A stretch of DNA of 64,000 nt from Apostichopus japonicus (Eukaryota; Echinodermata; Holothuroidea; Aspidochirotida; Stichopodidae): NCBI RefSeq assembly GCF_037975245.1, contig NC_092574.1, positions 23,003,713 to 23,067,712 of the forward strand, given 5' to 3'. This document shows positions 1-64,000 of this stretch, piece by piece (positions within the stretch are counted from its first letter, which is position 1; each line of letters opens with the position of its first letter). The notes under the pieces are model-generated. The model saw only the letters and a list, made by a program, of their open reading frames with translations. It was not told the origin of the DNA and searched no databases. The position numbers were made by a program, and so were the translations under genes.

Positions 1-1239
1 ATTACTTGACAACACATACAGTAATCTGCTTTGAAAAATAGCCTAACCTATTTAACACAACACAAAAGCAGTTTGTCAACAATATGGCAAAGGTATGTGG
101 TTCTCACAATGCAACACTACACTAGCTACACTAGCTCTGTGCTGTGTTAAAATCAGCAAGCACCTGCTCCGGTTAGATTCATTCGTTTACTTGTTAGTAA
201 TACGATTGTTCTGCAGCACTGCAACATTCAGTCCTAGCAATGTTTAATCATTGTACATAATCGCAAATTCGTAAGTATTAATCTTTTACCATTGCCAAAG
301 TATTTGTCATTTCTTCAAATATGTTTACAATTACTTCATTACTAGCCTGGTTCACATTTATCGGATGTCTGATCGAGTGTGTCTATTGCGGTGTAGTTTA
401 ATTTCATTGTGCAAAATATATGCCTGCTATTGAGCTAGGCTAGAGCCTAGCCTAGAACATTGAACTCCCTTCTACAGAAAACTCTTGCATTCTAACCATC
501 ACACCGCTGCAAGGTGTTACATGTATTCATTGTTTTACACGTTTGCTTTTAATAGTGCTAGTAGTTGTAGTAGCCTCGTAGATTCATTCGAAAGTTTTTG
601 ATTTACTATGAAGGATTGTAAGAAACGTTGCAGATTGAAAGTTGTTGACAGGTTTTGTTTGGTAGAAGTTTTAACATGATTTAGACACCACACGTTAAGA
701 CATGAAAGAATAAATAAATAAAGACAGTGCACCATGGGGAAAGATTTGTTTTGAATGTATTTTTGCAAGGTAAAAATGACAGTGATGACGTCATAACTGT
801 AACCGAGTAGTCGCGAGAAGAGCTATGCGTTTAATCAACTATAAAAGAATGAGTCGACTATCAGCACTAGTGTGCTATCGTGGCAAATCCATGGAATTTC
901 CAAAAATGTGTAATACTTACCATGTCATCATAGGTATTAGTTACCCTGACTGTACAGAAATATCATGCAGCAACAGTGTGGTTCAATACAGGGAAGGGGA
1001 AGAGCGATAAAAAAACCTTGTTTTTGAAAAGTGGCATGCTGGGGTAGGGGAATTGCAAAATGACCTACCCTGTAGCTGCTATACAAGTCCAAAAATGTAC
1101 ATAGCAGTTTTTTACACAGGAACCATATGGTATTTTAGATACAACCTATTTGAATCTTAATTTTTTTTGCAAAATATACTTACAATCATGTAGAAAACAC
1201 CCCAAAGAATCATTCATGAGATGTTTGGCAACCTCTTGT
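1..1239. other. AT-rich non-coding stretch
   Basis: No coding exon, RNA gene or clear repeat is recognised here. The short open frames have no recognisable domains and no supporting splice pattern. A palindromic TGACGTCA (CRE-like) octamer is present near 786. Confidence 0.5.
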
Positions 1240-1560
1240 GGGAGTGTTGTGGTCAAATGGTTAAGGCTAAGGATTAGAGGTTTGAATCCTGGCCAGTTCA
1301 TTACAATGTGTCCTTTTTCAAGGCTTATCTCCATTGCCACTCTTCACCCAGGTGTAAACATGGGGACTTGTGAGGTAACTTGTAAATATGGTTGCATGTA
1401 CTGGTTTGTGGCTGCACCCTATGGAAAGTCCCCCAAGAGACACACTGATGTGGTACACTGTAGTGCCCCAGGAGGGATTGTTTGAATTGTGCACACTTTG
1501 GTGTGTGTTGTTACAAGTTACCAAATGACCAGGGGTTAGTATTTAAAGTCATGTTATAGG
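1240..1560 (+). mobile_element. tRNA-derived SINE
   Basis: The head carries an A box, TGGTCAAATGG (1250-1260), that fits TRGYNNARNNG, and a B box, GGTTTGAATCC (1279-1289), that fits GGTTYGANNCC. This is the internal Pol III promoter pair of tRNA-derived SINEs. The anticodon region between the boxes is shortened, so it is not a functional tRNA. About 270 bp of non-tRNA body follow. The 3' boundary is approximate because no tail or target duplication was resolved. The long open frame across it is a by-product of the SINE and is not a gene. Confidence 0.7.
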
Positions 1561-2916
1561 GCCTTAGCCTTGAACAAGACTGTAAACCTTCAACTTAATC
1601 TTGTGCATTTGTATTCTGACACAAACATTTTTACTTCTGCACGTGACTTTACTTTTGTTTTTAACGCAATGGCAAATTACTGTGAACAATGGATTTTATT
1701 CTTAATATCTCAGGTCTAAACACTCCCCTGTCACTAAGTCTTGAATTTTAAACTTTCAAAACTCAGAACATCGTGGTTACAACTTGCTAATTTGTTTTAG
1801 TACTTTGTTGCAATTTTGTGCTCTCAACCTATATCTGTTCAGTAGGCCTTCATCAGGGGATTTACACATGATACTGATATACTCACTGAAGTTTTAAGAG
1901 TTGCATGAGCCTAGAAAAGTCTGCTATGCTTGTTTTCATGACATGCGTAAGAAATGACATAGGTGTAACTTAAAACAGGGTGCTGCTACAGTTATAAACT
2001 TGGAAGACTAAAAAGCTTACATCACACATGATGTTACAGTTTATGAAAGGCTTTTTTCAAAATTGTGTGTGACTGTAAATCACTGCATCACGTAATCAGA
2101 GTACAACATATGGGGAATTAGCTAGGCACTACTCAGGTGAAAAGACAGAGTCTAGACTTTTTGTTGTTTGTTTATGACATAAATGACATAAATGAGCGCC
2201 AGTCGGGAAGTTATGGGCGCTGTTCTGCGCCTGGATCATTTTCACCCTTGCTCTTGACAAAGGATTCTTGACATAGGCTAGGACTAAGTTGAAGTAGTAC
2301 TGTAGGACTAGGAGTTGATCTAGATTTATGTATATATGCTGATGGTTGAGATTGACTATGTGCATAGTGAGTCTAAAAGCTGAGTTTTTCGCCGAAAAAT
2401 TCCCAATAGCCTAGATAAAGTTGTAGCAATATTTCGGTTAGGTATATTAACGATTCAGAAATACGGATAACTAAAGCCTACTGCGGTACTAGCTATCCTA
2501 ACTTTCCCCTTATTCACCAAGTCTAACGTTACACTAAATTTTAGGTACGTTCACATGATGTTAACTTGTGGCCAGGCCTACTGTAACTAGTTAGGCTACT
2601 TACTCATTCTTTCTCCAGGTAGGAATAGAAGAACGCTTGCCGTATTTCATGTTGGGTGTATGACTATTTCATACTATCACCTGTTCAATGGGATAGCGTT
2701 TTTCTTCCAACTGTTAGCAAGAATATTATGGGCATAGGTGGTTCGTTTGAAGTGCGGTTTTCACTCCGCCAGCCTGGCGTAACACATGAACCGTGTATAG
2801 TATGCTACTAGCTCTCTGAGTAGCTATAGTAATAGTATTGCTACATATACGTAACGCATACGGTTTGGAAGCGGTGAGTGCCTCGGAGTTAGTTCTCCCA
2901 AAGTACAGGTCGGATC
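1561..2916. other. Non-coding stretch, nothing recognised
   Basis: AT-rich sequence with no exon-like open frame bounded by splice sites and no repeat I could define. Confidence 0.4.
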
Positions 2917-3357
2917 TACGGAAGCGTAGAAAAAACATGTCAATTGACGTTTGAATCAAATGCAACAATTCGTCAAAATGACAAGAATCCAACAATTGAC
3001 ATTTTATCGACCAATACCAACTCATCAAAAATCTGAAAATTAACATTGACGCTGTGACTACCATATTATCATAGACTATCATACCAACTCATCGATATGT
3101 CAAAATCTGAAAATTGACGTTTTGTCGAGATGATAATAATGATAACCATAATCATAATGATAAAACGTTTATTTTCCGATTTTTGTCATTTTGTCAATAT
3201 TCATATTTTTGCCACTTTTACTATTTGGTATGATGTCGTCAAAACGTCAATTTTCAGATTTTTTGTATTATGATGAGTTGATGGCGTCAAAACGTCAATT
3301 TTCAACTTGCATCGCATCAACACGTCAATTATAACATGTCCTTTCTACGCTTTTCGA
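2917..3357. repeat. Fold-back element with GAAGCGTAGAA termini
   Basis: The left end has GGAAGCGTAGAAAAAACATG (from about 2920). The right end has its inverted counterpart, ACATGTCCTTTCTACGCTTT (about 3334-3353). The interior is full of TGACGTTT/AACGTCAATTTTCAGA motifs in opposite orientations, so the segment can fold on itself. A related solitary end lies at about 6466-6490. I found no convincing target site duplication, so the superfamily is unknown. Confidence 0.55.
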
Positions 3358-3849
3358 AGCGGTTGTATAGTGCATAAATACATGTGTAAAGGATCTTCTT
3401 GTATATAAGTTATCCAGGGAAGGGGAAAGGGCGGGGAGGATTACTGCCAAGTTTCTGCAGCACAATATGAAACACGATCATATCTGAGCGAAAACGGTGT
3501 AGTTTCTCGCAGTTTTAAGTTCTGAGTGTCATTTTATGAAGGCAATAAGCCACAGTATAGTCTATGTACCAAAAAGACGAAAGGATTTCTCACGTAGAAG
3601 TCAGTTCATGACATGGATCAGTATTCCAGAGAGAGAAAAAAAAACAGAATGCAAAATGCATTGAGGTTTCGATGAATTCAGTGCACTAGACGTCGGGTTG
3701 TTAGTATATAACCAGAACTAGCTGATACAATATAAATGGCCTGAACCACAATTTTGATACAATAACACTATGGCATGATAAACACAGGTCAGTCTACTGT
3801 GCATGGCTATACACCAAAACAATAAAGGTCTTGTACTCAATATTATGAA

Positions 3850-4345
3850 TCCACATACCAAGTATTAGAGGTATCCACGATTTCCATCGTTAGATATCAT
3901 GTAAAAGGTTTTTCAGAGTTTGACCTTTGGTGACCTCAAAGGAGATTTGACCTCACAAGCAACAGGATTCTTGTACTCAATATGGCAATTCCATATACCT
4001 CAAATATGTTCGAGTATTGGCATTTTTGAAGTTTAGATTCTACGGATGCCCATACCTAATCTCCAATTGCCAATAGCCTCCTATTCGTATGAGGCGTAAC
4101 ACACATGTTATCCGATAGGCTGGTCAGTGGGAGATACGGTAGCTTATAAAACAAGGTTTCCACAATTTGGGCGTCTGGTGACTCCAAATGATCTTTGACC
4201 TCAATAAAATCTTGAACTGAAACATGTCACAACTACATACTAATTATGAAATTCGTCCAACCTTCCCTTCTTGAGTTATCGTGTTTACAAGGTTTTCACA
4301 ATTTGACCTCTAGTGACCCCAAATGGTCTTCAATTGCTCAGTTGG
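3850..4345 (+). repeat. Degenerate tandem repeat related to the 24.1-25.1 kb array
   Basis: Several diverged units contain the words TGACCTTTGGTGACC, CTTGTACTCAATATGG and TTCTTGAGTTATCGTGTTTA in the same order as the better-preserved array at 24060-25140. It is therefore a second locus of the same roughly 120-150-bp repeat family. No coding potential is seen. Confidence 0.6.
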
Positions 4346-5115
4346 GATGATGTGAACAATTGAACATTTTGCAGAAAAATGTTAGAGTGACGAGACACGA
4401 TCAATTTTCAATTAAACATTTTGCAGAAAATTGTTCAACTGCTCGGATGGAATGAAGTGAACAATTTGCAGAAAAATGTTGAATTGACGATATATGATAA
4501 GCTGCCAATTAAACATATTGCAGAAAATTGTTTAATTGCTCAGTTAAAGCAGCTGAGTGATCCAACATTTTTTTCTGATTTTTGAGAAGATATAACCTTG
4601 TTATCTAAACAATTTACTGAAAAATGTCAACTACTGGGGCAAAGTTTTTCTTATATTCATGGCACTTTTAAGCTTCCTTAGTAAATATATGCTAAAGCAA
4701 CATGGTGGAAGAAGGCCAGAACGACACCGTACAAATTCTGCTGACCGGCATAGGTCATTCACGTTTAGGGGCCATCGCCAAATTGGGGCAACGAGGAGAA
4801 GAAATTAAGGCATTAAGCCTTCATGTGTGAAATTTTACTGATAATATAAATATAAAAGAAAATTCTTCAATTGCTTAGTTGCTCAGTTGGAATGAAGTGA
4901 ACAATGTTACATTTTGTAGAAAATATTGAGTTGACGAAATATGATAAGTTGTCAAACATTTTGCAGAAAATTGTTCAATTGCTCAGTTTAAGCAACTGAG
5001 CAATCCAACATTTTTCATATTTTTTATAAGAAATTATCTTGTCATCTAAACAATTTACTGAAAAATGTCAACTTAATGGGCAAAGTTTGTCTTATGTTAA
5101 TGGCACTTAAAATCT
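4346..5115. repeat. Direct duplication of about 250 bp
   Basis: The segment at about 4431-4680 recurs at about 4868-5110. Both share GAATGAAGTGAACAAT, CATTTTGCAGAAAATTGTTC, AACAATTTACTGAAAAATGT and GGGCAAAGTTTxTCTTAT in order. Shorter internal repeats of TTGCAGAAAATTGTT also occur from about 4371. This looks like a local tandem duplication of non-coding DNA. Confidence 0.65.
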
Positions 5116-5577
5116 TCCGTACATTTAGGCATTGTAACGGAGTAATTACGATTTATTTTCGCCAATTTGACCACTGTTTTGTACGTTGTTCCATTTTCTC
5201 TGTGTATAACCCTCGTTCCGCTCCAGGTACTACTAAACACACACTAATCATCAGTACTAAGATTGACCTTGGTTACGTAATCAGGCATGCGTTGGATCAG
5301 ACCATACTCACACGAACACAAAGTTCCAGGGCATTATTTTGAAGGGTTTTACAGTGAGTAAACTTTCTTGTATACATATCATAATGCCGATAAAGTAAAT
5401 CAAATGTTTACCTTATTGTGCACTTGTGTAAACCTTTCTTCTATTATCTAAATAGATGTGGGGATGAGTGTCGACACGATAAATAATGAAAAACATAAGT
5501 AATCGAAGCAGAGTACGCCAAATCGAGATGCAGAATATTACGCGGAAGTTTTACACCAGAACCTCAATAGATAATAG
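5116..5577. other. Non-coding stretch, nothing recognised
   Basis: No exon, RNA gene or repeat is recognised. Confidence 0.35.
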
Positions 5578-5588
5578 ATCTTGATGAT

Positions 5589-5656
5589 CAGTCGTTTTGT
5601 AGTTTGGATTTTTCGTGCCCAGGTTCTTTCCTGGGTGACTTTTCTTTAAAAAAAAT
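5589..5656 (+). mobile_element. 5'-truncated retroposon copy, sibling of the U2-headed element
   Basis: These 68 bp match the 3' part of the element at 6191-6384. They share CAGTCGTTTxGTAGTTTGG, a GTGCCCAGG-TTCTTT-CCTGxG hairpin, and GACTTTTCxTTAAAAAAAA as the tail. The copy is flanked by a perfect 11-bp direct repeat, ATCTTGATGAT (5578-5588 and 5657-5667). A 5' truncation, an A-rich tail and a target duplication together are the signature of LINE-mediated retroposition. The sibling 500 bp away has a different target duplication, so the two insertions were independent. Confidence 0.8.
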
Positions 5657-6190
5657 ATCTTGATGATATCAGATGTTCAAACTAAGGAATAATCCACTTT
5701 CTTCACGTTTGTTGCCGCTCATTCTTCGATTGCTGTTTGGAACTGTTCAGAGAACTGCGCAAGCAAAAGATACAAACTCGGCGTGAACGAAGGTCAGTCG
5801 ATTCCCGAAGGGATTGCATCGATGAACTGACCGTTACAGTGAAGATGGCTGTTTCGCCTGGGTACATAGAAAACTCTTACCTCTGTTCTCATCGGAAGAG
5901 CTGGTCTTACTTAGCGAATTTCCCTATATACTTCAATTCACAATACATTCTTGCCTGAGTGGTATCTCTGGTCACCGTACAGGGGGTATAAACATGGTCA
6001 GGGGGGAAATTCCACGTTGTGAAGAACGGATTCCAAGTACGAGCACTGACTTGTTGAGCGGACTTTGCCCCTCTATTCAAAATGATGTAACATGACAAGG
6101 ATGCGTATGTAAGGTCAGATATTACCATAGGGTCTCGTTGTGCGTGCCAATATTGAATATAACATATTGCTAACAAGTTCATACAACAAG

Positions 6191-6384
6191 ATCGCTTCTC
6201 GGCCTGTTGGCTAAGATCATGTGTAGTATCTGTTCCCTTTCGAGGGGAATGGTGATGCACACCCGACGATGATCACACAGTCACAGTCCCGATGCAAGGG
6301 GACTGGGGGTGAGAGCGGATCAGTCGTTTGGTAGTTTGGTTTCGTGCCCAGGTTCTTTCCTGAGCGACTTTTCCTTAAAAAAAA
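6191..6384 (+). mobile_element. Retroposon with a U2 snRNA-derived head
   Basis: Positions 6191-6235 match the first 45 nt of animal U2 snRNA with two mismatches, including the branch-site-recognition word GTGTAGTATCTGTTC (6221-6235). The U2 match then stops. A body of about 75 bp follows, containing two potential hairpins (CCC-TTTCGA-GGG; AGTCCC-n9-GGGACT). After that comes the same 3' module and A tail as the truncated copy at 5589-5656. The flanks are imperfect direct repeats, GTTCATACAACA (6177-6188) and GTTAATACAACA (6385-6396), 11/12 identical, consistent with a target site duplication. It is not a functional U2 gene, because the Sm site and 3' stem-loops are missing. U2-headed SINEs are known from crocodilians (SINEU). 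A one-off chimera formed by template switching is the alternative. Confidence 0.8.
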
Positions 6385-6490
6385 GTTAATACAACATTGC
6401 CGGTACAAAAAAAAATGAGAGAGGCAACGAAGCAGAGAGACTGTTTACAACGTGTGTAAGTGGTAAATGTCCCTTCTACGCTTCCGTAAA

Positions 6491-7062
6491 TCGGCAAGTG
6501 TCATATTTATAGCATGAAATTTAAGTTTTTCGTGTCCAAGATCAAATCAGCGCATTTGGCTTCTCAACCTCTTTGCCTGAAACTATAGAAAAGCGAGCCA
6601 GTAAGCCGCGGTAGCCTTAGCCAGTTTTCCCCTGTTCAACCCAACCAAGCCCTCGATTTCCAGTCTACGTATATATGTAGCTTCACTTGCGAAACCAGGG
6701 AAGCTCCCTGCATGGTTAAACCCGGAGCTGGAGTTGCTGGTATAATTCGAAACGATAAAATGGGGCCCTTTCTTACCCTACAAGGGGACGAAGCATTTGA
6801 GTCCCTCAGCCCACTGTGCGACCCCTAGTAAACCAATATAGCAACTCATAATCTGGCGTTAAAATCAAAATAATATTATATATGTATAAAAAAAAAAGTT
6901 TTTCGTGTGTTAGCAAAACTAGCGGTGGCAACTCAGTTTAGTAGAAAAAACAAGGATCAGGAGAGAAACTGAAGTCCCCATCAAGGACCCTATAGGAGAC
7001 ACACAGAAAAAAAACTGAAGACACAAACACTCAGACCCGACTATGCTTAAATGGAAGCTGGT
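6491..7062. other. Non-coding stretch
   Basis: Nothing coding is recognised. A short imperfect palindrome, CAGGGAAGCTCCCTG, lies at 6696-6710. Confidence 0.35.
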
Positions 7063-7149
7063 CACTTCGCACAACAACCATTTCGCCCAACATGCCATTT
7101 CGCCCAACCTTACCATTTCGCCCAACCTTGTTGGTCATTTCGTCCAACC
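7063..7149 (+). repeat. Minisatellite of CATTTCGCCCAAC units
   Basis: Four to five imperfect units built on CATTTCGCCCAACCTT stand just beyond the 3' end of the minus-strand LINE remnant. Confidence 0.7.
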
Positions 7150-9175
7150 AACCAGAAAGCGCTTAAAGTGCTTGTCCAAAGCATTCTTAAGCCCATTCAC
7201 ACTACTTGCAAGTACCACTTTCTCAGGCAAACCGTTCCACTCATTTACAACTCTATAAGAAATAGTTATGCCGAATATTAATCCTACTTTGCGACTTTTT
7301 GAATTCAAGACAATGACATCTGTTCCAACTACTATTAGCATACAGGAAAAAGTCAGTGAAGGATAAATTGCCAAAACATACACAATCTTCAAAACCTGAA
7401 TCAAGTCACCACGTAACCTCCTAAGCTCCAGTGTGGTGAGATTCAGTAGTTGTAACCGCCTATAATAAGGAACACTCTTTAAGGAACTAATCATCCTAGT
7501 AGCCAGGGGCGGGATTTGAGCTGTGAAAGTGTGGGGGGGGGGGGGACCTGCCAGCAAGACAATCTAAGCGGAGCGCCACCATCGGTTGGCGCGGAGCGGA
7601 GCGTACAAGAAAGTTTTTGGCTTTACAAACCCTCCAGATGGCCGGAAACGGCACTTCCCGAGTGCTCTACTGCTGCATGCACCCATCCTTGAAATATGGA
7701 TCTCGTCTGCAATTTTATCTAGATAGTTAATTATCGTTTAAAAATTTGAAGAGGATTGATAGTAGAGCATATGGTCAGATGGTGATGTACAACTTTTGTT
7801 ATACGTCACTATCTAAGCGGAGCGCCATCATCGGTTGGCAAGGAGCGTCGAAATTTTCGATTAAAGGTACCCTTAGATCGGTAAAATTAACACCCATATA
7901 GGCTTTAAATTGCATCTAAACAATTAATAAAAGTGTGTAAATTTAGGGAGGACGGATAGAAGAACTTATATGGTGATGTACAACTGAAGCTACGTCACTA
8001 TGTAGGCGGTGCACCACCATCAGTTGGCGCGGCGCGACGAAATTTAAGCAAAAAGGAAATCCTAGATCAGCCAAAATGATACCTCTGGTAACAATAAATC
8101 GCATCTAGACAGTTCTTTCCCCCTAAAATTATTAGTATATTGTGCATCGGACCGATCAATAAAAATACCGAAACTGCCGAGAGCTGAATACTGTAACATT
8201 GGATTTAATGTGTTACTGTGTTAGTGCCAATTTGTAATTTACATTATTCGATTTGCATGCATCATTCCAGGATTTCGAGCAGTAAAGAAATTACATCGGC
8301 ATTGCCATTACATATTGTTGAATAACACGGGGGGGGGGGTCATGTGTCAGTGTATTGAATTTAATTATTGATATACCCAATATTCAAATCTGGCTTTCGT
8401 AAATCGTTTCTCTGGATTTAGTTATTCAACGCATTCAGTAGAGCAGCAACGTTAAAAATCAATTCCTGAAGCTAGCACATGTCGCGGATTCATCACATGC
8501 AGAATTGAATCGCTAGTGTGTTAGCTCCAGAATTCGTAACCTGTGCTGCGAACCATTTGCTAGCTCCAGCACCAGTTATTCTGCATGCTACATGTTACGA
8601 TGTTAAACACAAATTCGACTTAAGATTCGAAACAAATAGGCCTATTTGATAGAGCTGTTGTGGGGGAATAATTTCGATTAGGGTCATTGTGCACATTTGT
8701 CTGCAAAAAACGACACAAAAGTGAACTGAGGTCTGGGAAAAAGTGGGGGGGGGGGAGGCAAATGCCCCCTCTTGCCACCCCCCGTAATCCAGCCCATGCT
8801 AGTAGCCCTCCTTTGGACCTTTTTGAGTACGTCCTTATCCATAGCAAAATATGGGTTCCAAGCCTGCACAGCATACTCCAGATGAAGCATAACTAACTGT
8901 TTATAAAGCCTAACTACTATGTCCTCTTTCAGAAAACTGAAGTTCCTCTTGATCATACCTAAAACCCTATTGCCTCTTTAAGCAGCTTCGAGACAATGTT
9001 TAGAAGGTGGCGGAGATGAGTCAATGTAGATCCCGTCTCTTTCAACAAAGACCTCCTGTAACTCCACACCATTAAGATCGTAGGTATACTTTTGGTTACT
9101 ACTACCAATATGCATCACCTTGCATTTGTCAATATTAAAAAGCATTTGCCATCCCTGACACCAGGAAAAAACCTA
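7139..9175 (-). pseudogene. CR1-like LINE reverse transcriptase C-terminus, interrupted
   Basis: On the minus strand, two blocks read as consecutive parts of the C-terminal region of a non-LTR retrotransposon polymerase. The upstream block (about 9175-8807) contains FNIDKCKVMHIG, NRVLGMIKRNFSFL, LYKQLVMLHLEYAVQAWNP and VLKKVQRRAT. The downstream block (7503-7139) continues with RLQLLNLTTLELRRLRGDLI, RVVNEWNGLPEKVV and NGLKNALDKHF. These are typical of CR1/L2/Jockey-type elements. The blocks are separated exactly by the element at 7504-8798. Stops and frame breaks are present, so the copy is dead and 5' truncated. Family assignment beyond 'CR1-like' is inference. Confidence 0.8.
7504..8798. 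mobile_element. Non-autonomous hAT-like DNA transposon inserted in the LINE
   Basis: The 1295-bp segment is flanked by a perfect 8-bp direct repeat, CTAGTAGC (7496-7503 and 8799-8806), the length usual for hAT elements. The termini are imperfect inverted repeats: CAGGGGCGGGATTTG at the left, and CATGGGCTGGATTAC when the right end is reverse-complemented. Removing the segment plus one repeat restores continuity of the LINE coding region. No transposase is seen. The interior carries three copies of a GC-rich word, TCTAAGCGGAGCGCCACCAT (about 7562, 7811 and 8001), plus G runs near both ends. Confidence 0.8.
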
Positions 9176-9344
9176 AGCTAGCCCTCGGACGATAGTACCC
9201 CAGATTTGCTGACAGGTTTGTGGAAAACCCTCAGATCTTCGTCTTTCATCAATTACTGAATAAATTAAGCACACAATTGCTGCAAATGGTCTAATGAGGA
9301 GAAAAGGAGAACTGAAGTTCTTTGTGGAACTTCCCTTCATTATA

Positions 9345-9425
9345 CGAGCTCAACCTGGTTAGCCCTCACTTGGTTTATACCCAGAAGAAACGGTAATTTT
9401 CCGGGTATCACGTGATCTACGAAGT
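9345..9425 (+). repeat. Dispersed repeat related to 30651-30733
   Basis: The words CTCAACCTGGTTAGCCCTCA, TTGGTTTATACCCAGA and TCACGTGATCTACGAAGT recur in inverted orientation, with substitutions, at 30651-30733. This defines a dispersed family. It contains a palindromic E-box, ATCACGTGAT (9407-9416). The termini are not resolved. Confidence 0.6.
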
Positions 9426-9440
9426 TCATTCCTGCTGCAG

Positions 9441-10802
9441 CTGCTTCATTAGCTGAGACAAAGAAGACTTCATCACTACAAGACTTCATCACTAGAATCA
9501 ATACAGGGTCTTCACAGCACATTTAAACAGTTAGACTCAAAACAGTTAAAAACAAAATGAACACAAAGTTTCAATGTTATTATCTAGTTTATTAAAATCA
9601 ATGCAGGCTTTAAATCTTGAATTATAAACAAATAATAACTCTTCAAATCATCTCCCGACAATATATGGTCTGTCCAAGATGTGTCAATTGATCTTAGAAA
9701 CTGTCACAAGAAAAATAAGGGGAAAAAATGATAAATAAAACCATCATATCGAACATTAAATATTTCATGATTCAATTATTTTACAGCAATTATTGACAGT
9801 TTCTCTTCAAATAGTTTAATACAGAAATGGAGTAGGTATAAAGACATATGCAAAATTCCATTGACAGTAGGAATGGTCACAGTTTACGATTTTGGTATTT
9901 GTTTCAAACTGTTTACAGATTTTCACATTTCCGTTTTCTTACATATGTTTTTACGGGAGCAATGCTGCTTCTAACTTTAACCCGTCAGTACGGAAAAGTG
10001 ACATACCAGAACCGTTGAAACTTTGACATCGACTTCCATGGTACAGGCTTGGATATTGTTAACTTTGTTCTACGTCAGTGCATGGGAAGTATTAGAATCA
10101 TTAATCTAACCATTAATTCGATGCGATGTAAAATCCTTTTTCCCAAAGTCATCTGGGTGTGCTAGAGTGATTGATTTCCTTGTTACCTGTTACCGCTGTT
10201 ATGGTGTTTATACATTCAGTGATTGAACAGTAACGGATATTAAAACATCATAAAGCAAATCCCATCACCTGCATAGACAATAGCCATGCATAAAATTGAC
10301 ACATTAAATATACGTGAATGTAACAAGAGAATTGTTGGAAGAAAAACAACAAGAGCGACTAAACTTGCAATTTAAGGCAAGCATTAAAGATTTTCATAAT
10401 AATATCATTAAAATACAATATTCTACAAAATGTTTCATTTATACCTGATCTGATGAAAGCACAAAATATGAAATTTGATAATTTATGATGGAAGACATAC
10501 CTTTACTAACAAATGATGGAAAACATTTTTACCCGTATAAATAGTTTAATTTGGTCATGATCATAAATTTGTAGATGACTTCTCCTTCATTGCTGTGATG
10601 ACTTTCACTTAAGAAATCAATGAGGCCCACAAAACTCTGTTAATGTAATAAATAACTGCACTCAATCATATGATTTTTCTCTTAATTTGGTTTATACCTG
10701 AGTAGAGTGATTATAACATACCTAGCTTTTAACAAAAGGGAGTTGAACACCGACCAATGATTTCCGTTGTTCAAATCTTACAGTAAAACCTTAACTATGC
10801 AC
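9441..10802. other. Non-coding stretch
   Basis: AT-rich and without recognisable exons. The stretch around 10725-10775 shares a word, TTGAACACCxACCAATGATTTC, with 20470-20495, which suggests an old dispersed repeat. Confidence 0.4.
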
Positions 10803-10916
10803 TTAATCTGCATGTAATTCTTGTTCAATTTCACTTATTCTTGCATAAATACATTTTTCATAGATTTCCATTGCACTTCTAGTTACTGAATATTCATTAG
10901 GAATTGACCTGAACCC
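10803..10916 (-). CDS. Candidate terminal exon, function unknown
   Basis: On the minus strand, a plausible acceptor (TTTATCATTACAG) is followed by 37 open codons and a TAA. The peptide is charged and helix-prone (includes SVTRSAMEIYEKCIYARI), unlike the low-complexity frames around it. I do not recognise the family. No partner exon was found between here and the 373-bp array, and an open stretch of this length can arise by chance in AT-rich DNA, so this is only a candidate. Confidence 0.2.
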   Translation of the reverse strand, partial: GFRSIPNEYSVTRSAMEIYEKCIYARISEIEQELHAD

Positions 10917-11562
10917 CTGTAATGATAAAGAAAATTGTTACCATGAGATTAGAATTTAATCAGACTAAAGAGTTAAATTTTGGAAAGTTTAAAGAATTTG
11001 GATAAGGAGTAGGAAAGCCAATCCTCATTATTGGCATATTGTGGTATAGTGTCAGATGGCACACGACTCTATCAGAAAGATGTAAAAAATGTTTTTTGTA
11101 AAATATTTGGAAAATATCACGGTTTCGAAGAGAAGATTGGAAACTGGAGGAGCCTAAGTATAAAGCCAATAAAGCCACTTGTGCGTGAGTTCTGGTATTA
11201 TTTATTTACTGAATTTTTCTGATAGAAATTAGGCTCATTCTCATTAATATTTCTATCATTCACAGTAAAGACAGTTGAATTTTCTTCTTCTTTAAAAAGT
11301 GATCATATGATAATAAATTCTGTACTTTATCAAGTGAAGTATCCAGCCATCAGTTGTGACCTTCTCTCCTTTCTTTCTGTTCTACCATCCCTATATAGCT
11401 AGTTCTATGCTGGGGGCACCACCATTTTACTTGTATAATTAACATAAGAAAGGCAAATTTTTCTTGAAATCCCTTCCCTGCCACTTTCTGGGTTGCATTG
11501 AATGAGACTGGCACCCGAGCTAAGAAATATGCTATATAGGGAGGGATTGCCATCAACTAAGA
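10917..11562. other. Non-coding stretch
   Basis: No exon or repeat is recognised. The short open frames look random. Confidence 0.35.
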
Positions 11563-11640
11563 GCTGGATAGCTCAGTTGGTAGAGCCATAGGCTTGTTAC
11601 TCAGAGGTAAGAGGTATACCATTCAAATCTCCTTCTATGG
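11563..11640 (+). mobile_element. tRNA-derived SINE head fragment
   Basis: It contains GGATAGCTCAGTTGGTAGAG, a canonical tRNA D-arm and A box (TAGCTCAGTTGG). A decayed B box, CATTCAAATCTC, follows. It is similar to the fragments at 21026-21100 and near 38355-38420, so it belongs to a dispersed family. Confidence 0.6.
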
Positions 11641-11649
11641 ATAAATTTG

Positions 11650-11667
11650 CATATATATACATATATA

Positions 11668-11731
<64 letters not shown>

Positions 11732-11737
11732 TATATA
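11650..11737. repeat. (TA)n microsatellite
   Basis: A nearly uninterrupted TA dinucleotide tract lies immediately 5' of the plus-strand tRNA-like unit. Confidence 0.95.
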
Positions 11738-11808
11738 GTGTCCATAGCCTAGTGGTTAGGGTGTCCGCATATAAAGCGGGAGGCCCGGGTTCGAATCCCG
11801 GTGGAGGC
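11738..11808 (+). ncRNA. tRNA-like unit with intact Pol III boxes (SINE head)
   Basis: This 71-nt segment folds as a near-complete cloverleaf. The acceptor is GTGTCCA/TGGAGGC with one G-G mismatch and one wobble. The D stem is GCCT/GGGT, the anticodon stem TCCGC/GCGGG with loop ATATAAA, and the T arm CCGGG-TTCGAAT-CCCGG is perfect. The A box TAGCCTAGTGG (11745-11755) and B box GGTTCGAATCC (11788-11798) match consensus, and a T6 terminator follows at 11815-11820. The loop would give anticodon ATA, which is unusual, so a tRNA-derived element is more likely than a working tRNA. Its 3' flank ends in an (AT)n tail that it shares tail-to-tail with the minus-strand copy at 11933-12004. Confidence 0.65.
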
Positions 11809-11853
11809 TGGAAGTTTTTTCTATGTTCTGAATTTTCCTTCTCATTACGTTTT

Positions 11854-11857
<4 letters not shown>

Positions 11858-11881
<24 letters not shown>
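11858..11881. repeat. (AT)n tract at the inverted-repeat centre
   Basis: An AT dinucleotide run lies between the plus-strand tRNA-like unit and the first minus-strand unit. It forms the centre of an inverted arrangement whose arms include the tRNA-like heads and about 45 bp of 3' flank. Confidence 0.9.
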
Positions 11882-11885
<4 letters not shown>

Positions 11886-14800
11886 GAAAATCGTAATGAG
11901 TTGGAAAATCAAGAACAGTGAAAAAACTTTCAGCCTCCACCGGGATTCGAACCACGGGCCTCCCGCTCTGTACGCGGACACCCTAACCACTAGGCTATGG
12001 ACGCTGATTGTATGTCCAGAGGTTCGAAACTGGTAAGGAAGATCGTAATTCCACTGTAGGCGTTTGTCACCTATATCGAACAATACTAGTTCTGTTTTTG
12101 GTGACATATTTTGCCCTACTCTAGAGATCAAACATGATGCTATCCAACTCGAAAATCATTTGTGATTCCTAAAGCCGGATCTCGAAAGAGATACTTTGAA
12201 CAGACTTTATGTTAATGCAATGGAAGTAAACGACAAAGGCAAATGAATATATATAAATGAAAATCGTAATGAGTTGGAAAATCAAGAACAGTGAAAAAAC
12301 TTTCAGCCTCCACCGGGATTCGAACCACGGGCCTCCCGCTCTGTACGCGGACACCCTAACCACTAGGCTATGGACGCTGATTGTATGTCCAGAGGTTCGA
12401 AACTGGTAAGGAAGATCGTAATTCCACTGTAGGCGTTTGTCACCTATATCGAACAATACTAGTTCTGTTTTTGGTGACATATTTTGCCCTACTCTAGAGA
12501 TCAAACATGATGCTATCCAACTCGAAAATCATTTGTGATTCCTAAAGCCGGATCTCGAAAGAGATACTTTGAACAGACTTTATGTTAATGCAATGGAAGT
12601 AAACGACAAAGGCAAATGAATATATATAAATGAAAATCGTAATGAGTTGGAAAATCAAGAACAGTGAAAAAACTTTCAGCCTCCACCGGGATTCGAACCA
12701 CGGGCCTCCCGCTCTGTACGCGGACACCCTAACCACTAGGCTATGGACGCTGATTGTATGTCCAGAGGTTCGAAACTGGTAAGGAAGATCGTAATTCCAC
12801 TGTAGGCGTTTGTCACCTATATCGAACAATACTAGTTCTGTTTTTGGTGACATATTTTGCCCTACTCTAGAGATCAAACATGATGCTATCCAACTCGAAA
12901 ATCATTTGTGATTCCTAAAGCCGGATCTCGAAAGAGATACTTTGAACAGACTTTATGTTAATGCAATGGAAGTAAACGACAAAGGCAAATGAATATATAT
13001 AAATGAAAATCGTAATGAGTTGGAAAATCAAGAACAGTGAAAAAACTTTCAGCCTCCACCGGGATTCGAACCACGGGCCTCCCGCTCTGTACGCGGACAC
13101 CCTAACCACTAGGCTATGGACGCTGATTGTATGTCCAGAGGTTCGAAACTGGTAAGGAAGATCGTAATTCCACTGTAGGCGTTTGTCACCTATATCGAAC
13201 AATACTAGTTCTGTTTTTGGTGACATATTTTGCCCTACTCTAGAGATCAAACATGATGCTATCCAACTCGAAAATCATTTGTGATTCCTAAAGCCGGATC
13301 TCGAAAGAGATACTTTGAACAGACTTTATGTTAATGCAATGGAAGTAAACGACAAAGGCAAATGAATATATATAAATGAAAATCGTAATGAGTTGGAAAA
13401 TCAAGAACAGTGAAAAAACTTTCAGCCTCCACCGGGATTCGAACCACGGGCCTCCCGCTCTGTACGCGGACACCCTAACCACTAGGCTATGGACGCTGAT
13501 TGTATGTCCAGAGGTTCGAAACTGGTAAGGAAGATCGTAATTCCACTGTAGGCGTTTGTCACCTATATCGAACAATACTAGTTCTGTTTTTGGTGACATA
13601 TTTTGCCCTACTCTAGAGATCAAACATGATGCTATCCAACTCGAAAATCATTTGTGATTCCTAAAGCCGGATCTCGAAAGAGATACTTTGAACAGACTTT
13701 ATGTTAATGCAATGGAAGTAAACGACAAAGGCAAATGAATATATATAAATGAAAATCGTAATGAGTTGGAAAATCAAGAACAGTGAAAAAACTTTCAGCC
13801 TCCACCGGGATTCGAACCACGGGCCTCCCGCTCTGTACGCGGACACCCTAACCACTAGGCTATGGACGCTGATTGTATGTCCAGAGGTTCGAAACTGGTA
13901 AGGAAGATCGTAATTCCACTGTAGGCGTTTGTCACCTATATCGAACAATACTAGTTCTGTTTTTGGTGACATATTTTGCCCTACTCTAGAGATCAAACAT
14001 GATGCTATCCAACTCGAAAATCATTTGTGATTCCTAAAGCCGGATCTCGAAAGAGATACTTTGAACAGACTTTATGTTAATGCAATGGAAGTAAACGACA
14101 AAGGCAAATGAATATATATAAATGAAAATCGTAATGAGTTGGAAAATCAAGAACAGTGAAAAAACTTTCAGCCTCCACCGGGATTCGAACCACGGGCCTC
14201 CCGCTCTGTACGCGGACACCCTAACCACTAGGCTATGGACGCTGATTGTATGTCCAGAGGTTCGAAACTGGTAAGGAAGATCGTAATTCCACTGTAGGCG
14301 TTTGTCACCTATATCGAACAATACTAGTTCTGTTTTTGGTGACATATTTTGCCCTACTCTAGAGATCAAACATGATGCTATCCAACTCGAAAATCATTTG
14401 TGATTCCTAAAGCCGGATCTCGAAAGAGATACTTTGAACAGACTTTATGTTAATGCAATGGAAGTAAACGACAAAGGCAAATGAATATATATAAATGAAA
14501 ATCGTAATGAGTTGGAAAATCAAGAACAGTGAAAAAACTTTCAGCCTCCACCGGGATTCGAACCACGGGCCTCCCGCTCTGTACGCGGACACCCTAACCA
14601 CTAGGCTATGGACGCTGATTGTATGTCCAGAGGTTCGAAACTGGTAAGGAAGATCGTAATTCCACTGTAGGCGTTTGTCACCTATATCGAACAATACTAG
14701 TTCTGTTTTTGGTGACATATTTTGCCCTACTCTAGAGATCAAACATGATGCTATCCAACTCGAAAATCATTTGTGATTCCTAAAGCCGGATCTCGAAAGA

Positions 14801-17800
14801 GATACTTTGAACAGACTTTATGTTAATGCAATGGAAGTAAACGACAAAGGCAAATGAATATATATAAATGAAAATCGTAATGAGTTGGAAAATCAAGAAC
14901 AGTGAAAAAACTTTCAGCCTCCACCGGGATTCGAACCACGGGCCTCCCGCTCTGTACGCGGACACCCTAACCACTAGGCTATGGACGCTGATTGTATGTC
15001 CAGAGGTTCGAAACTGGTAAGGAAGATCGTAATTCCACTGTAGGCGTTTGTCACCTATATCGAACAATACTAGTTCTGTTTTTGGTGACATATTTTGCCC
15101 TACTCTAGAGATCAAACATGATGCTATCCAACTCGAAAATCATTTGTGATTCCTAAAGCCGGATCTCGAAAGAGATACTTTGAACAGACTTTATGTTAAT
15201 GCAATGGAAGTAAACGACAAAGGCAAATGAATATATATAAATGAAAATCGTAATGAGTTGGAAAATCAAGAACAGTGAAAAAACTTTCAGCCTCCACCGG
15301 GATTCGAACCACGGGCCTCCCGCTCTGTACGCGGACACCCTAACCACTAGGCTATGGACGCTGATTGTATGTCCAGAGGTTCGAAACTGGTAAGGAAGAT
15401 CGTAATTCCACTGTAGGCGTTTGTCACCTATATCGAACAATACTAGTTCTGTTTTTGGTGACATATTTTGCCCTACTCTAGAGATCAAACATGATGCTAT
15501 CCAACTCGAAAATCATTTGTGATTCCTAAAGCCGGATCTCGAAAGAGATACTTTGAACAGACTTTATGTTAATGCAATGGAAGTAAACGACAAAGGCAAA
15601 TGAATATATATAAATGAAAATCGTAATGAGTTGGAAAATCAAGAACAGTGAAAAAACTTTCAGCCTCCACCGGGATTCGAACCACGGGCCTCCCGCTCTG
15701 TACGCGGACACCCTAACCACTAGGCTATGGACGCTGATTGTATGTCCAGAGGTTCGAAACTGGTAAGGAAGATCGTAATTCCACTGTAGGCGTTTGTCAC
15801 CTATATCGAACAATACTAGTTCTGTTTTTGGTGACATATTTTGCCCTACTCTAGAGATCAAACATGATGCTATCCAACTCGAAAATCATTTGTGATTCCT
15901 AAAGCCGGATCTCGAAAGAGATACTTTGAACAGACTTTATGTTAATGCAATGGAAGTAAACGACAAAGGCAAATGAATATATATAAATGAAAATCGTAAT
16001 GAGTTGGAAAATCAAGAACAGTGAAAAAACTTTCAGCCTCCACCGGGATTCGAACCACGGGCCTCCCGCTCTGTACGCGGACACCCTAACCACTAGGCTA
16101 TGGACGCTGATTGTATGTCCAGAGGTTCGAAACTGGTAAGGAAGATCGTAATTCCACTGTAGGCGTTTGTCACCTATATCGAACAATACTAGTTCTGTTT
16201 TTGGTGACATATTTTGCCCTACTCTAGAGATCAAACATGATGCTATCCAACTCGAAAATCATTTGTGATTCCTAAAGCCGGATCTCGAAAGAGATACTTT
16301 GAACAGACTTTATGTTAATGCAATGGAAGTAAACGACAAAGGCAAATGAATATATATAAATGAAAATCGTAATGAGTTGGAAAATCAAGAACAGTGAAAA
16401 AACTTTCAGCCTCCACCGGGATTCGAACCACGGGCCTCCCGCTCTGTACGCGGACACCCTAACCACTAGGCTATGGACGCTGATTGTATGTCCAGAGGTT
16501 CGAAACTGGTAAGGAAGATCGTAATTCCACTGTAGGCGTTTGTCACCTATATCGAACAATACTAGTTCTGTTTTTGGTGACATATTTTGCCCTACTCTAG
16601 AGATCAAACATGATGCTATCCAACTCGAAAATCATTTGTGATTCCTAAAGCCGGATCTCGAAAGAGATACTTTGAACAGACTTTATGTTAATGCAATGGA
16701 AGTAAACGACAAAGGCAAATGAATATATATAAATGAAAATCGTAATGAGTTGGAAAATCAAGAACAGTGAAAAAACTTTCAGCCTCCACCGGGATTCGAA
16801 CCACGGGCCTCCCGCTCTGTACGCGGACACCCTAACCACTAGGCTATGGACGCTGATTGTATGTCCAGAGGTTCGAAACTGGTAAGGAAGATCGTAATTC
16901 CACTGTAGGCGTTTGTCACCTATATCGAACAATACTAGTTCTGTTTTTGGTGACATATTTTGCCCTACTCTAGAGATCAAACATGATGCTATCCAACTCG
17001 AAAATCATTTGTGATTCCTAAAGCCGGATCTCGAAAGAGATACTTTGAACAGACTTTATGTTAATGCAATGGAAGTAAACGACAAAGGCAAATGAATATA
17101 TATAAATGAAAATCGTAATGAGTTGGAAAATCAAGAACAGTGAAAAAACTTTCAGCCTCCACCGGGATTCGAACCACGGGCCTCCCGCTCTGTACGCGGA
17201 CACCCTAACCACTAGGCTATGGACGCTGATTGTATGTCCAGAGGTTCGAAACTGGTAAGGAAGATCGTAATTCCACTGTAGGCGTTTGTCACCTATATCG
17301 AACAATACTAGTTCTGTTTTTGGTGACATATTTTGCCCTACTCTAGAGATCAAACATGATGCTATCCAACTCGAAAATCATTTGTGATTCCTAAAGCCGG
17401 ATCTCGAAAGAGATACTTTGAACAGACTTTATGTTAATGCAATGGAAGTAAACGACAAAGGCAAATGAATATATATAAATGAAAATCGTAATGAGTTGGA
17501 AAATCAAGAACAGTGAAAAAACTTTCAGCCTCCACCGGGATTCGAACCACGGGCCTCCCGCTCTGTACGCGGACACCCTAACCACTAGGCTATGGACGCT
17601 GATTGTATGTCCAGAGGTTCGAAACTGGTAAGGAAGATCGTAATTCCACTGTAGGCGTTTGTCACCTATATCGAACAATACTAGTTCTGTTTTTGGTGAC
17701 ATATTTTGCCCTACTCTAGAGATCAAACATGATGCTATCCAACTCGAAAATCATTTGTGATTCCTAAAGCCGGATCTCGAAAGAGATACTTTGAACAGAC

Positions 17801-19529
17801 TTTATGTTAATGCAATGGAAGTAAACGACAAAGGCAAATGAATATATATAAATGAAAATCGTAATGAGTTGGAAAATCAAGAACAGTGAAAAAACTTTCA
17901 GCCTCCACCGGGATTCGAACCACGGGCCTCCCGCTCTGTACGCGGACACCCTAACCACTAGGCTATGGACGCTGATTGTATGTCCAGAGGTTCGAAACTG
18001 GTAAGGAAGATCGTAATTCCACTGTAGGCGTTTGTCACCTATATCGAACAATACTAGTTCTGTTTTTGGTGACATATTTTGCCCTACTCTAGAGATCAAA
18101 CATGATGCTATCCAACTCGAAAATCATTTGTGATTCCTAAAGCCGGATCTCGAAAGAGATACTTTGAACAGACTTTATGTTAATGCAATGGAAGTAAACG
18201 ACAAAGGCAAATGAATATATATAAATGAAAATCGTAATGAGTTGGAAAATCAAGAACAGTGAAAAAACTTTCAGCCTCCACCGGGATTCGAACCACGGGC
18301 CTCCCGCTCTGTACGCGGACACCCTAACCACTAGGCTATGGACGCTGATTGTATGTCCAGAGGTTCGAAACTGGTAAGGAAGATCGTAATTCCACTGTAG
18401 GCGTTTGTCACCTATATCGAACAATACTAGTTCTGTTTTTGGTGACATATTTTGCCCTACTCTAGAGATCAAACATGATGCTATCCAACTCGAAAATCAT
18501 TTGTGATTCCTAAAGCCGGATCTCGAAAGAGATACTTTGAACAGACTTTATGTTAATGCAATGGAAGTAAACGACAAAGGCAAATGAATATATATAAATG
18601 AAAATCGTAATGAGTTGGAAAATCAAGAACAGTGAAAAAACTTTCAGCCTCCACCGGGATTCGAACCACGGGCCTCCCGCTCTGTACGCGGACACCCTAA
18701 CCACTAGGCTATGGACGCTGATTGTATGTCCAGAGGTTCGAAACTGGTAAGGAAGATCGTAATTCCACTGTAGGCGTTTGTCACCTATATCGAACAATAC
18801 TAGTTCTGTTTTTGGTGACATATTTTGCCCTACTCTAGAGATCAAACATGATGCTATCCAACTCGAAAATCATTTGTGATTCCTAAAGCCGGATCTCGAA
18901 AGAGATACTTTGAACAGACTTTATGTTAATGCAATGGAAGTAAACGACAAAGGCAAATGAATATATATAAATGAAAATCGTAATGAGTTGGAAAATCAAG
19001 AACAGTGAAAAAACTTTCAGCCTCCACCGGGATTCGAACCACGGGCCTCCCGCTCTGTACGCGGACACCCTAACCACTAGGCTATGGACGCTGATTGTAT
19101 GTCCAGAGGTTCGAAACTGGTAAGGAAGATCGTAATTCCACTGTAGGCGTTTGTCACCTATATCGAACAATACTAGTTCTGTTTTTGGTGACATATTTTG
19201 CCCTACTCTAGAGATCAAACATGATGCTATCCAACTCGAAAATCATTTGTGATTCCTAAAGCCGGATCTCGAAAGAGATACTTTGAACAGACTTTATGTT
19301 AATGCAATGGAAGTAAACGACAAAGGCAAATGAATATATATAAATGAAAATCGTAATGAGTTGGAAAATCAAGAACAGTGAAAAAACTTTCAGCCTCCAC
19401 CGGGATTCGAACCACGGGCCTCCCGCTCTGTACGCGGACACCCTAACCACTAGGCTATGGACGCTGATTGTATGTCCAGAGGTTCGAAACTGGTAAGGAA
19501 GATCGTAATTCCACTGTAGGCGTTTGTCA

Positions 19530-19533
<4 letters not shown>
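11881..19533 (-). repeat. Tandem array of 20.5 near-identical 373-bp monomers carrying tRNA-like units
   Basis: Twenty complete monomers run from 11881 to 19340, and a partial one runs to about 19533. The period is exactly 373 bp. The minus-strand conceptual translation is identical in 19 consecutive monomers, so divergence is very low. Each monomer carries on its minus strand a tRNA-like unit (first copy 11933-12004, then every 373 bp; last copy 19393-19464), followed by a T6 tract. The remaining 300 bp are unique to the monomer. Both edges of the array are (AT)n tracts. The 111-codon open frames are a by-product: they read through the tRNA-like unit and have no domain. Recent amplification or gene conversion is the natural reading; assembly error is possible. 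Confidence 0.95.
11933..12004 (-). ncRNA. tRNA-like unit of the 373-bp monomer (first of 21 copies)
   Basis: On the minus strand the unit has acceptor GCGTCCA/TGGAGGC (one mismatch), A box TAGCCTAGTGG, anticodon stem TCCGC/GCGGG with loop GTACAGA, and B box GGTTCGAATCC. A T6 terminator (complement of 11921-11926) lies 6 nt after the 3' end. Compared with the plus-strand copy at 11738-11808 it has an inserted T that breaks two pairs of the T stem. It is unlikely to be aminoacylated but could still be transcribed by Pol III. Confidence 0.6.

Positions 19534-19562
<29 letters not shown>
19532..19562. repeat. (AT)n tract at the right edge of the array
   Basis: The last monomer breaks off inside CACCTATAT and continues as an AT dinucleotide run. 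The array therefore ends at short AT microhomology. Confidence 0.9.
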
Positions 19563-19565
<3 letters not shown>

Positions 19566-19659
19566 GAAATAACCGGCTCACATGTTCAAAATCATCAAAT
19601 GGGGCTTAAGACTTATGAGGATGCCTTGAGAGAATAAATTTGACCTAGTGAATGTTACT

Positions 19660-19815
19660 TCACTTGGTTAGAGAGACAACAATATCAAAACAAGCAAGTT
19701 GTGCATCACTAGTGTCGTACAGCTGGACATTTATCTTGTAATCACCATCGGTCAACCATTCTGGTAGTCCTGTCTGTGGGATTTCTACAGTCGACTTCGG
19801 CAGGTGGTAAGTGCC
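19660..19815 (-). CDS. GM2A: GM2A exon 4 (terminal coding exon)
   Basis: An acceptor, GGTTCACACAG, precedes GGC-ACT-TAC. The exon encodes residues 165-215 and ends in TGA at 19662-19660. It contains the LPKS and LPEWLTDG motifs and the eighth cysteine. No AATAAA or ATTAAA is found on this strand between the stop codon and the array at 19533. Confidence 0.95.
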   Translation of the reverse strand, partial: GTYHLPKSTVEIPQTGLPEWLTDGDYKINVQLYDTSDAQLACFDIVVSLTK

Positions 19816-22800
19816 CTGTGTGAACCATTAAATATATATATACGTTAGGGGAGGAAAGAAGGGAGGAACATGAAAAAGGGAAGTTATTTTGTATTAAGAA
19901 TTTATATAAAAAATATAATTTTTAAATATACACAAATGTTCTTTTAAAGGTCAAAGGTAATGATGATCTCTTTCATTTTGTACTTTGCTTAAATTATAGT
20001 TTTAACTTTCAACTTATGTAATTGTACCGTTGCTTTGATCAGATTCCACCAGAATGAAATACATTTACACTTGTCAACAAGTTGAGCCAAAACAGTCAAA
20101 GTAATGAAAAATTACCCTTGCTTCATGCATGCCTTTACGCTTACAGTAAAATTATGGTAAATGGGTGAAATTATTTGTGAAAATGCCTCTGGATACAAAT
20201 TTGATGTATCCTTCTTTCGCTGTACAAATCTTAGTAATTTTCGTCGAGGCTGTGCAGACTGAAATTACGTTCCAAAAGTGGTTACAAAGCAAGGAAGCTT
20301 ACATTGCTAATTGATGCAGCTGCTGAATATGTATGCCGCAGGACACAAAGTTGAGGGAAACACAAACTATGGCAACCACTGCCACTTACAATGGTCAGAG
20401 TTGATATTTCTCACAATTTGGTTACTTCAGTAAAGTGATTAGAAATTAGATAACTTTCAGTAAAAATGGAATTGAACACCCACCAATGATTTCTGGCACA
20501 ATGAAATGCATACATATATACTAGATGAATAAGGCACATTAAATTAAAAAACACTGAAGCATTGATTATTGTAAATTTATACTTGTGGCTTGCTTTAAAT
20601 TGTTTCTTTTTAACTATGGCCTGTCTGTTGTCAATGGTGATTTTTTTGTTTGGCCTCTGATGTTCCTTCAAATGTTGAGTTTGTTAGTATTGTACAACAT
20701 GTACAAATAAATTAACATTCTAATGTGGATGAAGACTTATAGAAACTCCCCTTGCACTGAATATATAAATGTTGTATTTACATATTTGTGTGACAGATAG
20801 TACCTTCAAACAAGAAGCAGCTGCTCCACCATGGCAAATTGTCTTGTACTTTAGTGGTAAATTTAGCAGTTTCTTTTGATTACAATCCCCTGCTGCTTTG
20901 TGACATGTTTGATCAAATGAAACTGGAGTGTGGTTTCTGGTTTACATGGTATGCAAGTTACTGTGGCTTCTGCCTGGCATTCCCAGCAAAGAAGTAGCTA
21001 TAAGGGGGGATCTCTACCAACTTAGGACTGGATAGTTGGCAGAGCACAGGGCCTGAGTCACTGGTTTGAACCCCCTCTCTACCAAAAATTTTCTTTGTAC
21101 TTTCCTATCATTAAAATTTCCCCAGTCAGTTTTTTTGGTTCTTTATTTACTTAAATATAAGTTTGAACTTTTTGTAACAACTGAAAAAAAATACTTACCT
21201 GTTGAAAGGGACAAGTACATGGCAGGTTGTATGTGCTGAGAGGAGCAGGGCACGGTTGGCCAGCTTTGAATGGTATCATACTACAGCCATCAACATAAGT
21301 ACATGATCCTAAATTGTCAACACATGGAATTTCAACCCAGACAAAAACCTGAAAGTGAAAACATGAAATATCAGAGGACATTTTAAAGGCATTACACCAG
21401 ATTTTAAGCATTAACTAAATCCTAAATTAATTATTGGACTAAAGAAAGTGGGTAGAAAGCAAAAGGAATACGGGGTCAGTTTGAAATGATAGTTCCAAGG
21501 AAAATTATAAATAGCCAGTTTCTTATTCCCATGAAGGAGGATGGGCAGATGCGAACTATTTGGGAATAAAATGATAATTTGTAACACCAAAACTTACCGG
21601 ATCCCTTTATTGCCAAATTGCCTGTTTTCATATGTTCTATGAAAAACCTCTTTCACTTTGGTGTAGAGAATCCTTTGAGATATATAACATCTACCTCATT
21701 GAAGCCCCCCCCCCACCCCCCAAAAAATGACTTGATTTAAATTGATTCACAATTTATTCATTGCAGACTTGTTACTTGGTAAATTTAATGCTGTATCCTG
21801 TATTTTTCAGTCAGTCCGCTACTGAAGTGTGTCTGATTACAATGAAATGGCCAGGCCTTCTAACAGCTGAGAACTATATGGTTTCCAAAAACACAACCAC
21901 ATTACAGAATTTCCTGTACATAAATAAAAGTCTTTGTTGATGCAACCATACATGAGTTTCTAATTTTCCAGTTTTTACAAGATTAGAAGAAAAACTTAGA
22001 GAAATAAAAGAAAATGCTGACAATGTAATTCAAACAGAGGACTGTCACTGTTCATTGTTAATACATTGCGCATACTGTACCTTCTTTTCTACTTTGAGAA
22101 CAGCTTTAGTTGGTGATGTGACGTTCACTCCAACCGAACCCAGGAACTCCACAGTGACGTTGCCGGGAACTACGATTGGGTCAGGGGTCAGGGATGCGGT
22201 CCCTTGGATTGGGGCTGTCTTATTACATGTTTTCACACTGAACTCTTCCACGAAAAGACCTGGACCAACTGTCTGTGATACAAAATGAAAGCAATTGAGT
22301 CTAATTAATATATGTTTTATCCCAATTTTTAAAAGGTTGACACTTCAAGACACTGCCTCTCCCCTCACACAAATACAAGAACGAAGAATAAAAATCAAGA
22401 CTTGTTACTCTTGTTGTAGACAGAGATCCAAAAGCACTTCAGTAATGAACTTGTTTAATAACTCATGGTTCATCTCAAGGTTGAACCTAGAGGTAAAATG
22501 GCATCATTCAATAAAAGCAGCCCCCTGAAATAGCTTCCGATTCTACAGTAAGATAGAAATCAAAGTATTACCTTTCTTATTTTTCACAGATCTTGCAGTT
22601 GTAAAATATAAACAACAGGTGCTGGCAGGGAATGATTTAATGTGTATAAAGATTTTGCATAGCAGTTTTGAATGCTATGAACATAACATTTTTCGGTTCT
22701 GTCTATAAAAACTGCTATGCATTGTTGCACTTGTATAGCAATTTGCATAGTATTTTGCCATTGCGATGGCGGATAAATTATTAAATATCTGGTTGTTTGC

Positions 22801-25800
22801 TTCTCCTTCATCGTACAGACTTAGATGTTGGCTACATACAGTATCATTGATGCCTTTCATTCATCAAGTTTCCTCATCTTTTGTCTATTTTATATAAATT
22901 TATAAAGATATTTGAATGGATCTTATGCACAATTCTTTCTCAATTTCACTTACAATTAGAAATCCCAGGAAAAACTTAACAAGCCATGGATTGGCATTTG
23001 CTGTGTTGTCACTAGCCTGACATGTACATAGGATAAATAACTCAAAATTCAACCAGTCATAGGAGTGACACCATACCTACAATTGATTCCGGGATTGATT
23101 GAGGAGGGACAACATACTAGGTCGTCCTGGTATGCCCACTCCTGCCACTCCCCTTTAGCTGTTTTACCGTGAGACTCGCCGCTTTATGCAGCGTCTCACT
23201 GTGGGATCTCAGGATCTCGCATGCAAAGTCTAAACCAGTGTTAAAACAAAGTAAAGCAAATTTACATGAAGTTGTTGAAACCCAGAAAGCCAGTTAGCTC
23301 GATGTGATGCCTTGTCTGGCAGCCATACAATTTGCTCAAAACAACTATCTGACTAATGTAGTGCAAGTGAGTTAAATTTTCCAAGAATTCAGTGAGAACC
23401 AGAAAAGATCAGAGATTTCCATGTCTTATTTGTAGCACTCCCTTGTGGGCATCGACCAATGAATTCACTGGTAAGGATTCTACAGAACAGAATTATTTTT
23501 CTCCAAAATGTTTCAATATCTAGAAAGAGCAGACTTCCTATAGATGTGAAATATAGACACATAGATGTAAGAAGAAAGAGGACACTTTATTTTATCAATT
23601 TTGAGCTAGTAAATAAGCTCTGCTACCAACCATCCCTTTAATAATTGTTATTAAGGGAGAGTTACATGGCATTGTTTACACTCTGTGACATATTTTCACA
23701 ACCTACTGTCAAAGCCAAAGTCATCTAGTATAGAAATCAAATAACAAGGCCAATTTTAAGGCCATTTGAGATAACCTATTGATCCTTTGAGCCACTTTAC
23801 AGGCCACTTGAGATAACCTTTTGACCCTTGAAGCTCAGAGCTGAATAACTGATAAGGGCCAGTTGAGTTTGTTTAAAGCACCTGTTTAAGTACTTATCCC
23901 TCTTTGAAGCAAAATTTCATTTCCTGGATGACTGTATGTATCATGAAGACCTATCGCATAGACCTCCTTCACAAACCAGAATGCATTGTAGTTTTGATGA
24001 TGTAACATTCATGAGCGGTTTTCTAGATGAATCTGACGTAATGTATAGCGAGGGTGTGCATGTTTACAAGGGTTTCACGATTTGACCTCTGATGACCCCA
24101 AATGACCTCTACCAAAAACAATAGGCTTATTTAACTCAATGTGGTACTTGTACACACTAAATTAGAGGTCGGCCCAAGCTTCCCATCTTGAGATATCGTG
24201 TTTACCAGGTTTTCACACTTTATAACCCCTGGTGACCCCAGACTACCAATGACTTCAAATGACCAAAAACAATAGCCTTTTTGTACTCAATGTGGTACTT
24301 CCTCACACTAAATATGAGGTCCTACAAAGCTTTCCTTCTTGAAATATCGTGTTTACAAGGTTTTCACAATTTGACCCCTAGTGACCCCAAATGACCTTTG
24401 ACCTCCACCAAAACCGATAGGCTTTTTGTACTTGATGAGGTACTTCTACACACTAAGTATGAAGTTGGTCCAACATTCCCTTCTTGAGATATCGTGTTTA
24501 CAAGGTTTTCACAATCTGACCCCTGGTGATCCTAAATGACCTTTGACCTCCACCAAAAGCAAAAGGCTTCTTGTACTAAATGTGGTATAGTCAGTATTGC
24601 GAAGTTCGCCATACTGCGAAGTTCGGGCACCCTAAGAAATACACGATTTTCACCATGAAAACCTACAGGAAGAGTCAAATTTCACCAAAAAGTACGAAGC
24701 TACAGTTATTTTCTCTCCAAAATGACCCGTGTGCAAGAAATTACTTACATATTTGTCAATAAAATGACGAAGATCTATGAAGTCTGTTATAATTACTGAA
24801 AGAGCAACAGCGCCACCAATTTTTACCAGCGCCACACTGTGGGTTGCGTGTCCGAACTTCGCAATACTCTAGCAAGAAATACCAGTTCCACAATCACGAA
24901 GAATCTTCTTGGAAAACAACGTGAAAACAGTTTGCAGGAAAGAAAGTTTGGCCGTGTATCGTACTATAACAAAATTCTCCCACCATATCAAGTATATTTT
25001 CAAATGATTTATACCAGAAGATTTAGTTTTGGGGTGTTTTAAGTCTTAAGTGGCCGAACTTCGAAGTCACCATCCTACTTCTACACACTAACTATGAAGT
25101 TGGTCAGACCTTCCCTTCTTGAGATATCGTGTTTACAAGCTGGGCATCACAAACATAGTCGTACAGGACCATTACGGTTTGGGGGGGGGGGCAGAAACTT
25201 TTGTGCCCGAAAGTTCCCGTGACACTATCTAAGCGGAGCGCCACCATCGGTTTTCAGACATCGACCTTCACAGAAAAGAATAGGGTTCTTGTACTTACAA
25301 AGACGGATCCACATACCAAGTATGAAGTTCCATTCATCAAGACCTAGCTGATGTGCTGGATATAAACACGCTCCAGCAAGAACTAAGTTAATCACAGTGC
25401 TAAGGACCCCAAAACCATGGTTTCTACCGATGATAAGGAGATGGGAAGAACTCTTCGCAAAAGGGAATTGATGTGGCAGAAATTTAAGGAGAATCACCTA
25501 TGAGGGACTGTCAAGTTATAACAAATTTGTTAAGGGATATAAGATGAACAAAATAGCAGACGAGGTAGAGGATTATAAAGGAAATATCAAAGAATTAGTT
25601 GAAAACCTAACTGGGACAAGGTGTGAGGTTCCCCTGCCTCCAGGAAAGGCTGAGGAGTGAGGAGTGCCGGCAAGTAAGATTGCTGACCTTTTTTTATGGA
25701 CAAAATACTGAATATATGTGAAAACTTATCAAATAAAGAAATAAATGAACCAGAAGCTTGTGTCAAACGTTCCACTTCTAGACACCGTTATCTGTGTAAA

Positions 25801-27406
25801 ACGAATCGTTAATAATATGCAGTCAAAATCCTGTAAAAGTGATAGAGTGCAAACAACCTACCGGAAAAAAAAGGGTTACCAGCCGTGTTGCCAGTAATGA
25901 CAAAAAATAATGAATACTTCATTGGGGCAAAGTAAATGTCCCCTAGAAATGGAAGACAGCAATAATTAAACCATTATTGAAAATGCACAGTCTTGAAATT
26001 GGTTGCTTGTTACTATATAGACCTGTGTCAAATTTGCCATTTCTATCAAAAGATGTGGAAAAAGTAGCCCTATCACAGTTCAATTAACACTGTCAACATA
26101 TTCTCTTATGCCTGATTATCAGTGCGCACATACCGTAGGAACCACAGTTGTGAAACGGCTCTGGTGAAACTGGTAGATCATATATTATGGAATATGAAGA
26201 ATAAAAAAGTGAGTCCTCATATAGCTATTGATTTAAGCACTGCATTCGACACAGTACATGTCGATCCTTTTCTAAAGTTTGGTCTGGGTGATAAGGCTTT
26301 GTGTTGGTTTGATAATTATCTGAGACCTACAGTATAGACTGTGATGTTTGGGTTGGTGAAAAGTTGTATAGTCGTCACATGCTTCTATTTTCGGTTCCAT
26401 AAGAAAGTTGTGCTGGCCCGGTTTTGTAGTCATGTTTGAATGCTAGCACACTTCATGGGGTGATTCCTGGGGCCAGTCGATTTACATTTGTAGAACAGCT
26501 AGTGCTCAATAACCACAAATATAATAGTTGTAGGGATAGTCTTAAAGTACAAAATCAGCATAACATCCTCACTTAAAGGGTGTGAAGACTCCTGCAAAAA
26601 GAAACGCCTAATGCCTGTAATCTGACCTAGTTTTGAATGAGGTGTAACAGAAGTGTTAGACACCACCATCAATCCCAGAAAATACTCACACAGCTGCTAC
26701 CGTCGGTAATTAGACACTAAGGTACAGTCAGTGCATACAGCTGCAATCAATACCCACAGCACATTGTACAAACGATACAGCGATGGACATCTCAGGTCCA
26801 GCTAAAGATAACAAGGTATCACGTTTCATTACTGTCTGCATTTTGTAGCGACACAAACAAAACGGTTCTTGCAAGCAACAGAAAGGTAAATTTTCCAGAT
26901 GGCCCAAACGGTTTTGGGCGAAACAAAAAAAAACAACCAGCTCTACTTTTTAATTGGCCAAGTGAATGCTTGGCTAGGCACATTTAATTACTTGTTTGGT
27001 CTGAATGAGTAGTAAGCAGACTTGGCCATCATCAGTACTGAACTTTAAATGATAAAATCTGGTCACCAAACATTGCCAATGAAATTACTAATTGGCAGCG
27101 TGCCCACGTTAAATGATCATTTAATTTTTGTAATTCTCTTATTTCATAATCATAGATTATTTTAATTTGCTTCACATCCTAACACATGAGCAACTAACCA
27201 AATACCTTTGAAATTGTTTACCGAGAAAAAACTGAGCATGCGAAGGAAATAGTTACCTCCATAAATCTTTCAGGTGTCTGTGGAATAGTAAGCAACTTCA
27301 TAATCTGTTGGAATGACCGGCTGTCTGCTGGCAAAGATGCGACGAGACTTATGCACGCCATTATTACGGTTACGAAAGAAGGCAGGTTGGAGAACCGAAG
27401 GTCCAT
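19660..27406 (-). CDS. GM2A: Ganglioside GM2 activator (4 coding exons, complete)
   Basis: The spliced product is 215 residues (exons 27406-27257, 22272-22081, 21348-21199, 19815-19660; 648 nt including the stop). GM2A is the lysosomal lipid-transfer cofactor that presents GM2 ganglioside to beta-hexosaminidase A. An N-terminal signal peptide is visible (hydrophobic FVTVIMACISLVA, residues 11-23). The mature region follows the family pattern: LTPDPIVVPGNVTVEFLGS, WVEIPCVDNLGSC, CPAPLSTYNLPCTCPF, TYHLPKSTVEIP, LPEWLTDGDYKI. All eight cysteines of the fold are present (66, 123, 130, 136, 147, 158, 160, 206). Three N-glycosylation sequons are present (67, 88, 100); N88 corresponds to the vertebrate site. 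Every intron joins codons in phase 0. The segment between signal and domain is longer than in human (193 aa). The stop codon lies about 125 bp from the 373-bp array. Confidence 0.96.
19816..21198 (-). other. GM2A intron 3
   Basis: This 1383-bp intron has no recognised gene. It contains a decayed tRNA-SINE fragment and a segment near 20470-20495 that resembles 10725-10775. Confidence 0.6.
21026..21100 (+). mobile_element. tRNA-derived SINE fragment
   Basis: GGACTGGATAGTTGGCAGAG resembles a tRNA D arm with a deletion. A good B box, GGTTTGAACCCC, follows. It is the same family as the fragment at 11563-11640. Confidence 0.55.
21199..21348 (-). CDS. GM2A: GM2A exon 3
   Basis: The acceptor TTTCACTTTCAG and donor CAG|GTAAGT are strong. 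The exon encodes residues 115-164 with six of the eight cysteines, including the IPC, GSC and LPCTC motifs. Confidence 0.96.
22081..22272 (-). CDS. GM2A: GM2A exon 2
   Basis: The acceptor TTTTGTATCACAG is placed at 22273/22272 because only this of two nearby AGs keeps the frame with exon 1. The donor AAG|GTACAG is weaker than usual. The exon encodes residues 51-114, with the first cysteine and three N-glycosylation sequons. Confidence 0.95.
24060..25140 (+). repeat. Tandem repeat (about 120-150-bp unit) with DR1 motifs
   Basis: At least four units share GATATCGTGTTTACAAGGTT, TTCACAATTTGACCCCT, GTGACCCCAAATGACCT and TTCTACACACTAAxTATGAAG. Two units contain TGACCTTTGACCT (24392-24404 and 24537-24549), the reverse complement of AGGTCAAAGGTCA, a perfect DR1 nuclear-receptor half-site pair. 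The array is interrupted by the insertion at 24588-25075. It is non-coding. Confidence 0.85.
24588..25075. mobile_element. TA-flanked insertion, possible mariner-like MITE
   Basis: A unit of the surrounding tandem repeat (..TGTGGTACTTCTACACAC..) is split here. The left half ends TGTGGTA (TA at 24586-24587) and the right half resumes TACTTCTACACAC (TA at 25076-25077). That marks an insertion with a TA duplication. The ends carry CGAAGTTCG in inverted orientation (TTGCGAAGTTCG at the left, CGAACTTCGAAG at the right), and an internal CGAACTTCGCAATACT lies near 24852-24867. The inverted repeats are imperfect, so the Tc1/mariner assignment is tentative. Confidence 0.55.
25160..25256. mobile_element. 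Fragment related to the interior of the 7504-8798 element
   Basis: ATCTAAGCGGAGCGCCACCA at 25227-25246 matches the repeated GC-rich word inside the hAT-like element at 7504-8798. A G run and TTTGTGCCCGAAAGTTCCCG lie just upstream. No ends are resolved. Confidence 0.55.
25400..26540 (+). pseudogene. Degraded LINE reverse transcriptase fragment
   Basis: On the plus strand in shifting frames there are traces of a non-LTR retrotransposon: a pre-RT stretch (KENLTG-like, FFMDKI-like context at about 25590-25710), YRPVSNLPFLS (about 26010-26050) and NHSCETALVKLVDHI (about 26137-26181). The catalytic-domain block AIDLSTAFDTVHVD and FGLGDKALCWFDNYL (26224-26325) is present. Downstream QESCAGPVL-like words occur at about 26400. 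Stops and frameshifts make it dead. It is probably CR1/Rex-like; the exact clade is not determined. It lies in GM2A intron 1, antisense to the gene. Confidence 0.8.
26573..26920 (+). mobile_element. Kolobok-like MITE, copy A (right end lost)
   Basis: It begins TTAAAGGGTGTGAAGACTCC and is collinear with the fuller copy at 31331-31727 over about 330 bp. Shared words include GGTGTAACAGAAGTGTTAGA and CATTTTGTAGCGAC. The right terminal inverted repeat is missing, and the similarity ends near GGGCGAAAC. At the position where copy B has the 25-bp palindrome, this copy is unoccupied. Confidence 0.65.
27257..27406 (-). CDS. GM2A: GM2A exon 1 (start and signal peptide)
   Basis: The ATG is at 27406-27404 and the exon ends ATGGAG|GTAACT. 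It encodes 50 residues: a hydrophobic signal core and a Ser/Gln-rich stretch before the conserved domain. It is assigned to this gene by strand, phase 0, position upstream of exon 2 and the expected signal peptide. This first exon is less conserved than the rest, so it is the least certain part of the model. Confidence 0.8.
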
Positions 27407-27672
27407 TCTTGATTCTGGGACTAGGCAAATTCTGTTTTCCGTAATCAGTATTTTATGTTAACTTCTTTGATACAGTTTACTATCGACACTAACAAACAGA
27501 ACTAAGTTGGTCCTGTTAACGATTGAACAAAGCTCCAGCACTGAACACCTCACTTTGTAAACAAGTTCAGCAATCGTTGTGGTACCACGGTAACTTTGGG
27601 CGTGCGTTGACTTAACGCAACAAGGTCAATGAGTCAGGATTTTTCCTTCGGGCAGCGAACTTATTATTGTAG

Positions 27673-27684
27673 TGCGCATGCGCA
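27673..27684. promoter_or_regulatory. NRF1-type palindromic site upstream of GM2A
   Basis: TGCGCATGCGCA is a perfect match to the NRF1 consensus YGCGCAYGCGCR. It lies about 270 bp upstream of the GM2A ATG on the gene's 5' side. A core-promoter role is inferred from position only. Confidence 0.45.
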
Positions 27685-27846
27685 ATACAATATTGGCATA
27701 TCTGGTAAAGCGAACGATATAACTATACACGTTTAGAGTTGACCCCACTGATCTGTACACTAACAGTGGTTGACCCTGCCGTCTGCGGACTGCTATTCCA
27801 TTAACCGCAAGAATCGGAATCGGGGTAAATACTCCGATGGTTCAAC

Positions 27847-27886
27847 CAGGGAGCTGCTACTCTAACGTTAGAGTAGCAGCTCCCTG
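27847..27886. mobile_element. 40-bp perfect palindrome with 7-bp target duplication
   Basis: The left arm is CAGGGAGCTGCTACTCTAAC and the right arm is its exact reverse complement (20+20 bp, no spacer). Direct repeats GTTCAAC flank it (27840-27846 and 27887-27893). It has the same terminal heptamer as the 25-bp palindrome at 31510-31534, which also has a 7-bp flanking repeat. It is interpreted as a minimal non-autonomous DNA element. Confidence 0.75.
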
Positions 27887-28104
27887 GTTCAACAGGCCAT
27901 TTGAATTGCGTTGAGGTCATGGGTAATTCGTCGTTTGTGAGTTGAAACACTTCAACCAAATTTTCAGCGTAAGGTTTAACAGTTTGTGATTCAAAGTTCA
28001 CATGCTTTCTTTGCTTTCACATTTCCCTATTCTACTTAACTATTGTGTAGCCTACTTAGGCCCCTATGTCAACAAAATGTAAATTTGTTTATAGAACAGT
28101 AGGG

Positions 28105-28757
28105 GGGTGTTACTAAAACGAATGACAATTGCGTTACACATAACGAATGACAATATGTTGTACACACTAAAAATTTGCGTTGACTAAAACGAATGACAGT
28201 AATGACAGCAAAGACATTTCAATTGCTTCAACCGGATATCACAGTTCATACTTCGTGGGTATCTAGATCTAGTAAAGTACGGACAAGATAAAAACACACC
28301 ATATAGTAAGCGAAATTGTAAGTCTGATTTTAAAAAGTAAATTTAACGTCACTTTTCCGATATTAATTGTTAGAAACTAACAATACCATAATCTTGAAGT
28401 GGCTTCAGTTATCTTTCTGTATAAATCTACAGAGGTAAAAAGCACAGCACGCAAGCGCAATCTCACACAAAAACTTTCCCTGTGGTTTCTATCCGTAAAT
28501 TACACCAAAACCCTGCAACCACGTGATGCGATTTTCCTCAAATCATTTTTGCGAAGAAAACCAATAACCGCATTTACTCCACTCCGTTAATCATTCTAGC
28601 ACTTTTCAACACTGTCCTTCGTTGTCATTCGTTGTCCAAGTTGTTGTCATTCGTTGTCATTCGCTGTCATTCGTTGTCATTCGCTGTCATTCGCAAATGA
28701 TAATTAACCCTGTACAAAGTCAATTGTCATTCGCTGTCATTCGTTTTAGTTTGTCCC
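28105..28757. mobile_element. MULE-like TIR element with GAATGACA subterminal repeats
   Basis: The segment is flanked by a perfect 9-bp direct repeat, ACAGTAGGG (28096-28104 and 28758-28766). The termini are inverted repeats: GGGTGTTACTAAAACGAATG at the left and GGGACAAACTAAAACGAATG from the right end, 16/20 identical and continuing as ACA. The 9-bp duplication and GGG start suit Mutator-like elements. Subterminal AACGAATGACA occurs three times on the left, and the inverted TGTCATTCG occurs eight times on the right. No transposase frame is visible. Confidence 0.8.
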
Positions 28758-28766
28758 ACAGTAGGG

Positions 28767-29843
28767 CCTACTATGTTTGTTTTATTATGAAAAGAGAAAC
28801 CTGTGTAAATCATTCTGTCATGATGATAATAATATTTATTTCGTTTTTGCTCGTTATATTAGCTCGGCGTTAACCAGTAGGCTATACACTCCACCTAACA
28901 GTGGTTATACACTATACACTCCGCCTAACATATGGTAACAGTGGAAGAACCCTGTATTTGACAGCAATTTTCATTAATCACTGCTTTTCAGATGTTAAGT
29001 CCGATATAAAACTGCATTGCAATTTGCAATACCAATATTGTTGCAATTAATGGATGACTTTGGCAGAATTTTTGCATAATTGACATATTATTTTTAAGCT
29101 AGTAGCTACAAATCCCTGTTTAATTACTGATTCTGTGTTACTTTTGAGGAGCTGGCTCTACTGGAGGCTATTTGCTAGAGTACGTAGGTAGTCAAGCCAC
29201 TTTGATTGATGGACCTCTGATGTTTACAGCATTGTTATTTCTCAGAATGAAACATTGGGATGGCGATACAACCTGGTCTGATGGAAGTGCCTTTTAATGA
29301 TTTACAATATAGCGAACTTAATTTTGTACAAATTAACAGTCATCTTTGTGTGATCATTTTATTGTACCATGATTGGTAAGCTTGGGGGTCCCAACTCGGC
29401 ATCCTTAGTGATTTATATGAGAGATCAAAGTGTAATGAACAAGTTAACAAGAATCTGAATCCATTTTGCAGATATTACATATTTCATTTGCCTAATTTAC
29501 ATACATGGCTGAAGACTTGATCAAGTCTAAACATGATATTGAGCCTTACTTGTTTTTAGCTATATTTGTGTTTTTCTTGTTGTTTATTTTCCTGTAATTT
29601 AAAATGTTTTGTAAATGCTGAATCTTAAATATTGAACCTCTTTACATGACCTAATTTTGGCATTGGTTTCAGTGTCAACACTGCTAAAATACAAATATGA
29701 AAATATGAAAAGGAAAAGTAAAACAAAGTGAAAGTCAAGGGTTTCAGATCCTATAGTGGCACCATGACGTTACCGATTTATAAAATGACTGCCCTCAGGC
29801 ACGACTTTTAAATAACCATCTCAGTACCAAATGGGGAAAGATT
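28767..29843. other. Non-coding stretch, nothing recognised
   Basis: No exon, RNA gene or repeat is recognised. Confidence 0.35.
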
Positions 29844-30426
29844 CCCTTACCGAAATCCCAAGTCTGGCTTTAAATCTGGTTTAATCTGGCCATATCAAGC
29901 CTTGATATTGGCAATATAAAGTCACATATAACTGGATATGTAGTCAATCCAGATATACAGATAAAGTTTTATCTGGCCATATAAAGCCAGATATAAATTG
30001 ATATACAGTTATTCCAGATATACAGATAAAGTTTTATCTGGCCATATAAAGCCAGATATAACTGGATATGTAGTCAATCAAGATATATAGATAAAGTTTT
30101 ATCTGGCCATATACAGCCAGATATAACTGGATATGTAGTCAATCCAGATATACAGATAAAGGTTTATCTGGCCATATAAAGCCAGATATAACTGGATATG
30201 TAGTCAATCCAGATAAAGATTTATCTGGCCCAGATATGGATGCAATAAATTTTTACCAGATAACATTTTATATGGGCCATATAAAACTTCATTTTATATG
30301 AAGTTAAATCTGCCCAATTTTTTATCTGGCCAGATATAAATTCCATATCTAGAGCAGATCTGGATCAGATTGATATTCCAGATCTGGATTCTTATATCTG
30401 GCCCAGATCTGGGATGACTGTAAGGG
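29844..30426. mobile_element. TIR element with internal ATCTGG/CCAGAT tandem repeats
   Basis: The left end CCCTTACCGAAATCCCAAGT and the reverse-complemented right end CCCTTACAGTCATCCCAGAT form imperfect terminal inverted repeats (15 of 20). The interior has about four tandem units of 65-75 bp (29930-30210) containing CTGGATATGTAGTCAATCCA and AAAGTTTTATCTGGCCATAT. The target duplication is unclear, so no superfamily is assigned. Confidence 0.65.
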
Positions 30427-30537
30427 TTCATTTCTTAGATGTTTGTTAGCGTTCTTCTTCACAAATTTATCTGTTTAATGAACTGCACGTGGTAGAAGGG
30501 TTGCTGTACCCTTAAAATTCCTTGTGCTGCAGTTCAA

Positions 30538-30733
30538 CGGTGGTTTTCCAGGTATCATGTGATCTAAGAATTAGTAATAACCAAAGCTCTCTCTTTACCT
30601 TGCTCCTCAAGCTCTTCAGTAGCTAAGAGAAGGAAGATAGGTTTGGTTACTTCATAGATCACGTGAACCGCGGAAAATCACTGTTTTCTTTGGGTATAAT
30701 TAAACCAAGGGAGAGCTAACCATGTTGAACTCG
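30538..30733. repeat. Inverted-arm repeat related to 9345-9425
   Basis: The right arm (30651-30733) is a diverged reverse complement of 9345-9425. The left part (30538-30570, GGTTTTCCAGGTATCATGTG) is in turn an inverted match to 30655-30685. It is therefore a fold-back member of the same dispersed family. Confidence 0.6.
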
Positions 30734-31330
30734 TAATGTGTTTTGTCTACACCGCATTTTATATTACACATTGTATATTACACATTGTATCTTATGTTCT
30801 GAACATTTAAATCTTGTTGATGAAACAGAAATAAATAAATAAATGAATGAATAAATCAATAAATAAGACTTGATATAAAGAATAGGTATTTCATATTTAT
30901 TCTTTTAACATCCCATAAAGCTCTAATTATACAAAGCAATACTTGAAAACAGAAATACAATTGAATGTAATAGAAGAATAACATTAATCCAACTATTACA
31001 TTCAAATATACATTGTCAAGATTGGAGTATGTTCCTTGGAGCTCATATCACCAGCAATGGACCCGGTCTTCCGCATATGCGAGCTGATATAGAGAAAAGC
31101 TAGCTAAAGAGATTATTTTGGGATCATCAACGGCTTGAATTGTATCGCACCTATAATTATAATCAACCCATCTCATCTTCTTCTGTGTTTTAACAATGTG
31201 AAGACTAAGATTGATGGTAGACATTATCAACATATTTGAAGGCAGCAAGTACTGGAACTGTTTAATAAAGTAATAGTCTCTTGGCAGACAATCTAACACT
31301 TATCTTGAAAGAGAAAAACAATTCCACACT

Positions 31331-31727
31331 TTAAAGGGAGTGAAGACTCATGCAAAAAGAAACGGCTGATGCCGGTAATCTGACCTAGTTTCGAATGGGG
31401 TGTAACAGAAGTGTTAGATACCACCATCGATCTGTGAAAATACACACACAGCTTGCTACCGTCGGTATTTAGACACTAGTGTACAGTCAATACCTGCAGC
31501 TACTTCAATCAGGGAGTTATGGAAAAACTCCCTGCTTCAATACCCACAACACAGTGTACATAGCAGTGATGGAAAATCTCAGGTCAAGATAAAAAGATAA
31601 CAAGGTATCACATTTCATTACTGTGTGCATTTTGTAGCGACTAGAAAAAACTTCACTTGCAAGCAATGGAAAGTTAATTTTATTTAGAGGCGGCACGTGG
31701 TTCGGGGCGAGTCTTCAATGCCTTTAA
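31331..31727 (+). mobile_element. Kolobok-like MITE, copy B (both ends present)
   Basis: The left end TTAAAGGGAGTGAAGACTC and the reverse-complemented right end TTAAAGGCATTGAAGACTC form terminal inverted repeats that start with a shared TTAA. A TTAA duplication followed by a purine-rich start is typical of Kolobok (piggyBac also uses TTAA). The element is about 0.4 kb and non-coding. Copy A lies at 26573-26920. It carries a secondary insertion at 31510-31534. Confidence 0.7.
31510..31534. mobile_element. 25-bp palindromic insertion with 7-bp target duplication
   Basis: CAGGGAGTT...AACTCCCTG (9-bp inverted ends, 7-bp centre) is flanked by CTTCAAT on both sides (31503-31509 and 31535-31541). 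The homologous position of copy A reads AGCTGCAATCAATACCCAC, without the insertion and with a single TCAAT. The unoccupied paralogous site shows it is a real insertion with duplication. Confidence 0.8.
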
Positions 31728-32343
31728 TAGCTGAAAACCCCATCTCAATACCTTATTCCTAACTTGAGTAACCTGTGTTGATAGGCTAATCCGTTGTTGT
31801 TGTTTTTTTTCCCCCCAGGATTCACAGTAGGTGGTCTGTGATGTCATTACTGTAGATGTTGTTCCAAAGTTTAATTTCCTATTACAGTCCTCTTGTCGAT
31901 TTATCCTTGAAATGTGATAACTTTGGAATGGTTGGTTAGAAATTCATCAAAGGGAAACCATTTTGTAGAAATATCATTTTCCTCATTCACTCTGCCTGTT
32001 GCCAAATGCATTCACAAAATCTAGGTAAATCTAAAAAAATTAATTTCATAGCCTTACAAAACTCTATGAGGATGTGGATTTAACTGAAAGATGGATAACT
32101 TTACAGTATTTTCCTTGTGCAAACAACGTCATCCACTGGAATATCCCCTTAAAGTAAGAAAGCATTGAAATATTATTACCGTTCTCCCAATCCATTTTTT
32201 GAATCGGTAGGGGGAGGATTAGAAGGGGGAAGTTAGGTGGGAGATGTACCAAAATCACCAGGACAGTGAGGGAAAGGAAGGGGCTGGATGCATCCTTCCC
32301 AGTCAACTTTTTCCAAATAAGCAGATACTTGCTATTCTTCGAT
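31728..32343. other. Non-coding stretch, nothing recognised
   Basis: No exon, RNA gene or repeat is recognised. Confidence 0.35.
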
Positions 32344-32874
32344 CATAGGCGTAGGAGCCTAATTTGATTTGGGGGGGCTGTAATGACTTGCCCGAATAAT
32401 ATAACCAAAATTTTTGCGCACTCCGCGCGCGCTTTACATCCTAATGTGCATATCATATAGGTGTTCGTCGGGTATTACATCACATGCAAATAACCGATAA
32501 ATGCCTATATGATATGCACATTAAGATGTTGAACGCGCGCGGGGCGTGCGGAAAAAAAAAATTGATATATTTTCCGTGCTATTACCCTTCCATATTGGTT
32601 ATAATTATTGGGGAAGTCGTTACAATAATAACGATATTAATATCATTATAACCATTGAAAAACACACTGCAGATTTTACTTCTTTCAGTAGGTGCCCGAA
32701 AAAAAGCTCAGCATATTGCCCGAATTTTCACCAAAAAAACTGAAAAACACACTGCAGATTTTTCTTCTTTCAGTAGGTGCCCGAAAAATGCTCAGCATAT
32801 TGCCCGAATTTTCACCAAAAAATTTGGTTGGGGGGGCTGCAGCTCCCCCAGCCCCCCCGCCTCCTACGCCTATG
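32344..32874. mobile_element. hAT-type MITE with perfect 8-bp target duplication
   Basis: TCTTCGAT flanks both sides (32336-32343 and 32875-32882). The inverted ends are CATAGGCGTAGGAGCC at the left and CATAGGCGTAGGAGGC from the right. The interior holds a 26-bp inverted repeat with one mismatch (about 32445-32470 against 32503-32528, core TGCATATCATATAGG). It also holds a tandem duplication of about 80 bp (32655-32820) with AACACACTGCAGATTT, TCTTTCAGTAGGTGCCCGAA and CAGCATATTGCCCGAATTTT in each copy. No transposase is seen. Confidence 0.9.
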
Positions 32875-35002
32875 TCTTCGATTAAATATGCCCGAGTTTA
32901 ACAATACTAATATGTACAAGTTTAATAGAAAAACCCAAAGATTCTATGCATGCAATTAATTATTATGAAACTTTATATTGCTTGATATAGTATGATACAG
33001 TTTTTAGAATAACACACACAGTTCTTAATGGAAAATGTTTCTCCATCTCCTTACATACTACAAAGTAAGTATTACACTTACATTTAACATTTATGGAATA
33101 GAAAACAAGCACTGAAGAACATGCCAAGCAATTTGTCACAAGAACTTTGTACAAAGCTTTCAAAAAAGCAATTTCATTGCATATGCTACATGATATACAA
33201 GCTGTTAATACTTCTCTTAAACCTATCTTTGACAGATTATGTTTTGGTTATTGGCTGACTTCTTTGATAGGTAAATTTAACACGAACAGAGGTACAGTGG
33301 TGCAATAGAAGCCCCCCACCCCAGAATCACCCCACCCCTTGTATAAAACAAGAAGAGAAATCATACAGCATACAAGTGTAAACATCATTGCTTTAGTACT
33401 GTACACTTTTCATTTTTTGGTCTTTCCAGAAAGCCTCATGCAATTGCAAAAATAAATGTCTAGGTTAGTTATTGCATTTATGAGAACCAGAGATAATTTA
33501 CAGCTCTATATTTTATCAAGTGGTGAGAACTTCACAACTGCGTAAAAAATAGATCATTGTAGAATTAGGGTCTTTACATTAACTGACATGGAAGGAGCAA
33601 GGTAGGTAGGCAAAATGCACAAAAGAGGTGCTTTTATGACAGTTCTATTGGAGGAATTGGGGAGGTGGAGGGGGGGGGGGGTTTCTGTAATAGTTCAGAA
33701 TTCACCAAAAAAAAAAATTGTGATCTGATTTGTGACATGCAAAGTTTATTGGTTCTTAAATTAGATTTAGAAATTAAAGATTAGGCTTTGATGATTTTAA
33801 GCCTTGCATTTTGCATTAAGTTTTCAACAACATGGTGGTGCCGTATTCCGTTCAGAGAAAGGTAAGGTACATGTAATCATAAATTGTTATTTTATTCCAC
33901 CAAATTGCACCAGCACCAAATCACACAAGGCATAAAATTACAAGCTTTACAACTTAAAAATTTATTTCAAAAATTACATTAAATATGTGGAATGAGAAAA
34001 ATTCTCTTCAATGGACTAAAAAGTGTAGTGGACAGAAACATTAAACTGGTATAGCAGACTAATGATTTCCCAAGTATATGGATATCTTAAGACTGGTCAA
34101 AGTGACATAAGGTTACAACCTAAAGCAGCATACAGCTATAAATAACATGCATACAATACATAATGACAGTTTTGTCAAACACAATGCAGGTATTCATCCC
34201 TAACTGCCCAGTTGTCAGAGTTGTAAAGAGAAACTTCATTTTAAGGTCTAGTGGAACCATAATCTGTATCACTCCCAACTCGAATCGAGTCACCATCTCA
34301 AGTCATTGTATCTCTGAACTGGACAACATACAGACAGACAGATAGATAAATAGAAAGGTTGCCATGGAGAGCCAACTGAGCGTAAGTGTGCAATAAACCT
34401 TTTATTTCAAAAGTTGTTTGTTTTCTTCACTTGAAATGGATGGACATTTGACCAGAAGGTAAATTTACATAAAATTTGTAACTCTGTTTTCTTTTGAAAA
34501 TACTGCTATGATGAAAACCATATAATCAGCTTCCATGATAAATGCAAATCAATTTCATTAGCTGGGATGAACTTGTCCAAATTAGGTAACAAAAATCACA
34601 GATAGACAATGCTGCAAAATCTCCTGTTTTACCAACAAAAACTACTCTAATAATATGTATTATACAAAAATAACCAGCAGGAAGAAAATTTGTACTTTTT
34701 TTTGTCTTCATTCTACAATCGAGCTTACCACATAAATTAACTAAAAAACACTCTTTGTCTCTTTCCTTGGAAGGTTTGACAATCTCTAAATAGTGTGCCT
34801 TTTGTTGTATCTTTGTGTATTGTGACAGAAATGAAACATACCTTGTGAAAAATCGATAAAGTGACATTCCAACTGTCATTTGTGTATCTTGGGCTGTAAT
34901 ACCCAGAACCCAACAGTATGCAAACAACATGAGCACATGGCCGTTGGTGTGGTATAACAAGTATGTTTATGCAAAGACAATATGTAGATTTATTCTATTT
35001 TT
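32875..35002. other. Non-coding stretch
   Basis: No exon could be supported. A G run lies near 33670. The 144-codon open frame on the minus strand at 34526-34960 has low-complexity composition and no domain. Confidence 0.4.
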
Positions 35003-35068
35003 GTAAAGCTCATTGACGCCAGTGCTTATCGCGCTATATAAATGTTTGGTATTATTATTATTATTAAG
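35003..35068 (+). mobile_element. LINE 3' tail with (ATT)n end
   Basis: GTAAAGCTCATTGACGCCAG followed by CTTATCGCGCTATATAAATG and an ATT trinucleotide run has the form of L2/CR1-group 3' ends (GCGCTATATAAAT plus microsatellite). Only the tail is present. Confidence 0.65.
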
Positions 35069-35099
35069 TCTGCTTACGTATTTACAGCAATTATGCCTT

Positions 35100-35695
35100 C
35101 ACAAGTATTAAGGGTTATGTACAGACAAGATGCCAACATAGGTATGCTTTCTTAAAGGTAGCCAACATACTAGTACAAATTCTGCTGTCTTACACAAGAC
35201 AATTGCGCAAAAAGGTATGGTTTCTTATGCTTAGGCAGCATGCAAGTAGAAGATTGCTTCCTAAAAGGTAGACAATATACCAGTACGGCTATGCGGTTTG
35301 AAACAGACAATTGCCCTAGAGGTATGGTTTCTTATGCATAGGCAGTTAGCCAGTAGAAATATGCTTCCCTTACAGGTAGACAATATACCAGTACAGCTAT
35401 GCTGTTTGAAACACTGACAATTTGCCTGTAGAGGTATGGTTTCTTATGCATAGGCAGTTAGCCAGTAGAAATATGCTTTCTTACAGGTAGAAAATATACC
35501 AGTACAGCTATGCTGTTTGAAACACTGACAATTTGCCTGTAGAGGTATGGTTTCTTATGCATAGGCAGTTAGCCAGTAGAAATATGCTTTCTTACAGGTA
35601 GATAATACCAGTACGGCTATGCGGTTTGAAAAACTGATTATTTGCTCTAGAGGTATGGCTTCTTATGCATAGACAGTTTGCCAGTAGAAGTATAT
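35100..35695 (+). repeat. Minisatellite with a period of 107-112 bp
   Basis: AGGTATGGTTTCTTATGC starts units at 35213, 35320, 35432, 35543 and 35651, and a partial unit precedes them. Other shared words are GGCAGTTAGCCAGTAGAA and ATACCAGTACAGCTATGC. Small indels change the unit length, so it is older than the 373-bp array. Confidence 0.85.
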
Positions 35696-35978
35696 TTTCA
35701 TATTGCTTGTAATGCTTGTAAGTTGTTAATTAACTTTTTTTTTTCCCTTTGTTCTTTTCCTCTATTGTATATGTTGTGCTTATCTGTACTGTTTAACTTG
35801 TTTAAGGGGCACTGCTCGTATAAGCTAATCCTTGTTCAGTCCTCCACCAACACCTTGTTTTATCTTGACTTTGTACAACTCCTCTTTCATTGTTCTGGGA
35901 ATATACTCAAACTAAAACATATATGCATAGACATAAGGCATGTCAAAGGTGAATCTGGAACTTTGATTAATATTTGGT

Positions 35979-37701
35979 TATAAGCTTGCACGGTTTCGTG
36001 AAAACTTACAACCGGTTTTTCTCTAGCAAAAAACCGAATCTGGCTCAAAAACCGGTTTTTTTTCCCCTCCCGAATTGCATTGAAAACATTCAAATCTCAA
36101 TCGCTAAGATGCGTATTTTTGAAGCTTTACCAACAGCGTGTTCAAGTATGTTCGTTCGCAGTAAATTGTTAAAAATAAGAAGAATAAATTCAAGAAATGT
36201 TACTGCCTTCATGACTCTCATTTTATAACCCACGTTAACTAAACTGAAGTAAATATGTCGAAAAGAAATGTGTTAGTAAAATTTTTTCTTAAAGTTTTAA
36301 CATCACGTACACGTATCGTTTGTCTTGTGTTTACTGTACTTCACGAAGTTCAAATTCGTGTTCAGAAAAAAAATATCACCTTCATGTTAAATGTTATATT
36401 ATATGTTATATTTTCGGTGATGAGGGCCGAGCGTAAACCCCATTATGACCAATTGGAGATCGTAAAAAAAAATGCCTTACAATATGATTCCTCCAATGAA
36501 GGTACCAAATTGCACGAGGCTCTAGCCATGTTCGCGGGTGGTATCTTGGCGGTAAATAAATTTCTCTTCAAGGAGTGAAGATAATTTACCGTCTACACTT
36601 TCAAGTACAAGTTGAAAAATATCGCTGGCAAAAGCGGGATTAGGTCGGCAAAGAATATAAATTGTTAACGTTTAAGTTGGAAACATGTGTTCTTCAACGC
36701 AAACGAAAAACCAACTGAGAGAGCCTTGTCTGATAACTGATAAGAAGTAATGTTTAAAGGAAACTTACAAAGAAAATAAAATCTATTAGCGTACAAAGGA
36801 GAATTGTCCCAATAGCAACATCTGTAATTTCCAGCAATGTATGCAACATTTTTACTCCTTTAATATTCCTTGACTCAAGCCTGACGCCAGGTGTTTCTTG
36901 TGAATAATGGACTGTGATTGTTCTAATGTTACTTGTTGCATCTTAGTTGTTAAACTCAGAGCCCCCCCCCCCCCCCGTGATTGTTCTATAAAGTTACTTG
37001 TTGCATCTTAGTTGTTAAACTCAGAATCCCCCCCCGTGATTGTGCATTGTTCTAATGTTACTTGTTGCATCTTAGTTGTTAAACTCCCAGAGCCCCCCTC
37101 CTGCGACTGTACATGTCGTATGGTATTGTGGATTGCGCAATATACCTTTCAAGTTTTAACGTTCATTTTTTGAACACGAACTGTGATCAATGTGTTTGAA
37201 AAGATTTTTTCCATATCCTCTTCTTTTAAATTGAAGTTGAATCATAAGAATAAAAGAAAGAGGACAAACACGTCGGATATAACAATTTATTTTGAACTGC
37301 ATCTCGTCATTTGAGTGTGTACCTCTCACAACTACTAACGTTGGCCACCAAGGTCAGTTCAATACTACAAGGTACCTAACTGATGCACGCATATATGGAC
37401 TGCATAGCCTAATGTTAGGCCTAGCTATCCACCCTCAAGCACTGGTTATGGCGTGTGCCGATCGTAGCTGACAATGTCGTCTTTCAAGCTTTCTCTTGTT
37501 GCAATTTACTTTCATATTGCAAAAAGAACAGTAAATAGGAGAAACCAAAGTCAACAAACTTTGTTTTTTCCAGTATTTGCAATTCACATTTCGGTTTTTC
37601 CGGTTTTTTCGGTTTTTCGGTTTTCTTAAAATAAAAAATAGTACCGAAATTCGGTTGGAAAAAACCGGTTTCGGTACTAAAACCGGTTTACCGTGCAAGC
37701 C
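35979..37701. mobile_element. 1.7-kb DNA transposon, hAT-like
   Basis: A direct repeat TATTTGGT (35971-35978 and 37702-37709), extendable to TATTTGGTTA, flanks inverted ends: AGCTTGCACGGT at the left, GGCTTGCACGGT from the right. The subterminal regions are rich in ACCGGTTTT in both orientations. The interior includes three copies of a unit of about 60 bp (GTTACTTGTTGCATCTTAGT at about 36930, 36995 and 37057) ending in C runs. A 107-codon plus-strand frame at 36255-36578 is not recognisable as a transposase. Confidence 0.7.
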
Positions 37702-38155
37702 TATTTGGTTAGTACGAATACTAATTACATCTGGGCTGTCATGAGAGTCCAGGAGTTAATTAGAGAATGCCTAGATTAAAGAATGCCTTGAACTGTAAAT
37801 ACTAAATATACTTCTATCAATTCAAACCTATTTTGTTCAACATCATGAAAAATCACATCTTATGAGTCTTTTTGATGACTTCAACAAGTGTTCATAGAGC
37901 TCTCATAGTCCAAACACATCGTCTTTTGTTTCTGCAGGGACTTTTCCTTCTCGGATTAAATATCTACCTATTTTTGCAGCCAGTCTTGCTTAGAGACAGC
38001 ATTGTCGGTTTAATCCAGCACCATCTGTTTTTGTTGCTTTGTGCGATATCTGTTTCCTTTTCGTTCATAAATGTTGAATCGGTTCTCTTCCGTTACCATC
38101 TCCTGAGGAGTGCCTGAGTCACTCGTCTTCTACCATGCTATTTTGACGGACCGCT

Positions 38156-38226
38156 TCAACTATCCGCATTGAAGAAAAATGCCGAGATTCCAAATAAAAG
38201 GAAGACGACACCCCCCATTAGAGTGA
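38156..38226 (-). CDS. TMEM165: TMEM165 exon 6 (terminal coding exon)
   Basis: The acceptor is TTTCTCGGCAG. The exon completes a split codon (G|TC), encodes residues 298-320 (the last membrane helix, starting VTLMGGVVFLLFG) and ends in TGA. Confidence 0.96.
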
Positions 38227-41200
38227 CTGCCGAGAAACAAGAAATGTATAAGTAAATGAAAAACTGAAAACTGACTGGAAAATCATGAGCAAAATGGGGG
38301 AGGGCATTTTTTTTTGGGGTTGTTGTTGTTGCTAGAATGAGATTCAAACTTGTGACTCAGTGAGGTCTCTGGTTTGGATCCCATTGTAGTCAAAAATGTC
38401 TTTGTTCTTTTTCCAGGAAACAACATCACAGGATGGTTTCATGATGTTTTGACGGGTAGAAAGAATCTAAAGTGGTTGTCAACTTGACATCAAAAGATTC
38501 ATACAATCTAATTTGATCTGTTTTAGGTTGAACATCGTGAGGAATCCATAAACTGGCACATTTTCCCTCTGTCTCAGCTGGGGTATGATCTTGACCTGCA
38601 AAATGAATCTACTAACTGCAATGATCATTGCTGTGCATATGTTTATCTGGATTTCATACAAGTTCACTGATTATCAATGCATTAGTACATGAATATATCT
38701 TACCTGTTCTGGCTGATATTCTTTGGGCGACCATCCTGCCACCTATAACCGCTATAGCTGTGCATATAGAATGCCCTATGATACCACCAATCGTAACACC
38801 ACTGACATCCTGAAAAAACAGAAGTAAATCAGAAATTTGACAAAAGGCAAAACATAGCTGACTTGTTTTGACTCTGGAAGGAAACTATTTTTGTGTAAAT
38901 CCATAGCAATCATTTCATTTCTTCGGAAAAATTGTGGCATTCTAGAAAAGGAAAAAAAATCATTACGAGCCAACAGAAAGAAAATTGAAGGTCTTACTTC
39001 TCTCGCAGCCAAAACTATTGTTGCGATTTGTGACCTGTCGCCCCACTCTGCTAAGAATGTTAAGGTAAAAGCCTGAAGGAATATCGGTGATAGAAGTCCG
39101 AAGAATCGGTTCCTAACTCGGCCTCCGCGTATAATCCCTGACTCAGGGTCATGTGTTAATGTTAATTTAGCTTCTTTCTCCATCTGTGGATATAATGTAA
39201 AAAATAAATATATAAATAAAAGCCATATAGAATAGATTTGCATTTTGAATAAGAACTAGGTACTGTAATTTCAACCTCCTTAGACGCTTTCAAAGACAGA
39301 TTTTAGAACTCGTTTCTCAAACTTTGGTCTGATTTTGTTACAGCTTCTTTTTGGTATGACAGTTGGATTGTACAGCACTTTCCCTCTAAATAATGGCAGT
39401 TTCTGATTTTCAGTAGTATTATTTTTTCATTATTATTTGTGCAATTGGCTTGTGTCAACTACATTCCTTTAACTTTCACTGCAACCAATCGGTGGTAAAG
39501 TGAAAAGTCTCTAGAGTTAACATGTAAGATATCAAATTTTCAAAGAACAACCGATGCTTATTGGTTATTAATTAAAGCATAAAGAAAGGTTATACCTGTG
39601 CTATCTCAGTAATATATATCATTTTATGTACATCTTCTGTACAGATTGCAATCAAACTAAACTGTACACACATAAAGCTATGATTCAGACAATAAGTAGA
39701 ATGCAAGCAGCTGCATTGATTACACTGAAAGAACAAAAGAGTATCACTGTTTTGTATCAAAATATTACATTTGAGGCAAAAATGCATTGTACTTAAGCAA
39801 AATTTATCGACAGTAAACTTTGTCATGGTAATCCTTTTTTTCATCCACTCTACGACGTAATACACAAAATCGTTAATCACCAGATTGTAAATGCTCCGCT
39901 GTACTATTTGGTTTCATTGACGTAGGATCAACGAGGCTGACGATCGCTTCCTAATCCAGCTTAACTAATTCCATTCCAGTTGATCTTCTAAACTGACCCC
40001 ACCTCTCCTCCAACCCTTTCTCCTCCCCTCTTCCATCCCCCCTGTCTCTCTCCTCATACCAAGTCATCACAACCTATACTACTGTGCATTTATCTAAATA
40101 TTACATGAGACATCTAAACTAAATATGTCTCTATTATTCAGCTTTCAGTTACCAATCACCGATGAGATTAATCGCGTCGACCCTCAAATATCCTTTCACT
40201 CCCATATTTTCTCATATAGCTGCAGTAAACTAACGTTCCTTAATCACTTTTCATCACAATTTCACACTCTTTTATACATCAATTCTTTCATACAATGGCA
40301 TCAAAATCATTGTTACAACAAACTTCAAATCAGGTCTAAGGCAGCCATCTGCAAACCTTTAAGGCCCAGGACCTGTTATGAGGACTGGGCCCCAACCTAC
40401 CAGTCCTCCAGCCGTTAGATTCAATGCTCAGAATACCAGCTTGGACTATACAACTAAATCCATAGTCAAGCTCCGAATAGTATGGATCCAGCAACCCACT
40501 TTGGTTCGCGCTCCACAGTTTGGCAACCCGTCGGTTTAAGGTATTAAAGTTGATAATATGTTCCGACATAACAGACGGTACAGACAGACATTTACAACTT
40601 GTAATTCTGCAGATACAGCAGTAACTTTGAAAGCTTGCTCTGTATGTGAAAAATTAAAGCTATCTGCATGAAGCAAAAGTGTGTCCACTCGACAAGAAAA
40701 TACAAACGAGAGAGATATGATTCGATTCAAGAAGGTTAAATAATTTGAGTGCTGGATATGAGCTTTGAATTATATACATTTGTTTTTGATGGTTTAATAT
40801 GCAACAATCTTATATTTACAGTATATTAAAGAGCAAGTTCAGTTTTCAAGCAGAAATGTTCATCAATGATTTTTTTGTTAGTATTTTAATAATCATGATA
40901 AAAAGAATACAAATAAAGAGCAGAGTAACAGCACAGAGATCTGATTGAGGTGATTACATTGTGAGATGATTCGGTATTAAATTTATACTGATTTTAGAAC
41001 CTTCGAACTGACCATCACATTCCAAAATTCCCAACTTAAAGTGAGCTTTTCTCCTTGAGAACGAAGAACTTTGTATGCCTCATTGCCTACCTCAAGCTTT
41101 CCCCAATTGTAAATTGGGTTTTAAGAGCAGCCATTTGCAAGGGCGTAGGAACCGGGGGGGGGCTGGGGGGGGGGGGGGCGCCAGCCCCCCAGTGAAAAAT

Positions 41201-44200
41201 GTGGAGGGGCGGAAGTATCATTCCGCCCCCCCCCCCGGTTCGCAAGTCAGAAAACCCCTTTTTCATTTCCAAATGAGAAAAAAAATCTCATTTGGAGCAC
41301 CAAATTGCATCTAAGGCCAGGTGAAAATACAAAATTAAGTTTACAAAATGGAGTGGGTGTTGAAGTGTGCTATATTGCACCAAATTGCATCTGAGGCCAC
41401 CTGGAAATGCAAAAAATTCCAAAGGGGAGGGGGACACCCCTCCCCTTAGACCCCTCCCCCAAGGCCGGCCATCAGTCTTCAGCCCCCCCACTCAAAAGTA
41501 CCTTCCTACGCCACTGGCCATTTGTATTTGGTGGGGCTATTTACCAATGCTATGGAGTAGAGATGAGTACCTCAAATGATATTGTATTCTTCTCACCTGA
41601 ATGGTTTCACAAAATATTTTCCACTATTACTTCAATGTCTGAAACTAAAACAACGTTTAATAGTCATGCTTATGACTGCATTGTAAATGGGATGCTGGGA
41701 CTGCATCAAAAACATCAAAATCGACTCAAAAAAGCTTCTTTTTTTTATTAATAGAATACAGAGAAGGGACAACGTCCAGTTCAAAGTAGGAGGTGACTTC
41801 TGTCAGACCTTTTCTTCCTCTTCTTTGATCATCATTTTTCGATAAAGGTTGAAAGAGCACCAAATTCAGACACCCTCATAATTTGACTCTTTAAGTGGTG
41901 GCATGAGGAGGGGGTTGGGGAGATTTTCATATTAAAATATTATTTGAAACATTTGACTCATATGATGGAGTTGACATGAAACTCATAGTCATTGTGTCAC
42001 TCAGCCATATTTCTATTATCTTGCTCTGCCTTAGATAATTTGAAAGTAAGTTAATATTCTTTGTATATTAAAAATATCGTAAAAGATGTGCATTCGTTCT
42101 TAGGACTGGCATGGATTGATTGTTGAATACTTGAGAGATTTAACAGTCCCACAGTACTGACATGTTAAGTACCCAGACAAGAATACTGTACTCCTAGGCA
42201 GTGGCGTCGCTAGCCATTTCAATCTGGGGGGCACAGCACTTAATTGGGGGGGCACAATGGTTATTTGTGGATGCCATCCTTGGGGGAAGGGGTCTAAGGG
42301 GAGGGGTCTCCCCTCCCTTTTGAGTAATTAAGGGTCCTTTGATGCAATTTGGTGCTATATTTGGCAACTTGAGGTAACTTTATGTTCAAGAATCTTCAGG
42401 GTTGGTCTGACCAATATTTATGTTTTTAATTGAGGCAGATAAAGTTTTTGTGTGAGTATTTTTTTTAACACTACAAATCGCATCTGGGGGGAACGCATTT
42501 TGTTTGTGAGGGCACGTTCCTCCCCAGGCTGCCCCCTGCCACTGTCCCTAGAACCAGTATTTCAGGCTGGCAAAGTCTAGTGTGTAGTGCAGAACTTGTG
42601 TCTCATGGCCTAATATAACACCATGGTTTCATTTATATTATGATATCAACAAAGGTGTTTATATTACTTGGATAAAAGCTGTTTTATGTAATAAATTTCT
42701 TAACATTTATAAAGGTTTAATTTTGTTTTTAATATCTGTGAGTTATATGAGAGTATTTGTTGAATGACCGTATCTTACCCTAAAACCAAAGGAGTAAATA
42801 GTGGGCATGGTTAGGCTATTACAGTACATACATGTATGCATCATGACAGGGAGTGCTCCAATTGTCAAAATAAGGGTGCTAGAATGGAATAAACAAAATT
42901 TGACACTTTTCAAGGCATCAAAAAGGGTTTGCTTTAAATGTACTATTTGGGTTCATTTTGATTTGGAGAAAGCTACTACAGTGAACCTTGCATAGAATAT
43001 GGTGTCATCTCACTGAGATGTCTTAGATAACGTGATTGTTACTGATTAATGTGATTGTGAAAGTTATCATGAAAACTGGTACATTTAAGGCCACTTTAAA
43101 GAGTTCTTTTCATCTTTAAGAATCAAGGTTTGGTAGGCTATATATGGCATCGCATTGATATCAACAGTTTTGTGTTCGTTAGGTATGACTATTCTAATAA
43201 CTAGATGGTGATAAAGAGGTAGTTTAAGACCATGTACCCACCCACCTCCCCCCACTCCTGTTGATGCTTAATTTGTATCAAGTTCCATTTCTCAGAGACA
43301 TATCATAATTCTAGTACGTAATGTTGATACACAGTGGATTGACTAGTAGCAGAGGGCTGGTCAAAGTAAATATCAATTAGTACTCAAAGTCTATACATTA
43401 GTCAGTTAGCACTCTCATCTAAAAGTTATTCCTTGAAAATATTAGATTGCAGTTTTGTGTATGTAGTTGGCTGCACCAGAGCTGCAGTATGTTTCAAAAT
43501 CCAACATCAAGGAAATATCACGTAAAGCTTACCTAATTAAAACATAAAGCTCATTTAAGTCCTCATTATACCCCTGGAATGATTACAGTTCTGACAAAAT
43601 CAATATCACAAGCAGGACTCAAACTGACCAACAATACCAGTTACAAACTGCTGTTGGTTCCCATACAACTTGCAATACTGCCCTTAAAATCCCTTTACCA
43701 ACAGATACAACTGCCGTGTCCATTTATTTAGGTCGTCGTAGGTGCCCTCATAATGACATCGATTATCAAACTTCAATATCAAACAAATAATTTTTGCGAC
43801 CAGCAAAGAGCTATTAAGCAGTGGCACCAGACTTCTGCGTAGGTATATCTGTCTGTTCATCTGTCTGTGGTCCCTTGATGTTTATATAGACAGTACATAA
43901 ATTAAACCCAGAGAGACATGAACTGAGTTATGTATTGATAATATGATTTTCAATATGAATGACAATAGCTCTTGTATACATATATATATGCATGTATGTA
44001 ATAATAGCCAAGTGTCCTTTTGCGTTTCATGTTTTATACTGCAGACGTAATGTATATCATGTTAAGAACAATGGGAAAGATTCATTCACTGCCTCTTTGA
44101 AGGTCAGGAAGATTCCAAATAGTCACATGTAGTCATGGCAACAGAGTGATTGATTTACATAAGCAGAAATACAATATAGGATGAGAGATTCATACTGGAT

Positions 44201-47200
44201 GTTGTCAAACAGCTGGTTGCATTCTGCCTTTAACATTACATGGACCCCTGGGTGCATCCCCTAATAGATGGCAATCACTCCCCCCACCTTCCCCCATGGT
44301 TTTACAACAATATAAACTTCAGCCCAAAGCTTTATATGCAAATTAGTCTAGGTGAACAGGTACAGTTACCATGACAATACTGTAACTCAATGTTCAGTCT
44401 TGGTATTTCTTTTGAAATGTAACTGAAATTCTCAAGATGTTAAGCCTTTATCCATTATCATACTAATGCCATAAATCCATATGTCTTAAGCTCTAGTATA
44501 TATAAATCTGTGGCTGGGAGTGAGATATTTTGTTACAGATCTGCAACCAGCTGTTTCAAATGCGGTGTGTTCTAAGGCTTTGTTAAGTCTCTTCGGCAAA
44601 TTTTTCTCTTCATCCTTGGTTACCATCATGACTGTGAGCCCCATCTCAGTATCCCTCCCATTTCCATAGTATGTGTTCAACCAGGACGTTGCAGATATTT
44701 CAATTGATGTTTTAGTTAAGCACTGTGGCACAAAAACACACTCGTTAGTACTCCATTTGTCGAACCAAATTAATTTTCAGGATATTTTTATATAAAATTC
44801 ACTAAACTCAAATAGTTGTATGGAAAAGTCACAGACATATGCTTGTCCTGCAATTGGTGATAATCACAACTGTACCGATTCAGTTTTAAACAATTCCCAA
44901 GTAATGTGAACGGCTTGCCGAAGAGATTTCACAAAAGCTTAAAACTTTACTTGCTTGTCATGATCACATGGTATGGAATGGGCTTAACAAATTCTTACAG
45001 TTTTTTCACATATATGGTTCTGCTGAATTATTCTATGATTTGACTCTGGCTGTTAAAAAAAAAAAAAACACAGACTGTGCATAAAGTCTAATCTCTGGGT
45101 ATGTTAATATGTTGCTGAATATTCATAGAGAGCAAATTGGGTTAAAATCTCCATACTATACCAATTACTTCAGCAATGTTGTTAAAGGAAATTTGTAGAT
45201 TGCTTCTTAATGCTCCTGCTTTTTTTTTGGGGGGGGGAGGGAGTTTGAACACCCATAAAATCGACACTATTACCCATACCATCCAGGGGGAATGTCAATG
45301 TACAGTATTATAGACAATATGTGAAAGTATTAATGCACAGAGGTAAATCAATCAAACTGGACATGAAAACAGTTAAAATATTCCAGGCAGAGAAATTTGA
45401 GAAGACCATATGCAACTAAATAAGTTACACTACACATATCACAATCTTTGCACTACCTGGTAGGTATTAACATAGTCCCAAATCAACAATCGGGGCCCCT
45501 CCTTCCTCCCAAACTTTAGAAGCTTCCTTCCCCGCTGTCTACTCTTCATTTGTCATCGTACAAACAAAGAACAAAATTAAGAATTAATTTAATTCCTCTT
45601 GAGTTATTTGACTGGTGCTTCAGCCTAAATTATGGTATTTATTCCTGTATCTCAACCACATTGATAAGCAGCTCACCACAAAATCCTCACTCCCTTTTCA
45701 AAAGATATGAACACTATGTACCAAGCACTCCATTTATATGATTTAGCTTAACACTTTTAACCCATACCACTACTGTACATGTCCCTTGTGAAGAAACGCT
45801 GTCGTAACTCCCTGGACGTACAAACTTTTGGTTAATTTTGCACCCCAGGAGAGTGAAACATCATTATCTAATGAAATCCATAACTCATTACCATTATCCG
45901 TCATTAACTCACTGCTAGAAAGTTACTTATTCCAACCTTACAATTCTAGAGATTTATTTTGGTTGGCATCTACAATCTTTTTGTTTCATATCTTGGTTTT
46001 GTCATACTTTTTGGGCCATTCTTTTTTTTCTTCATTTTCACAGCTTTTTTTTGTGAAGTTTTTTTTTTTTCTGATTGTTTGTAATAATACAAGGCACTGC
46101 ATAAAACTGTTCTATTCTTATTAACATACAGGATCAGATACTATGCATTTTATTGGTGTATGCTTACATGTATTAGGGATGCACCGGATATCCGGTCTGG
46201 CCGGACTATCCGACCGGATAGTGAGCAATTATCCGGTTCCAGTTCCGGCCGGATATTTTTCAAAATCCTGCCGGATCTTTTTCAAAGTCTGGCCGGATCT
46301 TTTTCACAATCTGACCTGAATTATTCCTTAAAAAGGTGTTGGTATTAACTTAAATCAATGTAAACTATTTCCAAAAGTTAATAAAAACATTCAAAGTAAG
46401 GAAAAATTAGGTTTAACATGTTTAATTTATATTTAATCTCATAAATGGGGTCTTAATTTCACCTTCTTTATAATATGTGGATACCTCACCTAAGAGTTGC
46501 TCTTTGTTTCATACTTCTACTTCTTATTAATGATTTTCTTTTGTGTAATGAAAAAATCCGGTTCCGGCCGGATTTTATCCGGCCGGATTTCATGTACTAT
46601 CTGGCAAAATCCGGTTCCGGCCGGATCCAAAAATTTGGATCCGGTGCATCCCTAACCTAACATGTATGCTTACTTGAATGCTTACATGTACGCTTACGAG
46701 TTAAACTCAGTATGTGCCAGTGAGTCTGATACCGTTGGAACAAGAATTTTTTGACAGGTGCGTCCCATTCATTAATCAAATTAATGCATTGCATATCTAG
46801 CCACGGATTCGGCAAACAAACATTTGCATTACCCTTATAAAACACTGTCTACAGCTGGAAAATAAGAAAAACATTGTTATCTTATCAATAAAGTATATTT
46901 GGTTTCAGAATTGAGGAACAAACATTACCAAGAGTAAATTTGAGAATGTTCTATATAGCATTTGAACTTGGGGGCCTTGCCAACTTTTCAAAACATTTGA
47001 GCAAAACTTAAACTCACCTACAGTGACCTTTAAACTATCTTTATGTCCCCTTGATGCCCTCTGAAGGTGATATCGATGTCTAAACGGGCAGAATTTCAAG
47101 CCTAAATTGATGCCAAATCCCTGGATATCTCCTTTAAATCTACACTGATGATGATGTGGGCTCCTCAATGAAGGCCTGAGTGTTAATGTGCATCTAACTG

Positions 47201-50200
47201 TATCTAATGTTGCATCTAATGTTGCATCTAATGTTTAATCTAACGAACTGAGTTAATGTTGCATCTAACGAACTAAGGTATGTATCTTAGACTAAGTAAT
47301 CCAGCCGTATTTAAGTGACGTGCCCCAGATGTATTAAAGGGTCATTTTTCAATGAAACAAAATCGGTGTCAAAATAAAACCATGACTGATAGCAGTGTCT
47401 TTTCAGCCGTCTACAAGATATCAACAATATATATTCTGCTATGACAATCAACCTTTAATGACCAGTTGGCATCCCATACTCCAGTCGACTTTTGCATTAA
47501 ATTAGCTACTATGTAGAAAGACCCTCCATCTTACCTCCTCATCACGCCTCTTTAGATCAGCTTGCACCTCTTCTAGTTCCTCCTGACCCTCATCAGGTGA
47601 CATGGACCATCCCTCCTTGAGCATCCTCAGACCAAATATTATAAAGAGGGCCGTCGATGCGTAGTAGGTGTAAACCTTGGGTATGACGGTTGTAGCGAAG
47701 CCAAGTAAAGCTGCAGAAGATGAAAGCTTGAAAATGAAATGAGTGTTACTCTAAACCCATCGACTGGATTTACGTATTTTCACTTTGGAAACTTTAGGCT
47801 ACATTAGTAGTCAACAAATAATTGTCATAAGTTGGATACTCCTTATCTTTATCTGGTTTTCTATTATTCTTGGTTATTTGAGTAGTTATTTGCATCTAGC
47901 CATGTAATCTAATAAAGAAAATATTTCCTCTCACAAATTCAATGCAATCAGGGGTGGATAGGAGTGCAAAAAGAGAGATATATACTTAGGCATATTAACG
48001 CTGTTTGGTCCACACAATTAGGCCTTCACAAAAGTTTTTTTTTTGGCATGTGGCTGAGAGGAGGGGTTGAACACCTTCCACACCCTACCACACCCCCCCC
48101 CCCTCCCTCTGGATTTATGCCTGGAAACCGCATGACCAGTGTCATCATTCCTGATGATTTGATTTAGGGAGGACTAACACGACATGCCATGTTTTCAGGA
48201 GCCTATTCATTTCTTTATATTTGTAATGTAAGGCACCATCAAGCCATAGCAACACCGACACATGGCTTGAACTCTGCTTGGTATGTATGTGTACCAGAGT
48301 ATACTGATATATCGAGTAGTATCCACTAACCACACAAACCATAACTGGACTTTGGCCATCCAAACAGTCATATTAAACATGAAGTCTAGACATGGTAGTG
48401 ATCAGGAAGGATTTACAAAGGATTAATTACCTAAATCTAGTATTTGCTTAAGAATAACGACCAGATCTGACCCTGCTTCAAGACACCACTTGATTGTGTG
48501 ACAGTGCTACTTCAACAAAGACATCAAAATGCACACATGCACATTAACATGTAAGTACAGAGGAAAAAACCCTGGATGATCACTCTAACTGTACATGCAC
48601 TATGACAATATTGGATTAAAGCTTTATTGAATATCCTAAGAGCTCCAGCACATTCCATTGAAGTTCCAGCCCAAAGAATTAATCGTAAAGTCTACAATAT
48701 GAAAACGATTGTTTTGTAATTTACCGAATTTTATATTTAATGGAAAGGAGTCCAATTGTCTAGAAATAATATGTAATTGATGAAGAAATATTTTTCAAGC
48801 AAAACAATGAGAGAAGAAAATTATCTACCCTAGGACCTCCCCCCTACTGCCCCCCCCCCACCGCAAACAGAGGATTTTAAGTATCGAAAGTTCTGCAGTT
48901 TCACACTTAGTCTCTGAGTGAAAGCAGGAACAGTTTCAATTCTATCAATTCAACCCATGCATATATAAAGTTCCTTAATATTTTACACATGTCACCGGAG
49001 GCACTTCACATCTCTTAAAAAAAAAACTGAAAACAAGTCTCATCAACAGAACTATCATTAAATCATGCTGCTGAGGGGTAACATACCAGATAACACAGTC
49101 ATCAGTGCCAGGGCTGCAATTGCTCCACCAAACACTGTTAGCCTCATGTGCCTCATTGCCATAATCGCCGCGATAAAAAACGTCTTATCTCCCAGTTCGC
49201 TGACAATTATCACCGAAAAGGAGGCCACGAATGCATGGACAAAGCCAAGGTTGACCCTCCCTTCAGTTACCTTGAAGAAAAAAAAAAGAAAGGAAATGAC
49301 CATGCATGTATGAATATATAATCAAGGCTGCTTATTAATTAATGTGGTATCACAAAACGGGATAATTTGTGACACAAATGTTAAATGCAGTTGTACAATT
49401 TCTTCAAGACTTGAAATGCAACATGAAAGTAAGCGGATGATTATAAAGAAAATGGAATGGAGAATAGTAGGGATTGTTAGTGTTGAGTTGTAATCAGAAT
49501 AACAGACATGGGCAGTATAGGGTATTTGTCTAGTTCAGTCAGTTGCTGGATTAGGATATATGTACTTCACATGTGAGAAGAAGCTATACACGGAAGTGGC
49601 TAACTAAATATGGGAAACACACATGCCTCTAACGAAGGCAGTAAAATAACCAAAGCACACCTCAAATGGACCATGATGCCCCCTCCAACATCCCAAAACA
49701 AAGCCTAGTGCCCTGATATTTGGTGGCACAAATACTACTCTCCCCCTCCCTAGCGACAAACTATAACTTAAGTGTGTACACATTATGAGTGTCCTACTTG
49801 ACCTTTGGTTATGTGTAAGACAAACAGCATCACCGGTGAAATAAGAAAACCTCTTCTGCTACTTGTAGGATAAATGCGACAAGAATGTTTCTCTCAAACT
49901 GAGAAATCAAAATAATGTATTTGTCTACTAAAAGTAAAGTAACCAATTACCTATTGTAACCATACTCTACTTACAACGCCTTCCTCACAAGCTACATTCT
50001 GAAAGAAATATATTTTATTCTTCCTATGTTTTGCAAAATTAACTTGTAGAGAGCAAATGAAAGTGCATGTCTTCATTCATACCTTGTATATGTAAAATGA
50101 TTGGTATGACTTGAGAGATTAAATTTCAAAAGAGAAGAGACTAGGAAGAAGGCTGTGAGATTCCCTCCAAGTTAAAACTTCAGTAATCACTAAATTCAAG

Positions 50201-50753
50201 AGAGCCACTGGCAAGGCCTGGATTTGATGGGAAAAATAAAGTAAATTTTCACAACTCTGGTATAGGCTAGGTACCTCCATTTTGAAGGTGTGGTAGGACT
50301 ATAAAGAATAGTGGTGGTGTTGCTGTTTGGTCTATTTTGGCACTAATGTAACAAAAAGGCAAATCAAAGTTTCTCTGAAAAGTGTATTCCCATTGTGAAT
50401 GTTCAATGAATGATACTGCAGACTTAAAAAAGCAAACTTTTAAAGTTTTAATTATAACTTTTTAAGGTTATTTTATTATAAACTAAACATTAGACAAGTT
50501 GTACTTCTCTCACCACTTCATCTTTTGCAGCATCTTCTCCAACTTCCAATTCCTCTGCTGTGTCTCCCTCCTCTCTCTCCTGCTTCACTAGATTGTCATC
50601 ATTGACGACCATCTGCCCTTCATCTTTAATAACTCCATCCTCTTCATTTGGATAATTCTGGCGTTCTCCTACTGCACAAGCTACCAACAGTAGTAAGCAG
50701 ATCGACCCCAGCATCAGCATATATCCACTTCTGTTGGATCTAATGCACCCCAT
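38156..50753 (-). CDS. TMEM165: TMEM165/GDT1-family Golgi cation exchanger (6 coding exons, complete)
   Basis: Exons 50753-50514, 49270-49087, 47710-47535, 39183-38998, 38809-38704 and 38226-38156 splice in phase to 320 codons plus TGA; the human protein has 324 residues. TMEM165 is a Golgi Mn2+/Ca2+-H+ exchanger needed for glycosylation. Visible features are an N-terminal hydrophobic segment (residues 11-27), an acidic lumenal stretch (about 40-80), and a first UPF0016 repeat with ELGDKT (105-110). A cytosolic loop with MSPDEGQEELEEVQADLK follows, then a second repeat with EWGDRS (246-251), and finally MGGVVFLLFG. Human disease residues R126 and G304 have matching Arg and Gly here. The tyrosine of the human YNRL sorting word is not conserved (HMRL). 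The ATG has A at -3 and G at +4. Confidence 0.97.
38704..38809 (-). CDS. TMEM165: TMEM165 exon 5
   Basis: The acceptor is TGTTTTTTCAG and the donor ACAG|GTAAGA. The exon encodes GGIIGHSICTAIAVIGGRM, matching the penultimate helix of the family, and ends in phase 1. Confidence 0.97.
38998..39183 (-). CDS. TMEM165: TMEM165 exon 4 (second signature motif)
   Basis: The acceptor is TTATATCCACAG and the donor GAA|GTAAGA. The exon encodes 62 residues including LLSPIFLQAFTLTFLAEWGD, which carries the second catalytic acidic motif, followed by RSQIATIVLAARE. Confidence 0.97.
40342..40533. mobile_element. 192-bp hAT-type MITE
   Basis: The flanking direct repeats are GTCTAAGG (40334-40341) and GTTTAAGG (40534-40541), 7/8 identical. 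The inverted ends are related but diverged: CAGCCATCTGCAAACCTT at the left and CGACGGGTTGCCAAACTG from the right. The GGCCCAGGACC/GGACTGGGCCCC interior just inside the left end resembles hAT subterminal regions. Confidence 0.6.
41138..41516. mobile_element. 379-bp hAT-type MITE with perfect target duplication
   Basis: GCCATTTG flanks both sides (41130-41137 and 41517-41524). The inverted ends are CAAGGGCGTAGGAACCG at the left and CAGTGGCGTAGGAAGGT from the right. The interior is extremely G/C-run rich and contains repeated CACCAAATTGCATCT (about 41298 and 41378), a word also present as a relative in the element at 42199-42544. Confidence 0.9.
42199..42544. mobile_element. Older hAT-type MITE
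   Basis: The ends are CAGTGGCGTCGCTAG at the left and CAGTGGCAGGGGGCAG from the right. The flanks CTCCTAGG and TCCCTAGA match at only 5 of 8 positions, so any target duplication has decayed. The interior shares GATGCAATTTGGTGC and CTCCCCTCCCTTTTGAG with the element at 41138-41516, in inverted orientation. Confidence 0.65.
44486..44722 (-). CDS. Candidate alternative terminal exon inside TMEM165 intron 3
   Basis: On the minus strand, a good acceptor (TGTTTTTGTGCCACAG) precedes 78 open codons and a TAA. The peptide has ordinary protein composition (for example WLNTYYGNGRDTEMGLTVMM and KNLPKRLNKALEHTAFETAG). It starts in phase 0, the phase in which TMEM165 exon 3 ends, so exon 3 could splice to it. 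That product would lack the second half of the transporter. I do not recognise the peptide. It could instead be an exon of a nested gene, a decayed repeat or chance. Confidence 0.3.
   Translation of the reverse strand, partial: CLTKTSIEISATSWLNTYYGNGRDTEMGLTVMMVTKDEEKNLPKRLNKALEHTAFETAGCRSVTKYLTPSHRFIYTRA
46174..46659. mobile_element. hAT-type MITE with CCGGCCGGAT repeats
   Basis: ACATGTAT flanks both sides (46166-46173 and 46660-46667), a perfect 8-bp duplication. The left end is TAGGGATGCACCGGATATCC. The right end read inward is TAGGTTAGGGATGCACCGGA, with five extra terminal bases. The subterminal regions carry multiple CCGGTTCCGGCCGGAT and CCGGCCGGAT words in both orientations. The open frames across it follow this repetition and are not genes. 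Confidence 0.85.
47180..47275 (+). repeat. Short tandem repeat of TAATGTTGCATC
   Basis: About five imperfect units of the 12-13-mer GTTGCATCTAAT lie just downstream, on the plus strand, of a low-complexity open frame. Confidence 0.6.
47535..47710 (-). CDS. TMEM165: TMEM165 exon 3
   Basis: The acceptor is ATCTTCTGCAG and the donor GAG|GTAAGA. The exon encodes TTVIPKVYTYYASTALFIIF and the cytosolic MSPDEGQEELEEVQADLK loop. It ends in phase 0 at residue 200. Confidence 0.97.
47711..49086 (-). other. TMEM165 intron 2
   Basis: 1376 bp with no recognised gene. It contains C runs near 48093 and 48852. Confidence 0.7.
49087..49270 (-). CDS. TMEM165: TMEM165 exon 2 (first signature motif)
   Basis: The acceptor is CTTTTTTTTTTCTTCAAG and the donor TCTG|GTATGT. 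The exon encodes GFVHAFVASFSVIIVSELGD followed by KTFFIAAIMAMRHM, the first conserved acidic helix of UPF0016. It ends in phase 1. Confidence 0.97.
49271..50513 (-). other. TMEM165 intron 1
   Basis: 1243 bp of AT-rich non-coding sequence. No repeat is recognised. Confidence 0.7.
50514..50753 (-). CDS. TMEM165: TMEM165 exon 1 (start, hydrophobic leader)
   Basis: The ATG is at 50753-50751 in good context. The frame stays open nine codons further upstream but there is no ATG there. The exon encodes 80 residues: a leader with GSICLLLLVACAVGE and an acidic, variable stretch. The donor is GTG|GTGAGA, phase 0. The assignment is supported by phase, by spacing and by the matching leader and acidic region of other TMEM165 proteins. 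Confidence 0.85.
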
Positions 50754-53700
50754 CTTGCACCCCTTAGTATGAATATTCAACAGGTAAGTTTCCCTAAAAC
50801 AGTCAGGTCTTTTTCTCCCTGTCCCTGAGAGGCAACTGCACAGTCACCCCAGACATGTACTGCTCTGCTTACAGATCAAATTACTAAGTACAGTAGCCTA
50901 CAGCAGTGATATCAGCAAACAATGTAACCTGGTTAGACTTGTGTCAACACTTTGGTATTTCAGTAGCACACGTGGACTGCAGTTCACTGTGTACTCACTA
51001 GGCATTGCACAAGATATTCATTGTATTCTATTCTACACGTTGATCTTTTGATATAAGATAAGAATTGACTAGATGAGCTAGAGATAATGTTTAGAGAGCA
51101 ACAAAGAAAAGTCAATTAATTAAAAGATATGACCAAGGTCTTAAGTAAACCCCAAATAGTAATCTATCAGTTACTGACAGCAAAGAGCAACAAGAACTAG
51201 GCCACTGATCTACCAGCAATCTTCACGGTTCTTTATAGTAATGCTGAAATCTACAGAGCAAAATAGAAAGAGAAGAAAAATAGATTAAAATTTAATTGAC
51301 ATAATTAATTTTTGAATTTATCAAAAAACAGCTTGAACTTGAACATCTGAGGCTATTTTACCACATATATATGAATTATGGAAAAACTGTTAAACAACTA
51401 TGCTGCATTTAGAGAAAGGTTGGATCTTGAGTGAGATACAACAACTAAATTAGGTAAGTGATTGGAGGTAAAACAGCCAATGTTTGGTTTTGCAGAGCTT
51501 TGGAGCAAAACTAGCTCTTCTTCAGTGCATGATCACCGAAACTCCGAAAGTGACAAGGAGTAGCAGGAATTGACTCTATATAGATATATATATATATATA
51601 TATTTAAACATATATATAAACGTATGTAAACATACAGTTTATGCCAAAAAAAATCATTGAATCAAATGTGTTCTTTCTAAGTTGCATAAAACAATTATAC
51701 TGCTGATTTTAGTTAATGTTCCCTTTTTGCACGTACTAGAATATACACAGAAAATTCTTTTTCATAGGTCATTCAAAATAATATGTTTTTTTATAAAGAA
51801 CATTAATTTAAAGGAGATGATATGCACAGTTTTGTGAGGTTATGCTGCCCTTGTGGTGAATTGCTAATAGCTAATGGACTACATTGGGATTGACTCAGAA
51901 ATAAACCTAGTGGGAAAGCTTTCCATTGAACAAACACTGTATCCCATATGTACATGAAGTGTGGCTTGAAAATGTTGTATAAGTACAGTACAATGAATGA
52001 ATGCATTGGTGTAGACTGGTCAGTAGTTACTCATTACCATGAGTTATGTGCAACATACGGAGACAGTCTTCCTCATCATGAGCTCAAAAATTGCAGTAAA
52101 TGCAATTTGCTCTTAAAATGAGTCTGACATTTGAAGTCACCTAGATACAGTAAAAACATGAACACTACCTCCAGACAATGACATGAGTAGTGATTCATTG
52201 CCTTGCACAAGAATTTGGCAATATGTTTTCAGTGATGTAGTCTATTAAACTGACAGTTTGCAAACCTAGGATTTGTTCAATAACAAAGTATTAACAGTGC
52301 TATGTGATCTTTACTATTTCCAACCACATTTATGGTTTTCAAAGAAATTAAAATGATTGGTAACAGTTCAGCAGGACTAACACAAATATAACAGAGTGCA
52401 TGTCACCATTAAAGTCCCCTTCCCCTTACCCTTGGTACATATTTTTAATCTCTAAGCTAGAAGCATAGACAAGAATTTCTTACATCACACCTTCCAGAAA
52501 GATTACAAACAGTTTGTTTACAAGCCATCAATATAATCTTCCAACTTCTTAGTCCCAGGAGATCACCCACACCTTGGCCTACAGTACAGTGTACACTTTC
52601 TACGTCAGAAACCCTACACCCGTTCGTGCACTAAATATCAGATCTCTACCAATTAAGTTACCTTTAGTATGATGTGTGGTCATTTTCTTAACCTCTGTTT
52701 AAGTAGTAAGGTAAATATGTGGACAGAGTAACTTCCTGTCCCATCCTTTGTAATCCATTGTGAATAGTATATGTAACTTTCTCCAATTGTATTCAGTGTG
52801 ATTCAACCTGTAGGAGCCGTGCTTAGCACGGTGCTCTCAAGCTTACTTTCCCTGACACACTCACTGCACTTCGTATCTACTGTAGCCAGTTGAAGATCTA
52901 ATATACCATTTAATTCAACTACTTGTTAATGTCCCTATTTCTTGTTCACACACCGCTGTGACACAAATAATGAAGTATAATAATGAAGTATAATGTTCAG
53001 CTCTATTTATAGAGAATTTGCAGAGAATTATTGTGAAGTCTTCAACAGACTTGTTGCGATGAATTGAGCACTGATGTTGAACAATTGGCCTTCTGACAAT
53101 AAGTTAGCATACTGTTGTATTCCACTTGCACTGAACACAGAGCTTGTATAGTACCTTCATCATTGGTTACATTACCTTTTTTACAGAGGTGAATGCCTTT
53201 TTTTTTACAGAGGTCAGATTATGAATAAGTTAAGATACAGCCAGTTAGACAACAATCCAATGAATTGCTCTACCTCTGCCAGAAAATTGTACTCTACCTT
53301 TTCCAGAGGAGCATGAGTTAGCATGTCCACTTTTATATATTTGCACTTCTTGCAAAATGCAATGGATACACAATCCAGAGAAAATTACACCTCTGAGATT
53401 TGTTTTTTTTTCTAATGTAAAGTTCCTGCAAATGAACGCCTAGTTGGATATGACTTGACAATTTTAAGTCTCAAGACTAGGTCTATGTCAAAGTTACACA
53501 GCGATCAATTTGTCGTTGAAGAAGGTGACCATAGTGAAAAAACAAATTAATGAAGTGAAATGAAATAACTTCCAAGGAAATCCAGGGACAAATAGATGCT
53601 GAATCCCTACTCCCCCCCCCCCCCCCCACAATTTACATTAAGGGTTAGTACCTACACTTAACTTTTAAAAGAAGGCATTTTTAGGGACTATTTGTGGTTT

Positions 53701-55569
53701 GGTGGTTTGATGTTTTCAAATGCCCAAGGTTAGAAAATCTCATCTAGAATCAAGTATTTAGGTCCATGGAAGCCTTATTATTCAGTGCTCACTAAGTGTA
53801 ACATGATGCTTTCTGAGAATCACAGCCTCACAGGATATATGATATTCTTCAATGATATGGGTTGCTTTTACCTGAGGGCCATGTGAATGAAATTTACGTT
53901 TATAGGCGAGTTGTAAACAATCACCACCTAGCCTAGGTTCAAACTGTCTCTTACAGATGGTAGGCCAAACAGGTTAAATTCAGGCCTTTTTATAAATTTC
54001 TCTTACCAATTGAATGACCTGATAAAATGTTCAAGATGACAATCAGCAAAGTCCTAACAAGTTAAGTCCTAACATTAGGCCACTGATAAATCTATTTAGA
54101 CCTAGCAGATCAAGTCTCTCTCGTACCCTGGATGTTATGATTTGGACTGTACCATTTGATAATAGGTTAATAGGCATTGAATTTAATAGAGTGATAGGTG
54201 GCATAGGTAAGGGATTTCAGTCGTATTTAAATCATGTTATGTATATGGTAGAAGTGTAAATGATAAGAAAATATATTGTTTCAGTTATCTCTGTGTGTGT
54301 TTGCATTTCAATCATGGTTTATTATGACATGTAATATATATAAAAAACATATGGTCATAGTGTATAAATTACCAAAAAAAACCCGTTCCAGTTGTCTCTC
54401 CGTCTAGTGTAAATGATATAAACATGCCAAATGTCCGATACCAAGAAATAGCAAAATACTATTACTCCAAAATTGTAGAAATAAGTTTTATTTGCCACAT
54501 GTTCGATACCAAAACCGAAGAGAAAATGCTATTACTCAGATATTATAAAAATTAACTTTTGTGCTGTTCCATTTGCCAGCCACAGTCATCCGACTATATA
54601 CTGCACACAATCGCGCAACCACATTCCACACAACAGAAGCAAAGTTAAAAACATCCTTCTCTTTAAAGAGCATGTTGTGTTGGTTTTCAATATTTGGTAT
54701 TCCTTTTCTATCCCACAACAATGTTGCTTATTAGGTTGACTTGTCCCATCTCATGTCAAATAAGTACAGCAAACGTTATATGACAGTCGGGTACGAGAGA
54801 GACATAGGTCTGCCTACATTAACCAAAGTCAGTCCCTTGGCCTAAGTTACATGCATTGCCATTAGGTTATGCCAATATACCTAATGTAGGGACTTGCTAG
54901 TCAAACAAGTTAGGTCCAGAATTAGGGCCTAAGTTAGACCTTGGCAAAATTGCACTTAAAAATGGCTCACTTCAGCGATAATGAAAGTACAAATCATACA
55001 AACTGTAGTTAAGTCCTCTGCATTTGGGCAGACTTCTTGGAAGGTCAGTGTTCCGGATGTACAGCGCAGTTTTCATCAGCTAGCCTTCGCAGTTGTATAT
55101 GAAAATGACGTGGAGTGAAGTAGTAACCCAACGTCGAGATAAAGCTAATATGATGTCGAAAGTGGTTCCGCGAGAAATCTGGCTGAAGTTGGCGAACAAT
55201 AAGAGCGACCAATAGTAGCGAACAATAAGAGCGACCAATAAGGGCGACCAAAAAATGCTAGAAAGTGCAAATGATACTACGGAGTTGTGTAGTGGCCTTC
55301 GTAATGGGCCATGTGGCAAAAATGATGTGTTTAAAGCAAATTGAATGATCGAATGCTTTCAATCGATTGCAATTAGGAGGGAAAGACAGGCTTTTGGACG
55401 TTCCATGCATTAAATAATTTATTATAAGAGATTCAAACCCGACAAACTCGTAATTATGGAACGGGGTATAAAATATCCCCAAAGTCAGGGTATGGCCTAA
55501 CTCATTATCGTGGTAAAGCAAAATTATAGCTCTTAAAATATCAGACCTGTCCCGAATATCAGCGAAAAG
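50754..55569. other. Upstream intergenic stretch of TMEM165
   Basis: The 5' UTR and promoter of TMEM165 must lie here, but no clear TATA box, NRF1 site or CpG-rich segment was identified. An (AT)n tract lies at about 51578-51603, a C run at about 53612-53628, and a small hairpin CCGTGCT-T-AGCACGG at about 52817. A weak duplication of about 70 bp lies near 54426-54510 (CCAAATGTCCGATACC / CCACATGTTCGATACC). No further exon could be supported. Confidence 0.4.
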
Positions 55570-58500
55570 CTCGACGCAAAGTATCATCTACAGTTTAAAT
55601 ACGGTTTTTCAACACGATTTTTGGCTAACAAATCAAATCTGTAACTCAGTATCATTGGGATCCCCATGGTAGCTGACGTCTTCCTCTATCACCCCATACC
55701 AACAAACCTCGGGGGACGGTATCATTTAGGGTGTTATTAACACCCAAACTCGACGCAAAGTCGCATTTACAGTTTATATACGGATTTTCAACACGATTTT
55801 TGGCTAACAAATCAAATCTGTAACTCAGTATCATTGTGGAGCAAAAACGTAGCTGACGTCGCCAGCTATCACCCCATACTAACAAACCTCGGGCACGGTA
55901 TCATTTAGGGTGTTATTAACACCCAAACTCAACGCAAAGTCTCATTTACAGTTTATATACGGTTTTTCAACACGACTTTTGGCTAACAAATCAAATCTGT
56001 AACTCAGTATCATTGGGGTCCCCATGGTAGCTGACGTCACCCTCTATCACCCCAGACCAACAAACCTCGGGGGACGGTATCATTTAGGGTGTTATTAACA
56101 CCCAAACTCAACGCAAAGTCTCATTTACAGTTTATATACGGTTTTTCAACACGATTTTTGGCTAACAAATCAAATCTGTAACTCAGTATCATTGGGGTCC
56201 CCAAAGTAGCTGACGTCACCAGCTATCACCCCATACCAACAAACCTCGGGGGACGGTATCATTTATGGTGTTATTAACACCCAAACTCGACGCAAAGTAT
56301 CATCTACAGTTTATATACGGTTTTTCAACACGATTTTTGGCTAACAAATCAAATCTGTAACTCAGTATCATTGGGGTCCCCATGGTAGCTGACGTCACCA
56401 GCTATCACCCCATACCAACAAACCTCGGGGGACGGTATCATTTAAGGTGTTATTAACACCCAAACTCGACGCAAAGTCGCATTTACAGTTTATATACGGT
56501 TTTTCAACACGATTTTTGGCTAACAAATCAAATCTGTAACTCAGTATCATTGGGATCCCCATGGTAGCTGACGTCACCAGCTATCACCCCATACCAACAA
56601 ACCTCGGGGGACGGTACCATTTATGGTGTTATTAACACCCAAACTCGACGCAAAGTCGCATTTACAGTTTATATACGGTTTTTCAACACGATTTTTGGCT
56701 AACAAATCAAATCTGTAACTCAGTATCATTGGGGTCCCCATGGTAGCTGACGTCACCCTTTATCACCCCATACCAACAAACCTCGGGGGACGGTATCATT
56801 TATGGTGTTATTAACACCCAAACTCGACGAAAAGTATCATCTACAGTTTAAATGAGGTTTTTCAACACGATTTTTGGCTAACAAATCAAATCTGTAACTC
56901 AGTATCATTGGGATCCCCATGGTAGCTGACGTCACCCTCTATCACCCCATGCCATCAAACCTCGGGGGACGGTATCATTTAAGGTGTTATTAACACCCAA
57001 ACTCGACGCAAAGTCGCATTTACAGTTTATATACGGTTTTTCAACACGATTTTTGGCTAACAAATCAAATCTGTAACTCAGTATCATTGGGGTCCCCATG
57101 GTAGCTGACGTCACCCTCTATCACCCCATACCAACAAACCTCGGGGGACGGTATCATTTATGGTGTTATTAACACCCAAACTCGACGAAAAGTATCATCT
57201 ACAGTTTAAATGAGGTTTTTCAACACGATTTTTGGCTAACAAATCAAATCTGTAACTCAGTATCATTGGGATCCCCATGGTAGCTGACGTCTCCCTCTAT
57301 CACCCCATGCCATCAAACCTCGGGGGACGGTATCATTTAAGGTGTTATTAACACCCAAACTCGACGCAAAGTCGCATTTACAGTTTATATACGGTTTTTC
57401 AACACGATTTTTGGCTAACAAATCAAATCTGTAACTCAGTATCATTGGGGTCCCCATGGTAGCTGACGTCACCCTCTATCACCCCATGCCAACAAACCTC
57501 GGGGGACGGTATCATTTAGGGTGTTATTAACACCCAAACTCGACGCAAAGTCGCATTTACAGTTTAAATACGGTTTTTCAACACGATTTTTGGCTAACAA
57601 ATCAAATCTGTAACTCAGTATCATTGGGGTCCCCATGGTAGCTGACGTCACCAGCTATCACCCCATGCCAACAAACCTCGGGGGACGGTATCATTTATGG
57701 TGTTATTAACACCCAAACTCGACGCAAAGTCGCATTTACAGTTTATTTACGGTTTTTCAACACGATTTTTGGCTAACAAATCAAATCTGTAACTCAGTAT
57801 CATTGGGGTCCCCATGGTAGCTGACGTCACCAGCTATCACCCCATGCCAACAAACCTCGGGGGACGGTATCATTTATGGTGTTATTAACACCCAAACTCG
57901 ACGCAAAGTCGCATTTACAGTTTATATACGGTTTTTCAACACGATTTTTGGCTAACAAATCAAATCTGTAACTCAGTATCATTGGGATCCCCATGGTAGC
58001 TGACGTCACCAGCTATCACCCCATACCAACAAACCTCGGGGGACGGTACCATTTATGGTGTTATTAACACCCAAACTCGACGCAAAGTCGCATTTACAGT
58101 TTATATACGGTTTTTCAACACGATTTTTGGCTAACAAATCAAATCTGTAACTCAGTATCATTGGGGTCCCCATGGTAGCTGACGTCACCCTTTATCACCC
58201 CATACCAACAAACCTCGGGGGACGGTATCATTTATGGTGTTATTAACACCCAAACTCGACGAAAAGTATCATCTACAGTTTAAATGAGGTTTTTCAACAC
58301 GATTTTTGGCTAACAAATCAAATCTGTAACTCAGTATCATTGGGATCCCCATGGTAGCTGACGTCACCCTCTATCACCCCATGCCATCAAACCTCGGGGG
58401 ACGGTATCATTTAAGGTGTTATTAACACCCAAACTCGACGCAAAGTCGCATTTACAGTTTATATACGGTTTTTCAACACGATTTTTGGCTAACAAATCAA

Positions 58501-61500
58501 ATCTGTAACTCAGTATCATTGGGGTCCCCATGGTAGCTGACGTCACCCTCTATCACCCCATACCAACAAACCTCGGGGGACGGTATCATTTATGGTGTTA
58601 TTAACACCCAAACTCGACGAAAAGTATCATCTACAGTTTAAATGAGGTTTTTCAACACGATTTTTGGCTAACAAATCAAATCTGTAACTCAGTATCATTG
58701 GGATCCCCATGGTAGCTGACGTCTCCCTCTATCACCCCATGCCATCAAACCTCGGGGGACGGTATCATTTAAGGTGTTATTAACACCCAAACTCGACGCA
58801 AAGTCGCATTTACAGTTTATATACGGTTTTTCAACACGATTTTTGGCTAACAAATCAAATCTGTAACTCAGTATCATTGGGGTCCCCATGGTAGCTGACG
58901 TCACCCTCTATCACCCCATGCCAACAAACCTCGGGGGACGGTATCATTTAGGGTGTTATTAACACCCAAACTCGACGCAAAGTCGCATTTACAGTTTAAA
59001 TACGGTTTTTCAACACGATTTTTGGCTAACAAATCAAATCTGTAACTCAGTATCATTGGGGTCCCCATGGTAGCTGACGTCACCAGCTATCACCCCATGC
59101 CAACAAACCTCGGGGGACGGTATCATTTATGGTGTTATTAACACCCAAACTCGACGCAAAGTCGCATTTACAGTTTATTTACGGTTTTTCAACACGATTT
59201 TTGGCTAACAAATCAAATCTGTAACTCAGTATCATTGGGGTCCCCATGGTAGCTGACGTCACCAGCTATCACCCCATGCCAACAAACCTCGGGGGACGGT
59301 ATCATTTATGGTGTTATTAACACCCAAACTCGACGCAAAGTCGCATTTACAGTTTATTTACGGTTTTTCAACACGATTTTTGGCTAACAAATCAAATCTG
59401 TAACTCAGTATCATTGGGGTCCCCATGGTAGCTGACGTCGCCAGCTATCACCCCATACCAACAAACCTCGGGGGACGGTACCATTTATGGTGTTATTAAC
59501 ACCCAAACTCGACGCAAAGTCGCATTTACAGTTTATATACGGTTTTTCAACACGATTTTTGGCTAACAAATCAAATCTGTAACTCAGTATCATTGGGGTC
59601 CCCATGGTAGCTGACGTCACCTTCTATCACCCCATACAAACAAACCTCGTGGGACGGTATCATTTATGGTGTTATTAACACCCAAACTCGTCGCAAAGTC
59701 GCATTTACAGTTTATATACGGTTTTTCAACACGATTTTTGGCTAACAAATCAAATCTGTAACTCAGTATCATTGGGGTCCCCAAAGTAGCTGACATCACC
59801 ATCTATCACCCCATGCCATTAAACCTCGGGGGACGGTATCATTTAAGGTGTTATTAACACCCAAACTCGACGCAAAGTCGCATTTACAGTTTAAATACGG
59901 TTTTTCAACACGATTTTTGGCTAACAAATCAAATCTGTAACTCAGTATCATTGGGGTCCCCAAAGTAGCTGACGTCACCAGCTATCACCCCATACCAACA
60001 AACCTCGGGGGACGGTATCATTTATGGTGTTATTAACACCCAAACTCGACGCAAAGTATCATCTACAGTTTATATACGGTTTTTCAACACGATTTTTGGC
60101 TAACAAATCAAATCTGTAACTCAGTATCATTGGGGTCCCCAAAGTAGCTGACGTCACCAGCTATCACCCCATACCAACAAACCTCGGGGGACGGTATCAT
60201 TTATGGTGTTATTAACACCCAAACTCGACGCAAAGTATCATCTACAGTTTATATACGGTTTTTCAACACGATTTTTGGCTAACAAATCAAATCTGTAACT
60301 CAGTATCATTGGGGTCCCCATGGTAGCTGACGTCACCAGCTATCACCCCATGCCAACAAACCTCGGGGGACGGTATCATTTAAGGTGTTATTAACACCCA
60401 AACTCGACGCAAAGTCGCATTTACAGTTTATATACGGTTTTTCAACACGATTTTTGGCTAACAAATCAAATCTGTAACTCAGTATCATTGGGATCCCCAT
60501 GGTAGCTGACGTCACCAGCTATCACCCCATACCAACAAACCTCGGGGGACGGTACCATTTATGGTGTTATTAACACCCAAACTCGACGCAAAGTCGCATT
60601 TACAGTTTATATACGGTTTTTCAACACGATTTTTGGCTAACAAATCAAATCTGTAACTCAGTATCATTGGGGTCCCCATGGTAGCTGACGTCACCCTCTA
60701 TCACCCCATACCAACAAACCTCGGGGGACGGTATCATTTATGGTGTTATTAACACCCAAACTCGACGAAAAGTATCATCTACAGTTTAAATGAGGTTTTT
60801 CAACACGATTTTTGGCTAACAAATCAAATCTGTAACTCAGTATCATTGGGATCCCCATGGTAGCTGACGTCACCCTCTATCACCCCATGCCATCAAACCT
60901 CGGGGGACGGTATCATTTAAGGTGTTATTAACACCCAAACTCGACGCAAAGTCGCATTTACAGTTTATATACGGTTTTTCAACACGATTTTTGGCTAACA
61001 AATCAAATCTGTAACTCAGTATCATTGGGGTCCCCATGGTAGCTGACGTCACCCTCTATCACCCCATACCAACAAACCTCGGGGGACGGTATCATTTATG
61101 GTGTTATTAACACCCAAACTCGACGAAAAGTATCATCTACAGTTTAAATGAGGTTTTTCAACACGATTTTTGGCTAACAAATCAAATCTGTAACTCAGTA
61201 TCATTGGGATCCCCATGGTAGCTGACGTCTCCCTCTATCACCCCATGCCATTAAACCTCGGGGGACGGTATCATTTAAGGTGTTATTAACACCCAAACTC
61301 GACGCAAAGTCGCATTTACAGTTTATATACGGTTTTTCAACACGATTTTTGGCTAACAAATCAAATCTGTAACTCAGTATCATTGGGGTCCCCATGGTAG
61401 CTGACGTCACCCTCTATCACCCCATGCCAACAAACCTCGGGGGACGGTATCATTTAGGGTGTTATTAACACCCAAACTCGACGCAAAGTCGCATTTACAG

Positions 61501-64000
61501 TTTAAATACGGTTTTTCAACACGATTTTTGGCTAACAAATCAAATCTGTAACTCAGTATCATTGGGGTCCCCATGGTAGCTGACGTCACCAGCTATCACC
61601 CCATGCCAACAAACCTCGGGGGACGGTATCATTTATGGTGTTATTAACACCCAAACTCGACGCAAAGTCGCATTTACAGTTTATTTACGGTTTTTCAACA
61701 CGATTTTTGGCTAACAAATCAAATCTGTAACTCAGTATCATTGGGGTCCCCATGGTAGCTGACGTCGCCAGCTATCACCCCATACCAACAAACCTCGGGG
61801 GACGGTACCATTTATGGTGTTATTAACACCCAAACTCGACGCAAAGTCGCATTTACAGTTTATATACGGTTTTTCAACACGATTTTTGGCTAACAAATCA
61901 AATCTGTAACTCAGTATCATTGGGGTCCCCATGGTAGCTGACGTCACCTTCTATCACCCCATACAAACAAACCTCGGGGGACGGTATCATTTATGGTGTT
62001 ATTAACACCCAAACTCGTCGCAAAGTCGCATTTACAGTTTATATACGGTTTTTCAACACGATTTTTGGCTAACAAATCAAATCTGTAACTCAGTATCATT
62101 GGGGTCCCCAAAGTAGCTGACATCACCATCTATCACCCCATGCCATTAAACCTAGGGGGACGGTATCATTTAAGGTGTTATTAACACCCAAACTCGACGC
62201 AAAGTCGCATTTACAGTTTAAATACGGTTTTTCAACACGATTTTTGGCTAACAAATCAAATCTGTAACTCAGTATCATTGGGGTCCCCAAAGTAGCTGAC
62301 GTCACCAGCTATCACCCCATACCAACAAACCTCGGGGGACGGTATCATTTATGGTGTTATTAACACCCAAACTCGACGCAAAGTATCATCTACAGTTTAT
62401 ATACGGTTTTTCAACACGATTTTTGGCTAACAAATCAAATCTGTAACTCAGTATCATTGGGGTCCCCATGGTAGCTGACGTCACCAGCTATCACCCCATA
62501 CCAACAAACCTCGGGGGACGGTATCATTTATGGTGTTATTAACACCCAAACTCGACGAAAAGTATCATCTACAGTTTAAATGAGGTTTTTCAACACGATT
62601 TTTGGCTAACAAATCAAATCTGTAACTCAGTATCATTGGGATCCCCATGGTAGCTGACGTCACCCTCTATCACCCCATGCCATCAAACCTCGGGGGACGG
62701 TATCATTTAAGGTGTTATTAACACCCAAACTCGACGCAAAGTCGCATTTACAGTTTATATACGGTTTTTCAACACGATTTTTGGCTAACAAATCAAATCT
62801 GTAACTCAGTATCATTGGGGTCCCCATGGTAGCTGACGTCACCCTCTATCACCCCATACCAACAAACCTCGGGGGACGGTATCATTTATGGTGTTATTAA
62901 CACCCAAACTCGACGAAAAGTATCATCTACAGTTTAAATGAGGTTTTTCAACACGATTTTTGGCTAACAAATCAAATCTGTAACTCAGTATCATTGGGAT
63001 CCCCATGGTAGCTGACGTCTCCCTCTATCACCCCATGCCATCAAACCTCGGGGGACGGTATCATTTAAGGTGTTATTAACACCCAAACTCGACGCAAAGT
63101 CGCATTTACAGTTTATATACGGTTTTTCAACACGATTTTTGGCTAACAAATCAAATCTGTAACTCAGTATCATTGGGGTCCCCATGGTAGCTGACGTCAC
63201 CCTCTATCACCCCATGCCAACAAACCTCGGGGGACGGTATCATTTAGGGTGTTATTAACACCCAAACTCGACGCAAAGTCGCATTTACAGTTTAAATACG
63301 GTTTTTCAACACGATTTTTGGCTAACAAATCAAATCTGTAACTCAGTATCATTTGGGTCCCCAAAGTAGCTGACGTCACCAGCTATCACCCCATACCAAC
63401 AAACCTCGGGGGACGGTATCATTTATGGTGTTATTAACACCCAAACTCGACGCAAAGTATCATCTACAGTTTATATACGGTTTTTCAACACGATTTTTGG
63501 CTAACAAATCAAATCTGTAACTCAGTATCATTGGGATCCCCATGGTAGCTGACGTCACCAGCTATCACCCCATACCAACAAACCTCGGGGGACGGTACCA
63601 TTTATGGTGTTATTAACACCCAAACTCGACGCAAAGTCGCATTTACAGTTTATATACGGTTTTTCAACACGATTTTTGGCTAACAAATCAAATCTGTAAC
63701 TCAGTATCATTGGGGTCCCCATGGTAGCTGACGTCACCCTCTATCACCCCATACCAACAAACCTCGGGGGACGGTATCATTTATGGTGTTATTAACACCC
63801 AAACTCGACGAAAAGTATCATCTACAGTTTAAATGAGGTTTTTCAACACGATTTTTGGCTAACAAATCAAATCTGTAACTCAGTATCATTGGGATCCCCA
63901 TGGTAGCTGACGTCACCCTCTATCACCCCATGCCATCAAACCTCGGGGGACGGTATCATTTAAGGTGTTATTAACACCCAAACTCGACGCAAAGTCGCAT
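55570..64000. repeat. 179-bp satellite array, about 47 monomers, runs off the window
   Basis: Monomers repeat with a spacing of exactly 179 bp. The word CTCAGTATCATT keeps perfect register from 55645 to the last complete monomer at 63879, i.e. no net indel across 46 intervals. Each monomer contains GATTTTTGGCTAACAAATCA, GTAGCTGACGTC, CTATCACCCCAT, CCTCGGGGGACGGTA and GGTGTTATTAACACC. Variation is limited to a few alternating positions (CATGGTAGC/CAAAGTAGC, GTCGCATTTAC/GTATCATCTAC, TATATACGG/TAAATGAGG, CCAGCTATC/CCCTCTATC). Recurring minus-strand frames of 60-69 codons exist, but 179 is not a multiple of 3 and each ends within about one monomer, so they are not genes. Confidence 0.97.

Follow-up and report, generated by a model that had tools for sequence, protein, structure and literature searches.

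The element under study lies in the window, which here denotes the whole analysed stretch of 64,000 nucleotides of Apostichopus japonicus, and it consists of a head derived from U2 snRNA, a body and a hairpin tail between two target-site duplications (TSDs), with a second, truncated copy at a short distance upstream, as listed in Table 1. A cmscan search matched positions 6191-6267 to the Rfam U2 family (RF00004) with 49.6 bits and an E value of 7.5e-7, so that this SINE copy exceeds the Rfam cut-off for U2 (gathering threshold 46), and no Rfam family except U2 was matched at E<1 within the element. The original prediction had put the agreement of the head with the U2 5' end at 43 of 45 positions; the head itself is real, and the count is corrected to 44 of 45 against nt 1-45 of the host's own U2 and to 42 of 45 against the Rfam consensus line, nt 30 being T in both the host U2 and the SINE head and A in the Rfam consensus. 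The similarity to U2 stops past nt 45, where U2 reads GTTCTTTTCAGC and the window reads GTTCCCTTTCGAGGGG, and the body carries no detectable U2 similarity beyond the head, in line with the earlier statement that the remainder is unrelated to U2. The hairpin and A tail said to be common to both copies were likewise recovered, the upstream copy being a 5'-truncated member of the same family, and the target duplications claimed for the two copies are present with the matches given in Table 1. Elsewhere in the window, 21 tRNA-like matches on the minus strand with a regular spacing of 373 bp form a tandem tRNA array (11932-19464); ahead of it lie a tRNA on the plus strand (11738-11809) and, between two inverted tRNAs, a long hairpin.

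Table 1. Parts of the U2-headed SINE and its neighbouring copy in the window
Feature	Position	Strand	Basis
Left target-site duplication, GTTCATACAACA	6177..6188	+	read directly; 11/12 match to 6385-6396
U2 head, U2 nt 1-45	6191..6235	+	cmscan RF00004; comparison with host U2 loci
Junction hairpin TTCCC-TTTCGA-GGGGAA across the head/body boundary, main-type junction	6233..6249	+	pairing by eye
SINE body, U2 similarity beyond the head undetectable; holds hairpin 6284-6305	6236..6342	+	
Tail: hairpin GCCCAGG-TTCTTT-CCTGAGC, then CTTTTCCTT, A-run	6343..6384	+	sequence; tail pattern genome-wide
Right target-site duplication, GTTAATACAACA	6385..6396	+	11/12 match to left TSD
Second copy of the same SINE, 5'-truncated, tail only	5589..5656	+	exact 11-nt TSD ATCTTGATGAT

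The family was searched in one genome of 671,581,487 bases in 35 contigs, and the SINE samples described below are mostly the best-scoring matches or the first 100 of those listed. A 27-nt junction pattern with at most two mismatches gave 1,208 matches (611 + 597) in the genome and 0 for the reversed-pattern control, the tail pattern gave 2,154 matches genome-wide with 0 for its control, and a 200-bp query gave 44 matches of 92-100% identity, the query included, with 40 of 2,302 candidates scored. The genome search that had been proposed as a check therefore returned many copies with the same U2-to-body junction, and the claim of a true retroposon family is borne out by one main junction with a few discrete variants, by TSDs and by a conserved tail. 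Of 124 SINE elements that were read, a set which retains duplicates such as those from fold-back repeats, 76 begin within U2 nt 1-5, and 74 carry an exact TSD of at least 9 nt, against 11 of 619 shuffled pairs; 71 distinct TSDs were counted. Duplicates from fold-back repeats were collapsed for these 71 TSDs and for the divergence counts, and kept in the sets of 124 and 66 copies and in the haplotype counts. In both subfamilies the majority head is that of the host U2 from nt 2 to nt 45; it has a gap at nt 1, as a large number of copies begin only at nt 2 or further in.

Differential ages were observed for the copies of the family. Main-type copies diverge by about 3% from their own consensus, and the old copies show similar divergences of 0.028 in the head, 0.031 in the body and 0.037 in the tail (n=37), so that a stronger constraint on the head than on the body was rejected for them. 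The young copies show 0.0037 in the head, 0.020 in the body with junction variants included and 0.0071 in the tail (n=37), and in this younger group 10 of the 66 copies compared, fold-back duplicates included, are letter-identical over 181 nt, which suggests recent activity of the SINE. Some older copies possibly have a different head, such as L045, which matches from nt 47 only and is without a clear TSD, and L069, which matches from nt 35. Junction haplotypes were coded by hand, fold-back duplicates included, for 100 listed of 178, and comprise CC-A-A (34), CC-C-A (26), CC-C-G (15) and TT-C-G (13), with TT-A-A (7), TT-C-A (3) and TC (2) as the rarer forms; 11 of the 13 TT-C-G rows are arms of fold-back repeats (10 read, 1 assumed from its partner) and 2 are separate insertions.

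Inverted SINE pairs 2-3 kb apart were considered as a larger element with U2 ends and proved to be a fold-back repeat with one SINE per arm and one TSD. This repeat, with long and near-perfect inverted arms, is found in L049 (C2:13099500-13103110), L050 (C3:5845300-5847720) and L051 (C3:25407100-25410550), where each arm contains a TTTTC-type U2-SINE with the same TSD, which indicates that the SINE was carried along by another element. Eight SINE junctions on one strand, 2.7-4.1 kb apart, lie at G000:C5:11042412-11066012 (L052 in part), where the SINE was apparently amplified within a larger tandem unit. The tail also occurs in arrays, with eight in 1.1 kb at C2:21947798-21948925 and five at a period of about 171 bp at C3:3634957-3635665, and these possibly grew by insertion into SINE tails or heads or by unequal exchange.

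True U2 genes are located mostly in a tandem array of 645-bp period on C16, with at least 42 genes on C16 and at least 4 on C15 among the 46 matches scored, and the SINE has inserted into these genes. A search for SINEs with the array's U2 promoter flank directly upstream, irrespective of a junction at nt 35, found three, all in the C16 array (C16:31059430, 31132447 and 31133890), and in each the promoter flank leads into the first 42 or 45 nt of U2, which are followed by the body and tail of the SINE and then by U2 nt 35-193. The pattern joining the SINE 3' end to U2 nt 35-53, which sees insertions at that position only, gave seven exact matches in the genome and 0 for its control, six in the C16 array and one in a diverged U2 copy on C20, while a single two-mismatch match on C5 is a SINE within a SINE head. 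The copies read at such junctions include 71 nt of the tail between a LINE-like 3' end and U2 nt 35-53 (L142); U2 nt 1-40 followed by a truncated SINE and then a second SINE (L143); U2 nt 1-53 followed by a truncated SINE (L144); and an old-type copy in the C20 U2, the U2 part of which is 90% (L145). Their differing 5' ends at one 3' position point to several independent insertions. In the 149-kb array 0.48 tail copies are expected at random, which gives P(>=6) = 1e-5 when array duplication is ignored, and part of the in-array copies may be duplicates produced by array turnover. Over 181 nt, seven of the 66 dispersed copies (fold-back duplicates included in the 66) agree letter for letter with the in-array copy L141_1518, and L141_75 is identical to the dispersed copy L060, which has the rare CCCCTC junction too; the third in-array copy, L140, has no identical partner among the 66 and lies one change from seven of them. 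Such identity shows a direct link between in-array and dispersed copies and does not by itself give the direction, so that the in-array copies could be offspring and not sources.

The U2 genes of the C16 array are also interrupted by a LINE, two neighbouring copies of which lie in L117, where U2 nt 1-50 precede the 5' end of the element and U2 nt 35-193 continue from its 3' end; another 5' junction of the LINE after U2 nt 50 was observed in L141. Its ORF1 contains zinc knuckles; ORF2, which was followed as far as the locus extends, contains Exo_endo_phos (PF03372) and RVT_1 (PF00078) domains, and the LINE is called Keno-like here for its APE endonuclease, its reverse transcriptase and its place in U2 genes, features that agree with the description of Keno. 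The 3' boundary of the SINE in the array is that of this Keno-like APE LINE, and in the TTTTC junction variants the 5' boundary at U2 nt 1-50 is that of the LINE as well. Both elements end in AGTA, and the exact boundary cannot be fixed because this terminal AGTA equals U2 nt 35-38.

The SINE tail and the LINE 3' end in L117 show no significant similarity, with matches of 11-16 nt at E values of at least 0.5, and the short terminal stem ACTT...AAGT that both possess may be due to chance. A derivation of the SINE body from the 5' or the 3' end of the U2 LINE was rejected, as no significant similarity was found. The original prediction had called for a LINE with the same hairpin tail, and none was found among the loci looked at: no SINE tail was present in the 2.3 kb downstream of 20 RVT_1 matches hand-chosen for variety out of 150; the two U2-array LINE loci had no significant similarity to the SINE tail; and of 32 matches of the tail pattern with altered upstream sequence, 8 loci were fetched and none read as a LINE 3' end; what they hold are SINE copies, short fragments of the tail and, in a duplicated stretch (L089/L090), one old fragment. 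The tail in L089 was rejected as a LINE 3' end, the reverse-transcriptase-like frame lying about 3 kb away on the other strand. A second LINE type in the U2 array, with a 961-aa frame, sits immediately before U2 +1 (L118, G000:C16:31041000-31046500), apparently with a short duplication of promoter-proximal sequence, and its target differs from that of the Keno-like LINE. At G000:C7:316612-373963, six equally scoring reverse transcriptase frames, each of 926 aa and spaced by 8.5-15 kb, possibly form a tandem LINE cluster.

The dispersed copies keep a trace of the U2 target at their insertion sites. In 68 young copies, a few of which are insertions into other SINEs, CTTAAAA is followed by A (required by the pattern), G in 66, T in 65 and A in 66, and the next bases are T in 46, C in 44 and T in 36, U2 nt 35-41 being AGTATCT. 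The AGTA at the end of the young copies corresponds to U2 nt 35-38, and the TCT preferred at their insertion sites to U2 nt 39-41; for the three bases of TCT, p = 6e-9, 2e-16 and 7e-4 against typed background rates. The duplication begins 1-3 nt past the A-run in 51 of the 71 distinct TSDs, which means that at least the G, and in 33 of the 51 the GT, came with the element, and the following TCT is a target preference, so that U2-like sites are still favoured by the insertion machinery. SINEs inserted at nt 35 of the U2 heads of other SINEs were observed in L062, L143 and L132.

With good confidence, the family is taken to be a U2-gene-targeted, SIDE-like SINE that would be transcribed from the U2 promoter, be mobilised by the U2-specific LINE and leak to other sites, with its master copies in U2 genes, and, jointly with this placing of the masters, the window element is taken to be a dispersed, older (main-type) copy of this non-autonomous retroposon family. 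In the proposed life cycle, a body and tail of about 145 nt enter a U2 gene immediately before U2 nt 35-39, which is the LINE site, and the inserted copy, standing behind the U2 promoter, would give rise to a putative Pol II transcript that starts at U2 +1 and is headed by U2 nt 1-45 (or 1-50). Reverse transcription of this SINE RNA from its 3' end would be the work of the LINE machinery, for which the Keno-like LINE is the candidate, and the cDNA could either go back into a U2 gene, the head possibly serving as a homology arm and the return being seamless because the head matches the gene, or escape to target-like sites (A|TCT) and produce the dispersed copies that begin at U2 nt 1; the in-array copies would thus be the source and not the sink. 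The RNA of the typed young consensus is predicted to be strongly structured, with a folding energy of -74 kcal/mol (z = -4.3), and in this model it keeps U2 stem-loop I and pairs U2 nt 31-35 with the body. With somewhat less confidence, we lean to the wider view that snRNA-headed SINEs arise by nesting and not by template switching, in that a retroposon at the U2-LINE site would borrow the Pol II promoter and leader and seed dispersed copies.

Template switching, in which the reverse transcriptase would have jumped to mature U2 snRNA and added the head to an older SINE, perhaps repeatedly, so that the sources are dispersed and the U2-gene copies are by-products of the target preference of the LINE, is regarded as unlikely. 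The U2-like TTTT after nt 45 occurs on three backgrounds (C-G, C-A and A-A) beside the CC forms, and repeated U2 capture or recombination would leave such reticulate variants, but array turnover accounts for them equally well. The heads of the young copies are less diverged than body and tail (n=37), as fresh heads would be, although a low head divergence is also expected of a young family with a varied junction; a recurrent addition of U1/U2 is moreover reported for the crocodilian SINEU-1. Insertion into a U2 gene, on the other hand, yields the same head without any jump and a promoter besides, and the identity of in-array and dispersed copies together with the U2-matching 3' end fits nesting better.

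The reading as a conventional SINE that Pol III transcribes from a promoter within the element, with the A-box-like TGGCTAAG in its U2 head serving by chance, has a very low probability. By eye, TGGCTAAG does fit the core of the A box as commonly given, but the same A-box-like core stands in the host U2 genes, and no convincing B box was seen by eye, the nearest candidate, TTTCGAGGG, not occurring in the young junction variants. Pol III should terminate at runs of four or five T; the consensus head has such a run (CCTTTTGG) and the young copies have another towards their end (CTTTTTC), yet the copies continue through CTTAAAAAGT, which, together with the lack of a stable B box by eye, makes Pol III transcription unlikely. 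A single chimera or a chance resemblance to U2 has practically no probability left and is refuted by the 1,208 copies with the same junction, where the control gave 0.

The U2-nested origin favoured here bears on how such a SINE could be expressed. The promoters of snRNA genes such as U2 lie outside the transcribed region, so that a U2-headed SINE should be unable to transcribe itself, and the concrete answer offered is that the decisive copies may be those lodged within U2 genes. If nesting is true, the U2 array would be a nursery for a SINE without a promoter of its own, and the same route could also explain why crocodilian snRNA-headed SINEs reportedly go with LINEs of the Tx1 clade, which is said to be the clade of the U2-targeting Keno. 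The model joins two separately described kinds of elements, snRNA-headed SINEs and target-gene-dependent SIDEs, and is testable in a farmed and sequenced animal. The annotation of the species is also concerned. The part of PMC10344927 consulted (Table 6) gives 996 splicing snRNAs identified via Rfam and 159,644 bp of SINEs, or 0.02% of the genome, for A. japonicus. These 159,644 bp are less than the span of 1,208 full-length copies at about 190 bp. The U2-headed SINE is therefore probably counted in part as snRNA genes and largely missing from the SINE total, because the window copy passes the Rfam cut-off for U2 and the SINE total is too small for 1,208 copies.

Among known systems, the crocodilian SINEU elements are reportedly multi-copy SINEs with U1 or U2 snRNA heads, and they are said to be mobilised by a Tx1-clade LINE and to prefer a Mariner transposon; Keno belongs to the Tx1 clade. 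The sea cucumber SINE resembles SINEU in its spliceosomal snRNA head, taken from U2, and in being multi-copy, but differs in having U2 only, in its host lineage and in the copies nested in U2 genes, and its U2-like A|TCT sites stand against the Mariner preference reported for SINEU. Its head is that of the host's own U2 including the T at nt 30, which, in this comparison with the host U2, supports the view that the SINE arose in this lineage and separately from the crocodilian elements.

The R2 and R2/R1 SIDEs of Drosophila are described in the available part of PMC3414825 as short non-autonomous retroposons at the LINE target site in 28S genes, which rely on cotranscription with the host gene, are not Pol III SINEs, and represent LINEs that have lost internal sequence and carry a self-cleaving ribozyme at the 5' end. 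As in SIDEs, a non-autonomous element was found here to occupy the target site of a LINE in a multicopy RNA gene, but the SINE body has no significant similarity to the U2 LINE in L117, so that no sign of an origin by internal deletion of that LINE was seen, and unlike SIDEs the sea cucumber SINE keeps a leader from the host gene and has over a thousand dispersed copies. According to the part of PMC4640811 available, Utopia and Keno target U2 with a shared 3' flank starting at U2 nt 39, Keno being of the APE type, and no U2-targeted SINE is described there. The SINE has the same U2 target, with its site at nt 35, or at 39 if AGTA is counted to the element, and the array LINE shares the APE-type endonuclease of Keno, whereas the SINE, in contrast to Keno and Utopia, is non-coding and non-autonomous. 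MeloSINE and PlatSINE1/snoRTE, as presented in the available part of PMC7245038, are SINEs with parts derived from 28S or snoRNA, and thus likewise from RNA genes other than tRNA, 7SL and 5S, but that part does not mention copies lodged within the donor gene. No description of a SINE that nests in U2 genes was found in the literature searched, which included the available parts of PMC3706591 and PMC5035012 and outside of which lay most subscription papers and Repbase. We rate the sea cucumber SINE as an element that would work like a SIDE and looks like a SINEU, in which the snRNA-headed SINE and the 28S SIDE are known kinds and the nesting in U2 genes appears new.
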